A program made the position numbers and the translations under genes. Positions 1 to 64,000 of a stretch of 64,000 nucleotides of DNA are shown here, in pieces (within the stretch, counting starts at the first letter, position 1; each line of letters begins with the position of its first letter). The notes beneath the pieces were generated by a model. That model saw nothing but the letters and a program-made list of their open reading frames with translations, was not told where the DNA came from and made no database searches. Source of the DNA: Clytia hemisphaerica. Taxonomy: Eukaryota > Cnidaria > Hydrozoa > Leptothecata > Clytiidae. Location: assembly GCA_902728285.1 (NCBI GenBank), contig CACVBU010000910.1:1496080-1560079 (forward strand). The letters run 5' to 3'.

Positions 1-324
1 TTTGATAGAAGCTTCTTTCAATTGCTAAGAAAAAGTGAGACGCATCCACGAGTTTGCATTTTTAAGCATAATCTAGGCTAACATTTGGTAAAAATATGCT
101 AAACCCAACCTTGACGCTATGGAAAATGTATTTCCTGAATTTGGCTTTTTTTCGCTGGGATTTAACAGATTTTTGGAATTTCCCTTAAAACATCTTTAGC
201 CTTTTCAATCTTTAGATCTAAGCATCTCCGGGCCAGTTTTGGACTTTCGTATGCTTATAAAAACGACATGTACAAAAACTTGCTTTATCCAAGAAAAAAT
301 TTAAATCTAAAATATTATACTAAC

Positions 325-2723
325 CTTGTCTTTCTCGAGGGCTATTTCAACTGAAACTTTGGTCACCTAGGAAAAAAAACAAAAAAAACATAAAACTTAT
401 TTTTTCTCTATGGACGGTATAATGGTACGTTTTATTCCTTTTAAATTAAAACAGAGTCAATTTTCATCAAATGTCGCGAGGGCAAATAGAGGTTACTCCC
501 TTAAGTTACTCTTTAGTGGGGGGGGGTACGAGGGTCCTGGACACCGAAATCTTTTCACAAAATCACCGCAAGACGGACACATTTTGCTTTTTATCAGTTT
601 CTTTTTTCAAAAATTTTAATATGAGATAGGATACGAGGGATTTCTGAGAAGTAACCCTTGATTCAGCACCGTTTCTCCGACGTTTTAAGCAAGATTATCA
701 TATCAGCGATTTAAAAATTTAACATTTTCCGTCACCGGAAAGCATTTCAAACACCGACACATTTTTTGTTGATAACCGAATTACCGACGCGAAAAAGGTC
801 AGTAGCGACACACCGACAAACTGATACGCCCCACTCTTTAGATAACACTCCTTTGCACAAGCACACAGGAACATCTTCACAACATGGCATAAAACATGCA
901 GAATTCTACGAAACTTCATCATACCTTATTTTCGAGTTCTTCTATTTGTAACTTTAATTGTGCATTGTTCGATAGGCTGTCAGAATAAACAAACATAAAT
1001 CTGCATTATATTGAGTTGATGGTTTAACTTGATAATACGCTTACTAACAATTTGCTTTTACATTTTAACATGAAAATAAAAAATAGGTATGGAATCAATG
1101 ATATACCTGAGAGCCAGCTCTTTTCTCAATTTATCATTTTCTACTTGTAGTTTACAACCAACCAAAGGTAAGGGTTTTTTCGTGAAAACATAATCCGTAA
1201 GACCAGGGAACCGTTCTAAAAAATGTAAAAAAATAGTTTCCTTTTCTCTGTTAATAGTTTGACTGTATGTCATGGTACTTTAAAACGATGTAGGATGAGG
1301 GATACTACCTGATAGATCAGTGTTAATTTGTTCATAATTTTGAGCAGAGAACTCAAGTTTGTTCATATAGGCCGTGGCCAGTGGATCACTAAAGTTTCAA
1401 ATATAAAGAAAAAATTCAAAATGTCCGTGACCAACTTTTTGATATGTTTCCTAGTCAATTTGAGGGTGCTGATTTGGAATTTAAATGTTACCAAGCTTGA
1501 AAACCCGCAGTTTTTGAGTAATTTGCGATTTTCTGCGTTCTCAGGCAAAATTGTAAGCCTAAAAATTCAAGATTTTTGGGGGGTCTTCAAAATCAAAAAA
1601 GACCTATACCAAGTGATAAAGCTCTTCAAACTGAGCAAAAAAATGTATTACATCAAAGTCTCAACTTTTCTTGATCAAAAGTTATGGGCGTTTTTGTTGT
1701 CAAAAAGTGTTAAAATTTTGCATGAATTATGCATATTGTGGGGAAATTCCCTGTTTTCAATCATTTTTTGATTGAAAAAATTGAAACGTTTTTGGGTCAC
1801 TGGCCACGGCCTAATATTATTTCTATTTGTAGTATTTGTTCATATTATTTCTATTTGTAGTAGGGGGGGATTTGTTCGATTTGTTCGACCTAACTCAAGA
1901 TCTTAAAAATAGTGTTTTCACCCAGAAGCAGCTACTTTAATGGGATAAACTTTCACGGGGATTAATTTTCGCGGATTTTGCGGATTTGGGTGTCATCCGC
2001 GAAAATCCGCGAAATTAAGTCCCAATGGAAATTTGGAACGGCCTCGCATCCGCGAAATATTTCTAAACAAAACTCAAAATATGTTAAATAAATACTATTT
2101 CAATGGTTATTTGCATCAAAGAAGCGCAAATAATGCGTATTTCAACAACCAACATGCATGATTTGACAGTAAAAGTCACAAAATCGTGACAATATTGCCA
2201 CCCAGTAGTGCCACCCGCGAAATTAAGTCCCCACGAAATTTTCGAATTTAGCGGATAGGCCCAACCGCGAAATTTAATCCCCGCGAAAGTTTATCCTATT
2301 AAAGTATTCTGTCCACTTTTTGCACTCAATATCTCAAGTTAGATACAGAAATCACCTATACTCTCAATATATCTCTAGTCTTAATTTTTTGAGAGCTTTC
2401 CAAAAATATATCACAGGTCTCTCTTTTCTCAAGCTAAAATTTTCATTAAATCTTTGACCCTATGATTTTTGCCTGAGACCATCATATTTGTCCGAAAAAC
2501 AAAATTAACACCTAAGTTATTTTGATTCCCCTACCCCTTAGCTTTCCGAAAATGTATAACAAGCGCTTTGACTAAAAAAGTCAAACCTTTTACAAATTTA
2601 AAATTCAGCTAATAGATGTAATTATCAATTTTCATTAAAAACAAAAGTACATCTTTCACTTCAAAGACACCATATGAACGAATAAAAGCTTACCTCTTCT
2701 CTGACGGAGTGGATATCGTCTAT
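325..2723 (-). CDS. candidate minus-strand exons of an unidentified coiled-coil gene
   Basis: Three short open segments on the minus strand have good acceptor and donor sites. They are 2694-2723 (IDDIHSVREE, after a TTTTTCAG acceptor, before GTAAGC), 1107-1143 (ENDKLRKELAL, before GTATAT) and 325-366 (VTKVSVEIALEKDK, between CCTAG and GTTAGT). The residues are charged and heptad-like, as in a coiled coil. Their reading phases do not join directly: the first ends in phase 0, the second needs phase 1, and the third reads only in phase 0. Further exons must therefore lie between them, or some of the three are false. They may continue the gene seen at 6.3-8.4 kb and run off the left edge. I do not recognise the protein. 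Confidence 0.35.
1370..1811. mobile_element. MITE with GGCCGTGGCCAGTG inverted ends, TA target duplication
   Basis: The ends GGCCGTGGCCAGTG and CACTGGCCACGGCC are inverted repeats flanked on both sides by TA (1368-1369 and 1812-1813). The 442-bp interior is AT-rich. Its 147-codon open frame is low-complexity and shows no domain. A TA target site suggests Tc1/mariner-type mobilisation, which is inference. Confidence 0.75.
1935..2304. mobile_element. MITE, CTTTAATGGGATAAAC ends with iterated TTTCGCGG-type motifs
   Basis: This is a 370-bp element with inverted ends (CTTTAATGGGATAAACTTTC at the left, its complement at the right) flanked by TA on both sides. The arms are built from repeats of a CGCGGA/CCGCGAAA motif. 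It has the same design as the element at 2889-3281: CTTTA terminus, TA duplication and repeated CGCGAAA. Confidence 0.8.
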
Positions 2724-2888
2724 CTGAAAAAGAGTATGTTATGTTGTTAAGAATAAGTCTAGCATAAGCATTTTAATTTTTTTCTAATTTCAGGGAACCC
2801 CTCCGTACTAAAATCTCTGACATCATTTTAGTGCTGCCTGGTGGTATACCTAATAAAACCTAGAAGATATTTTTAGTACTATGGGGTA

Positions 2889-3281
2889 CTTTAGGCGTAC
2901 AAACTTTCGCGAGCAGAAACTTTCGCGATTTTCGCGAATTTTGGCCATTTTCGCGAAAGTAAATGTCTTTAAAAATTCTATGAAGGGCCATTCGCGAAAG
3001 TTTATGCTCGCGAAATATTCTTGACAAAATAGAAAATCTGTAAAACTTTGTCAAACTTTGAATAAAATGTAACTTTTATGACACTTTTTAGCCTGCTAAA
3101 AGACTAATAAGTCCAAGGACAAATGTATCAAGCCAATCCAAGAAGTATTTGTCCCTCTAAGCCATTTTTGCGTGTGAAAATTCTCAATTTTACGTCTTGA
3201 TTCGCGAAAGTAAATGTCGTGAATTTCGCGATTTTTCGTCCTCGCGAAAGTTTCTGCTCGCGAAAGTTTGTACGCCTAAAG
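2889..3281. mobile_element. MITE, CTTTAGGCGTACAAACTTTC ends with iterated TTTCGCGA motif
   Basis: This is a 393-bp element with inverted ends of about 40 bp flanked by TA (2887-2888 and 3282-3283). The arms iterate TTTCGCGAGCAGAAAC. It is a relative of the element at 1935-2304. A single-ended trace starting CACTTTAAGCGAATAAATTT is seen near 36350. Confidence 0.8.
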
Positions 3282-3415
3282 TAGCTTGTTTCTCAACATC
3301 GAAGAAAGGTAAGAAACGAGTTTTTAACTGTTTCCCATGAAAAACGTTAATTTGCTTTTTGTTTGATTATGATTATGTTTGAACAGAATACGCATGCGCT
3401 AAAAAGTTTTAAAAC

Positions 3416-3727
3416 TTGTGTGTTTTGAATTTGAAATCACTCGCTATTTGCATTATACAACACGCCTTGTGTAGAACAATTAGTTTATTTTTAGACGTTT
3501 ATCATTATTTTTCGTTGTTGGTGCCACATACAAGAACCAAATACGTCACAATGATCTACAGCTACGCCAAAGCCATTCACCGTTATTTCACCAACAAAAG
3601 TCGTCCCCACGAACTACCAAAGACAGGAATTCCTTACGAAATCACGGATTTACCAACAAGAAGTTTGCAGGAGGTTGAACAATTATCGGACATTTTAGTT
3701 GGTTTCTCATGCCTGATGGAACAATAG
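3416..3727 (+). CDS. unrecognised open frame, possible coding relic
   Basis: This is a 103-codon frame. The stretch from the internal Met near residue 45 onward has ordinary amino-acid composition (YSYAKAIHRYFTNK, then PYEITDLPTRSLQEVEQL). The segment is less AT-rich than its surroundings. I recognise no domain, no clear splice sites and no neighbouring exon in phase. It could be a transposon fragment or an old exon. Confidence 0.2.
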   Translation: MCVLNLKSLAICIIQHALCRTISLFLDVYHYFSLLVPHTRTKYVTMIYSYAKAIHRYFTNKSRPHELPKTGIPYEITDLPTRSLQEVEQLSDILVGFSCLMEQ

Positions 3728-3728
3728 T

Positions 3729-4039
3729 TCGGTGCCGCGGTTTCCTTCCGCAGGTTGCTCCTGTTTGGCGCTTGAATTTACACCTCGTTTCAAACCTTTA
3801 AGGGTGGGGTTTTTCACAAAAGTATCGGGGTTATAGCCCTATGGATTTCCTCCATCATCGGCTCTTAGATTAGTAGTTCGTAATACCTCAAATACAAAGG
3901 ACTATAAACAACTTGGCATAAATTTCATGCCAATTTTAGTCAACATAGAAAATTTACAATAATTTCGCAAGATTTATTTTAGCAAAAAGGGAAAAGTCAA
4001 AGAAAATATTTAATTAAATCATGTGTAAATCTATTGGAT
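3729..4039. other. no feature seen
   Basis: Sequence between the open frame and the next transposon. No convincing exon, tRNA or inverted repeat was found. Confidence 0.5.
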
Positions 4040-4042
4040 TAA

Positions 4043-5232
4043 GGGAGCGGTCATAAAGTATCTACTAGGGGGGGGGTGGAGGATTCTAAGGGGGGGGTTC
4101 GAAATTTTTTTCGAGGGTTTAGGGGGGGGGTTCCAATTTTTTTTTGAGGGTTCCAATTTTTTTAGGGAAACTCAAGAGAAAATGTAGGAAGTCTAATTTC
4201 ATAGTTTTACGTTTGAAGATTTCAAAATTTTTTCGGCCTTACGCCCGACAACTCATAATTGATCTTATTGGATATATGTACATTTTATATTGGCATTATT
4301 TGGGCATCATCGCCTTGCCCTTTTGGTTTGTAACATTGAGCTAGGTAAGGGAAGTAGATTAGTGGCTCTCACAGCTCACCAGAGTGGTTTGAAAAAGTAC
4401 TTCTTAAAAGAAATTTGTCAAAACAAAGTGTCTTTTAGCTAAAATGGCGGTGAAAAATATTGAAATTTTCGCCACGTCGTCATTTTTCTGAGAAAAATTA
4501 TCTAATAATCTGATTAGATGATCAGGTACAAAACTTCAATTTTAAGTATCAACAGCTCATGTATTTTATTTGAGTGGCTTTATTTTTGGTGCTATAATAT
4601 GGGGCATTTTAGACAGATTAAAAGCTGAAAATTGAAAAAGTTTCCGCCGGCGCAAACCATGGTTGCGCCTCCTTTGTTCTAAACACCTTAACATTTCAAA
4701 TTACAACAAACAAATTCTAAGTTTCTTGACTCAAAGATTCCGGGCGTTACTTTCAACCATACTGCTCTTACAGTTTAATATTTTCACTTAATAATGGAGG
4801 GCGCAAATAAGGACAAAAAATACCACAGGGGCGCCAATTTCATAGTTTGCACCCCCAGAAAATAAACCCAGGTCGCTACTGGGGAAAATAAGCCGTATTT
4901 TTTTCCAAATCTTACAGAAGCTCAGAGAAAACCACTTGATGATTCTTGTCTTAACCCTGTCATACTTTAACTTAACAGGGCTAAACTATCTCCCTTACCT
5001 TATTTTGACATAAAAACTGTCATACAAACAAATAATACTCTTTGTACCGCATCTGTATGAATTTTTTTTCGCGTAAAAATTTTTTTAGTAGGGGGGGGTG
5101 CGAAAAAATATTGGGCCTTATGAGGGGGGGTTCGAAAATTTTTTCCAGGTTAGGGGAGGGGGTGCGAATTTTTTTTTGGATTTTTCAAAATATCCTTCAC
5201 CCCCCTCTAGTAGATACTTTATGACCGCTCCC
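4043..5232. mobile_element. PIF/Harbinger-like non-autonomous element, TAA target duplication
   Basis: The 1,190-bp element has ends GGGAGCGGTCATAAAGTATC and its complement, inverted over about 35 bp and continuing into G-rich tracts. It is flanked by TAA on both sides (4040-4042 and 5233-5235). A three-base TWA duplication with GGG-starting ends is the PIF/Harbinger signature; assignment beyond that is inference. There is no transposase frame inside. Confidence 0.75.
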
Positions 5233-5236
5233 TAAG

Positions 5237-6180
5237 AATGATGACATCATCAAAAAATGTCATTTTAACCCTGTAGCTTAGATGAAGCACAAGTTGAAAA
5301 AACTTAACTAGAAAGAATAAAACAAATGTGAAGTCAAGAAACATCAGTAAGGAATTACTCTGATAATAAACACACATAACCTTATTAAGACGCCGTTTAT
5401 TAGTTTTCAAAAATATCTCCAGTTCATGTCAAATAACTCTAAATAGCAAGGTTATTGTCTATAATTACCTTATTCTAGGGGTAAGTAGTAAGATTTAAAA
5501 TCCCTGGAAATTACCCCCTCCCTGTTTAGAAAAATTTGAAGATTTTTCAACCCCATGTTTATTAGATACCTAAGAGTAAAACAATTCAATACAAGTCTTA
5601 TCAATGAACTTCTCTCTAATTTTACCTTGGTGTTGTGGTACGGTTGCAACATTTAAGCTTGTTTCTATGAATAAAAAAATAAGGAAGAAATAGCGATAAG
5701 GATCTCCTGGCAATAACATGACATTTATAAGCATTGCTTTTTTGAAAAAAGCTTTAGTATTTGAAAGCTCTATTTTGCAATGCATTTAGAAATATCAAAC
5801 CGTAGCTACAAAGGCAAAGAAACGCCATGGTTTCAGAGTAAAGCAAATTTTGGACCTAGACTACTGACTTAGAATCTATAAAGGTAACATGCACAGCGGG
5901 AGTCATGCAGTTGGTACCAGACATCATGATGACAAACTTAATTAAAAAATTATTAAAAAAATATATAAAAGAATAAATTAAAAATTCATAAATCCTCTGC
6001 GTGGATTTTAAACTCCAATTTTATTGGTATGTTGAAAACCAGCAAATATATGTTTAGCATTTCTAGATTAAAAGTTATGCAAGGGTGGTGGAAAACACCA
6101 CCTTGATAATAGAAACCCACCAAAAAAGCTTGCTAAAAGGGTTACACAACGCTTATATTTTACATATCTGTATAAAAGAA
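5237..6180. other. AT-rich stretch without recognised genes
   Basis: Several 60-70-codon frames on the minus strand (5219-5785) are overlapping, AT-driven and show no domain or splice context. Nothing else could be supported. Confidence 0.45.
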
Positions 6181-6351
6181 GATGAGCTGTTCATGAGATA
6201 AGTTTGTAAAGAGTGAGACGATGAACTGAAAAACAAACGGACAAAGGTGAAGGTTAAATTATATGGACCTCCTTCTAGTTTAAAAATGCACGAGGAAAAG
6301 GTTCAAATTTCAATTAAACATTATAACTTTAATATATGAATATATAAATAC

Positions 6352-8424
6352 CTGATTTTTTCCGACGTTGTTTCAAATTTGTTTTCGAACTTTGCTGTAC
6401 GGCCAGTGAGCACGATGTAAATACTGTCCGTTGTTTCTCTGTATTAAGATATTATGAATTACTTTACAAATAAGGACTCCCTTATTACGGGTCGTGGAAA
6501 AAAAAATCAGGAGTATAATATTATCAAAATGACTAAATTAAAGAAAGACTAGAAAGTAAGATGAAACAAGCAACATGCTGAACGGACTTACCTGGTGATC
6601 AAAATCAGATAAAAATAGGACAAATAGCAAGAGAGTAAGAAAGTGTAATGCACAGCTTGGATAGATTACCGTGAGTATCACAGCTCAAATTAGTCCAAGA
6701 AGTGCAAAAAACCCATGTTAGGCACTTTTCTGCCCAAATTTGCTCAAAAAATTATTTTTTCGAAAATCGGGCTCCATCCTGCTCCATCAGAAATTAAATA
6801 TTACCATTTTATATCACTATGCAAAAAATGAGAAAAAGATACCAAGCCAATCTCGAGAAATGCTCATTTTCCCTAAATATGACAAAAGGGAAATTCCCCA
6901 AATAAGAAAATCCGATTTTTAAGGGCAAAAAAGAATTTCCGGAAAAAAACGGCTTGGGTTACGTTTTAGAGAACCTTGCCTTTTATCCTTGTCCAAAAAA
7001 TTTGAAAAAACTAATAAAGCAATTTCACAGTCCAGAAAACCCCATTTTTAGGCACTTTTTGGTCCGAATTTGCCCAAAAATTTTTTTATTGAAAATCGGA
7101 CTTCATCAGATTTTAAATATTACCATTTTACATCAAAGTGCAAAAAATCAAAAAAAAATATCAATCCAATCGCCAGAAATGCTCTTTTCCCCTAAAAATG
7201 ACATAAGGGAATTTCCCCAAATAAGAAAATTCGATTTTTACGGCTCCGTCACTTTTTGGGAATCACCAATTTGCATCACTGTGCAAAAAATAAAAATAAA
7301 CTAATGAGCCGATCCCGAGAAAAGCTTGTAACAGACAAACGGACAACGGTCAAATTAAAGGACCTCCAGGTAGGTCCAAAAAGTGGGAAAATCTAAGCCT
7401 TTTGGCAATTTATAGTGTTCTGTTGAACCATTTTATTGGAGGTTCAGGTTTTAGTTAACAATTACTACTTTAATATGAATATATAATTACCTGTTTTTTT
7501 CACAATTTTTTGAAACCGACTTTGGCTGACAACGAATGATACAAAGAACTGCTGCTTTAAGGTCAAATTTCAAAAGGGAAAAAATGTCCCCATTAATTTT
7601 GTCCAAGATTGAGAAAATCAAAATTCTAGAATGACCAAAGCAATCTGAACAAAACTTTTAAGTATCAATTCCAAACCTTAACTTTTTGTATTAAAATACA
7701 AAAAGTTAAGGTTTGGAATTGATACTTAATAGTCATTCAATTGCATTGTAGTCAGGCTTTTCAAACTCTATAATACTACACATACTTGAAGGGCCAGAAG
7801 GCATGGCGATCCTTTTTCTCTTCTTCCTTTTTGGCTTCCTATTAGTTGATGCTAAAAAAAGTTTTAAAGGGACCAATTAGTCCCCTTAAGTCGAATAAAA
7901 TTAGGTTTCTAAAATAATGTGACTTGGATTTGATATATAGATACCTAGAACCACTAGGAAAATCCTGCAGTTGATTAAAGAAGTTTTAGGACCATTTTTA
8001 GGTATTTTATGGTGACGTAAATTTGTGGTTATCAAAACCATGAAAAAAATGACGAAATTGGGGTTGCTCTTTGAAATTTGTCAATTATTCCCCCTTAAAT
8101 GATTGGAAATGGCCCATATTACTTCCTGACCTCATTGGCTACACACTAAGGTTTTTGTTTTAAAACTAGACTTAAAAGATGGCCATTGAAGCATACAACT
8201 GAAAGTGGTATGGTTTATGGACTTATAAAAGGAAACTAACCTGATTGTTTACATGCTGTTTGATGTTCTGAAAAATCAAAATATGATATAAAATAATGTA
8301 TTTATACCAGGTGTTTTCAGATACAGTTAAAATCTGTCGGCAAAAAGCCAAGTTGCAAGTAAAAATAAATAAACCTTTCAGGTATTTGGTAAGTGCATAA
8401 GAGACTGAATCAGATGTGGATGCT
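6352..8424 (-). CDS. internal exons of an unidentified minus-strand gene
   Basis: Four exons join in frame with GT-AG introns. They are 8375-8424 (phase 2 to 1; STSDSVSYALTKYLK), 8241-8267 (HQTACKQS), 7786-7851 (a basic stretch KPKRKKRKRIAMPSGPS that resembles a nuclear-localisation signal) and then either 7491-7554 or 6352-6436. The last two exons have the same start and end phases and lie in duplicated DNA, so only one can follow 7786-7851 in frame. Exon 6352-6436 reads TTDSIYIVLTGRTAKFENKF and looks the better preserved. No family is recognised. A further exon is needed upstream because 8375 must be entered in phase 2. Confidence 0.5.
6567..7377 (+). repeat. GGACCTACCT-ended repeat element, two internal units
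   Basis: It starts with a CAAGCAACATGCTGAA block next to GGACTTACCT and ends with GGACCTCCAGGTAGGTCC. Two internal units of about 340 bp carry the CCCAAATTTGCCCAAA and TGCAAAAAATCAGAAAAA motifs. The same family recurs at 40301-41994, 57965-58306 and 63556-64000. A further 3' end lies near 6180-6290. Confidence 0.75.
7658..7729. repeat. perfect 35-bp palindrome with a 2-nt loop
   Basis: Arms 7658-7692 and 7695-7729 are exact reverse complements over 35 bases (TTAAGTATCAATTCCAAACC at the outer end) around AA. It lies in an intron of the minus-strand gene and would form a stable cruciform or RNA hairpin. Confidence 0.9.
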
Positions 8425-8899
8425 CTAAAGCTTAAGGTGTTCAAATACATTTACTAACATACAAATAGCCCATAGATTCCACAGCTATTCCGCCCAGTTA
8501 ATCAATTTACTATATCAATTGGAGATTGAGAAAAAGTCGGCCAAAATGGCAGGGAAGTTTTCTTTTGTCTTCTCAAAATACACCTTGGGAATTCAAAGTG
8601 GGAAGGAGGAAAATTAAGCTCCACTAAAGACCAGACATGGTGGTTCCAGTTACACAATCCTCAATAAAGGGTTCGAATCAATTGTCAAGGATGACATGAC
8701 CCCCTAGCTAATCAATTTTTCGAGACACAAAAATTGTGGCTTTTATACAAAAATCGACTTAATCACCGTAACAGTTCCCGAACATTGTATGCTGTTAGCT
8801 CTCTGGGATTCAAACGAAAGACTTGAGGGCAGATTGTCATTCCATGGCAAATTTAAAATAAATGGAAATCACCTTCATTATTAAGCCCTACAAAACAAC

Positions 8900-10360
8900 C
8901 TAATCATAGGTAACATTAACTTTCGAAAATTGAAGCTTTGGAGTTACCAATCGCAATATGGCAACCTCTGCTAGGGAAATGTTGGTACAACAGCATTTAC
9001 AACTGCCAAGCATTATCTTCATCAAACCCTGTCGAGAGTGACAAACAAATTGTCTCTGCATTGAACAAGTTAAGCTTGAGCAAACTGAAAACAACCCTTT
9101 CAAAACACCTAAACTGGCAAGCTCTTTGTAGTGATGAAACCTTTGACCCACTTATTGGGTCCAAAATTCTCACTGACTTCAATGCCCTACCTTGATTTGA
9201 TTTACATAATTATTCTGAATTTCTCAAAGTGGCAAACAAAGCATTAAATCTACTTTCAGATTTCTTGAACTTCTGACAGTGACACTGTAACCAAAAGTCT
9301 GAGTCTGTGAAATTCTTTGAAAGTAAATCATTAAGTGACAATTGTAACGTTTGGAACTTATTTAAAGAAATTTCAGGAAAAAATAATCAGCCCAAAACTT
9401 TATCGCTGTGAAAATAGGCTTAAAATATGGAAAAACCACTCAGAAAAGCAACTTGAAATCCCAGTGGTAATTGGTGAAAATGATGTTGTAAAAATTTTCA
9501 ACAAGCTTAACAAAATTCGAAAAGGTGAATTCGTCAATTGAAGAAATATAAAACGCCTTTGACCAAATGAAGAACAGAAAGGCTTGGAACTGATTTTCTA
9601 CCAGAAGAGTTTTGGAAAATTGAAGAGCTCCAACAGCACCTTCTTGACTTCTGCAAAGCAACCTACAATGATAACAAGCCAAGCGAATAGGGCCTCTTGG
9701 GCACCTGTTCAGAAAAAAGGACATCCAATTAAAACTGACAATTACAGAAGAATCTGTCTTGCTCAAACCACTTTGAGTCGTCTGATCCTAAAGTGTATTC
9801 TCCCTGCCATTGAGAAAGTATTAAGACCAAACGAAAATGGATTTTGTGAAAACCAATCACTGTCACCTCATCTCCTAACTCGCCGAAGATTAATCAAAGA
9901 GATCAAGAACCATAATCAGGAGGCAATTCTTGTCTTTGTTGCCTTCAAAAAGGTATTTGATTCAATCATCTGTGATAAAATATTTTTGATTTTGGAAGCC
10001 TACATGATTTTGATGGTAACAGTCAATGCAATCCAGACAATCAATTAAAGATAAGTATAGTATATGTATAGTATCCACACACATCGTAACCAGAGTCATT
10101 CTTGGAGATCTGTTCACACCCTTACTATTTATTTTATGTCTTCAATTTACTATACATACTTCAATTGTTGGTTCTGATAAATTTTTTCTCTAACGATGCA
10201 GGGTCAAAGATACCCTCTACAAATTCACAGTGACCTTGATTTTGCCTTATCTAGTCAATCATTGTCAAGGCCAAAAAACCTTCTACTGAGAGTGGAAAGA
10301 GTCTGTTAATCAGTAGGCCAATTTCTCAACTCCAAGAGAACAAATTCACGATAGTCAACT
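8900..10360 (+). mobile_element. decayed LINE (non-LTR retrotransposon) with reverse transcriptase
   Basis: The frame at 9584-10048 carries a reverse-transcriptase core: PVQKKGHPIKTDNYRRICL, then the finger/palm segment ending FVAFKKVFDSI, which corresponds to FxDFxKAFDSI in LINEs. Upstream frames at 8938-9195 and 9335-9541 look like the region between endonuclease and RT. Near 10230 a remnant reading DLDFA followed by LSSQ marks the FADD region after a small deletion. Stops and frameshifts make it inactive. It sits in what may be an intron of the minus-strand gene. Confidence 0.8.
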
Positions 10361-10672
10361 AAAACAACGCCACTCCACTAAGATCGCTGGACAAGAACAA
10401 TAACAATAATAATCCTCCTCCTAGATCTAAATCAAGGGAACTTCAAGTCTTTTTAGCCAAAGATTCCAATTTCCGACAAATCTCTGTACAACAAACTTGA
10501 AAGAAAGAGGAAAGAGGCTGTTCAAGTATTGAAATCAAATGTAGAGGTGGTCATGCTTCACGTCAAAATGGACCTAACTCTCAGCTGCTTATGTGGTTAC
10601 CACGCATTGCCAGAGTAAAGGTAATTTCCAGACATTATTGAAAGGCGTTGGTTAAGTGTTGGTATAACTTAC

Positions 10673-10723
10673 CAGCTTGTTTTTGCTTTTGTTGCTGTTC
10701 TCTCTTCTTATTAGGTTGAATTT
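10673..10723 (-). CDS. candidate exon, lysine/glutamine-rich
   Basis: A 51-nt minus-strand segment lies between a pyrimidine-rich acceptor (CTTCTTAAAG) and a consensus donor (GTAAGT). Two frames are open. One reads IQPNKKREQQQKQKQA, plausible for a basic low-complexity linker. It could belong to the same gene as the exons at 6.3-8.4 and 14.5-15.7 kb, but phases do not connect it directly to either. Confidence 0.35.
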
Positions 10724-11096
10724 CTTTAAGAAGAATAAAAAATAGATATACCTTAAAAGTTTTCTCACAATTAAGTGAACACGTCAATTTTGTGTAAGGC
10801 GGGAAACTAATGGTACATTTTCAATACATGTTTTTTTTAATAAGCATAATGTTTATAAGCATATAAAGGCTCAGATTTGCAGAATTCCTAAGCATAACAT
10901 AAGCATATAATGTCAGCCTGGAATATTGTTCAAGTTGTCATTTTTTATCTGTTTAAAAAGGTTTGGTAGAGGTCAAGTAAAAAAAGACATTCCACGGCTA
11001 CATAGCGCTCTTCGTTTTTTAAAAAATGGAGAATTTTTAATAAAATACAAAAACATGAAAAAAAGGACCAAATTTCAACAAAAAACGGTATCGCCT

Positions 11097-12700
11097 AGCA
11101 GATGAAACAGGATGAAATCGAAAATGTTGCAAATCGATATGTACAGAACAAAACTGCATAAAAGATGACGACAAAATGAGATTAGAATGTCATAAATGTC
11201 AACGAACACTGCATTATGCATGCACAGGACTTCCATCTTAACAAATACAAATGTTCCTGAATAAAGGCTATCAAAAATGTGACCCCCCAAGCGATTTGGA
11301 GTACATTAAAAATGAGACCGGTCTTGGTGCGGACAGATCGATAAAATGTGCGGCAAAAAAGCGGCGATTACCGTGCGGTAAAATGATACCTTTGTATCGA
11401 CCAGAAATTATCCAAAAATCTTTCCTAGAAATTCCATTCAAACGCACTTGATCGGTCACTAAAGAGCACCATTAGAATGAGTGCGGTATTCAGTGCGGTC
11501 ACGGTGCGGACATTTTGTTTTTATTGTTTTGCTTGTTTGAACTCGAGGCTGAAATTCTTACGGCAATCGAAAGAAATATAAACAAACGGCGGGGACCGCA
11601 CCATCGTCCGCTTTCGTCGGCACTTTGTCCGCACGGACCATACGATACTGTGCGGTCTTCTGGCCGCTTTTTTCAGCTTTTAGTCGCACAATTAACCAGT
11701 CCAAAAGCGGCAGAAGCATGACCGCACCAATACCGGTCTCATTTTTAATGTACTCCAAATCGCTTGGGGGGTCACAAATACCAATGCATAAATTGCTGTT
11801 CCATCGATCAAGAGCTACATCGAAAAATCTTGGACCAATCAGAGAAAATCAAAAGCTGCACACGCAGCCGTAAAGAAATTGAAGCGTGCGAAAATATTAT
11901 CAAGGTGAAAAACGAGAATGAAAGGAAGTTGAATGTTGCAGTTAAAGAATTACAAGCTAGATGTCAGGGATACGTTAAAGTTACGTTAGTTCCTATTATG
12001 TTGCCGATACAATTCAAGCTCAATTTTTCGCGCTGGAAACTAAACTGACAACTAAAATCGAAGATACAATGAATGAAAACCTATAGATAACAAAACGAAA
12101 ACACATTCAAAGAAAAGTTTTGCCGAAATCACGAAAACCGGTGACAAGTTAAATGTATCTAGCATGAAACAAATACTTCGCAGCGAAAAGGTCGAAGAAC
12201 AAATGGAAGAACAGAGAAAGCAATCAAGAGAAGCTAACATCATCATCCATGGAGTGGAAGAGTAATAGAGATGACAATGATTTTGTAAAAGAACTCTTAA
12301 ACAACGTTAAAATAAACACAGAGCCAACTTACGTCTCCTGTATTGGTAAAGAATCAAAACGTACACGACCAATCAAAGTTGTATTTAATGACAGGCATGT
12401 AAAATACAAATTTATGAGAAACTTAAGAGAATTGAAGCAGTACGATAAGTACGCCAACATGAGCATCACAGACGATTTAACAATAATGGAAAGAGACCAA
12501 GTAAAAGAATGGAGAAGTAAAGCAAACGAGAGAAATCGAGCAATGTCGCAGAGCGATTACAAATGGAGAGTGCGAGGAAGTCCTCAAGGAGGACTATATT
12601 TAAAAAAGATATTTTGTAAAACAAGATCGGTTTAGAGAGGACCTGAACGGGCCTGAAACCGTATTCTGTATAATAATAATAATAGCTACATTCCACTGCT
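11097..12700 (+). pseudogene. LINE ORF1 relic with PHD-type zinc finger and coiled coil
   Basis: Pieces in order: a zinc-finger segment (CTEQNC, ECHKCQRTLHYACTGLP, then QCINC beyond the insertion), a coiled coil (11850-11980, rich in K/E) and a nucleic-acid-binding segment starting NIIIHGVEE near 12235 and running to 12635 (MSITDDLTIMERDQVKEW). The order PHD finger, coiled coil, RRM-like domain is known from ORF1 proteins of CR1/L2-like LINEs. Stop codons after the finger and after GVEE show decay. A TAATAATAA tract follows at about 12670. A MITE interrupts the finger at 11279-11775. Confidence 0.7.
11279..11775. mobile_element. MITE inserted in the LINE ORF1 zinc finger, 4-bp AAAT duplication
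   Basis: The ends GTGACCCCCCAAGCGATTTG and its complement are inverted over at least 54 bp. The flanks AAAT (11275-11278 and 11776-11779) are duplicated. Removing the element and one AAAT joins the finger in frame (KGYQK with YQC), so the boundaries are well fixed. The interior is comparatively GC-rich and holds no transposase. A related element lies at 44097-44396. Confidence 0.9.
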
Positions 12701-13082
12701 CCCAAAATCTGAACAAATTTTTACAAAATTTCTGAAATTTCACTAAAAACTTGGCTTAGGGTGAATCATAAGCATGATTCATAAGCATATATAAAGCATG
12801 AGCTATGCCTGGATGCTTTAAGAGCTTAAGCATACACGAGCCTGACCAAGGGGCATACACTTGCTTATAAAAAAAACATGTAATACAGAGAGGCAAGGTT
12901 TACATTTCAATCATCAATTTTAACTTTCCACAAGTACCTGGCCAGTAAACAATTTCTAGAATGGAAACTCTGGCAGATAGCAAAAAATTTGACCTCATGT
13001 TAATCTTTTGTTAAGGGAGCCAGGCAAACAATATTAGGGTTAAAACTAAAAAGTGAACAAAACTTAAAATATGGTCCAAGGT

Positions 13083-14367
13083 GAGGCCTGGAAAACCTGA
13101 GTTACAACAAATGTGACGTTATAAGTCTCAAATTATAACGTCATAAGGTGATTATTGCTATGTAAATTGAATTATTTTTTTCTAAATTTTGTTTTCGAGT
13201 TATATAATTCGAACAGGGTTTGGTGTTCTTTGAAGAAATCATATAATGAATTATAGCTGTTGAAATAAATGGTTAGATTTTTTTTGATTAACATCATTGT
13301 TTAAAGGGGACGTCTGCTTTGGTAGATCATTTCAGTCATAATTCTATGCCAGATAGCTAAATTAGTAAAAAAAAGTTTGCAGAAAAAACGAACTCAAAAT
13401 CTTTAGTTTTGACTGACATATTCAGATTTTAGTGTTTTACAATTTCCTCTCTTTTACCTGATTTTTGACGTAACCTTTGTTCGTAATTTATAAGAACAGA
13501 AATCTTGTCTGTAGTCTAAAGTACTGTATTTAAACAACTTTTGATAAGAACATTTTAATTCAAACTTCTAATTTCGATGATTTTTCCAGTCCACAACTAT
13601 ATAAATATTTCAGTTTTCTATGAAGATGTTGGAGTAAGCTTTCATTGACAAAATGTTGGGAAAAAGATGTTTTAACGACTTTAAATGCTCTTGCACATCT
13701 CTGACTTACTTAAAATTTTCTTATAAAAATGCCAGCTGCACAGAAAGAGGAGTTAATCTTGTTTACTTGAAAGAACATAGAAAACATATAACATAAGCTA
13801 CGTCATAAATTTTGAAAAAGAGGGATTTTTTAAATGGCCATAGAAAGTGATTGAAAAAAAATCTCTTGAATTGAGATAGCTCATTTTAATCTCCCTGGAA
13901 TAATTTTTCCAAAAATTCTAAAAAAACAATACCTAAAATCAGACCAGACGTCCCCTTTAAAACCATCGTTATGTCTTGAAATGTAAATTCGATTTTTTGA
14001 AGCTGTACTTCTATAATTTCCGCTTTAGATTCAAAAGAAAACTGGTGTATATTTTCTTTTGTAATCAACTAAAATGTTGCTTGCTAGAAATATTTTTCCT
14101 TATACTATGAATTTTAGAATTTTTTGCCGATTTGGTTTTTGTCTAAAGATAACTTGAAAGTTAAAGTAATGTATCAAAGTTTTGAGTTACGTAACTCAAA
14201 ATTCGAATTATAAAATTTATTTTCAAGTTAAACTCGAAAATTAAAACCTGAAAAAAGAATTCCAGCTAGATTGACAAGCAAAATTAACTTTTTGACATTT
14301 TGAAATAATTTTGACGTCGCAACTGTAATAGCTTTGGGTTTTTGTAACTTTTTGTTTTCCAGGCCTC
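13083..14367. mobile_element. probable non-autonomous element with GAGGCCTGGAAAAC ends
   Basis: GAGGCCTGGAAAACCTGAGT at the left is matched by an inverted copy ending GTTTTCCAGGCCTC at the right. Both sides contain GAGTTA/TAACTC repeats. No clear target duplication was found, so the exact ends are uncertain. Confidence 0.5.
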
Positions 14368-14499
14368 GTCAAAGATAGGATGATCACAAATAAAAATTTT
14401 GTAAATTTTGCAGATGCCAAAAATGGTGTTGATACAATGTAGAAAAAAATAGTTTTTCTACCATTCCGGTAAGTCATAAGGAACATTGGAATGACTTAC

Positions 14500-15682
14500 C
14501 AGTAGTTGAAATTTGAGTGTAAGCTCTTTTTCTAAGATTGTATTTCTAAAAAAGTAAAAGAAGTCACATATTCAGTCAAGCTGCGACCATCAGATTAGAT
14601 TTGGATTATGCTGGGAACATCTAATTAAATTTGGACCAAAGAAGTATTTCCTAAAAGGGAAAATTTTGCAAAGTAACTAATTTTTACTGCTTTCTGCTGA
14701 ATTAGCTAGTTAGTTAGCTGAGTTAGCCTAACTCATGAGGTCTGGTTAATCCCTTATATTGTGTGTCACTTAATGAATCTGCTTAATTCATGACTAATTT
14801 GGTGATTTCAGCTGGGATAAGGAGAAGATCTTCAGAAATTAATCTAAGTTCTTGTCTCTGCTCAGCCTTTAGCTGCACCTGGCAAAAGCGTCAATTAACT
14901 TGACAGGATTTTTGGAGTGTTAAGTTTTAAGATTTGAGTTTGATTCATTCCAAAATTTATATTCAACACATAATCTATCTACCGTCAACTGCTCTAACTT
15001 GGGACGATTGGTCAAATCTTGGGACGGTTGATTTCTGGACTGTATTTTCACTTACTGTTTAAATCTCTTTGACAACAAGTTTGTTTTGATACTTCAACCA
15101 AGTTTATCAATCAAACTTTCACCATCTCATAATCACAAGCAAATGTATTTTTTAAGCATTAATTAAAAGTACATAATTTGAAAAAAGTAATTAACAATTT
15201 AAAATCACAGTCACGCTGCTCACATCTTGACGCCATTTTTTTGTGTTGTTTTTCTCTAGAGACTTTTTTCCAGCGTGCACGATTGATTGACATGTCAAAG
15301 TTACCTAGTGTCGCTAACTGATCTCACAATTTTCCGCGGAAGAATAGACTTTTTTATATTTGTGTTTGAACGCTCGCGCGAATGCGCATGATTGCATTTA
15401 CACGTTTCTAGTTGCAAAAATTTGTTCCTTTTGCGGTGTGAAAGCCTACCTGGTGAGAGTAGCGTACTCACAATATTTGCTATCTATGATTCGCAGTTTG
15501 TTAATTAAATGATTTTGGAGGTTCAGTGGCTGAATGGCCGTCCCATATTTTGTCAGATAGTCCAAAGTTAGAGCACTTGACAGTACATCAACAACCCCCT
15601 GACTGACAGTGCTGTCACCAATTCTTTTATTTGCTAAAGATACATAATATTTCCAGAGAAGCAAATTCGATTGTGGACTCAT
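14500..15682 (-). CDS. possible first two exons of an unidentified minus-strand gene
   Basis: An open frame starts with ATG at 15682 (MSPQSNLLLWKYYVSLANK...) and ends in phase 2 at a donor GTAGGC (exon 15450-15682). The next exon, 14500-14545, has a TTTTTTTAG acceptor and a GTAAGT donor and joins in phase to give NTILEKELTLKFQLL. The phase agreement supports one gene. A caution is that the 3' half of exon 1 lies inside an inverted-repeat element (14992-15583), so part of it may be transposon-derived. No family is recognised. Confidence 0.4.
14992..15583. mobile_element. possible TA-flanked inverted-repeat element
   Basis: Left end CCGTCAACTGCTCTAACTTG and right end, read on the other strand, CTGTCAAGTGCTCTAACTTT agree at about 22 of 25 positions. 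Both are flanked by TA. It overlaps the proposed first exon of the minus-strand gene. Confidence 0.5.
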
Positions 15683-16049
15683 TGGCTAAGATTACACCCA
15701 GATAAGTGCCATGTTCTCACTCTCAGTAAATATTGGAATATTGTCAACTAGTGTCTGGGAACACTTCCATTATGTGTCAACTATCATCTAAACATTTTAT
15801 TGTTGGAATAGAAAAAAGAAAAGAGCTAAGTCTAGCCTAGCCTAATTATTGTCAGCTGTCAGGAATGAATGTGAGAGCTTATTTTTATCAAAAACAAAAT
15901 ACACGGTATTTCCCAAGCTGACTGGCATGACTTATCAACAGTTTTTTTCGGCCATAATTCAAGCCAATGTAAACAAATTCACACTGGCAGTTAGGAACAT
16001 TTGGCGAGTTCCTGTATGCGGCCGCAATAAAAAAAAATCATAACAACAC

Positions 16050-17065
16050 TCATTAAAAAATGGCGTTCGTGTCTTTTCTCACATTTTTTAGCCTAGACGA
16101 TGTAGCAAACAAGATAAGTGTAAGCACACTGTGCTTTTAATTGGCTGAAATTTTTTTTTGCGTTGGAAAAACTTTTTCAAACTTTCAGCAATGATTGACC
16201 AAACTGTTTACAATGAAAATTGTCCAGCGCATTTTTTATCTTCTTATCTTCTTCATCTTCATTGAAGCACTCAAGGTTTACTGAAGTTAAGCACATAAGA
16301 TATTCTTAAATAATTATTGATATTCACTGAAACACCGTTCGTTGTGTGCTGCGGTGGAGTGCATGACGTAACTCGCGCGGCAACTAACTCACCTTCTGTT
16401 GGAAGATCATAATTGGGCGTTTTGGCGTTACCACCCTCAAAGCAGCGGGCGCCTCTGTCTTTCCGCAACCCTTTCCACCATTTTAGATGGCCTTAACAAT
16501 AGATCCAAAAGGGCGCCATAATCTTGGAAGACAATTTGTTTTGGTAACCGCATAGCTGTCAACTTCGCCTTGCAAAAATGCAGGAGAGCTCCAAGTCGGA
16601 AAAATTTTCTCGATAATCCAATTTTTCCAAATCGGAAAATTAGGAAATCGAGGGAATTTACCCGCGAAATCCGATTTTATCAGTTTTTTTTTCCAGAAAT
16701 GGGGGATCATGAAATTTTACGTCCCAATTTTCCAAATTCAGGAAAATTTGCCATTCCGCTCTTTCAAATTCTGAATTTTTTTCAAGAAATCGGAAACTTT
16801 TTGGAAATGTGGGAGATGCGGGGGAAAATCCTGAAAATGCGGGAGATTTGGCTGAATTTTTTTCCCGAGGGAGAAAATGTGGGCATGAGGGAGTCTCCCG
16901 CCCAATGCGGGAGAGTTGACAGCTATGTAACCGGCTTTGGGAAGTAGCAATGTTTTTGGTTGTTTTCGATAGGAAATGGTAAGAAACTTAAGTTTACAAG
17001 TGTCATTTAGGGTTGTTTTTGCTGGCTTATAGAATGGCAGGATCATGGATGGTTTCCCTAACTGA
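16050..17065. repeat. dispersed repeat, copy A (paralogue at 25284-25925)
   Basis: Starting at ATGGCGTTCGTGTCTTTT and ending at GATGGTTTCCCTAACTGA, this block is closely matched by 25284-25925. Copy A is longer because it contains the MITE at 16549-16927. No terminal inverted repeats or coding frame were recognised, so its class is unknown. Confidence 0.8.
16549..16927. mobile_element. MITE with CATAGCTGTCAAC ends, TAACCG target duplication
   Basis: The ends CATAGCTGTCAAC and GTTGACAGCTATG are inverted. TAACCG is present on both sides (16543-16548 and 16928-16933, to within a base or two). The second copy of the host repeat (near 25797) has a single TCTCCG at this point and no insert, which is an empty site. 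The interior iterates GCGGGAG-type motifs on both strands. Confidence 0.85.
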
Positions 17066-17440
17066 CTGGGTCATAAATACCATACTTTCGCTGAGTAGCT
17101 TGCTACTGATGGGATATTTGCTTGGGTAGTATAAATTAAAGTTGAGAGTATGGATCTCCAGACTAGGTTGTATGGAGTTAATTCAGGGGGTGAATTGATA
17201 ATATGCGAGTTGCGAGTTGGTCCTGCGAGTTGCGAGTTGCTATTTTAAGTAAATAAAAGTGCGAGTTGCGAGTTGAAAATTTCACGTTCAGACATCAAAA
17301 TCGCGAGTTGCAGATTAAAATCGCGAGTTGCAAATTAAAATCGCGAGTTGAAAAATCAAAAGTGCGAGTTGCAAATTAAAATCGCGAGTTGAAAAATCAA
17401 AAGTGCGTGTTGCAAATTAAAATCGCGAGTTGCAAATTAG

Positions 17441-17809
17441 TGGGAAAATCCTTGAAAAATCCGCCATTTTGATGACGTCATTGACAGAAAAACTTGAATA
17501 AGTTCAGGTAGAAAAAAGATTTCGAGCTCAAATTATTACCAGAGATTCAAATTAAAAATTAAAAGCATTTTAAATCGAAATTGTTTTGATTTTTTGATGA
17601 CGTCAGCATTTTTTCGCAAAAATGGTTTTTCAGCCATTTTTGCTGACGTAAGCATTTTTTCGATTTTGTTTTCCAATTTTCTAATTTTTTTTTATTTATA
17701 TACGTCTCTGGTCGAAATTTCAGCTCGAAATCTTTTTTCTACCTGAACTTATACAAGTTTTTCTGTCAATGACGTCATCAAAATGGCGGATTTTTCAGGG
17801 ATTTTCCCA
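17441..17809. mobile_element. nested MITE with about 90-bp inverted arms
   Basis: The arms begin TGGGAAAATCCTTGAAAAAT and are mirrored at the right end (TTTTTCAGGGATTTTCCCA). Each arm includes CCGCCATTTTGATGACGTCA. It interrupts the GCGAGTTG array of the surrounding Mutator-like element. Confidence 0.8.
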
Positions 17810-18413
17810 TTTTTTTCGAGTTTGGTGCATTATGGGACATCTGACAGGACACATTCATGACGGCTAAATTAAGCTTCTCCAAAAAAGCCCAAATATAGGT
17901 ATGTTTATGAGGTGGAAGTACATGCAGTTTTGAAAAAACCGAAAATGAGCCCCTTACGACCGTTGAGTAAAATCGCGAGTTGAAAAATCAAAAGTGCGAG
18001 TTGCAAATTAAAATCGCGAGTTGCAAATTAAAATCGCGAGTTGAAAAATCAAAAGTGCGAGTTGCAAATTAAAATCGCGAGTTGCAAATTTTAAAGTGCG
18101 ACTTGCACGCTTGTTCAACCAGTGTGGAGCATTTTGTCGTTAGGGCGACATGTCTAGGTTCAAAATCGGAGAAAAGTTTTGTATCGAAAGATTAAAAGCT
18201 GATATATAAAAAGTATTTATACTGTGAAACTCGTGTAATTCGAATCTTAAAATTTCCTTATTAGGTGGTATAATAAATATTTACGATAGAATTGCTGTTT
18301 TCGCTCGGGAAAACAACAAGAAAATCCTAGATTGGAAATAATAAATTGTACTCGTTCTTTTGTGAGCATTGGCTCGATAGCTCTCATTCGTTCTGTCATG
18401 TCCTTGCGCTACT

Positions 18414-18710
18414 TTGAGAATCCCAACACTTTTATCGCAGCAGTGGAACTGCACACTGAGATCTGCTGACCTCAATCCCGTCTCACCGATCCACTGGGCC
18501 CTTGCGACGCAAGTTCATTTCGAACGAATGAGACTGCCCTTTCAAGGCGCCTCACCTTTAGCACTGTTTTACACACCGACCGACTACACTTTATATAATA
18601 AATTTAACACCATGTTATCCGGACTTATGGTTTTTCGAATAGACCCAGATGTGGAGCAATCCATAGTAAATTTACTAGCAAGAGAAAATAGAGAATTACT
18701 ACCTTACTAG
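18414..18710 (+). CDS. open frame inside the Mutator-like element, unidentified
   Basis: A frame of 98 codons ends in TAG. It is clearly richer in G+C than the flanks and has balanced composition (for example HWALATQVHFERMRLPF and TPTDYTLYNKFNTML, ending ENRELLPY). No transposase motif is evident. It could be a captured host exon or a remnant of the element's own gene. No acceptor or partner exon was found. Confidence 0.35.
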   Translation: MRIPTLLSQQWNCTLRSADLNPVSPIHWALATQVHFERMRLPFQGASPLALFYTPTDYTLYNKFNTMLSGLMVFRIDPDVEQSIVNLLARENRELLPY

Positions 18711-19199
18711 AATTTCTACCCTTTAACTGTTTAATGGGAAGATCTACTTTTAGGAGCATTTAAAATAGAGGCTCAGAAAACCCGAGTTATTTTTCTTGAG
18801 TTAAAAAACCGAGTTACGAAAAAACCAAGTTATGACGTCATTTTGTACCTTTTATGACATCATTCTAAATTTTGTAACTCGGTTTTTTTCCGTGACTTTA
18901 AAATTTCGAGTTATTTCTCGATTTTTTTTCGGTCTTTTAAATTTTTGAGTTATTTTCCTTCCTGTAGATTATCGAGTTATTTTGCGTTCCTTTAAATTTT
19001 CGAGTTATTTCGTGTTTTAAATCGATTTTTTTTCCTTCTTTAACATTCTCGAGTTATTTTTAGCTTGGTTCGTTATTTCGAAACTCAAAAAAAATCAATA
19101 GAAATAGATCACCAATTCAATGCATGAATACATGTAGGGTATTTTATTAAGCTATAAAAATCTATAACCGTCACTTTTCACTTATATAAATAATCTTGC

Positions 19200-19770
19200 T
19201 TGTGAAAATTGACGTTACGCACAAAAAAGCTTGCAGAGAATTTGATAGTGTCGATGGAAGAAAGAAAATTCGAAAAAGAAATCCATTTTTTTACGAATCA
19301 CCGCCGACGGGATATGTTTTCTACTCATTTTCTTTCGGGCATTTTTCATCTCCAAATTAAATAAAAACTTACTAGTTATCCTTGGGAGGTTTTGCTGTCG
19401 AAAAATGAATCACCATTGATGAAAATAAAGTTTTTATAAATAAAGGCTCCCTTCGAAAACTGAATTTCGAATGCAGAAAAAGTCTCCTGTGTGTGAAAAC
19501 TGAAGCAAACAAAGCATTTCATTCCCCTACATAGATAGATACTTCTTTCAATCAAATCTAAATTTATAAAATTTTATAATTTCACTTCATTCTTAAAGTT
19601 TTTTTAATAATAAAATCACAATAATTCAAATATGTGTTCTTTCCAAAGCAAAAATCCCAAATGAAACTATTTGTTATGTTATGATTGCAACATTTTCGAG
19701 TCTTTCGGTATAAAATAGAACGCGCGCGAAAAAACAATGCAATGACTTCTTTTTCGAAATGACAAAAAAA
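19200..19770 (-). repeat. dispersed repeat shared with 33400-33900 (opposite strand)
   Basis: Read on the minus strand, this block matches 33400-33900. Shared landmarks are GCTTTGTTTGCTTCAGTTTT, GGGAGCCTTTATTTAT and AATGGTGATTCATTTTT. It is therefore present in two different transposons (17190-20189 and 32497-34341). Confidence 0.8.
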
Positions 19771-20189
19771 CACCCATTCAGACGCTTGATGGTCTAAAAA
19801 AATATTTCTTTACCATCAAAATATACCGTATTTCTGCAAAATAAAGACAATAATCAAACTGCAAAAATGCGAAATTCATGTAACTAAGAAAGTACGAAAA
19901 CAAAATTTCATTTCAACTCTCGATTTTAATTTTCAACTCGCACTTTTGATTTTTCAACTCGCGATTTTAATTTGCAACTCGCACTTTTGGTTTTTCAACT
20001 CGCGATTTAAATTTGCAACTCGCGATTTTAATCTGCAACTCGCGATTTTGATGTCTTAACGTGAAGTTTTCAACTCGCAACTCGCACTTTTATTTGGTTA
20101 AAATAGCAACTCGTAACTCGCAACTCGCATATTTGATAGCAACTCGCAACTCGTAGGACCAACTCGCAACTCGTATGTTAAAAATCCAC

Positions 20190-22216
20190 ATTCAGGGGCG
20201 GATACAGGGTATGTGAACGTGGTGAATTCACACACTCAATTTTCTCGATTCGAAAAAATACAAACACTGAAATTGTTTTCTAAAAATTTTTTCTTATAGA
20301 AAAAATATTTTGTTCTTTTAAAGAAGCATAAATGCTTTCTGTACATAATGTTCAAAAGGTACATCTGTTAATACGTTTCACTTTCTGTGTTCAAAATGAC
20401 GTCAAAGAAGCTTTTGTTTGTGTGAGAGAGACTCTCCATCGTAATAAGTTTACTGAACGAGTCGTATTCATCTTGTTATCATACCTCACAGTGTAGACCT
20501 AACTCTTCATACAAAAATTACGGGAAACGCATATTTGTACTTTGTACCCTATGCTGCACACAAGCACTTAAGCCAAAGTGCTGCAAAGAAGGCGGGACAA
20601 AAATCAGTTTTTTTAAGTTTGCAAAAAAACGCCACATAGGAGAACTTTCAAATTCAGTATGTGAATAGAGCAGTAAAAAATACAACTTTTCTATTTTTCC
20701 TTTTTTTTGCAAAAGTTCTAGGAATGAAAATAAAGGGATAATGATAATTGAATACTATCCATTGATGATCCACGGCACTATCGTAAAACTAGAATCGCTT
20801 TGCGTACTCTTCGCTTGAGAAGTGATTGACAGATTAAATTTTTCACCCGCGAGGGAGATCGCAGGCGTTCTACGGGCGTTTGCGGGCGTTCTGCGAGCGT
20901 TCTCGGCTCAATCCTCGGACCTTGTTAAAAATGATAGACTCAGCAGTGACAGATCATTTCGATGGAAGTTGTTGGAATGTTTACAAGACTCTTGACAGAA
21001 AATTCTTTGTTTTATTGTCAATGATGACAGTGCCGTTATTAATTTTGTTAGATCTGACATATTGATGTTTGTAAGTGCACTTTATAGTTTTGATTTCCAT
21101 CAAAGAATCATTTTCTGGTTTTCATGTTATTAGATGCTGTTTTAGAGCTTTAGGTCTACACTGCCTCAACGATGGAGATTATTTTGGCAGAATTTCGTGA
21201 GGATAATTACATAGTTTTGCATACTTTTCACGAATTTTCATTCCTTCAGACTGTGTGAAACCACTTTTTCATACCCTTCACACTATCGCGATTTACGTGT
21301 AAACAAATCACGAAGTTTTCTCCCTTTCTGAGTCTGATCTAAAGTTTTTTACAAGAACATAAACTAACACGAGGACATTTTGAAACTATGATTCTGTGCT
21401 CTTATAAGTAGAGTGAATCAAAGATATTATATACATGTGTGTGACATGTAGCGATGGGGTAGAGTATTCCTTCAATTATCGGATTCAAAAATCGAGATTA
21501 TATTGGAAAATCGGGGTAAACCGGAATTTTCACGATAAAAATTCCTGTATCCGCCCCTGTAATTAGTCCTATCCTCCAAATTTTGAATATTGATGTCAAA
21601 ATTCTAAGAATTGGAATGGATCTGATAAGAACATAGTCCAGGAGCTGGAGCTCAACTGCTTTTTGCCTTTACTAATTCTGATGGGGGAAAAATCGCAGCG
21701 CCATCATTTAAATCAGAAAGCGAAGATAGTATACGGCAGACTTTCTGACTAATAAGAACATTAGCGAGACAGATTAAATTATTTTTACTACTTGATTCTG
21801 GATATTTTGCATAAGAGTGATAACTTACTGTTTTGGAATCCATTTCTGCAATATTCACTCTTTTGAACGATGAATGACTATCTTTGCTGCAAAAGAAAAA
21901 TTTTTATTGACCACGTAGACTGGGAATCCAGTCGTTTATAACGTTTTTGTTGAAAGCGGGAAATTTTTATGTCGGGATATGGTTAAAATAAACTATATTG
22001 ATGCTCCTGTCAAGTTTTCTACTTCCTATTTTTTACTGAGTTAAGTCGTCTAGCATGCTAGACTATTGACCACGCGGATTTGATTTTCGCAGAAAAAACT
22101 TAAAGGCCTATATACATCTAACACATAATTGTGTCCTAGGCCTTAGAGTGGGGATTCCTTTTTATATATTATAAAAGATAGTATATAATTAAAAAACGAA
22201 ATTTTTAAAACTGTAC
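20190..22216. other. no firm gene; weak terminal-exon candidate on the minus strand
   Basis: Only short frames were found. The minus-strand frame near 21652-21763 (LSSLSDLNDGAAIFPPSELV, ending in TGA) follows an ATTAG acceptor-like site and might be a last exon, but no partner exon in phase was found. Otherwise nothing was recognised. Confidence 0.3.
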
Positions 22217-22259
22217 ATTTTTATTAGTTATACCATAAATTGGTATAACTAATAAAAAT
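22217..22259. repeat. perfect 19-bp inverted repeat, 5-nt loop
   Basis: Arms 22217-22235 and 22241-22259 (ATTTTTATTAGTTATACCA and its exact complement) surround TAAAT. Confidence 0.9.
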
Positions 22260-22858
22260 AAAAAAAAAAAATAATTTGTCCCTTTAATTTGTTTTGCGCG
22301 GGAAATCAAAGTCGTAATACTCTTAGTATACTCCAGGCTTTATATTAAAAATCATCCGCTGTTTCAGATATCCGGAACAAAAATCTGGAAATATGTAAAA
22401 TTTGGCGCACGCTTATGCTGCTTACAGGGTGCTATTAGCTCAAAAATAAGCTTTCCGTTTGTTTTGATAAAATGGCGGGCGTTGGTGATCAAAAATCAGT
22501 GAAGAGGTGAGATTTGATTGTGTATTAAAATCTTTAATTTGATGCAAGTAAGTAATGCATAAATTTCTCTATGAAAACAAGGGGGGGTACCGTTTTCCTG
22601 TCAAAATTTTGGCTGAGAATCCCGGCAGAATCCCAGCTAAATCGAAATTTAAAACAAAAGTAATAACACCATCACCAGGACCAGACTTCTCTGTCTATCT
22701 ATGTGGTTTCAAAAAAATATCAAAGTATAGACAGCAGTAGCCGGGAATTATACAAGATGCAAGAATTAATCGCAGAATTTGATTGGCTAATATCTTATTG
22801 TTCTGATTTGATATAAACAAAAGTATGACGTCAAACAGCTCTATTGTTTCAACAAGAA

Positions 22859-25290
22859 AGTGGCGCGAGCTTTTGAATTGTTTTGAAAAAATAACGGTTT
22901 TTTCTTTTGTGATTTGAAGTGATTTGAATCGAGTCAATAATTCCATACTCTGTATTTCAGTGAAGTTGTTGGGATTTTAACGGGATAGAAATATTTTTGT
23001 AACAGAGTATGGTCTCCAGACTACACCAGGACCAGCCATCACACCGGTTCTTAGTTAGAATGCCAGAATACTGACAACAAATAAGGCTTATCTCTGTCAT
23101 TGTCATTCCTGTCTATCTTTTTTTGTTAACCCTCTTTGGATCCGTGATGGTAGCGACTCCAGAAGTCATGCAACTATCGTTGACGTCAAACCAAATGTTT
23201 CATTTTTCCGTGAACTTTGAACCCTTCTAACTTTTCTTCTATGTATGCTAAAGCGTTCCGGTTTTTACTAAAAGAAAGCCTGTGATCTTAGCTTTCCAGC
23301 GGTATATAACACTGTGGACACGGGCTAGACGGCAAATTGGTAAAATGCCGAACGTTTTGCAACATTTTGAAAATTGTTTGCCGACGGGAGAAAAGAAATT
23401 TGCAACTTTCGAAGAATAATGTGTCTGGAAACGGAGGAAAAAGTAATTGGAGGCTGAAACTTTGTATGTTTATCAGAAAAAGGGTGAGGAATTCAAAAAT
23501 CACATTCGCTAATTCTAGTTCTTTCATTTTCATGTAGTTTTTCTAACTTTTTTGCTTCTTTAGCATGGGAATGTCCCAAAAAAAAGTTTTTATTTCTGCC
23601 GAAATGGATTTTCTTTTCATTTGGGGTTTCTACTTTCAGAAAAACTTATTCTCTACTCATAAGTTTTTGTTCCTCCATTTCCAGAGGCCCCTTGAAAATG
23701 GGTCCTACCACCTTTTTTGACTCATTTCAAACCTTTTCCAAGCTATTTTCTTCAAAAACAAAAATAAAACAATGCAATGTCTTCTTTTTTCAAAAAAAGA
23801 TATATCTTTCGTTATTTTAATAAATATACTAAATATTTTACAAATATTTTTATACAATAATATTTTAACACCATCAAAGAATTCTCCCTCCAAGTTTGAG
23901 GTCTCTAGCTACACTAGAAAAAGAGATATGCAAAATTTAAGAAGCATGACTGGGAAAATTCTTTTTTTTCTTTTTTGACACATTTTTCGAATTTTTCCAA
24001 GTTATTTTATATATAATAATATTTTAACACCATCAAAGAATTCTCCCTCCAAATTTGAGAGGTCTCTAGCTACACTAGAAAAAGAGATATGCACAATTTA
24101 AGAAGCATGACTGGAAAATTTCTTTTTTTTCTTTTTTTTCTTTTTTGACACATTTTTCGAATTTTTCCAAGCTATTTTCCTAACCTTTTTTTTGACATTT
24201 TTAGTCAAATTTTGGACACTAAAATTTGAATATCTTTACAACCACTAATCCTCTGGAGGCCTATGACTCCTCATTTTCTTTCTTTTTCAAAGCTCTACAA
24301 GATAGGATAGGTTTTGAATAAAAAATTAAAACTTGAAAAATCTTCTGGAGTTGCTATTCAAGAAGTGGCGCGAGCTTTTGAATTGTTTTGAAAAAATAAC
24401 GGTTTTTTCTTTTGTGATTTGAAGTGATTTGAATCGAGTCAATAATTCCATACTCTGTATTTCAGTGAAGTTGTTGGGATTTTAACGGGATAGAAATATT
24501 TTTGTAACAGAGTATGGTCTCCAGACTACACCAGGACCAGCCATCACACCGGTTCTTAGAGGTTAGAATGCCAGAATACTGACAACAAATAAGGCTTATC
24601 ACTGTCATTGTCATTCCTGTCTATCTTTTTTTGTTAACCCTCTTTGGATCCGTGACAGCGGCGGGTGGGGTCTGACCCATCAAAAACAAACTACCATAAA
24701 ACCTGGTTAGGTTGCTCGATTTCAATGAAATTTTTCTTTTCGTTTGGGGTTTCTCCTTTCTTTCAGAAAAACTTATTCTTTACTTATAACTTTTTGTTCC
24801 TCCATTTCCAGAGGCCCCTTGAAAATGGGTCCTACAGTATCACCTTTTTTGACTCATTTCAACTCATTTTCCTCCAAGCTAATTTTCTTCAAAAACAAAA
24901 ATAAAACAATGCAATGTCTTCTTTTTTCAAAAAAAGATATATCTTTCGTTATTTTCATAAATATACTAAATATTTTACAAATATTTTTGTATAATAATTA
25001 TTCTAACACCAAGAATTCTCCCTCCAAATTTCAGGTCTCTAGCTATACTAGAAAAAAAGATATGCAAAATTAAAGAAGCCTGACTGGGAAATATCTTTTT
25101 TTTCTTTTTTGATACATTTTTTGACATTTTTAGTCAAATTTTTGACAGTAAAATTTGAATATCTTTACAACCACTTATCCTCTGGAGGCCTATGTCCCCT
25201 AATTTTCTTTCTTTTTCAAAGCTCTACAAGATAGGATAGGTTTTGAAAAACAAATTAAAATTTGAAAAATCTTCTGGAGTTGCTAAAAAT
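22859..25290. repeat. segmental direct duplication, two copies
   Basis: 22859-23135 is nearly identical to 24365-24655 (from GTGGCGCGAGCTTTTGAATT to TGTTAACCCTCTTTGGATCC). 23600-24345 is matched by 24725-25285 (through to AAATCTTCTGGAGTTGCT). The first copy also contains an internal duplication around ATTTTAACACCATCAAAGAA (23866 and 24011). No coding content was recognised. Confidence 0.85.
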
Positions 25291-25925
25291 GGCGTTCGTG
25301 TCTTTTCACACTTTTTTCAGCCTAGACGATGTAGCAAACATAGTAAGTATATATAAGCACACTGTGCTTTTGATTGGCTGAAATTTTTTTTGTGTCGGAA
25401 AAACTTTTTCTTTGCGTCGGAAAAACTTTTTCAAACTTTCAGCGATGATTGACCAAACTGTTACAATGAAAATTATCCAGCGCATTTTTTATCTTGTTAC
25501 CTTCTTCATCTTCATTGAAGCACTCGAGGTTTACTGAAGTTAAGCACATAAGATATTTTTATAGTTATTGATATTCACTGAAACACCGTTCATTGTGCGC
25601 TGAGATGGAGTGCATGACGTAACTCGCGCGTCAACTAACTCGCCTTCTGTTGGAAGATCATATTGGGCATTTTGGCGTTACCACCCTCAAAGCAGCGGGC
25701 GCCTTTGTCTTTCCGCAACTATTTCCACCATTTTAGATGGCCTTAACAATAGATCTGAAAGGGCGCCATAATCTTGGAAGATAATTTGTTTTGGTCTCCG
25801 GCTTTGGGAAGTAGCAATGTTTTTGGTTGTTTTCAATGGGAAATGGTAAGAAACATAAGTTTACAAGTGTCATTTAGTTTTTGCTGGCTTATAGAATGGC
25901 AGGATCTTGGATGGTTTCCCTAACT
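25284..25925. repeat. dispersed repeat, copy B (empty site for the 16549 MITE)
   Basis: This is the paralogue of 16050-17065 without the MITE. The uninterrupted junction lies near 25797. The sequence ends at the same GATGGTTTCCCTAACTGA boundary. Confidence 0.8.
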
Positions 25926-26564
25926 GAGCGTCCCCCGCCGAAATGCGTATCAAAGATTAATGCTGCGAAGAAAAAGCGCTGTATCGTTTACTTGACTCGC
26001 AAGCCAAAAAATGCACCGCAAAACTTCCAAAGTTATTCATGAAAAAACCTGGCGCTTTTTAATGAAATTATCTTTTTCAAAAACAATGAGAAATTGCCTA
26101 AAATTTGAGCCATAGATGAAAAATCTTGAGCCAAGCCAACCTTGAAAACTAATTTGAAGATCAACTTCCCAAGAAAAAGATCAACAGGGGAGACCCAACC
26201 CACCTAGATATGCGCACCGCTGGATAGGCTACCGTGAAGTCGGGTAACTTGCATCATTGGAGGGAAACTTGCATAGTCATCAAATGACTGACCAACCAAA
26301 GCAGCAAAATTTCAAGACAAATTAGCTAAGCAGCTCCGTTCGCAGGTTACTCTACCATCTTAGCTGCGAGTGGAGCTCTAATTTTTTCTTTCAAAAGATT
26401 GTTTGCGCACTGGGTCCTCATTCACGGACTGGTCTGAATTGCGCTCAAGTCAACAACTTATTATTTTTGATCCATTTTAAAGAGTCAAGCAAGCAAATGT
26501 GAAGTAAAGTAAAAGAAATATCCATTTCAATGGAAACATATGATAATAAAATCGATCTACAAAA

Positions 26565-26840
26565 ATAAAGGTATATAAATGAAACAAAATGAAGAATCGA
26601 AGATGAATCTTCCTCACAAGAGTGAGCAAGATATTTGAGAAGATTCTTCTAAATCAAAACAAAGAAACCATCAAGGAGAATATGTTCCTCTTCCAGTGTG
26701 GAGGAAGAAGTGGCAGGGGAATCTGCAATCATATGTTCACAATCCGTGCATTGTGCGACGATGCCAAATATTTTAATAAAAATTTATACTTATTTTTTAC
26801 GGGTACTAAGAAAAATGTTTCACACACTTTCACAGCATAA
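26565..26840 (+). mobile_element. LINE reverse-transcriptase fragment
   Basis: The frame reads YKNKG, then (after a frameshift) SKIFEKILLNQNKETIKENM and CGGRSGRGICNHMFTIRALC, ending LYLFFTG. This corresponds to RT blocks 1-3 of an RTE/Proto2-like non-LTR element, where the usual motif is SKIFEKI...QxGGRxGRG...LYxxFxD. It is truncated at both ends, and the aspartate expected after FF is replaced. Confidence 0.75.
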
Positions 26841-27515
26841 TTTTTGATACGCATTTTGGTGGGATGCTACTGTGACTTACTGTCTTGAAATTATTTCATC
26901 TCCAAAAGTCTCTGGTTATAATTAGCAGCAAAAACATTGCGTAATGACTCCACCCATAGCCTGATAGTAGATCACCTTCTCAGCACTTAATTTTTATCTA
27001 TTGATTTTGCTATACCAGTGTACTTGTGTCAGGCTGAAAAATACATACACAATCGCTAGTCTATTTGTCTTTCTCAAACCTTGTCCCTTAATAATGTTTG
27101 TATTTGTGTACTTTTTAATAAGCTCAGCGTATAGAGGCTTAGTTGTTTCCTATATGAAACACTGCAAGATAAAAATTAAACCTGAAAATTGATCTACTAT
27201 CTGGTTGTTGTTTGGAGTCATTACGTGATGTTTTCACCGCTTATTATAACTAGAAATTTACAATCCTGTACAATCTCGTCTTTTCTTACCGTTTTTTGCC
27301 TAGATATTACAATACAATATTATATAGCAAATACCGTGTGACCTAGAAAAAGTATTGGTTTGATGGCTAATAAACTGTGTCCTAAATAATGTGAAATTTT
27401 AATGAATTCTTTTGACGTTGTAAAGAGGAAAGGCAAACTTAAAATTTGGTATACAACTTTTTAAATTTAGTTCTCAAGTTATAAGCTTTTTTAGTCAAAA
27501 TGTTGCTTTTGAAAA

Positions 27516-27664
27516 AGTCCAAAAACACCTTTAAAATGGGATATATCAAATTAATGCAATTCTATGCAGAAAACCTCTTTATTTTCACTATTTTATTGTA
27601 AAGAGGTTAATTCTACATAGAATTGCGTTAATTTTATATCCCATTTTAAAGGTGTTTTTGGACT
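27516..27664. repeat. long imperfect hairpin, about 63-bp arms
   Basis: AGTCCAAAAACACCTTTAAA at the left is mirrored by the complement ending at 27664, with few mismatches all the way to CCTCTTTA/TAAAGAGG. The loop is about 20 nt. The shape fits a small MITE or a precursor-type hairpin RNA. Confidence 0.8.
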
Positions 27665-27884
27665 GTTTCTTAACAATTGCGATCAATTAATGATCTCACC
27701 TGATTTTTATAAAATTATCCTAACAAAAGTTATGGGGAAAAATAGGAAAACAGATTGTGAGCGATTTTTCAAAAAAAATTTAGTGAAAAATCTGGAAAAA
27801 TGTTAAAGAATGTTTGATTTAATACCCCTTAAATTTAGATAAATTTTGGACTTTATCAAAAGTGCATTTTGACTTCAAAAACTT

Positions 27885-28112
27885 ATGATTAGTTTCCTAC
27901 AAAACAAATTTTGGCACAACACATACTACATTAGCGATTTGAAAAGACAATGGATTTCTCATACAGCTCCGGGGTCTGGAATCAAATTAGTAATTCCTAG
28001 CAGGGATATGCCTTTGATTACCGGTCAAGCCCCTGCTTCTCTCTGTCATTCTTATTTCTTTGATCCCACCTTAGGATCCAATGAAAAAGTCTATACTGCG
28101 GTCGAGCGATGA
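27885..28112 (+). CDS. unrecognised open frame upstream of the AKIP1-like gene
   Basis: A 75-codon frame has a balanced second half (HTAPGSGIKLVIPSRDMPLI, then SYFFDPTLGSNEKVYTAVER) and ends 80 bp before the AKIP1-like start. No acceptor or partner exon could be assigned. It may be a last exon of an upstream gene or a coding relic. Confidence 0.25.
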   Translation: MISFLQNKFWHNTYYISDLKRQWISHTAPGSGIKLVIPSRDMPLITGQAPASLCHSYFFDPTLGSNEKVYTAVER

Positions 28113-28191
28113 TGATTTTTTTAATTAATTTTAATATTCAATGTTTTATTTTTTATACAAGATTTTATAAGTTTAAAGAATTTAAATAATA

Positions 28192-30793
28192 ATGAGTTGT
28201 GGAAGACAAGGCTGCAGTTGGCTCACTTGCACACTTTGCAGAACAAGTCATCAGTCTGCACAAACATTACAAAAAGCTTCACGTAGAAGTATTGAATGGC
28301 CAACACAAATTCATCAACCACCCAATGAACAAGTAAACAAAATTAAATTGTTATTTACACCTTATAGTTATTCAAACAATAATTTTCTGTCAATTTATGA
28401 CTTTTTATTAAGGGAATTGTCTGAGAACATTTGTGCCTGAGATAATTGTTCCTTCGGGCAAATGTCCTGGAGCACTTATTCTGCCTCAGTCAAATTTGTA
28501 ATAAAAACATTTGGATGCTGATTTAATTTCATCATAACAGATGAGAAACACACACATGGAGAGAAGTTAAAGTATTACAAAAAACACTGATTTTATCAAG
28601 TCTTCTCTAGGATGGTAGTACAAACATTACAATTGATGATGCCTTTGATGATGTGCTACAATACATGACCACAACTGCACGGCAATGCAAAGTAACTTTA
28701 TAATATGATGTTTTAGCCCCTCCCCCCAAATTATTTTTCATTGATTTGAAAATAAATTGTATATTTTTTTGGGAGTTTTGAAAGTTATTATGTAGTCTAT
28801 TTGTGACTCCTCAAGCAATTTTAACTGCCTGACCAATCTAGCTGGTCTTGTGGTACAGTATAAGGAGTGGTCTTAGTAGCAATCAAATTTTTGCTTTAGA
28901 TCAGCCTTCAGATCTTCTAGAAAATTAGATTTCAAACTATTCTAGTTGCTTGTAAATCTTCATGGCCACTCATTAGACCAGTCCTGGTTTCTCATTAGGC
29001 TAGTCCAGGTTATTCGTTAGATCAGCCATGGTCTTTCTTTAGTGTTTGTGTGTAACAATTACATCCAAAAAAAAGTTTTGAAAGGATAGAGACCGATATG
29101 GGACAGCTCTAATCCTTTAAATACATGCTTTGAAATGGCTGCTATTAGGGAGTCAGATTTCTTACTTATTTTTATGATAAAACAAGACAGTAATTAGGGA
29201 TTGGTGGAAAAGCTATTATGCCAAATAATTCATTTTCACTTTCTCCATGCTTATATGTATAATTTGTCTTTATATCTCAGCGTTATCATAGATCAACTTG
29301 CAGACAGTTCACAAGTGACTCTGACCTTCTGCATCTAAAAAGGTACCATCAAAATCACAAAACGGCTAATTACAAATCCAATCCGGTAAGTTATCATATA
29401 ATGCATACAAAGTCAAAATCGTTTATCCTCATTCTTTCCCTATTTTAATTTTTAGTACTTATACTAGCCGTCACCTAGGGTCGCACCCGCCGAGGAGTAG
29501 ATAAGCTTAACGTATCATAAGCCCTTTCGATGGGGGGGAGAGTATTAAGATTTGATCTTTAAGCCCAAAGAACTAAAAGTTACCACTTTTTTAAATGGTT
29601 GAAAACTAAAAATATTGCAAATTTAATGTTTTACTGTAGGGCCAAAATGATGTCATCGAATGAGCAATAAACTTTTCACTTGACTTAAAATATTTCTTCA
29701 TTGACCAAATAGATTCTCTTGATGATTTCTGATACAATGAGGGGTTAATCATTGTTTTAATCCTTGTCAAACTAGAGATATCACTTTGTTACGGAAAAAT
29801 GCTCTTAATTATGTTAAGACTATTGCAATTGCCAAATTTAAAGTAAAAATTTGATAGGTCGATTTTTAACGTTTTTGAGCATTTTCTGAAAGTAACTTTT
29901 TTATTCAATTGAGTATAACTTTTGATCTAATGAATCGAATTTAATAAATGACCCACCAAAATTTAATTTTATCTTTCTTATTTCCATTGAAATAGAAATG
30001 GTTCTTTTAAGACTTTTAGATTTCGAGAAAATTAGTTTTAAAGAGAAAAACTTTTTTGTGGCGCACCCGGTATTATATGTGTTTTTTAAAGTTGACAAAT
30101 AAATGTATAATTTTGAATCAGCTCTTTTTTTTAATTTAAAGTTTCGTTTTTCTTGGATTCAGAGAGTCAGCATTTTGGAAAATTTTCCCTCAATTTGATT
30201 CTCTCGAATACTCTCAGGTGCCTGATAAACAGGGGGTTGGGGGGGGGTCGAAATAAACAGGGGGAACAGGGGGGGTATTTACAGGGGGATTGGAAATTGT
30301 ACATCTAAATACTCCAGAAGAAGGTAATTATAGACTAAAACCTGGCTATTTATTTTTTCTTGTGCCAGGTGAAAATATTTTCAAAAATTAATAAACCAAG
30401 GGGCCCAGGAGATTGGAAAAAAAATCGAAAAAATTAACATCAGACCAGAAGAGGACGCCCCCTAGAATGACGATTCGTGCAAAAAATAGATTTATTTTGC
30501 TTTCTCCATTCCATATCAATATTTGTGATGAAATGTAACTGGCCAGATTGAATATTGGAAAATTGATAAAATGTTTTTAAATGACTTTTTGAAGATCTTT
30601 ATCTTTTTTATGACTTTTAGTGATAATTATTTCAAACTTTATCTTATAGCTGCTAAAAACAGAAGAGGTAAATGTAGAAGTAGCTCCAGGAACATATGCC
30701 ATTAGTGCAGGTGCTTGGGGATCTGATCGCCAACATACTCATGTTATCCATATTAAAGACAACCAAACTGTAGACCTCAATTTTGGAATGTGA
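28192..30793 (+). CDS. AKIP1: A-kinase-interacting protein 1 homologue (4 exons)
   Basis: The exons are 28192-28332, 28611-28691, 29281-29385 and 30650-30793. All introns are GT-AG and phase 0. The predicted protein has 156 residues (human about 210). It shows the four landmarks I associate with AKIP1, in order: an N-terminal helix with QTLQKASRRSIEW, DDAFDDVLQYMTTTARQCK, a basic RYHRS segment, and a C-terminal beta module (EVNVEVAPGTYAIS, THVIHIKDNQTVDLNFGM). In mammals AKIP1 binds the PKA catalytic subunit and NF-kB p65 and acts as an adaptor in the nucleus and at mitochondria. That function is known for the family and not shown here. The start is the first ATG of the open exon. Confidence 0.85.
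29466..29510 (+). repeat. short relic of the ACTAGCCGGTACCCGG retroelement
   Basis: ACTAGCCGTCACCTAGGGTC followed by GCACC resembles the 5' end of the elements at 61706 and 62540, in an intron of the AKIP1-like gene. Confidence 0.35.
30228..30292 (+). repeat. G-rich tract, possible G-quadruplex
   Basis: At least five runs of five or more G are separated by short A/T loops, within the last intron of the AKIP1-like gene. Confidence 0.5.
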
Positions 30794-31245
30794 AGACAAT
30801 CGCATACCGTACTATTTTATTTTGTAAAATGTGTAATATTTTTTATTATTATTATTATTGCAGTCTTTTCCACTTTTTTATATCGCCTCAATTCTCAAAT
30901 TTTGGATCAGAGTATAACTGTATGCTTAAATATTTTGTAATTAGGAAATTATTATGAATTTATTAATAGCAGAATACAATTTTGTACCTTTTTATTTGTT
31001 GATTTGAAGGATAAGGGTAGGATCGGGGAGACTTAAGAAAGGCTCTTAATGCCTCATTATAGTAATAACCTTTCATTAACATTATTATCTTCGTCAATTT
31101 TGACACATTGTATTTAGATTCATTTAAATTCATAAAAACAGTTTCTTCGAGCAAGGCTTTTTATAACTTCCTAAAATGTTTTCTTCTCTTTATAGAAGAA
31201 AATACAATGTAGAAAGAAACAAAAAACAAACTTTCATCCCATAAG

Positions 31246-34200
31246 ATGTCAGTATCCACACTGGAGAATAGGTTCCTTGCAATGGAAGATAATTTTGATA
31301 AAATCATTGCATCAAGTAAAGCTACACTACAAAAAGATAAAGAAGCATTGCAAAAGAGTCCACGGGTTTGTCATTTCACGTCAACTTCGCTTAAATTTTT
31401 TTTCAGTATATTATTCAAAGTTATGTCACTACACCTTTCTTTGACCCATCAGTTTAAGGTATAACTTGAAAATCATGGTAATACATTATTTTTTCCAGCC
31501 AACATAATTTCTCCTCTACATAATTTGAATAGTTCAAATAATGTGATATTTCATAGCACCTCTTTATTTCGTTTACTTGTTCTTCCAGAATGCAAAATCG
31601 ATTTTAAAAGATGACAGGTATGTGTAGTGGATAATTTCTTTTCAGTTTCAATTTCATTTTTATGTTGTATCACTTGAGGAGGAGGGATATTATTTACTAT
31701 TTGACTGAGATTGATTTATTTTTTGATCTTCTAAAAGATGTCATTTGGTATTTCTATCTATTTCTATTTAGGAATGCCGCTAATGAACATGCCAAAGGTA
31801 AATCAATACCTAAAATTTCAGCAATATTTTCTATGTCTAGATATTTTTTGTTTGAGAGACTGTAATACTGTATAATAATTAAATAATAACCCAAAGCTTA
31901 CTCTATTGTAACTTTTTAAATCTTTGGTCGAATAGCTCAGACTTAATATTTTTAATTTATTTTCATATTTTTAGGTTTTTCATTAAACCTTGGTGGGTAC
32001 GAAAAACAAACACCAAAACAAAAGCAACTCTGTGATGAGCGGCAAAGAGAATACAGAAAATATTTATCTGAGGTATTTGATTGTGACAAAATTTCAACCC
32101 ACAGTTTCTTAATGATTACAACGAAAACGACCAAGAATATAGCACTAATTCTTGAAATTATAAAATTTAAGCCTTGGCTTTCCAGGATTACCTATTTCTT
32201 TTTAGCTGAATTCCAACTTCAAGGCCATGTTGTAACGTACAATTTTTCCTGACAATTCTATCACACAATACTATAGTCTTATTGTCATCCTCCAAGATTT
32301 GTAAATTTGTATCATATCTTTAAAGTGACCAATAACTTAGCTTTTCATTTGATATTCCATCATAGCATTGATTATGAATAGTAGTGACAAACTTTCATCA
32401 TCATTTATTTGTAGCAAATGTCAAAAAGTGGTAGATCAAACACCCATGTCAATAATGACATTCGAAATGAAGAGGCACAGGTAATTAGTTATTTAAGGGA
32501 TCTTCTCAAAAATAAATTCGCTTAAATAATCGAATTTAAGCGAAAAATTCGCTTAAATAATCGAAGTACTTCGATTATTTAACAATCGAAACTCGATTAT
32601 TTAGTTACCTCAGTTCGATTATTTAGTCCCCTCGGTTCAATTATTTAGTCCCTTCGGTTCGACTATTTAATCTTATTATTCGATTAATTAATCCTTTTGA
32701 TTCCAAAATATAATTGAATTTTTTCCAAAACATAGTCGAATATCGGTTATTTTTTCTTACGTAGATCGAAAACAGCGCAAACAAGCCTTTGTCTACTGTG
32801 GATTTGAAAGACAGAAGAAAAAATATTTTCAAAAAGCCGTAGTCAAATCAACCAATGACTGCATAATTCTTCTTACCTTTAAGGATTTTTGAGCTACCAA
32901 GGGGCATTATAAATTATGAAATGATAGAATAATCCTTTTGTGAATCACATTATCGCATCATCTTTAAGTTTCTTAATGTTTGGATAACAATTCCACGATC
33001 TCTCCATGATAAAGTACTTCTATCTTTTTCTATCTTTTTAATTTCCACACACTTTCCTCTGTTATCAACCTCTCGTTGTTATTGTTTTTCGATTCGAAAA
33101 TAGCACTCCATCGTTGTGTTCATGTTCAAATCAAAAAGGGCAAAACAAAAAAAAGATAAAAGGATAAAAGGGAGAGCGCTCACAAGATCAAGAATACGTC
33201 ATTACGTCATATAAAAGCAGGAAGAAAACCTTCTTTTGCTCTATTGTTCTGTTCGCAAATGTCAATCATGGCGTTTTGATTGGTCAATGCAACATTTTTT
33301 TCTTACAAGTTACGTCATGCTCTATCATTCTGTTTGCAAAAATGGATTCGAATTTTACACCCAGGTTTTTTTTAATGGCTAGATAAGAGATCGAATCATC
33401 GCGCAGAATTGATGTTGCAGTTTTTGTCATCTAAAAAATGAAGTCGCTGCATTGTTTTTCGCGCGAGTTCTATTTTCTGCAAATCAAATTGCATCACGCA
33501 TTCGAAAGATTCGAAAATGTTGCAATCAAAACATTGAATTCATTTGTGAGTTTGGTTTTGAGAAGAAAACATTTTCTAAAAATTAAACCTAAAATATTCT
33601 GATCTTATTCATATTTTGAAAAGACTTTGAAAACAGAAAGTTATAAAATTTATTACATTGAAGAGATATGGTTGTAAGAGGTATGTATGTATGGAAATGG
33701 AATGCTTTGTTTGCTTCAGTTTTCACTACAGACTTTCCTCCCTTCGAAATTCAGTTTTCGATGGGAGCCTTTATTTATCTAAACTTTGTTTTTATTAATG
33801 GTGATTCATTTTTGGATATCAAAAACTCCCAAGGATAACCAGTAAGTTTTATTTATTTTGGAGGTAAAAAATGCTAAAGAGAATGAGTAGATATGTGTCG
33901 GTGATTTGTAAAATAAAGGGATTCTTTTTCGAAATTGCGCTTCCATTGAAACGTGAAGTTAAAACTGACGTTACAGCATTTGAGAAAGACATAACTTCAA
34001 GGCAAAAAAATCGGATTACAACCTGTACTTTTTTATATATCATTTTTTAGCATTTTTCATCCTCTTTCACTTGCGATGGGTGGGAAAATTGTCCAAAACA
34101 AACAGCCGAATTTAACCGAAAACCATTTTACCGAAATTCGGTATTTTTGAGAGGATCCCTAAGATATAAGCGAAAAAGGAATAATTAATCGAATACAAGG

Positions 34201-37200
34201 ATTAAATAATCGAATAAAGGAGATTAAATAATCGAATATAGGAGATTAAATAGTCTAAACGACGGCAGCTATTCGATTAAATAGTCGAATCATTAATCGA
34301 ACTTAATAATCGAAAATCGATTATATTTTTGAGAAGATCCCTAAAGTTGTGTTATTATTATACTGCACAGAATGATCCTAGTCTTATCTCCTTCGCTCCG
34401 GTTTTAAAACTCTTCTCTTTCGATGAAGGCCAAAGAGCCTGGCGAAGTTTTCTATTATGGACTAGAAAGATATCCAAAATATAATCATAACCGTTAAAGT
34501 TAAGAGTCTTAAATGTTGAATGGAACAGAACAGAATATTTTCCAGCAGGTAGAAGATGTGTTTTTTTTTTCAGATATCATAAAAATGATTTTGCTATTTT
34601 TTCAGCCGATTTCACGCAAAGAAGGTAAAAAGTCATATCATCATATCACGTAACACAGTTAGATTTCAGTAAATCATATCACACATGTGGGAACTTGACT
34701 GTTCTTTTTACTGTGAAATCATTTCATAAGATTTTGAATTATTGAAAATTTTATATACGATTCATAATTCTAATTCAGCCTAAATGTTACATTTTTTCGA
34801 ATTGATAGAATGCTCTATTAAACAAAATCAATGATTCATTTTTCTGTATTTTTGTAGAGTATCGAAGACAAATTGATCAGGAGTATAAAGATTTATTGAA
34901 GAAAAAACAAGATCAAGAAAAAGTATACAGGTATGATTTTGATGACCAGGTAGTATTCCTGTTGTCAATGTTTTGACAAGAAATAATTGTTATTATTGGC
35001 TTTTTGCTTTGGATTTGCTTTACTAGATTGTGGCTTAGAAAAAGATTAAGAAAATGAGAATCTCATATTATTATTTTTTACCAGCTGTAAGGCAATAGTT
35101 TAACTATGATATTTTCTTTTCTAGAGTCCAATTTAATGACGACAATGCTGATAAAGGGTATGCTACGAATTCATTGCCAACTGAATTTTTAATATCTCCA
35201 TCTCATTGGTTAAAAAGTGAAGCTGATTCAACATCAAAAATGCTTTTCAACGATATATAACATAACATCTTTTGTTTTGAAAGCTATTCTGGTCTGTAAA
35301 ATAGACAACTATGATTACTTCGTTGTTTTGTTTTTAGTAATGAAGTCATTGTCTTAGACAGCCGAGATAATGACCTCATAGAATTGGTAAGTTTTATAGA
35401 TTTTATGGTTGAAAATGATGATTCTTCTCCCCTAACTTTTTACAATAATTGTACGCCTCTATAATTGCGATTTTTCTCAGATTCATTACAAAAACTTTTC
35501 GACTTTTGAATTCGAGCCTGGAATAGTGCCCACTGGTGCCCAGCATAATTATATAATGAGTTACGTTTTTTTTTCAATGGAAGCTGAAATCAAGAAGACG
35601 AGGAAAAAGTGCAGAAACAGAAAGGTATTGTGGTCATTTAATACTTGTTTCCTTTTGTAGGGCCAAATAGGATTTGTATATGGAAGTATATAAATCAGTG
35701 TGAAGATTCGTTTGTCTAAAGCAAGAGAAAATTGCCACGGTAATTTATACTGAGTATACTGTTATGTATTTTCCAAATTTCTTTTAATTTTATTCAGGAG
35801 CACTAAATTCAAAGAGATGCGTGGTGATTCATTGGATTATGGAAGGGCCAATTCTGTTCCTCCAAGTGTCCCACCCATTCTTGGAGGTGAATATCTCAAT
35901 TACATTCAATAATATTATATATTCAAATATTATATAACTGGTAGAGCAGTTCCGCCATCATGTAGGAGACGGATGATTATTTTAAGTCATTTTCGGATCA
36001 ACTTTGAAAGTGAAAAAATTATACAACCATAATCTAGCTTGTCGTCATCTAGCTGCCCTTGATATTTTGTCCAATTAATAACTGTTATTTTTGAAACCCA
36101 TTAGGATGTTATAGTTAGCCATCTGAAAAATTCTAAATTGATGAAATTGAAAATATTTTCAATGAATCGAAATTTGATTTCACTAATTTTTCAACAGGAA
36201 ACAGCAACACTCAATTGAATAAACAAAAACAACAGAAATACAAGTTAGAATTGGAAGAACAAATGAAAGAAAATCAATTACTGAAAGCAAAGTGAGTAGT
36301 TTTTTATCACTTTAGTTAGAATTTGAGTTGGACTGTAAAGCACTTTAAGCGAATAAATTTTCGCGCGGACTTTGAAATTTCGTAAAAATTATAGTCTAAA
36401 TTTTGAAAATAGATCCAAGCAAAATTTGATCCACTTTAAGGTCTTTAGGAGATTTGAACAAATCAATGTTGACCTTCTTAGTCACCAGGACCCCTTTAGG
36501 CTCAAAGTCTTCGGTCTCAGAACTTTCTTTCGAGATTATTTGTTCGGCGAGAATGATCGATCTACGAAAAAATTGTGTGTCAGAGACTCCAACAAGCGAC
36601 CCTAGATCAAATTGATAATTGGTTATCGAGTGTTTTTTATTTGAAATCATTTACTAAAGTTTGAAGTTTAAAATTTTTTTCTTATTTTTGACTTTAGGGA
36701 GAAGTTGAAACGGTTAGGACGTGTTACGTCAGATGTGGACGTGGCTGAAATTGAGGTAAAATTTGATCTATTGAAGTAGTCAATTTATTTATCTCGGTGT
36801 CGAATAAAACAAGTTTTTAAACCAAACCAGTTTGAATTGTGGTGAAGAATTTAAATTCACCTAAATCATCCAAAATTTTGAATTAATGAAATTAATAAAA
36901 ACTCAAATTTTAAGGAACAGTTAATGTATTTCATAACTGTTTATCTTTTATGTTTAACTCAGCTACCGAAAAACAATAAGAACAAATGGGCTTTACCTGT
37001 CCACAACAAGGCAGACACATCTCCTGGCACCGCCACTACCAATAAAAGAAATAATAGTGAACGATTAGGTGACAAAGAAGTATCTCCGCACCAACTACCT
37101 CATCAACACCAACAGCCACAGTATCTAGTCAATAACATGCAACAACCGGTTATCAATCCTTTCTATCAGCAACCTGTTATTCAGCAACAGTACCCTATGG

Positions 37201-40200
37201 GTGGGCTACCACAACCCGGAATGTATCAAGCTCCTACCATGCAAGCGATGGGCATGAATCCTATGGGCATGAACCCTATGATGCAATGGCAAATGGCACC
37301 TTCAGCATATCAACCCATGATGCAACCTGGATTTAACGGCAGTGGTGGTGCACAACAATTTAAAGGGAACCCCTATCAACAGGGTGCTGGTGGAGGAGGA
37401 GTATATGACACTTTGGATACTGACAGGAAGAATTCAGCCCGCAACAGAAAACAGTGGGATGTCCCACCACTCGATTTAAACGGATCTGTCAACAAAAATC
37501 AAAGTAAGAAGATAAAAATTGAATGCTCGAAGGTTTTACATGATAATTATAAGTTAATCTTGACATTTAAAAAACATTTTTATATCAATTTATTTTGTGT
37601 AAATCATGGAATAATTTTCTCAGTAGTGCCTTGTAGATAGTGAGATGAGAAACTTTGTACAAATTATTATTTTCAATTAAGGTAACTTCTCTTCGAGAAC
37701 ACAACACGATTCTTCCACGACATCTAACAAAATGAACATACCACGTCGGCCGAATGTTCAACCGCCTGGTGGAAGTGGCCACAATCTGTTCAACTCACCT
37801 CAAACCAACAACAAAAATGTCACTGGAGATGGTGATGAAGCTACACAGAAACGCCTGAAGCAATTGCAATACCAAAAAGAACTACATTTGCAGGTTGGTT
37901 GAAATTTTCTTTCTACAAATGAATAATTATCCGAAGCCAGCATTGTAGTTCTTATCAGCGGATGTTTATTTCACGTATGACACTGTTTGTGAGGCAACAT
38001 TTTTACAAATCACACTGTTTGTGGGGTAACATTTTCACAATGACACTGTTTGTGTGGTAAATCTTTTCAAATATTACCACATACGATTTATTTCATTGCT
38101 GAAACCAATATTCGTGGACCAACAAATGTTGTCCTAACAAATGTTGTCCTCTTGAAATTTCATCCCTTTACAGCCTCAATCAGCGGTGGCAATGATTATT
38201 TATTTTTTTGATTATTTTTTCGCAAGCTGTTCCATTGCCTTTTTAATTTGATGTTTTTGAATTTTTCTAGATGGAGATCAAAAAAGAAAAAGAAGCAAAA
38301 GCAAAAAGAGAGCGTGAAAGGTGAGAGCTATAGTTTTTCAATCGATACGTCTGAACCAAGTAATGATGTGGAACTCTTGAATTATTATTTTTTTGTCTAT
38401 TGTTGTTTTTCAGATTTTTATCTGCTAATAGAGAATGAAAGAGTAACTCAATCTTTTTCAAGAGTTATAGAAACAAATGCAAGTGAACTGCTTGAAAACG
38501 AAAGATTTATCTTTATGAGTAGCATAGGCTAAATTTTCCTTCTTCACTTACAGATATGAACAGAAACTTGAGCGGGAAATTGAAGCTTACGACCCTTGGG
38601 GACGTGAAGGAGCCGGTGCTCCGGTCCGTAATAAAGATGGTCACATTGTTGGTATGAATTTTTCTATAACTTTGTTTATGATAATTTTTGTGCTTAAGAC
38701 TCCCTTGTCGGTCTCGGTGTGGTTAGTGGACAATCTCTGTTTTTTACAGTTCAACGGTTGGCCTTTCTCAGTTCTCAGATGGTTAGAACAATTGCACCGC
38801 AAAAAAATTGTCGTTTTGAAGCTAGTGATTGATGGACTCTTCAGCTGGTTGAAGCTCTCTCAGGGGTTGAACCTGTCAAAAAAGAATGAATATTAAAAAA
38901 ATATGACAAAGTTCTATGTAAGTGTTCAAAGTAAATTGCATTCTAGAGAAAATATGAAATGAAAAGCTATTATTAACCTTAAGAGCCACTATGAAAGCAA
39001 ATGCAAAGCAAAGTGATAACCTCATCAGCTGGTCAAAATATGAAGGCACCAAATACACAAGTTGTGTACAGACTAACACCAAGTGTATTGAAAGTGGGCT
39101 GAGTTCAAAAATGATTGAATGCGCTAGACCATGTTGACACAATGATTAAGTTTAAATCAAAGTTTGACATTTATGTTGCACCTTGATAGCCTCCGTTGGA
39201 ATAAGCCAATGGCTGAGCTGAGCTGGATCAACTTTGGTGGATGATGGATTAAATTCGTGCCAAATATTATTGCCGTTGTAGCTACAATATGTGAATAGTC
39301 GATTTTTGTAAACGCTCAAACCCACAACTTTCTGACACTGACAGGTTTAAAGATGACCAGCAATTAACATCATGCTTTCGAATTTCTTGATTAGTTGTCA
39401 TAGTTACTTTCGTTTGCTTTTACTCGCCGACTGAAGTTTTGGTTTTATTTTCATCCTATTAATTATTTCTTCTGTCTGTTTATGAATAAATATTGATTTC
39501 TTTTTGAATTTATAAATCAGTTTTTTTCCTCGTTTCGTAAGTTGTTCGATGCAAGGCGGTTATAATCCATTTTGAGTCTTTATTGATCGTGTTGGTTTTA
39601 TCGTGGGTTCTATACTTAGGGATTTGTCCAGTCTTTTTCTAATAAACGATTGGTTAGATTCTTTTAAAATGAGTGGAGATTTCTGATCAATAAACGGCGT
39701 GAAAAATACAATGACAATGATTCGGAACATCGGTCCAAGTCCTTGTTAGATTGCATTCGAAAAATTGAAATGAAAAATGAAAACACGAGCACTACTCTCC
39801 AGTTGGAGAATGAAGTTTTAAACGAAAAACTAAAAAAAATGGCTGCTGAGAGACGAGAATTGCAGAACAAATGTCGGCTTTTGGAAATTGAAAATCAGAC
39901 CCTTTGCTCGAAGTTGAATCGCTGTATCGAAGTTTTTGATATCATACGGGCTGACTTAAATCAATCTCTGGCTCATAAGAGAATGATGCAAGAAAAATAC
40001 TCTCTTTTGCTTTAAGATAATCAACAAAAAATCAAGGTGTTAAAATTTTATGCTTAGGAGTACAATGAATCCTAGAGACTCTTTTGGCCCTGTCAATTGA
40101 AAGAAAACTCTCGAGTTACATTTTACGTGGGTTTGTTTTAAAAGGATAAATTTAGTGTATTTATAATGAAATAGATGGTGCATTTATATTTACATTACCA

Positions 40201-43200
40201 AACAATGTTGTATATAAAATTAGGAATTCAATAGTATACGTTATTGTTATAAATTGTACATTGAAAATTTAACGATAATGTATCCAAAAAAAAAAAAAAA
40301 CAAGCAACATGCTGAATGGACCTACCTAATGATTAACATCAGATGAAAATAAGAAAAAAGTGACAATAATTGTACAAAAATTCAGAATGGAAAAATAAAG
40401 CTTGTGTGTTGAATAATGTAAAATGGTAAGAAGGAATTTCCCAAAATACGAAAATCACTTGAACCATTCAGGCCCAAAAAACCTTTTAAGCTATTTTTGG
40501 CCCAAATTTGCCCAAAATAATTTTCCTTAAAAATCTGGCTTCGTCACATTTTGGGCATTGCCATTTTGCATCATTATGCAAAAAATCAGAAATAAATTAT
40601 GAGTCAACATTGAGAAAAGCTATATTTTCTTATTTGGTTAAAGGGAATTTCCCCAAAATACGAAAATCCGTCTTTTAAGGCGAATAAGAATTTCCCGGGA
40701 AAAACCACTTCTGTCATTCTTTAGAGAATCTTGCCCTCCATCTTTGTACAAAAAATCAGAAAAAAGCAATAACAGGATTTTGCACAAAGTCCAAAAAACC
40801 CTATTTTAGGCAGTTTTTGGCCCAAATTTGCCCAAATATATTATTTTTCGAAAATCTGGCTCCGTCACATTTTAGGCATTACCATTTTGCATCATTGTGC
40901 AAAAAATCAGAAAAAAATAATGAGTCAACTTTGATAAGCTATATTTTCTTATTTGGTTAAAGGGAATTTCCCCAAAATACGTAAATCCGGTTTTTAAGGC
41001 GAAGAAGAATTTTCCGGGAAAAAACCACTTCAGCCATTCTTTAGAGAATCTTGCCCTCCATCGTTATACAAAAAATCAGAACAAAGTAATGACAGGATTT
41101 TGCAAAGTCCAAAAAACCCTATTTTTAGGCAGTTTTTGGCCCAAATTTGCCCAAATATATTTTTTTCGAAAATCTGGCTCCATCACATTTTAGGCATTAC
41201 CATTTTGCATCATTGTGCAAAAAATCAGAAAAAAATATTGAGTCAACTTTGAGAAAAGCTATATTTTCTTATTTGGTTAAAGGGAATTTCCCCAAAATAC
41301 GAAAATCCGTCTTTTAAGGCGAATAAGAATTTCCCGGGAAAAACCACTTCAGTCATTCTTTAGAGAATCTTGCCCTCCATCTTTGTACAAAAAATCAGAA
41401 AAAAGTAATGACAGGATTTTGCACAAAGCCCAAAAAACCCTATTTTTAGGCAGTTTTTGGCCCAAATTTGCCCAAATATATTTTTTTTCGAAAATCGGGC
41501 TCCGACACATTTTAGGCATTGCCATTTTGCATCATTGTGCAAAAAATCAGAAAAAAATAATGAGTCAACATTGTTAAAAGCTATATTTTCTTATTTGGTT
41601 AAAGGGAATTTCCCCCAAAATACGAAAATCCGTTTTTTAAGGCGAATAAGAATTTTCCGGGAAAAACCACTTCAGCCATTCGTTAGAGAATCTTGCCCTC
41701 CATCTTTGTACAAAAAATCAGGAAAAAGTAATGACAGGATTTTGCACAAAGTCCAAAAAACCCTATTTTTAGGTAGTTTTTGGCCCAAATTTGCCCAAAT
41801 AAATTTTTTCTCAAAAATCGGGCTCCGTCACGTTCTGGGCATTGCCATTTTGCATCATTGTGCAAAAAATCAGAAAAAACTAATGAGCCAATCCTGAGAA
41901 AAGCTGGTAACAGACGGACGGACGAACGAACGAACGAACGAACGGACATGGGTTAATTTATAGGACCTCCACCGGGGCACCCGGAGGTAGGTCCAAAAAA
42001 CTTTAATAGTAGGGGGCAAACCCTTAGGACCCGTGACATCTTTTATGCGACGCAACCAAGTTGCATTTTGACGTCATTTTCGATCGATTTTCTCGATTTA
42101 CGTTTGGAAATCGACTATATCCACTTAAAAGTCCTATATGTCGTTTTTCGAGAGCTTTCGATTGGTATAAGTGGTTTCGAGTTTTATCGAGTTTGAAATT
42201 AATTAATTTTGAAATTTTAGAGGTGTTGTGACGTCAGTTTTTGAGTCACAAAAAAATTTTCCTAGGCCTTTGCGAAAACTCCTCGCGAAGAACTCTTTAA
42301 AGTTTGGTTGCGTTACATTTTAAAGATGTCACGGGTCCTCTAAAGGTTTGCCCCTAAAGCTGATCATTCACTTTCTGCTAAGATTCTATCTAGCCTAGTT
42401 TTATTTTCTACTCTGTAAATTTTTAGAAATTTGATAAAATTTGAACATTATATGGATTGATCAAGCGGGAAAAGTTTACCTAATCCTAACTTTTTTATAA
42501 ATTTGGTTGACAATGGATTCGGAAAAATGTTGTGCAGATAATGCCCGTGCTCAAATATTGATGGATTAAGAAATTGTGAAAAAGAAAACACATCAACTTT
42601 GTATTGAAACTGTTTTTCAAAAAAACTTTGGGTCTGCATTTTAAACTTTGTTTGAAATAATGTACGCTACAGAATTTTTCCCGATTGGCCTGAGAAATAT
42701 GTTATTGTTTAATGATGTTATTTTTTCTTTTCCTTTAAGAATAAAATACCTCTATTTTCAGATATAAACTTTGCCCTTATTCACTTCATCCCTCAGTTAG
42801 TTATTTAAAAGATTCACTTTCTAAACTTCTTTCTATTAAAATGGTATCGTTTAACGTATCTTCTACCATTTTGCTTACGCAGCATTTTTAAACTAAAGAA
42901 TGAACCAACTTTTGAGAAATTCTTTTATCGATTCTTGTTTTGTCAGTATAAGTCTCGTGCCTGCTGCTTCATATATCATGCGAAAGAATATTTTTTACTA
43001 TTTTGTAGCGAATCTGAAGAACTACCAGAATGATCATGACAGCCCTGACAAACCACAAAATCACCAGTACCAACAACAACAACAACAACAACTCCAGCAA
43101 GATTTACATTCTGGTGATGAAGAAAGTCCTCTCATGAAAGCACTTAACGAATCACAAAATAAAGGCACTCTTGCCAACACCTACAGAAGCCCCAACTCCA

Positions 43201-46200
43201 GTATGAATGCTGGGCAAAGTAAGTATTCACTGATGTTTTGTAGCATTTTCTATATCTAAGTTGATATGAAAAATGTTCGATATTGCAGTCGAATGCGGTG
43301 CCTAGCTTTTTGAAATATGATTTTTTTTCCAGACCACAAATCACCAAAAACATATGCACGAGGTGCTGCTCTCAAAGAACTCAAAGGAATCGGTTCAAAG
43401 GTAAGACCACTTTTATCTAGTTCGCTGAAAAATAGTAGGACCCTCCAGGAGTATGACTTAAGACAATTGTAAAATAGATTTTGATGATGACAGTCAGTTC
43501 AAAATATTATCAGTAGTCAAATGTGTAATCGGTCGTCCTGGTGAATGTCAATCTTTATCAAAACGTCCGGTTGTTCATAGACCTTTCCATAACAGCCCCT
43601 TTCATATAAATATCCTCACAAAAACGAATGTTTAACCCTCAATTCTTTCTGCTTCATCCGAAACACTCGCCTAAAAACTCATACTTCACACCCCTTTAAA
43701 AAAGTTTCACTCAATTCACCGTTCAAGCACTTGCTAATTGAAAATGAAATTCTTTAAAACCCTGTAAACATTAAAATAAATATCTAAATATTTTATTTGA
43801 TTATCATGTCCCGACTGATGCCCTAGACTTATGCCTTATGTAAAGCAATTTCTATGGGCTATATCGTCGAAAATTTCAGTAGTTGCATGATGATAGTCCA
43901 TTACAGTAAGGAAAGTTTTCAAAATTACCAAATTTATAACATTGTTCTTTGCATTGTTCTCAGAGTCCACGTGATCAAGTAGAGCAAGACGAATATAAAT
44001 CATTTCTTCGACAACAAGTATGAGCATTTACTTTTTTTTCACTCCCGTTACGTTTCTCACGAATAAGGTTCGGCACTTTAGGGAATCTGCAGTATATGAC
44101 TCCCAAGCGATTTAAACTACCTGAAAACCGGGCCGGTCTTTAGACGGTCTATTAGGGGCCGGTAAAAGTTTACCAAAAGGACGCTACGAGTTCAGTTAGT
44201 TTAGCGACAGTCAAACGAGCAGCCAAGGAGCGGTCAAATGAGCACCTACGAGTGCCTAGGAACGTTCGAAATCAGATTTTTCGAGAAGTCTTGAAGATCG
44301 ATTTAAATCAAAAAATTTAAGTAAGAACACTGGGCTGCTCGTAAAGTACCAAGACCGGTACAATTTTCATGTGCTTTAGGTCGCTTTTGGGGAGTCACAT
44401 AATGGCTTCTGGCTTTTTAACAACATTACCTCTTTTTATTTGCTTTCTTGACTAAAGCTAGAAATTCACATTCTCAGTGACAACGGCAGCATATTAGGTT
44501 ACGCATGAATCGTCGGAACTTGGGAATCATTTTGAGATAAATGAAAAAGTTTCCAACACTATTAAAGAATATAGCTTCAATGCAGAATGAAGCTGCAAAC
44601 TGAAATGTTATAAATTCATCATCATTCATTTCGCTATTTGTGAATGATTCGAATAGGATTATAGTAATTATCTTTGCAAGCACCATGGAAACGGCAAACA
44701 CACTGAAAAGAAATCTCAAAGTTTTTAAAGCTTTTTCGTTGCGCACTCGAGATTGAGATTCTTGTCGGCTTTCCTTCAACACTTTTGACATTTTGAAATA
44801 CAAAACAACCAATATGACCAAGAAAAGAAATGATATTGATGTGTCTACGTTAAGAACATGTTCACCATAAAAATACAGAATCTGTGAATCCACATGACGT
44901 TTTAGGTATGGTAGATTTGGTAGATATGCTAAAAATGACGCTGTTAAAGTTGCCATGGAGCAGCCAAAGTAACGCCGTTTTGTCCATTTCCTTTGAAAAG
45001 GAAAGACAATGCTTTGGTATCTCAGCAATGAGACTAAAAATAGACCAAACATCGATTGAAGTAGCAAAGGTGTCGTCAAGCTAGTTATCTGTTCAATTGC
45101 GTCATTTTTAGAAAACAACTCTAACTCCATCAAATGACGGGGTGCTTCTGTAACGCAGATACCTAAATCGGTGATCGCCAAAAGTAATAAGAGAAAATGA
45201 TACGTGCTCATTTTTTTCAAGTGTTTCCGGTTACTGCTGATGATATAACAAATAATCAATGAGTTGCATATGATTCCTGTGAGTTTTATAACGAATGCAA
45301 AATACAAATTGAAAATGCCAACATAGCCTAATGGCTCATAATAGCCTGATCCTGAACCAGATCCACTGAAACTATCATTCCGGGAGTCTTCCACCTCTGA
45401 TGTTTGATTTGACCATTCTTGATCTCCTGATATGTAAATATCTTCGCCTGACATGACACAGTCACCAATATTAGTATTTCTTTTTGACAATTAAAAAAAA
45501 GTAGGCTTGCTTCGACCTTCTTCAAAATTTCATCAGTCAAATTGATGGTAGGTCACGTTGATGATCCTTTTAAGCAGTAAATCTTTAAGCTATTTTGTTG
45601 AGGCTTTTGTTTTAAATATATATTAAAGTTATATACTATTGTCGAATGAAGTTTAATAATGTGTTTTATTTCAATACTAATAGTTTCACGCCGTGGAGAC
45701 ATCATCAGTTGAAAATAAATTATTTTTTTAACTACTAGAGTTCGTTTTAAATGTTTACGAAGAACAATGTACTGGTTTCTTTTGACAGCAATTTGACGGC
45801 AGTCTTTTATTAAAGTTATAAAAAGAACATCCTGCTAAAGCCCGTGTTTTTTTAAATCAAGAATAAGATAAACATTTCCTCTTTCTTTTTTTGCCTTTCA
45901 ATAATCGACGTCAAGGAAACTTTTTCATATGTTTATTTAGATTTTTTGTAGAAAATGTCTTTACGTTCCTCTTTGGTTCAAAGAATTCGACTGCGAAAAA
46001 AAATTTTTATTCATTTTCATAGCTCATTAATAAAAAATACCAACATCCGGTATCTTTCGGCTTTGTCTTATGATCTTCTTCGTGACTACTGTGATTTAGT
46101 TATCAAAAGAAATCCGCTGAAAATAAAAAGGGCCAGTGCAGTCTGTTTCTCTATAACATACCCTTCATTCTGACATTTTTCCTAAACCTTATTAGGGGAT

Positions 46201-48209
46201 GCTTGGAAAAAAGGAGGCAACAATAAAGTTTCAATTTGGCACAAACTTTTAAAATAGTTTGGGTTAATACTTTCAACGTTAGTGAAACACGCTTTTTTTT
46301 ATAAAATTAAAATACACTTTATAAGAATGCTGAAAATGATGAATGATTTATGCTTGAGACGTATGTACTAAATGTTAAATCTAGTCTGAATTAGGATTCT
46401 AACTTAGGAATGCTTGTAGGAATACTTTAGAATGATTTCCCCAAAAAAGTTAAGAATATCCATGATGAAATGGATTTACACCATTCTTGTAAAAAAAAAG
46501 GCGTGTATTGAAAAATCAATTTCTGCTTAATTTCAAATAGGTTCTTATAATTTTCGTGTTTCATTACATCCTTAGGTTGAAGAGAAACAACGAAAAGCCG
46601 ATGAAGCAAAGGAAAAAGCAAGACTGGAAGAGGAAAAGAGGTTCATAATGAATTATTAATCATTCCATATTAGGTGGCCTAATCTTGGAAAGAAATAGCT
46701 TTTCCACAACTGTTTGGTGTAACCGAAATATTTACCAACCAATTCAATTCATAATTCATGCACTGCAATGTTTTGTGGAAGTAGTATTTATTTAGTCTTC
46801 TCAAAGGTGCCATAAGTTAAGTTGAACGGTTTTAAAGAGTGGTTTTAAAGCATGGTTTTGGTCTTTAAAGAGTGATTACTATTAACTGATTAACGGGAAG
46901 ATTCGGCCAACATTCTAAAAATTGTCAGTTGATCTAATCTAATCTAATCTTAACCTATTTGTGTTGCAGGCAAAACGTATTGAAGAACAACAGAGAAAAA
47001 TGACAGAAGAATACGAAAGAGAGAAAGAATTACAGCGTCAAAAGGAAGAAGAGGTACTCTGATTTCCATTCTCCTCATAAACGTAGTGTAATGGTAGAGC
47101 AACCGGCTACGGTGTGCAAGGTCATGGGTTCAATTCTTAGCCGGGTCATACAAAAGATTTTATACTTAGTACAAAAATGGTATTTGATACCCATCTTTAT
47201 GATGCTCAGCAATTAAGAGAGGCATCAAGGATAAGTAGAGGAATCCAGGGAGAAAGAGTGGCACCCTCCCCTACATTCCGGTTTATAGGCTATAGAGGAG
47301 CCTTTGGGTTGCCTCTGACTTCAGTCGCATACTTAGTTACTAGTTACACATACGTTTCTATAATCCATCCTACTGGGTATAAAGAAATTCCTTAGCAATG
47401 GGCCCTGCTATTGTTTCTAGTCAAAGATGGACTTTGATTTTTTTACAATTACACTTTATCTTGTTGGTTGTACTGATTACTTAGAATAAGGAAGCTTTTT
47501 AGCTATTGTCATGACTCTACAATATAATATTCATCTGATATTTTCCTCGTACTGATGAAAACAAATACACGTTTTTTTTTATTATAACACCTAAAATTTG
47601 ACTGAGCCTGGATGTGCTTTTTTTCGGCAGTTTTCAGCCTAAAATGTTCTTAAATGCGTTACTTTTTAATTTTTCAGACTATACTCTAAATCGACAATAT
47701 CATGCAAAATAAAGAGCACTTAAAATTGGTGAAATTTGGACAATATTTGACTCTCGATTTTAGAAAATCCATCCCTAAGTTCGGTTAAAACTGCTTGAAA
47801 AGAGGAAAAAATTGTAGTTTCTTGTCATTTTTTTTTCCAAACTGAAGCTGGGCATGTTCTTACGATGGTCTTAATTTTTCGACGAATTTCAGCCTCAATG
47901 TTCTTATAAACTGGGTTCTAATAAAAAATAAAACGTGTATCCATATGGTGACAGGAAATTATCATCATAGCTAAGTGATAATAGAGAAACCTAACAACGG
48001 CTTCGTTTGATATCTTTTGTTTGTCTTTATAACAAAAGTGAACCGTCTCTTATTCAAAGGTGCGAAAAAAGAATGAAGAACTCAAAATGATGGCTGATAA
48101 GAAACGTTTTGCAGAGGAAGCAAAACAAAAACAAATTGACGCAGAAATGGAACAAGAGCTGAAAAGACAGGCTCAATTGAAGCTACAACAACAGCAAAAC
48201 CAAGAAGCG
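31246..48209 (+). CDS. CSPP1: CSPP1-like centrosome/spindle pole protein (23 exons, 3' end not found)
   Basis: Exons: 31246-31365, 31589-31617, 31772-31797, 31975-32072, 32415-32480, 34606-34624, 34858-34930, 35125-35157, 35338-35386, 35584-35624, 35798-35886, 36198-36291, 36698-36755, 36963-37503, 37682-37893, 38271-38320, 38554-38651, 43009-43218, 43333-43400, 43964-44017, 46576-46640, 46970-47053, 48060-48209. All have AG/GT borders. Phases agree except between 46640 and 46970, where one base is lacking. The product so far is about 775 residues (human long form about 1,220). Family hallmarks are the N-terminus MEDNFDKIIASSKATLQKDK, GFSLNLGGYEKQ...REYRKYLSE, a Q/P/M-rich insert (exon at 36963), the signature YDPWGREGAGAPVRNKDGHI (about residue 545) and E/K/R/Q-rich coiled coils. 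CSPP1 acts at centrosomes, spindles and the ciliary axoneme. Met13 (31282) aligns with the human start, so the true start could be there. The C-terminal third was not located. Confidence 0.88.
32497..34341. mobile_element. TAA-flanked element with AATCGA-iterated arms, in a CSPP1-like intron
   Basis: This is a 1,845-bp element with ends GGGATCTTCTCAAAAATA and its complement, flanked by TAA (32494-32496 and 34342-34344), the PIF/Harbinger-type signature. Both arms consist of iterated ATTCGATTATTTAGTCCC-like units. A second terminal motif at about 34144-34160 suggests nesting. The centre (33400-33900) is the dispersed repeat also found at 19200-19770. Confidence 0.75.
37975..38075 (+). repeat. 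tandem repeat, about 37-bp unit, three copies
   Basis: CACTGTTTGTGNGGTAAC-type units follow one another in an intron of the CSPP1-like gene. Confidence 0.7.
39668..40015 (+). pseudogene. intronless coiled-coil open frame, possible retrocopy
   Basis: After an in-frame TAA at 39665-39667, 115 codons are open and end in TAA. The middle is a strong coiled coil (LQLENEVLNEKLKKMAAERR, then LLEIENQTLCSKL). There is no ATG before residue about 34. A run of 15 or more A begins at 40286, some 270 bp downstream. The frame lies in the large intron between CSPP1-like exons 17 and 18 and does not resemble that gene. Origin by retroposition is inference. It could also be an alternative terminal exon. Confidence 0.35.
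40301..41994 (+). repeat. GGACCTACCT-ended element with five ~320-bp tandem units
   Basis: It begins CAAGCAACATGCTGAATGGA and ends with a hairpin GGACCTCC...GGAGGTAGGTCC preceded by a short CGAA microsatellite. The CCCAAATTTGCCCAAA landmark falls at 40501, 40821, 41140, 41461 and 41784, a period of 319-323 bp. Frames reported across it are translations of the repeat. Confidence 0.85.
42012..42354. mobile_element. MITE with GGGGGCAAACC ends, TA target duplication
   Basis: Inverted ends run over about 50 bp (GGACCCGTGACATCTTT and GCAACCAA shared by both arms) and are flanked by TA. The element is 343 bp, in the large CSPP1-like intron. Confidence 0.8.
44097..44396. mobile_element. MITE related to the 11279 element
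   Basis: The ends TGACTCCCAAGCGATTTAAA and, inverted, TGACTCCCCAAAAGCGACCT match each other imperfectly. They resemble the GTGACCCCCCAAGCGATTTG ends of the MITE at 11279. The interior is GC-richer and carries CCGGTCTT motifs. It lies between CSPP1-like exons 20 and 21. Confidence 0.6.
44474..45490 (-). CDS. rhodopsin-like (class A) orphan GPCR, intronless
   Basis: The 338-residue protein has an acidic/Ser-Gly extracellular N-terminus with N-glycosylation sequons (NQTS, NDSF) and a GSGSGSG run, then seven membrane helices. TM1 (about 56-84) has GIICNSLII, TM2 has LLLLLAITD, the end of TM3 has LRYQSIVFP in place of DRY, and TM7 has FFNSVGNFFIYL in place of NPxxY. A short basic, Cys-rich tail (LICCRCH) could be palmitoylated. 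The ligand cannot be deduced. The gene lies antisense within the intron between exons at 44017 and 46576 of the CSPP1-like gene. The ATG at 45490 is used; a second Met at residue 13 is possible. Confidence 0.9.
   Translation of the reverse strand: MSKRNTNIGDCVMSGEDIYISGDQEWSNQTSEVEDSRNDSFSGSGSGSGYYEPLGYVGIFNLYFAFVIKLTGIICNSLIICYIISSNRKHLKKMSTYHFLLLLLAITDLGICVTEAPRHLMELELFSKNDAIEQITSLTTPLLLQSMFGLFLVSLLRYQSIVFPFQRKWTKRRYFGCSMATLTASFLAYLPNLPYLKRHVDSQILYFYGEHVLNVDTSISFLFLVILVVLYFKMSKVLKESRQESQSRVRNEKALKTLRFLFSVFAVSMVLAKIITIILFESFTNSEMNDDEFITFQFAASFCIEAIFFNSVGNFFIYLKMIPKFRRFMRNLICCRCH
47085..47440 (+). repeat. tRNA-derived SINE
   Basis: A head with A-box-like TAGTGTAATGGTAGAGCAAC and B-box-like GGGTTCAATTCTT, spaced as in tRNA genes, is followed by about 280 bp of unrelated body. 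It lies in the intron after the CSPP1-like exon 46970-47053. Confidence 0.65.
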
Positions 48210-49417
48210 GTATGTGAACTCTAGGCGTACATTTAAACGTCAAAAAATGTCTTCTCGGTTAATTTCAGTAAAAAGAAAAGATTTCAAAATATTTTCCTAA
48301 AACTGAATGAGCCAGTGAAATAGTCTAAGCATGTGCTTGGTGGGAAATATTTTTGAAAAATTAATTAGCGATTTGATGCGTATAGTGTCCAAGAGTAAAA
48401 GACAAACATTTTGTCAAAGACATTTGTCTTACTTTCATGTATTGTTTTTTACTTGCTATTACGCTTTCGAGTTCTATACAAGGTGTCTGGAAAAAAAGTA
48501 TCGAGTCGTACCACTTCTATAGAAAGAAGGTTCTTGTGCGTGTTTCACTAAATTTGCAATGTTTAAAGTTCTCTCTGTGTCATATTAATTGTCATGAGAC
48601 ATCTTTTATGAATAGCTTTTACAAAAAACAATTCTCAATAACTTTAACGTCATGAAAATTGCAAAGAAAGTTAATTCTTTTTAATCATAATTACTGTTGT
48701 AAAAACGATTATTGCTGTGTTGGTATATATTTTCTTACATTTTGTTTAACACACCCAACAACCTACTACTCAGAATCATGTTTGAACTCGATATTTTTTT
48801 TCCGGACACCCTGTAGAATAGTTAAGAGAAGATTAGCCTAATTAAATTCTCGCAACTTTTTTTCTGTTATAATATGTATAACATTTCAGAGAGTGTGAAT
48901 TGCTTTTATTATGGATCCATAATCATTTACTTCAAATCCCTGGCCTTCTCCGTTGTTAAAAAAAAAGACTATTTACGAGAAGATTTCCAGACAAAAAGAA
49001 AAAGAAAGCAATGAAAATTTTAATTTACCATAAACGATCATTATGACCAATTATAACAAAATTACAGAAAACTTATTTTTTCATATTTTTTTATTTTGAT
49101 CGTCATTAAAAAGTTCCCGAAACTTCTATATAGAAAGTCATTTTTTGGTAGTTAGAATAGTGAATGAAAAAATGAAAATCTGATTATTGTTTTTATCAAC
49201 GTTCTTGATATGAATTGATGGGGGTAAACGAAGCAAAAGACGAAATTCATTGTTATGACATAGGATGCATGTACGTACGAAGTGTACGACTAAGAAATTA
49301 TTCTAAATTTCGATTTCATAAGGGTTGGTTCTCGTTAGTCAGCCGCTACATACTACAGCCTGAATAAAATTTTAACAACAAACTTTTGTACACTTTCCTC
49401 ACAAACAGTGTGATGTA
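48210..49417. other. no further CSPP1-like exon recognised
   Basis: Searched by eye for the C-terminal CSPP1 motifs and found none. The short frames here (48331-48841) are AT-driven. Confidence 0.4.
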
Positions 49418-50308
49418 ATGGAAAGCAATACAGAGTTTACAATATCAATGAATAGCTCTTTTATCTTTGGTACCATATTCACTCTAATGACACCCATTGG
49501 ATGTTTTGGTAATATTGCATCCATTATTTGTTTGCAAAAGAAATCCCGACTTCAACGAACCAAAATTGATAGTTTATTGAAATCACTTCTTGTGTCAGAT
49601 CTATTGGTCTCTCTCACAGTTTATCCGCTCAGCGCATATCTTCAATTCACCAGATACCGAGACGTCCTGTCAACTCTGGCGAACGTGGTGTTATTATTGA
49701 GTTTGACGTCAATCTCGTCTGTAACTGTAGTCTTCTTAGCTGTCATCAAATACATCAAGATGTCCAGATTCACATCTTTTGATCGGATCATCACCAAGAT
49801 ACGATTAAAAATAATGATCGCTACTTCATGGGTTGTCCCTATAGGTGTAATTTCACCATATCTAGTCAGTAGTACTTACAACGCTGGAATCTTCACTATG
49901 ATCACATGCTTATCCACTTTGATTATTCTCCCTATCTTTTACTATCGTATTCATAGAATTCATAAAGAATCATCTGATCGAATTCATCATTCTAGAAATC
50001 ATGAGCCAGGCCAATTGAACCATATAAGCCCTACATCTCAAAGAGTGATTAAAAGAGTTTTGTGTTTGGTTGGTGCATATTTTGTATGCTCTGCACCAAT
50101 GATTCCTTCAATGATTTTATACCGTTCGGGTGTCATTACAAATAACTTGCTTCCTCATTTCGTCTTGATGTTATTCGCTGGAAATTCTTGTATCAATCCT
50201 ACGCTTTTCCTTCTCACCGACTCAGGAATACGAAAAATGAAGAAAAGATTTTTTAACAGATCACTGACTGTTCCACAGAAAATAGAACAAACTACTACGC
50301 ATGTTTAA
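49418..50308 (+). CDS. rhodopsin-like (class A) orphan GPCR, intronless
   Basis: The 296-residue seven-helix protein has a short glycosylatable N-terminus (NTEF, NSSF). TM1 has FGNIASIICL, TM2 has LLVSDLLVSLTVYP, TM3 ends VFLAVIKYIKM (IKY in the DRY position), TM4 has ATSWVVPIG with the conserved Trp, and TM5 has LIILPIFYYRI. TM6 has CLVGAYFVCSAPMIP (a CWxP variant) and TM7 has CINPTLFLL (NPxxF). The fit to class A is better than for the receptor at 44474. No retinal-binding Lys is present in TM7, so an opsin is unlikely. Ligand unknown. It lies 1.2 kb beyond the last CSPP1-like exon found, on the same strand. Confidence 0.92.
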   Translation: MESNTEFTISMNSSFIFGTIFTLMTPIGCFGNIASIICLQKKSRLQRTKIDSLLKSLLVSDLLVSLTVYPLSAYLQFTRYRDVLSTLANVVLLLSLTSISSVTVVFLAVIKYIKMSRFTSFDRIITKIRLKIMIATSWVVPIGVISPYLVSSTYNAGIFTMITCLSTLIILPIFYYRIHRIHKESSDRIHHSRNHEPGQLNHISPTSQRVIKRVLCLVGAYFVCSAPMIPSMILYRSGVITNNLLPHFVLMLFAGNSCINPTLFLLTDSGIRKMKKRFFNRSLTVPQKIEQTTTHV

Positions 50309-51565
50309 CTATTAGTCCAGTAGAATTTTGAGTCGACCTAGAAAAAATGTTTAAAAAAGGTTTCTATATACCGTTGCAAATTTTATCAGCTTTCGAATGT
50401 GGTGTAGAGTAAGTTTTTTCGTCTTGGGGGGAAAAAGTTAAGGACAAAAGAGTGACAGGTGAAGGGTGAAAATCAAAAATACCGACAATGAGTTTTTAAC
50501 GATTTTCGAAAATCTTATATATATATATGGAACCTGACTGGCGTTGTAATTAGTAAATGCAGAGGCTTGTGTCCTTTCCTCATTGATTTACGAGAATTCA
50601 TATTTATTTTATCTGGGAACAATGCTTCTGAAGGTGCCATCATTAATATAATGAATTTTCGAAGAGAAATTAAAATGAAAGTTTAACGGTGATTCAAGTA
50701 ATGAACTAATAAGAAGCTGACTTCAAGGGGAGGTCCGGTATTGCACAGAGCAGATCATTTGAATTAAAGTGCATTGGTCAACCCATTGATGATAGTGTGC
50801 CAAGCAATATGTTAAAGATCTCTCTTCAATAAATAAGGAGTGATGAGCTTCAATATAGTCTTTCGAATTTTCTTGGTAATTAAAATTAAAACTTTTATTC
50901 TTTAGAATTACCATTTAGTCATAAATTTAACTATTTTAAGAATTTTTCTCAATTCTTTCAGATTAAAGGATGAGACGATTAACTCACTAAATGCCAATAA
51001 CACCATATAAGAGCGCTCGATTTTTCGAGCCGCGACTCATGCCGCCCTATTTTTTACCCCGCATGAATGAAAAAGTTATTCGAAATTGGCATCTTCTCTT
51101 AGTTGAGGTTAGGCGCATTTGAAATGAAAATAAAATAAAATTTGAAGTTACGGAGTGGTTAACACGATGGTTGCTTTGACAACGAGAAATATTGAAATCA
51201 AAACTCGCGAAAGATATTTAAAACCCCGATGGTGGCAATTATATATAAAATAAAATAAAACCTTTAAAACAATTATGTAGAACCTTATGATGGTATGAAC
51301 ACCGAATAGCTGGGAAAAAAATAATTCCTAAATGAATTCTTAAATTTTGTTTTTAAATCAACATTACGTGGAAAACTTTGACAAAATTATGTATAGGATA
51401 CTCAATACTGTTATATAATATAAATTTGATAAATGATAACCTACAAAAATAAATTCGTTTTGTGACAACTCGCCTAAGAAAAATTTGAAATAATTTTTAA
51501 GAATCTAAAGTATAAAATGTTTCCGTTTTTTCGTTGAGACCGATTCCGCAGTAGCCTAGTCAATA
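50309..51565. other. intergenic stretch, one possible terminal exon
   Basis: At 50962 a strong acceptor (TTCTTTCAG) is followed by a short frame closed by TAA in one phase and TGA in another. It could end a short CSPP1-like isoform, but the phase is undetermined. Nothing else was recognised apart from A/T-rich DNA. Confidence 0.25.
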
Positions 51566-51764
51566 GACCTTTTCATAAATTACGTTACGAACATCACTTG
51601 CCTCGTTTTGAAATTATTGCCCTGGTGATTAACTCCCAGCGGATTTTATTAAAACTACTTCCTATTTTTAAAAAAATCATTTAATGTCTCAAGAGACATA
51701 ATCACCATGGTAATTGTTTGAATACGAGGCAAGTGATGTTCGTGACGTAATTTATGAAAAGGTC
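51566..51764. mobile_element. 199-bp MITE with about 45-bp TIRs, TA target duplication
   Basis: GACCTTTTCATAAATTACGT at the left is inverted at the right, with both arms containing ATCACTTGCCTCG on the appropriate strand. TA lies on both sides. Confidence 0.9.
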
Positions 51765-52341
51765 TATTATCTTTCTTAACCTCGTACAATCAATAAAACA
51801 ATGCGGTTGTAAAAAACCTTTTTCTAAACAGTATTCCGAGAGGGCAGTACTAAAACCCCAGGCATCGTGACATTTAGTCTTGTGTAGATATGCAATTTAA
51901 TCTTTTTGGTAAAATGGTCCAGAGAAAGTCAAAATTTCCCACCATGTTTGTAATCCCGCCTCCCAAAATCGGGCTACCATGCATAAAATTCCAGAAATCC
52001 CTCTAGACTGATTCCGCGTAAAGTCATTTTTACCCATGATCAGCCATTTTTCTAAGAAAGGATGATTTAGTAACACTTTGATAGCTCAAAGTCTTCAAAT
52101 ATTTCCTGTTTGGACCCTGTGCATAAATTTTTGTTTCGTGGGTGAAATTTATGTCAGTTAGGAACATGCAGCTTGCTTTAGATTTGCTTAAAGATGGTCC
52201 CCAGCTGGATTTTGCCGGTATTTCGCACACTTGAAAGCCACGTTGGACGCAATATTCTATAGAAAATAATCACAATTTGAAGTGCTGATTTTTGAAACTG
52301 CAAAAACAGAAATCACAAAGAAAATTTCATACCAGTTTCTA

Positions 52342-55300
52342 TCAAATTTCAAGTAGTCCTTGTTTTTTTAATGAGCCCTTGATAATGATCTGCCTCACTA
52401 AAACAAAAATGTAACGTGCGATTTCATTTCCACTGGTGTTAAAAACTGTGTAAATCTCTCTTTGTCTTTTGCCTTTATGAAATGTGAGACTCTGAAATTT
52501 TGATTTGATTAAATCAGAGCATTTATTAAACGTTTCTTGAGTGAAATTTTCTGGCATATTAAGGACAATGATGATTGGAATTTCAGGTAACCAATAGTCG
52601 TTACAGATAGAATACATCAATTCAAAGCTTTCCTGTGATGCGTTTTCTTCCTTGCTTTCCGAGTCTAAGATTGTCGTACAAGTGTTTTTGTTTAAACAGT
52701 AGATGATAGCTGTGATTTTGTTTATACGAAAAATTGAATCACTATTGTGTTCTGACGGGGCACACCCTACTTCCAAAATATTGTGATTCATACCTCCTTT
52801 AGTTAGTCGGATTGAAGAAACACCGCTTTCGCATGTTTTTGCATGTAAAAAATTATGTTGTACGACTTCATCTTCGCATAGTTCTTTCATGGTTGATAGA
52901 AGTACAGGGCTCTTCAAAGTCAGTATAAACTCGCCTCCTTCTACCAAAGAAAAGAAGGTTTTAGCAGCTGTTTTTGTTGCGTCTGCTGTAAACTTAAAGA
53001 GGTTATGTTCTCTCATCAAATTGAGGGCTACTTTCATCGAGTTAACCAAATAGTCGTTCGTTCCATATTCGTAAAGTGCACCTTCAAAACCACCATTAGA
53101 AATGGTGAGGTGTTTAGTAATCTTGCTTTTATCTGATTCTTTATCTCCCAGTAAAAGCAGATTGACTGTTTTATCTACTTGATTGAACAAATGCAAGATA
53201 CGGTTACCATTGATAGTAGTGGTGGCTGTATCTCCCCCATTGTCGTACAAATATTGCATTATGCGTACTTTGTTATTCACGGCTGCACCTGCTTCGTGAA
53301 ATGGTGTGTAACCAAATGCGTTTTGTTTACGCGTTATCTCTTTACTGTTTGAACGTTCGCATATTGTTTTCAATGTTGGCAATATACTGTGACCATCCAG
53401 ATTATGCGATTTTGCAACGAAGTGTAATGAATTGTTATCATTGATGTCAACTACGGAAAAATCCTGTTCGTATAAAATGTATCGCTCCAACGTGTTTTCC
53501 AGGACTGTTGTCATTTCCTCCTCCAATAATCTCATGAGGAGTGTTTGGTTTTGACGAGGTTTCTTATTTCGCAGTGAGTTTAATAAATGTGGTTCTTCTT
53601 CTATCAATATGTCCAACTGTTTAAAGTCACCCTTCCGAAGGATGTTGAAGACGTCTAAAATTAACAGAAATTGTACACTTAATCGCACGATGGGTTATTT
53701 TTTGTTCTTATTTTGCACGCCCTCAAAGAGAGCAATTAATCGTTAATTGCATCCTGTAGAGAGCAATTAATCGTTAATCACACTCGCCAATGCCGCGCCA
53801 ATGTTTACAAAATTAATTTTCATGTTTTTTTCTTACTTTTTTTTTGCATCGAACATTTTAATTGCATTCGAAATTTATTTTGGGAAAAAGAAAATCAATA
53901 AAACAATAAAAGAAAGACATAAAGAGAAGAGAAAAATATAAAACTCTCAGTGTAATTTCTGTAATTTACTTTCCTAAACAGTGGCGTGGTGGCAGGGGGG
54001 GCCAGGCCCCCCCCCAGCGGAGCCCTTTTGAGAAGGGGCGCCCTAAAATAAGGGACGCCAGGAAGGATTTTTCAGGCGCCCATATCGAAAGATTGACAAA
54101 TGAAAAAACAAAAATGGCGCCCCTCATCACCTCAAAAGCTCAAAATTTTCTGGCTCGCTTCGCTCGCACACTCCCTTTTTTGTCTTCATAATGAGCGTAT
54201 AGAGAGGGGCGCCAAAAAAACTTTAAAAAGGGCGCCATAAATGCCTTGGCCACCCCAGAGAAATTTTCCCACCACGCAACTGTTCCTAAAACTGGGAAAA
54301 ATTAGTGAAAGCCATTGTGCGATTAGCTCGTAATCACATAACAACTCGTACAATTCGAAAATTGCACTCGTGATTTTTTTGTTTCAAATTTTCCTCGTCC
54401 TTTCGGACTCGGAAAAATTAATAACAAATAAATCACTCGTGCAATTATATTCGAATTGCACTCGTTGTCATGTGATTACATATACTAATCGCACGATGAG
54501 TTATTCTTTCTTATTTGGGGCGCCTTCAAAGAGAGCAATTAATCGTTAATTGCATCCTGTAGAGAGCAGTTAATCGTTAATCACACTCTCGATGCCGTGC
54601 CAATGTTTACAAAATTGATTTCGATGGTTTTTTTTTAATTTTTTTTTTATGGAACGTTTTAATTGTATTCGAATTTCATTTTGTGAGAAAGAAAATCTAT
54701 GAACTTTAATAAAAGAAAAGCATAGATGGAAAAACAAAATATAAAACTTTCAGTGTAATTTACTTTCCTAACGGGGAAAAAGTAGTGAAACAAGTTGTGC
54801 GATTAGCTCGTAATCACATAATAACTCGTACAATTCGAAAATTGCACTCGTGATTTTTTGGTTTCGAATTTTCCTCGAACTTTCGGACTCAGAAAATTAA
54901 TAACAAAAAAATCACTCGTGCAATTATTCTCGAATTGCACTCGTTGTCATGTGATTAAATATACCTAGGTGTTATGTTAAAAAAATGTTTCCTGGAGTTC
55001 GTGTTAAGTGTCGACTGTGTTTCGAAAATATTACGGGAACACTAGCGAGTAATTAAAACCAAAAACTGGAACTTAGTGAGCTAATGATTCTCTGAAAAAG
55101 AGAAGCTTTTTTAGTGTTTTGACATAAATTCGATCTTTTCACTACTGCAAGAGCTTCGATAGTTCGAATATTTTACTCACCCTCAAATGATAAAGTCCTA
55201 CCATCCAACATCATCATCTCATAGTAGATTTCTCCATTCCACTTGCTGAAATGAATATCAGTAACATATATATAAAAATCATTTCCATAAAAATTTGAAA

Positions 55301-58300
55301 ACTTTTTGTTTAAAATGGTCCCTCAGCTCGTGGATTAGCCCCGTTATTGAAAATTTAGTATAACTTTGAGGTTAGAAAACAACCGGCGTAGTGGTATAGT
55401 GGTTATCGTTCTTGACTTCTGTCCAGAAGGCCCGAGTTTGATACCCACCGTGGCACTACGATTCACTTGGCAGGTGAATGCTCCTTTGCCCGGGTCAACA
55501 CATGCCATGTGAGGGGAATTGGGTATCATAACTCTGATACAAGAGTATGGGTAGACATTCCAGACATTGTGGTGTGACACTTAAGAGGTTCTACACCTGC
55601 GTGGAAATCCGTTCTCCCGTGTAGTTCGAGTGTCGTGGTATACACCATAGTTCGGCAGCTCGCATCTGCAGGGTTGCAATGTCTGCTTGCGCTGTGATTC
55701 CTACTCCACCGTGGGTAGGACTCATTCCAATGCATCGGAGGGCATATCTATCTAGCAAACAACCTATCATGACCCATCTTTTTTAAGTTCCTTAAGTGAA
55801 TAGATAGGAGCAGGCCGTCAGAGGGAGATAGATGTGTATTTATTTCATTAAATAACTGTTAACTGAAGGAACGAGGAAACACTTGTTCGAATAAAGATGA
55901 CATTCGAATTATGGAGGTTAGAGTTAAACCGACTCTACTGAGTATAATGATTTGCCCCTATTTTCCACAAACTTGGTCGATAGATATGCAAAATAGAGTT
56001 AACGTTCGTCACCGTACCTTTTGTTCGGCTTTTTCTCCAATGTAAATCCTTTCAAGTACCTAAAAATACATATAAAAATTTACCTTGATTATGCTTTAAA
56101 GTTAGTTTTAAAAGAGCTTTGGAAAAGCAAAAAATGCTTTACTTCAAAAATGTTTTTAATTAAGGAGTCTTATTCAGAAAACTGTGGTCCAGGCTCTAGA
56201 TGTATGCCTTTGTCGTTTACATGTTACCATATAATTCCAATCAAATCTAAAGCAATAAATAAAACTGTTACAACTTACTTGAATGAATTTTGATTATCTT
56301 CTAAGGATTGCATTTCTTGAAACGTGTTCATTTCATCTTGATTTGCTTCAAACGTCTTCACATTTGAACCATTTTCGTCGCTTACAGCTACCTCTATGAC
56401 ATTGTTCTTCCTTGAGACTGTTTTGACCTTCGATGAGCTGACTAACCCCTTCTCTTGCCATGTTTTCAATACACTACTGAACGAAGTTTTCCCCTTGGAG
56501 GGCAGGATAAGCAAATCCAACTTGTTGATGGTTCTGGTCAACATCTCAACGTACATATTCTTAGCGATGCGTTCGTTTTGATCAAGAAATAAAACACAAT
56601 GTTCAATCTCGCAACCTCTGAATGCTCGGTAGTCTGTTATCAAAACTTTTCTTGATTTGGAAAGTGCTTCTTTCTTTTCTTTGATGCTTGGGTATCGGTT
56701 TAACAGGGATGGTATAAAAATGGAAACTTTGGATGGTCCATAAAGATCAGTTAATACGCTTTCAGCCAACCTTGCTTGCTGGATCGTGTTACAGATAACA
56801 GTCAATTGGAGATCATTCCTGGCATATGTCTTGAAAATCATCGATAAGGTTGGGACAGCTTCATATCGTTGCGAAGAGAACTTCTTGTCAAGGGAAATGA
56901 TTCTAGGGTTTTCATCGCTGCTGATGTTGTGCCCACTTTCACCTTGGATGTAGGACAGAGTGATTGACAACTTTTTTGTCACATTATTTGATTTTAATAT
57001 GACACCACTTGCGATTTTTTCTGGGTCATGAAACTTTGATGAATCAAACAAGGTTTCGATACTATTGCTTGATTGTATATTACCTGGGTATCTTTGTTCC
57101 TTCTGCAGAGTCGGAAATGTCAACCATTGACCATGAACAGCCATTTGGTGGTCCTGTTCCATCTCTAAATTTGTAGCAACAGTATGAGTCGATTCATTTT
57201 TTGAGACCTGCTTGCCAAAAACACGATCTGTAAGAGCTTCTGTTGGTTCATCATCGGTGACAGCAACTTCGACGTTTTCTATATCACCTCTAGTTAAACG
57301 CTCTTTCTGATCACTTTTAGTAAAACGATTTTTAAATGATTCGTAAACAGTGGTTTTGTGACTTAATGGAATGATGATTGGGTCCTTCTCAATTTCTTTC
57401 TGGAAAACTTGTACCATTTGATGAATATCCACTGACATTCTCATTGTCTTGGTTAAGTTGAAAACAGACATTCGAGTTTGATCCAAACTGCATCGTTCTT
57501 GTGTTTTCACTTTGCCTATTCATGAAAAAATTATAAAAATATTGTTAAATTGATAACATCTTACGCATTAGTCTTTTGACCTTCATTTTTTTTTAATGAA
57601 AATTGCTCCAGGTAATCTCTGTCAATCAAGTTCTCTTCGCGTATGAAATGAATTTATTTTACCTTTCATGCTCAGTTCTCGAATTTTGTCGACACTTTGA
57701 AGAGCAAATACGACAGTTGAATCAGCGAAATATTTGGTCATACTCTTCTCCAGTTCTTCAACATAAGACACCGTTAGAAACTCTTGTGGAAATTCGTCAA
57801 TCAAAACATGGATTTTTGTTTCTTCCAGATGTGATGGTTGACCGTCAGACGATCTAAGTAGTAAATGAAAGTTAATAATCATTGGAACCGAATTGAAAAC
57901 GAACTTTTATTGCAAAATGTAATTTGAAAGTCAACTTTTCTCGAAAATCTCTTCGTTCGCTTTTGTAAGCGTAAGCTATTTTTTTGAAAATTGGGCTCCG
58001 TCAGATTTTAAACATTATCATTTTACATCACTGTGCAAAAAAATCAGAAAAAAATACAAATCCAATCGGGAGAATCGGTTCTTTTTCCCTAAAAATCCGA
58101 TTTTTAAGGCCGCAAAAAATTTTCCGAAAAAAACTGCTCGTGCCACATTTTAGAAAACATTACCCTCTATCTTTATGCATAAAATCATAACTAATGAAGC
58201 AATTTCACACAAAGTCCAAAAAACCCCATTTTTAAGCACTTTTGGGCCCAAATTTGCCCCCAAAAAAACATTTTCTTGAAAATTTAAAGGACCTCCGAGG

Positions 58301-61300
58301 TAGGTCCAATAACAACTATGACTTATTAGAGCCTGAAAATAGTCTATTAGCACCAACTGACTCGTGATACCGTCGAACGAAAAAAGTAAATCAATCGTAC
58401 CCTTTCTGAGTGTTTTCTTGCACCTCTGTGACACCATTATCTAAATTGGATTCCTTTCGAAGCAAGTGCTCGAGAACAACAGTGAGATTCTTTTCTGGGG
58501 GTTGAGTCAGGCTATAAACATCTTCAATGGAAACATGTTGACAATCACTCAGTGCGTCTCCAATGCTCATAGCTTTAATTCTCGGCTTCAAATGCTCCAT
58601 ATTCTCCTCGATACAAAGAGAGTCAAAAGATTCTTGAAATTTAACGTCGACAAGCGAGTAAGGATCAAAGCTGATGTAATAAATTGAGCTTTGACTTTCT
58701 TCTTTGAGGAGTTTTCGAACTACCTCATGAAGTATGATTGATTTTCCACTCCCAAATGGACCTTTGATAACTTTCCAGTTGGCAGGGCTGTTAATAATAT
58801 CAATCTGCTCACCTGTCAATAGAACGGTGTCTATTTTGGTGGTCACGTCATCCGTCACTTTCGGCAAATAGAGCGTCGTTTGTGCCATGGAAGCCATCAG
58901 CTCTCCGCAAAATCCCTCCAGTACGCTTTCCATGGATTTGAATTTGACTGGTCGAATCTGCTTCATTTCTTTACTCATATTGTGGAGGATCTTCTCGAGT
59001 TTCCGTTTAAACGAATCATTGTTATCCCAGTCGTCTTTGAGAAAAAACAATTCCGATTTCAGGTAATCCTTACTGAAGCATGCAGTTGCGTTGAATTTGT
59101 TTTGGTCAATGTTGGGACACACCAGTAAACCAGTGATTGAGATGAAGCCATTTTTCATTGGATCACTGCTGACGTGGTAAATGGTCTTCAGAATGTCATT
59201 CAACTGTGCCACGCTTTCTTGTATGGAATGGTCATCTGTTTGCTCGACGACAACACTGACCAATACTTGACAATCACCAGGGATGATAGTGATCACCACA
59301 TTCTCAAATGAATCGCACCTCGAAGTCATAATGTCATCATAACATTGTTTCATATCAACGCCCATTAGTTTGAGGTGATTTACAGGGTGGTAGGGCGTTA
59401 ATATTTTGATATCTTGATTTTGAAAGCTTCGGTGCTTCTCGAATCTTGCTGCAAGCTGGCTAACAACGTTATTTTCCAGATAATGAGATGGAGGGAATCT
59501 CATTAAGTTTTCATGGTCGGTATAATATTTCCTTGCTCTAGTTCTGAATTCTCCAACAGTTTTGGCAATCTGTGGACCGGCTCGTAAGGGCTTGCATTCT
59601 TGATTGTCTTTGATAGGCATCAATGGTTTGAAATGGTGGATATTTTCAGGGAGGCCATTGTTACATGCCCAAATTAGAATGTCCTGCTTTCTTGAAATTG
59701 TTTGACTGACACCCTCGTCTGGAAAAATGGAACAAGAATTCACTTTCAAAAGTTTGGGCTTTCAATAGTGGGGCGAGTTAGCACTTATTAACGTAACGAA
59801 ACTTCACAATTATGCACAAACTCTCGTCATGGAATTTTGAATGAGTTTTTTGAAGTTGAAGTTTTGAAGTTATCAAGGTAATCGGTGAAATGACGTTTTG
59901 GTTGGCTTAACAACAAAAGGTTATTTTTGGGATCATCGATAATGCTTTGGCCTTACGGGAGGAGCACCTTCTGGTCATTTTTATATATTTTGCCAGAAGT
60001 TAATAAGGGTTTGTAATTTGCTGATGACGTCATTGTAAGTCTTCTTAGGCAAAGCTAAACAAGAAGCCCAGAGGGCATGAAGGCCCAGCGAATAAAAGTA
60101 TGAACTGAACAAGACTTGAGTAGCAGAGGGGATTTGAACCTGGAGTCGCTAATACAAGCCATAGACGCCTTAGACCATTCGGCTATTTCTTACTTACAAC
60201 AATAAGAAACAATTCATAATATTTTTTAAATCTTATATACAGAGATGTTTTTTTCCTAACACGTGAACAACTGAACTGTTCACATGATAGAGAAATGTAA
60301 AAACAACTTTTTTTTAAAAGAACATCTTCCTAAAGAGAAGAAGGTTTGTCACGGTTTGTTACATTGTTTTTCTTAAAACACACTACATCTGTTATGTTCT
60401 TATAGTTTTAATAGTTAATTGTATTTTCTCCTTTTATGTTTTTAACCAATAAAGACGATTTCGATTGTTTTTTATTCTGTCAATCATGTTCTAACAGCCA
60501 ATCAAATCCTTCACAATCTGAATTAGCCTGTGCTTGAAAACGCCATATATGAAAACGCGTATCGCCTAGTAAATTGTTACACACTGACACCGGGCAGAAT
60601 GCTAATGAAAGGCCCAGTACGCTAAAGCTAGCTGGGCCAAAAATGTCGTGTAATCTGAAACACGTTGACGAAAGCTGACGAAATGTCCCATACATGTTTT
60701 AGCATCAGAATTTTGTATTCTTTTTTATGGAAATATTCAAGAAGCCTTAAGTTGTCAGAAAACTTGCGAAAAAAGATTTTCTGTTTTGGCCCTAGGGAAA
60801 CTACCAATTTTCCTTAGGCCAAACTTAGGTCAAACTGGAAATGACAGATTCATCATCACCATCAACTATAGAGCGTCGAATCCTGATGCGAAACGTCGTC
60901 TTGAAGTGAGCTGACTTAGATTTTCGTCAACTGGATCAGATTTCATTGCATTTTTTCATTTTGCCTGGAAAAGCATACGATAACGTCATCAGCAAATTGC
61001 AATTTGATAGAAAAGTATTCAAGGCATGATTTATATATTAAAAGTGGTCAGCACTTTGTGCAACAAAGGAGTGATAAAAAAGGTATAAAAACAATAGTGA
61101 ATAAGCTGAAAACTTTAGCGAAATCATAGAACTTTCTCAGTATGGATACCTTTAGCTTTAAACTTGATATCAAAATCTTCGTCAGTTCCATCCAATTGTT
61201 TTGTTCTAACCAAGAAATGGTAAACATAATCTGGAAGGAGTTCTTTGGTGATTTCAATCAATATATCATCTTTAACCAACGAAACTTTGTAATCGATCCC

Positions 61301-61433
61301 TTGCAAGTCTTCATATTCGATTTCCAAATCATTACTTTCTTCTTTACCATAGTGGATGCTTTGAATCTTATCGATTGCTAATGTTGGTTTGTGAAGTTTT
61401 ATCAAGACGTCCTTGAACAAGGTCTTCACTAGT
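52342..61433 (-). CDS. SF1 helicase-type NTPase fused to ankyrin repeats and a pseudo-G-alpha domain (6 exons, 5' incomplete)
   Basis: Exons in order: 61150-61433, 58401-59718, 57663-57853, 56279-57515, 55181-55245, 52342-53654. All five introns are GT-AG and all phases close. The product is at least 1,468 residues; no Met lies in the first exon seen, so an upstream exon is missing. Domains: FN3-like beta module (1-94, LPDYVYHFLVRTK); mixed region with VLVSVVVEQ, faintly nuclease-like (about 240-260); Q motif LTGEQIDI; Walker A GPFGSGKS (414-421); Walker B VLIDEF (to 555); motif IV-like TMRMS; motif V ITDYRAFRGCE (890-900); motif VI LTRTINKLDLL (922-933). Then come ankyrin repeats (about 1033-1190, FGYTPFHEAG) and a G-alpha-like domain (about 1195-1468): LLLLGDKESDKSKI for the P-loop, CESGVSSI, EVGCAPSEH for DVGGQRSER, ITAIIYCLN, FELMYSICNDYW, IIIVLNMPEN for FLNKxD, IYTVFNTSGN and a GLLEI tail. 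The NTPase sites look intact; the G-alpha nucleotide sites do not. The function is unknown. Confidence 0.85.
53680..54965. repeat. tandem pair of repeat copies in the ankyrin/NTPase gene intron
   Basis: Unit 1 (53680-54480) and unit 2 (54484-54965) share AATCGCACGATG, two GAGAGCAATTAATCGTTAAT motifs, GTGCGATTAGCTCGTAATCA and CTCGTTGTCATGTGATTA. Unit 1 is longer because it contains the hAT-like MITE. Confidence 0.8.
53979..54282. mobile_element. hAT-like MITE, 8-bp TTCCTAAA target duplication
   Basis: The ends CAGTGGCGTGGTGG and, inverted, CAGTTGCGTGGTGG are flanked by TTCCTAAA on both sides (53971-53978 and 54283-54290). An eight-base duplication plus CAGTG-type ends is the hAT signature. 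The second repeat unit (near 54765) has one TTCCTAAC and no insert. Confidence 0.9.
55385..55785 (+). repeat. tRNA-derived SINE
   Basis: The head GGCGTAGTGGTATAGTGGTT contains an A box and GAGTTTGATACCC a B box at tRNA spacing. It is followed by about 330 bp of GC-richer body. It lies in the intron between the NTPase exon at 56279 and the exon at 55181. Confidence 0.7.
57965..58306 (+). repeat. one-unit copy of the GGACCTACCT-ended element
   Basis: It carries one CCCAAATTTGCCCC landmark, the TGCAAAAAAATCAGAAAAAA motif and the terminal GGACCTCCGAGGTAGGTCC. It occupies the short intron between NTPase exons 2 and 3 (57854-58400). Confidence 0.75.
60010..60995. mobile_element. possible inverted-repeat element carrying a tRNA-like relic
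   Basis: GTAATTTGCTGATGACGTCA near 60015 is mirrored near 60980-61000 (ACGTCATCAGCAAATTGCAA). A second shared block, TTAGGCAAA/TTTTGCCTGG, lies just inside. The element is in the intron between NTPase exons 1 and 2. Confidence 0.5.
60120..60186 (-). repeat. tRNA-like relic (probable SINE head)
   Basis: On the minus strand, AGCCGAATGGTCTAAGGCG resembles a tRNA A box and GGTTCAAATCCC a B box. The acceptor ends pair with two mismatches and the T stem is poor. A functional tRNA is unlikely. Confidence 0.4.
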
Positions 61434-61705
61434 CTAGAACCAACATCAAAAGTTAAAATCCATTCGCCTTAACTGTGCATTAAAGTCCATCCGCTTATAA
61501 GTGTGCACTAATTTTGTTTTGTTTGTCTTTTTTTTTAAGTTTTGAAAGAGTTTAACAAGGTTTTTTAACTGGTGCCGCCCACCCTCTTGAGGCTGTAACT
61601 TTTGATATTATAACTTTGTATGAAAAATGATTATATGGCTGAGATCAGGAAGGTTCGAAGTACAGGATATTTCACAAAAAAGTATTCTCAAGACATTAAA
61701 GTAAA
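61434..61705. other. no further NTPase exon recognised
   Basis: The exon at 61150-61433 has an acceptor (GGTTCTAG), so an upstream exon exists, but none was recognised here or to the right edge. Confidence 0.4.
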
Positions 61706-63265
61706 ACTAGCCGGTACCCGGCGTCGCACGCCGGTTAAGCTGTAAGCTGAACGCACCAAAAGTCCTTTGGATGTTAAAGTTGGCTTAAAAGCACAATCAA
61801 ATAAGAAAAAAAATCTCTTCAAAGTTTCACTCTAGCCTTCCCCTGTGTCTTTGGATTGTGTACTGTCCCTGTGACGTAATTTTTAGTTTAAGTCAAAAAT
61901 TATCAGAAAGAGCATCGTTATTAGAATTATACCGTACCAGTGTCGTCCAAAACGACTCTGCAAGTTGATATTTTTCTCGCTTCGCTCGCATTAAATATGG
62001 CGTCCAGTTAAAATGACAATTCTTCAGGAAAATGCGAAAAATATGTCGTTTTTTATGAAATTTGTCGTTCTTTTTGTCTATTTTTAGTAATGCAGGATTC
62101 TTTAGATAAACCCCCTCTGAAGGTTGACTAATTTTCCCTTTTGCTTTTTATCGCCTTTTGAATGCTGTCGTTGTTTGGTTTCACAAACTTTTTTATTGTT
62201 ATGTTTTGATTTACATTTGAAATATTCTTTTCTATAAAAGGAATTTGTTTTGAAAAGAATTCGAATGTCATTAATAAATACGATCGTTAATTACATTCGA
62301 AAAGAATTTAAACAAAAGAAAAGAGAAAAACAAAACAACGGGCATGCCTCAGTAGAAATTAAAATTACTAAATGTAGACGGGCCTTAAATTTCAAAACAA
62401 AGGCTGAATAAAGTCAAAACCAGGCTCTATCCGATCTGTCAATCAAAACAAACTTATCGAGAACAAAACATTGCTTGCGAAATCGAAAGTGACACACAGA
62501 CGAAAACAGACATACAGACTACGGCTATTAATATATAGACTAGCCGGTACCCGGCGTCGCACGCCGGTTAAGCTGTATCTGAACGCACTAAAAGTCCTTT
62601 GGATGTTGAAGCTGGCTTAAAAAATGATCAACAAATGAATAAAAAGATATCTTCAAAGTTTGACTCTAACCCTCCACTGGAGATCTTTTTCTCGCTTCGC
62701 TCACGTTAAATACGCCGCCCAGTTTGAGAAAATTTGAGAAAATATTATGGTAAAGACGGGTAAAGAGGAGTAAAATGAAGAAATGAGAATTCTTCAAGAA
62801 AAAGCGAGAAAGCCACAAAGAATAGTTCAACTTTTTTTTTATCAGATTTAAAAAGATAATAATAAATTCTAAATTGTTTTTTTTAAACCCTTGTCATATA
62901 ACTTTTCGAATTTAAACATGTAAAATGACGTACACAGTTTTTAACAGTATCTTTTATCGCCCTTTGAATGCTGTTATTGTTCGACAAACTTTTTAGTTTT
63001 TATGTTTTGATTTACTTTACATTTGAAATGTTCTTTTCTATCAGGCAAAGCTGGGCAGAAATTAAAATTACTAAATGTAGATGGGCCTTAAATTTCAAAA
63101 CAAAGGCTGAATAAAGTTTAAACCAGGCTTTATCCGATCTGTCAATCAAAACAAACTTATCGAGAACAAAACATTGCTTGCGAAATCGAAAGTGACACAC
63201 AGACAGAAAACAGAAAACAGAAAACAGAAAACAGACATACAGACTACGGCTATTAATATATAGAT
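61706..63265 (+). repeat. two head-to-tail copies of an ACTAGCCGGTACCCGG retroelement
   Basis: The copies start near 61706 and 62540 with ACTAGCCGGTACCCGGCGTC, which folds through CGGCGTCGCACGCCGG. Each ends with CAGACTACGGCTATTAATAT after a (CAGA)n-like tract. Both contain GATCTGTCAATCAAAACAAA. The copies differ by indels. No coding frame survives. The fixed 3' end with microsatellite suggests a non-autonomous non-LTR element. Confidence 0.75.
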
Positions 63266-63555
63266 ATAGCAGAATATATAGTGGATTCAATTTTCTCAAT
63301 TAAAAAACAAATGAAGGTCTTAACGACCTGGTTTTACAATCCAGGAAAGAAAGAATACAAGAAAATTCGGGGGGGCGTTTATTCGAGAGGCGTTTATTCG
63401 AGGGGGCGCTTATTCGAAGTAATACGGCACTTTGCTTTTGTGAGTAACAAATCGCACACCTATCACTTGAAAATTTTGATTTCATCTAGATTCAAAAAGT
63501 TGTGAACAAATCGTAAAATCCTTTAATCTTAGAGTAGAAGATGATTCCTTTTTGG

Positions 63556-64000
63556 ACCTACCCGGGTGGAGGTCCTATAAATTAACCTTTGTCCGTCCGT
63601 TCGTTCGTTCGTTCGTTCGTTCGTTCGTTCGTTCGTTCGTTCGTTCGTTCGTTCGTTCGTTCGTTCGTTCGTTCGTTCGTTCGTTCGTTCGTTCGTTATT
63701 AGCTTTCCTCATGATTGGCTCATTAGTTTTTTCTGATTTTTTGCACAAAGATGCATAACTATAAACCCTCGAATGTGACGGACCCCGATTTTCAACAAAA
63801 AAAATTTTGGGCAAATTTGGGCCAAAAAACGGCTAAAAAACGGTTTTTTTGGACTTGTGAAAAATTAGGGTCGTTAATTTTTTCTGATTTTTTGCATGAA
63901 AGTAGGGTACCATCGTAGGTAAAAGATGGCTTAAGCAGATTTTTTCAAAAAAATTTTGTTGGCTCAAAAAACGCATGTTTATCTATAAGAATCACTATTA
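63556..64000 (-). repeat. GGACCTACCT-ended element, reverse orientation, cut by the window edge
   Basis: It starts with GGACCTACCCGGGTGGAGGT, followed by TATAAATTAACC and then, after the microsatellite, the reverse complement of the TGCAAAAAATCAGAAAAA and CCCAAATTTGCCCAAA landmarks. Confidence 0.8.
63591..63697 (+). repeat. (TTCG)n microsatellite
   Basis: About 25 consecutive TTCG units, far longer than the 4-5 units in the sister element at 41920-41945. Confidence 0.98.

Follow-up and report, generated by a model that had tools for sequence, protein, structure and literature searches.

We describe a gene of the hydrozoan Clytia hemisphaerica that joins an SF1-type NTPase, ankyrin repeats, and a domain derived from a G-protein alpha subunit (G-alpha) in one protein. 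Within the window (the whole 64,000-nucleotide stretch of DNA analyzed here), six minus-strand exons separated by five introns with GT-AG borders encode 1468 residues in one frame to the stop codon (Table 1), just as the preliminary description had read them. We are highly confident that the order is NTPase–ankyrin–G-alpha and that the window holds all of the gene except its first coding exon(s). In its ordinary aspect this is another cnidarian receptor-like protein consisting of an NTPase plus repeats; its new aspect is the combination of an SF1 core with G-alpha. A search of open-licence papers returned no protein with the NTPase–ankyrin–G-alpha order, in agreement with the initial remark that no described protein with this order was known.

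Table 1. Exons, domains, and motifs of the gene (positions in the window)
Feature	Position	Strand	Remarks
Exon 1 of model	61150..61433	-	beta-rich module; not first coding exon
Exon 2	58401..59718	-	linker-like domain and first half of SF1 N-lobe
Walker A GPFGSGKS	58739..58762	-	residues 414-421; [FY]GSGK[ST] in 17/18 sequences
Exon 3	57663..57853	-	Walker B strand; region of motif III (LQSVDK)
Walker B IHVLIDEFPQ	57784..57813	-	[IV]DE[FVY] in 17/18 sequences
Exon 4	56279..57515	-	SF1 motifs IV (KTMRM), V (DYRAFRGCE), VI (EMLTR), C-lobe; 48% to P0015
Motif V DYRAFRGCE	56608..56634	-	17/18 sequences
Motif VI EMLTR, with conserved Arg	56533..56547	-	17/18 sequences
Possible optional 42-nt exon	56018..56059	-	in frame, GT-AG borders
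Exon 5	55181..55245	-	65 nt; linker KWNGEIYYEMMMLDGRTLSFE between NTPase and ankyrin part
Exon 6	52342-53654	-	436 residues; ankyrin, then G-alpha
Ankyrin repeats (exon 6, first part)	53188..53652	-	codon score z 4.7; Pfam sub-threshold
G-alpha domain, predicted pseudoGTPase (exon 6, second part)	52345..53187	-	PF00503; codon score z 6.7
G1 / P-loop, altered	53125..53148	-	GDKESDKS; G-alpha-i GAGESGKS
G2 / switch I, altered	52822..52848	-	LHAKTCESG; G-alpha-i LRTRVKTTG (CES for KTT)
G3 / switch II, altered	52750..52773	-	EVGCAPSE; G-alpha-i DVGGQRSE
G4, altered	52546..52569	-	NMPE; G-alpha-i NKKD
G5, altered	52423..52446	-	NTS; G-alpha-i TCA

Relatives of the NTPase

A search with the product of exons 2-4, in which 7998 candidates were scored, gave 17 relatives with E values up to 1. 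P0001, taken from EukProt, is an 804-residue protein derived from a transcript, and P0002-P0013 are twelve proteins, each 845-913 residues long, at 32-34%. P0014 and P0015 come from C. hemisphaerica itself, with NCBI names that include 'uncharacterized protein' and 'repetitive organellar protein-like', P0016 is a metagenome relative, and P0017 is a distant one. By tblastn, exon 2 matches P0001 at 63% and P0002-P0014 at 35-40%. With exon 6 as the query, by itself or as part of the full protein, no homolog was obtained at E 0.001 (3722 and 4645 candidates); P0015 lay outside the length limits of these searches, and P0014 was not recovered by them. In viral contigs and prokaryote genomes, a search based on a seven-row alignment and two short patterns yielded 138 and 172 pattern stretches, respectively, none of which was confirmed.

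Gene model and exon joins

At the upstream end, exon 1 matches residues 224-320 of P0001 at 57% (tblastn), and P0001 as a whole aligns without gaps to window residues 1-520 at 62%. Since exon 1 has no in-frame ATG start and P0001 extends 226 residues upstream of it in the alignment, the gene must start further upstream. The six exons are thus joined as first drawn, but exon 1 is not the beginning of the gene. The beta-rich module that it encodes had been called FN3-like, an identity that we dropped because the Pfam match (Fn3_Dep-1_3rd) stays at 12.5 bits against a cut-off of 26 (E 0.14). Rfam and ARAGORN gave no match in the window.

The joins between the NTPase and the tail can be read from the two C. 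hemisphaerica relatives. P0014 aligns to window residues 41-1183 in one gapped alignment, which starts inside exon 1 and reaches the ankyrin part. Its E value is 1e-143 without composition correction; with the correction, residues 103-1183 are covered at E 1.3e-131. The exon 5 linker is matched at the same place in P0014 by NKWDGKRMESVTFNDRATLSFDDVW (NKWDGKRMESVTFNDRATLSFDDVWKIL versus NKWNGEIYYEMMMLDGRTLSFEDVFNIL), and the stretch NKWDG...TLSFDDVWKIL, also found in P0014, runs there unbroken into the ankyrin repeats. Because P0014 aligns in one piece across exon 5, the 65-nt exon connects both halves; the check proposed at the outset, namely whether this exon links the two parts, thus turned out in favor of the link. 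The E3/E4 join is spanned by P0015, which aligns to window residues 548-1016 at 48% and whose G-alpha is matched separately at 25%. The E2/E3 join sits in a loop missing from P0014, which does not fix it. The ankyrin and G-alpha parts lie in one uninterrupted exon and require no splice.

An NTPase gene and an adjacent ankyrin–G-alpha gene might have been misjoined across the introns between exons 4 and 5 (about 1.0 kb) and between exons 5 and 6 (about 1.5 kb), both of which hold repeats. Two separate genes are, however, practically ruled out by P0014, a single protein with NTPase, exon 5 linker, and ankyrin repeats, and by P0015, in which the NTPase is joined to G-alpha. Nor is the fusion an isolated case, since in P0015 the same NTPase is joined to an unmistakable G-alpha; the claimed order within one gene holds. 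The 42-nt cassette in the intron between exons 4 and 5 is not favored as a constitutive exon: P0014 and P0015 do without it, and NKW is read directly.

The SF1 core

SF1 motifs I, II, IV, V, and VI are found in the window gene and in 16 or 17 of the 18 family sequences, as in UvrD-like SF1 proteins, and two RecA-like lobes of SF1 type are present; these motifs include the Walker A, Walker B, V, and VI motifs that had been pointed out at first. The structure model of a relative, P0013, has a mean pLDDT of 68 (about 75-90 over most of the core). Its top Foldseek hits are SLFN11 and SLFN14 (SLFN11 at E 9.2e-11), its top VIA-align hit is UvrD, and it overlaps the linker plus helicase of the SLFN proteins. 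Among viral structures, the library search returned generic helicases, with a Hokovirus 3'-5' helicase as the best match (E 1.7e-11). Judged by its motifs and by the model of this relative, the NTPase has an SF1 core of the UvrD/Schlafen-like kind and is a predicted ATPase.

Sequence profiles see little of this. No solved helicase was matched by the SF1 core at the sequence level (best E 1.4), and Pfam gave weak sub-threshold matches for exons 2 and 4 (P-loop families, PhoH). The nSTAND_NTPase5 family reaches 19.5-21.3 bits against a cut-off of 34 and covers the Walker A part only. Pfam found no NACHT or NB-ARC in the window, and NACHT appears in P0001 at E 0.065 only. NCBIfam (best E 0.0035) and PADLOC (best E 9.7e-5) contributed weak P-loop matches.

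The N-terminal HEPN domain

P0014 carries a HEPN_DZIP3 domain at its start (E 1.7e-22) and ankyrin repeats at its end (Ank_2, E 1.2e-9). The first 226 residues of P0001 are homologous to this HEPN end (31%, E 4e-22), with RNDLKH where P0014 has RNLILH; Pfam alone did not recognize the start of P0001 as HEPN. P0015, as annotated, starts at Walker B and is without the first half of the NTPase. Both P0001 and P0014 begin with MGxxxS, a start that suits N-myristoylation, and MGCTLS, the start of P0001, is also that of G-alpha-i/o proteins. In the window, tblastn detected no HEPN exon at E up to 1, and a two-sequence profile found none among the 128 open stretches in 61000-64000 (best E 0.99). The HEPN exon of the gene either lies beyond the window edge or is absent; from the sequences of the relatives, we infer a HEPN RNase-type domain for the window gene itself.

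The G-alpha tail

In the ankyrin stretch of exon 6, positions 53655-53200 are matched by P0014 residues 1315-1447 (E 1.7e-6, tblastn). The second part of the exon passes the Pfam G-alpha cut-off (PF00503, 59 bits against 48.8, E 5.8e-16), and among solved structures it matches G-alpha-i3 best (E 7.7e-15, PDB sequence search). These scores, together with P0015, rule out a chance similarity and bear out the G-alpha-like C-terminus that had been noticed. Nothing in the window G-alpha aligns before the first strand, KTVNLLLLG, and the ankyrin repeats stand where the free alpha-N helix for G-beta-gamma binding would lie; the G-alpha of P0015 likewise starts at the first GTPase-fold strand, apparently without a free N-terminal helix. 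An AlphaFold model of exon 6 from a two-row alignment has a mean pLDDT of 38, so the G-alpha fold in the window rests on sequence.

All five guanine-nucleotide motifs (G1-G5) are altered in the window gene, and for this reason we file the tail as G-alpha-derived rather than as a working G-alpha subunit. It is a predicted pseudoGTPase, and the loss of all five motifs makes a GTP switch unlikely, leaving the switch module suggested earlier without support in this gene. PseudoGTPases of class (i) do not bind nucleotide (PMC5593906), and the predicted properties of the window domain fit this class.

The G-alpha of P0015 has degenerated in another way. It scores E 2.1e-100 against PF00503, and the alignment shows GTHDSGKST at G1 and a retained Thr in switch I, with NKTD and TCAID also in place. 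His and Thr stand at the positions of the catalytic Arg and Gln, respectively. P0015 would thus fit class (ii), with predicted binding but no hydrolysis (PMC5593906). Its sequence ends several residues before the receptor-contacting tail.

Could the tail, or the whole gene, simply be decaying and functionless? Besides the five altered motifs, the tail has two internal deletions relative to the G-alpha of P0015, one of about 36 residues ahead of switch I and one of about 16 following G4, and it matches P0015 at 25% against 48% for the NTPase. On the other hand, the 436 codons of exon 6 are free of stops, whereas each of 1000 shuffles contained 14 or more, the in-frame codon score of the G-alpha stretch lies 6.7 s.d. 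above shuffles, and both the SF1 motifs and the splice sites are intact. We therefore regard decay as quite unlikely.

A proposed mechanism

Our best overall explanation, to which we give about an even chance, is a HEPN/SF1-type NTPase family gene with a sensor mechanism and a G-alpha tail that works without GTP. In this cnidarian (hydrozoan) family, the order would be HEPN, beta-rich module, linker-like domain, SF1 ATPase core, and variable tail. The tails do differ, with ankyrin repeats in P0014, G-alpha in P0015, and both in the window gene. The NTPase core may act as an ATP-driven sensor and conformational switch, and HEPN as an RNA-cutting output, much as in HEPN-NACHT receptors or in Schlafen-11, which couples an RNase to an SF1 core, while the variable tail would set what is bound. 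The window G-alpha would not cycle GTP and could serve as a nucleotide-independent bait or scaffold for the usual G-alpha binders. By analogy, the family may thus be described as an RNase plus an SF1-type sensor with a varying tail.

In animals, HEPN_DZIP3 occurs in fusions with NACHT, ankyrin, CARD, DEATH, and further modules (PMC3710099), and with LRRs excluded it is the domain most often paired with NACHT in C. hemisphaerica and in eight more cnidarians (PMC8260672). The domain at the start of P0014 is hence one tied to cnidarian NLR-like proteins, which lends some weight to the initial guess of an innate-immune sensor; an immune role of the window protein, like its ATP hydrolysis, RNA cleavage, and bait or scaffold role, is something that we infer.

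Two further readings give the G-alpha tail a more specific task. As an integrated decoy, the G-alpha tail would be a copy of a host signaling protein released from its usual duty, by which a HEPN-NTPase receptor could sense microbial proteins through their binding to, or modification of, G-alpha. Integrated domains in plant NLRs are a precedent for decoys, and the variable end of this sensor-like NTPase does carry a degenerate copy of a signaling protein, in a family whose tail domains vary. A decoy should, however, retain the surfaces that microbes target, and the residues missing relative to P0015 speak against this; we consider the idea unlikely, though worth keeping in mind. Still less probable, in our view, is a tail that acts as an active output through G-alpha effectors. 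The kept nucleotide motifs and replaced catalytic residues of P0015 would be expected to favor a GTP-locked state, but the window gene has all five motifs altered, and P0015 stops short of the receptor-contacting tail.

Resemblance to known systems

Within the family, the window gene shares the NTPase, linker, and ankyrin repeats with P0014, which ends after the repeats, and the NTPase-to-G-alpha fusion with P0015, which has no ankyrin repeats and keeps its nucleotide motifs. Outside it, the closest parallels concern separate parts of the protein. Group III Schlafens (SLFN11, SLFN14) likewise have an RNase-type front (in the family, via P0014), a linker-like domain, and an SF1 core. They differ in that the N-terminal domain of the relative P0014 is HEPN instead of a Schlafen-type endoribonuclease core and that the window gene adds C-terminal ankyrin repeats and G-alpha. 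For the SWAVDL linker motif (named in PMC11615386), no [ST]W[AS] occurs in the 18 family sequences. The cnidarian HEPN_DZIP3-NACHT receptors also combine a HEPN_DZIP3 front, a P-loop NTPase in the middle, and variable repeats at the end (PMC8260672 and PMC3710099), whereas the present family has an SF1 helicase-type NTPase in place of NACHT, plus the G-alpha tail.

As for the tail, plant XLG proteins carry a long extension on the N-terminal side of a G-alpha-like domain whose nucleotide motifs are degraded and which can work without GTP in defense (PMC8584482). Their extension is Cys-rich rather than an NTPase and they are plant-specific; a common origin of the fusion is not implied. The pseudoGTPase domains of p190RhoGAP likewise place a GTPase fold with five degraded G motifs in a larger protein and belong to class (i) (PMC5593906). 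They are Ras-like rather than G-alpha-like, and they have been tested biochemically, whereas the window domain is a predicted pseudoGTPase.

Significance

The family unites parts of three defense designs, namely a HEPN RNase, a Schlafen-like SF1 core, and repeats, and adds a G-alpha tail that shows two different kinds of degeneration in two related genes. Our broadest reading is a tentative one, and we think it rather more doubtful than the mechanism given above: hydrozoan HEPN-SF1 receptors, parallel to Schlafens and HEPN-NACHT NLRs, would have captured G-alpha in their C-terminal slot, with some copies predicted to be GTP-locked and others nucleotide-free, and G-alpha would be the bait or the tethered output of an innate sensor that cuts RNA.

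To our knowledge, many classical receptor types of other animals are missing from hydrozoans. If the proposed explanation is true, G-protein machinery would be coupled, with no GPCR involved, to an NTPase sensor inside the cell, and the gene would offer a testable example, in an animal, of a signaling domain that was captured and is catalytically dead. Close relatives of the gene are present in C. hemisphaerica, a laboratory animal. If the reading as a captured-G-alpha receptor holds, the family would be an animal counterpart of the integrated decoys of plant NLRs.

Candidate splice variation

Between exons 4 and 5 of the chimeric gene lies an in-frame, GT-AG-bordered stretch of 42 nt, which, judged from sequence, could be an optional microexon. 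P0001, a transcript-derived relative, has FLSMNFHKSS within residues 744-804, downstream of a loop matching the window's intron 2 position. Judged by eye, this stretch resembles the Walker B stretch FVDEFPQEF in a different reading frame; if it is indeed an out-of-frame Walker B, the P0001 transcript would be frameshifted or alternatively spliced.

Features within and around the gene

Repeats of about 320 nt form an array in the window and recur both as inverted relatives and as a related direct copy inside the gene. The intron that separates exon 5 from exon 6 is filled with paired repeats. The two rhodopsin-family GPCR reading frames lie on one and the same side of the gene. At the tRNA-like stretch (GGTTCAAATCCC), seen by eye, ARAGORN and Rfam reported nothing.

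Features in the window
Feature	Position	Strand	Remarks
Reverse-transcriptase fragment	9563-10045	+	RVT_1 23.6 bits, under cut-off 29.6
About-320-nt repeat array	40484-41947		
GPCR, single-exon	44477-45490	-	7tm_1 E 9.4e-12
GPCR, single-exon	49376-50305	+	7tm_1 E 1.3e-10
G-alpha part	52345-53187	-	
Paired repeats	53698-54964		spaced about 480 and 800 nt
Candidate microexon	56018-56059	-	
Direct repeat copy	near 58038-58266		intron 2
tRNA-like stretch	about 60121-60196	-	intron 1
Inverted repeat relatives	63561-63896		

Origin of the G-alpha part

The G-alpha part sits entirely within one exon and has no introns, and thus might have been acquired by retrocopy capture.
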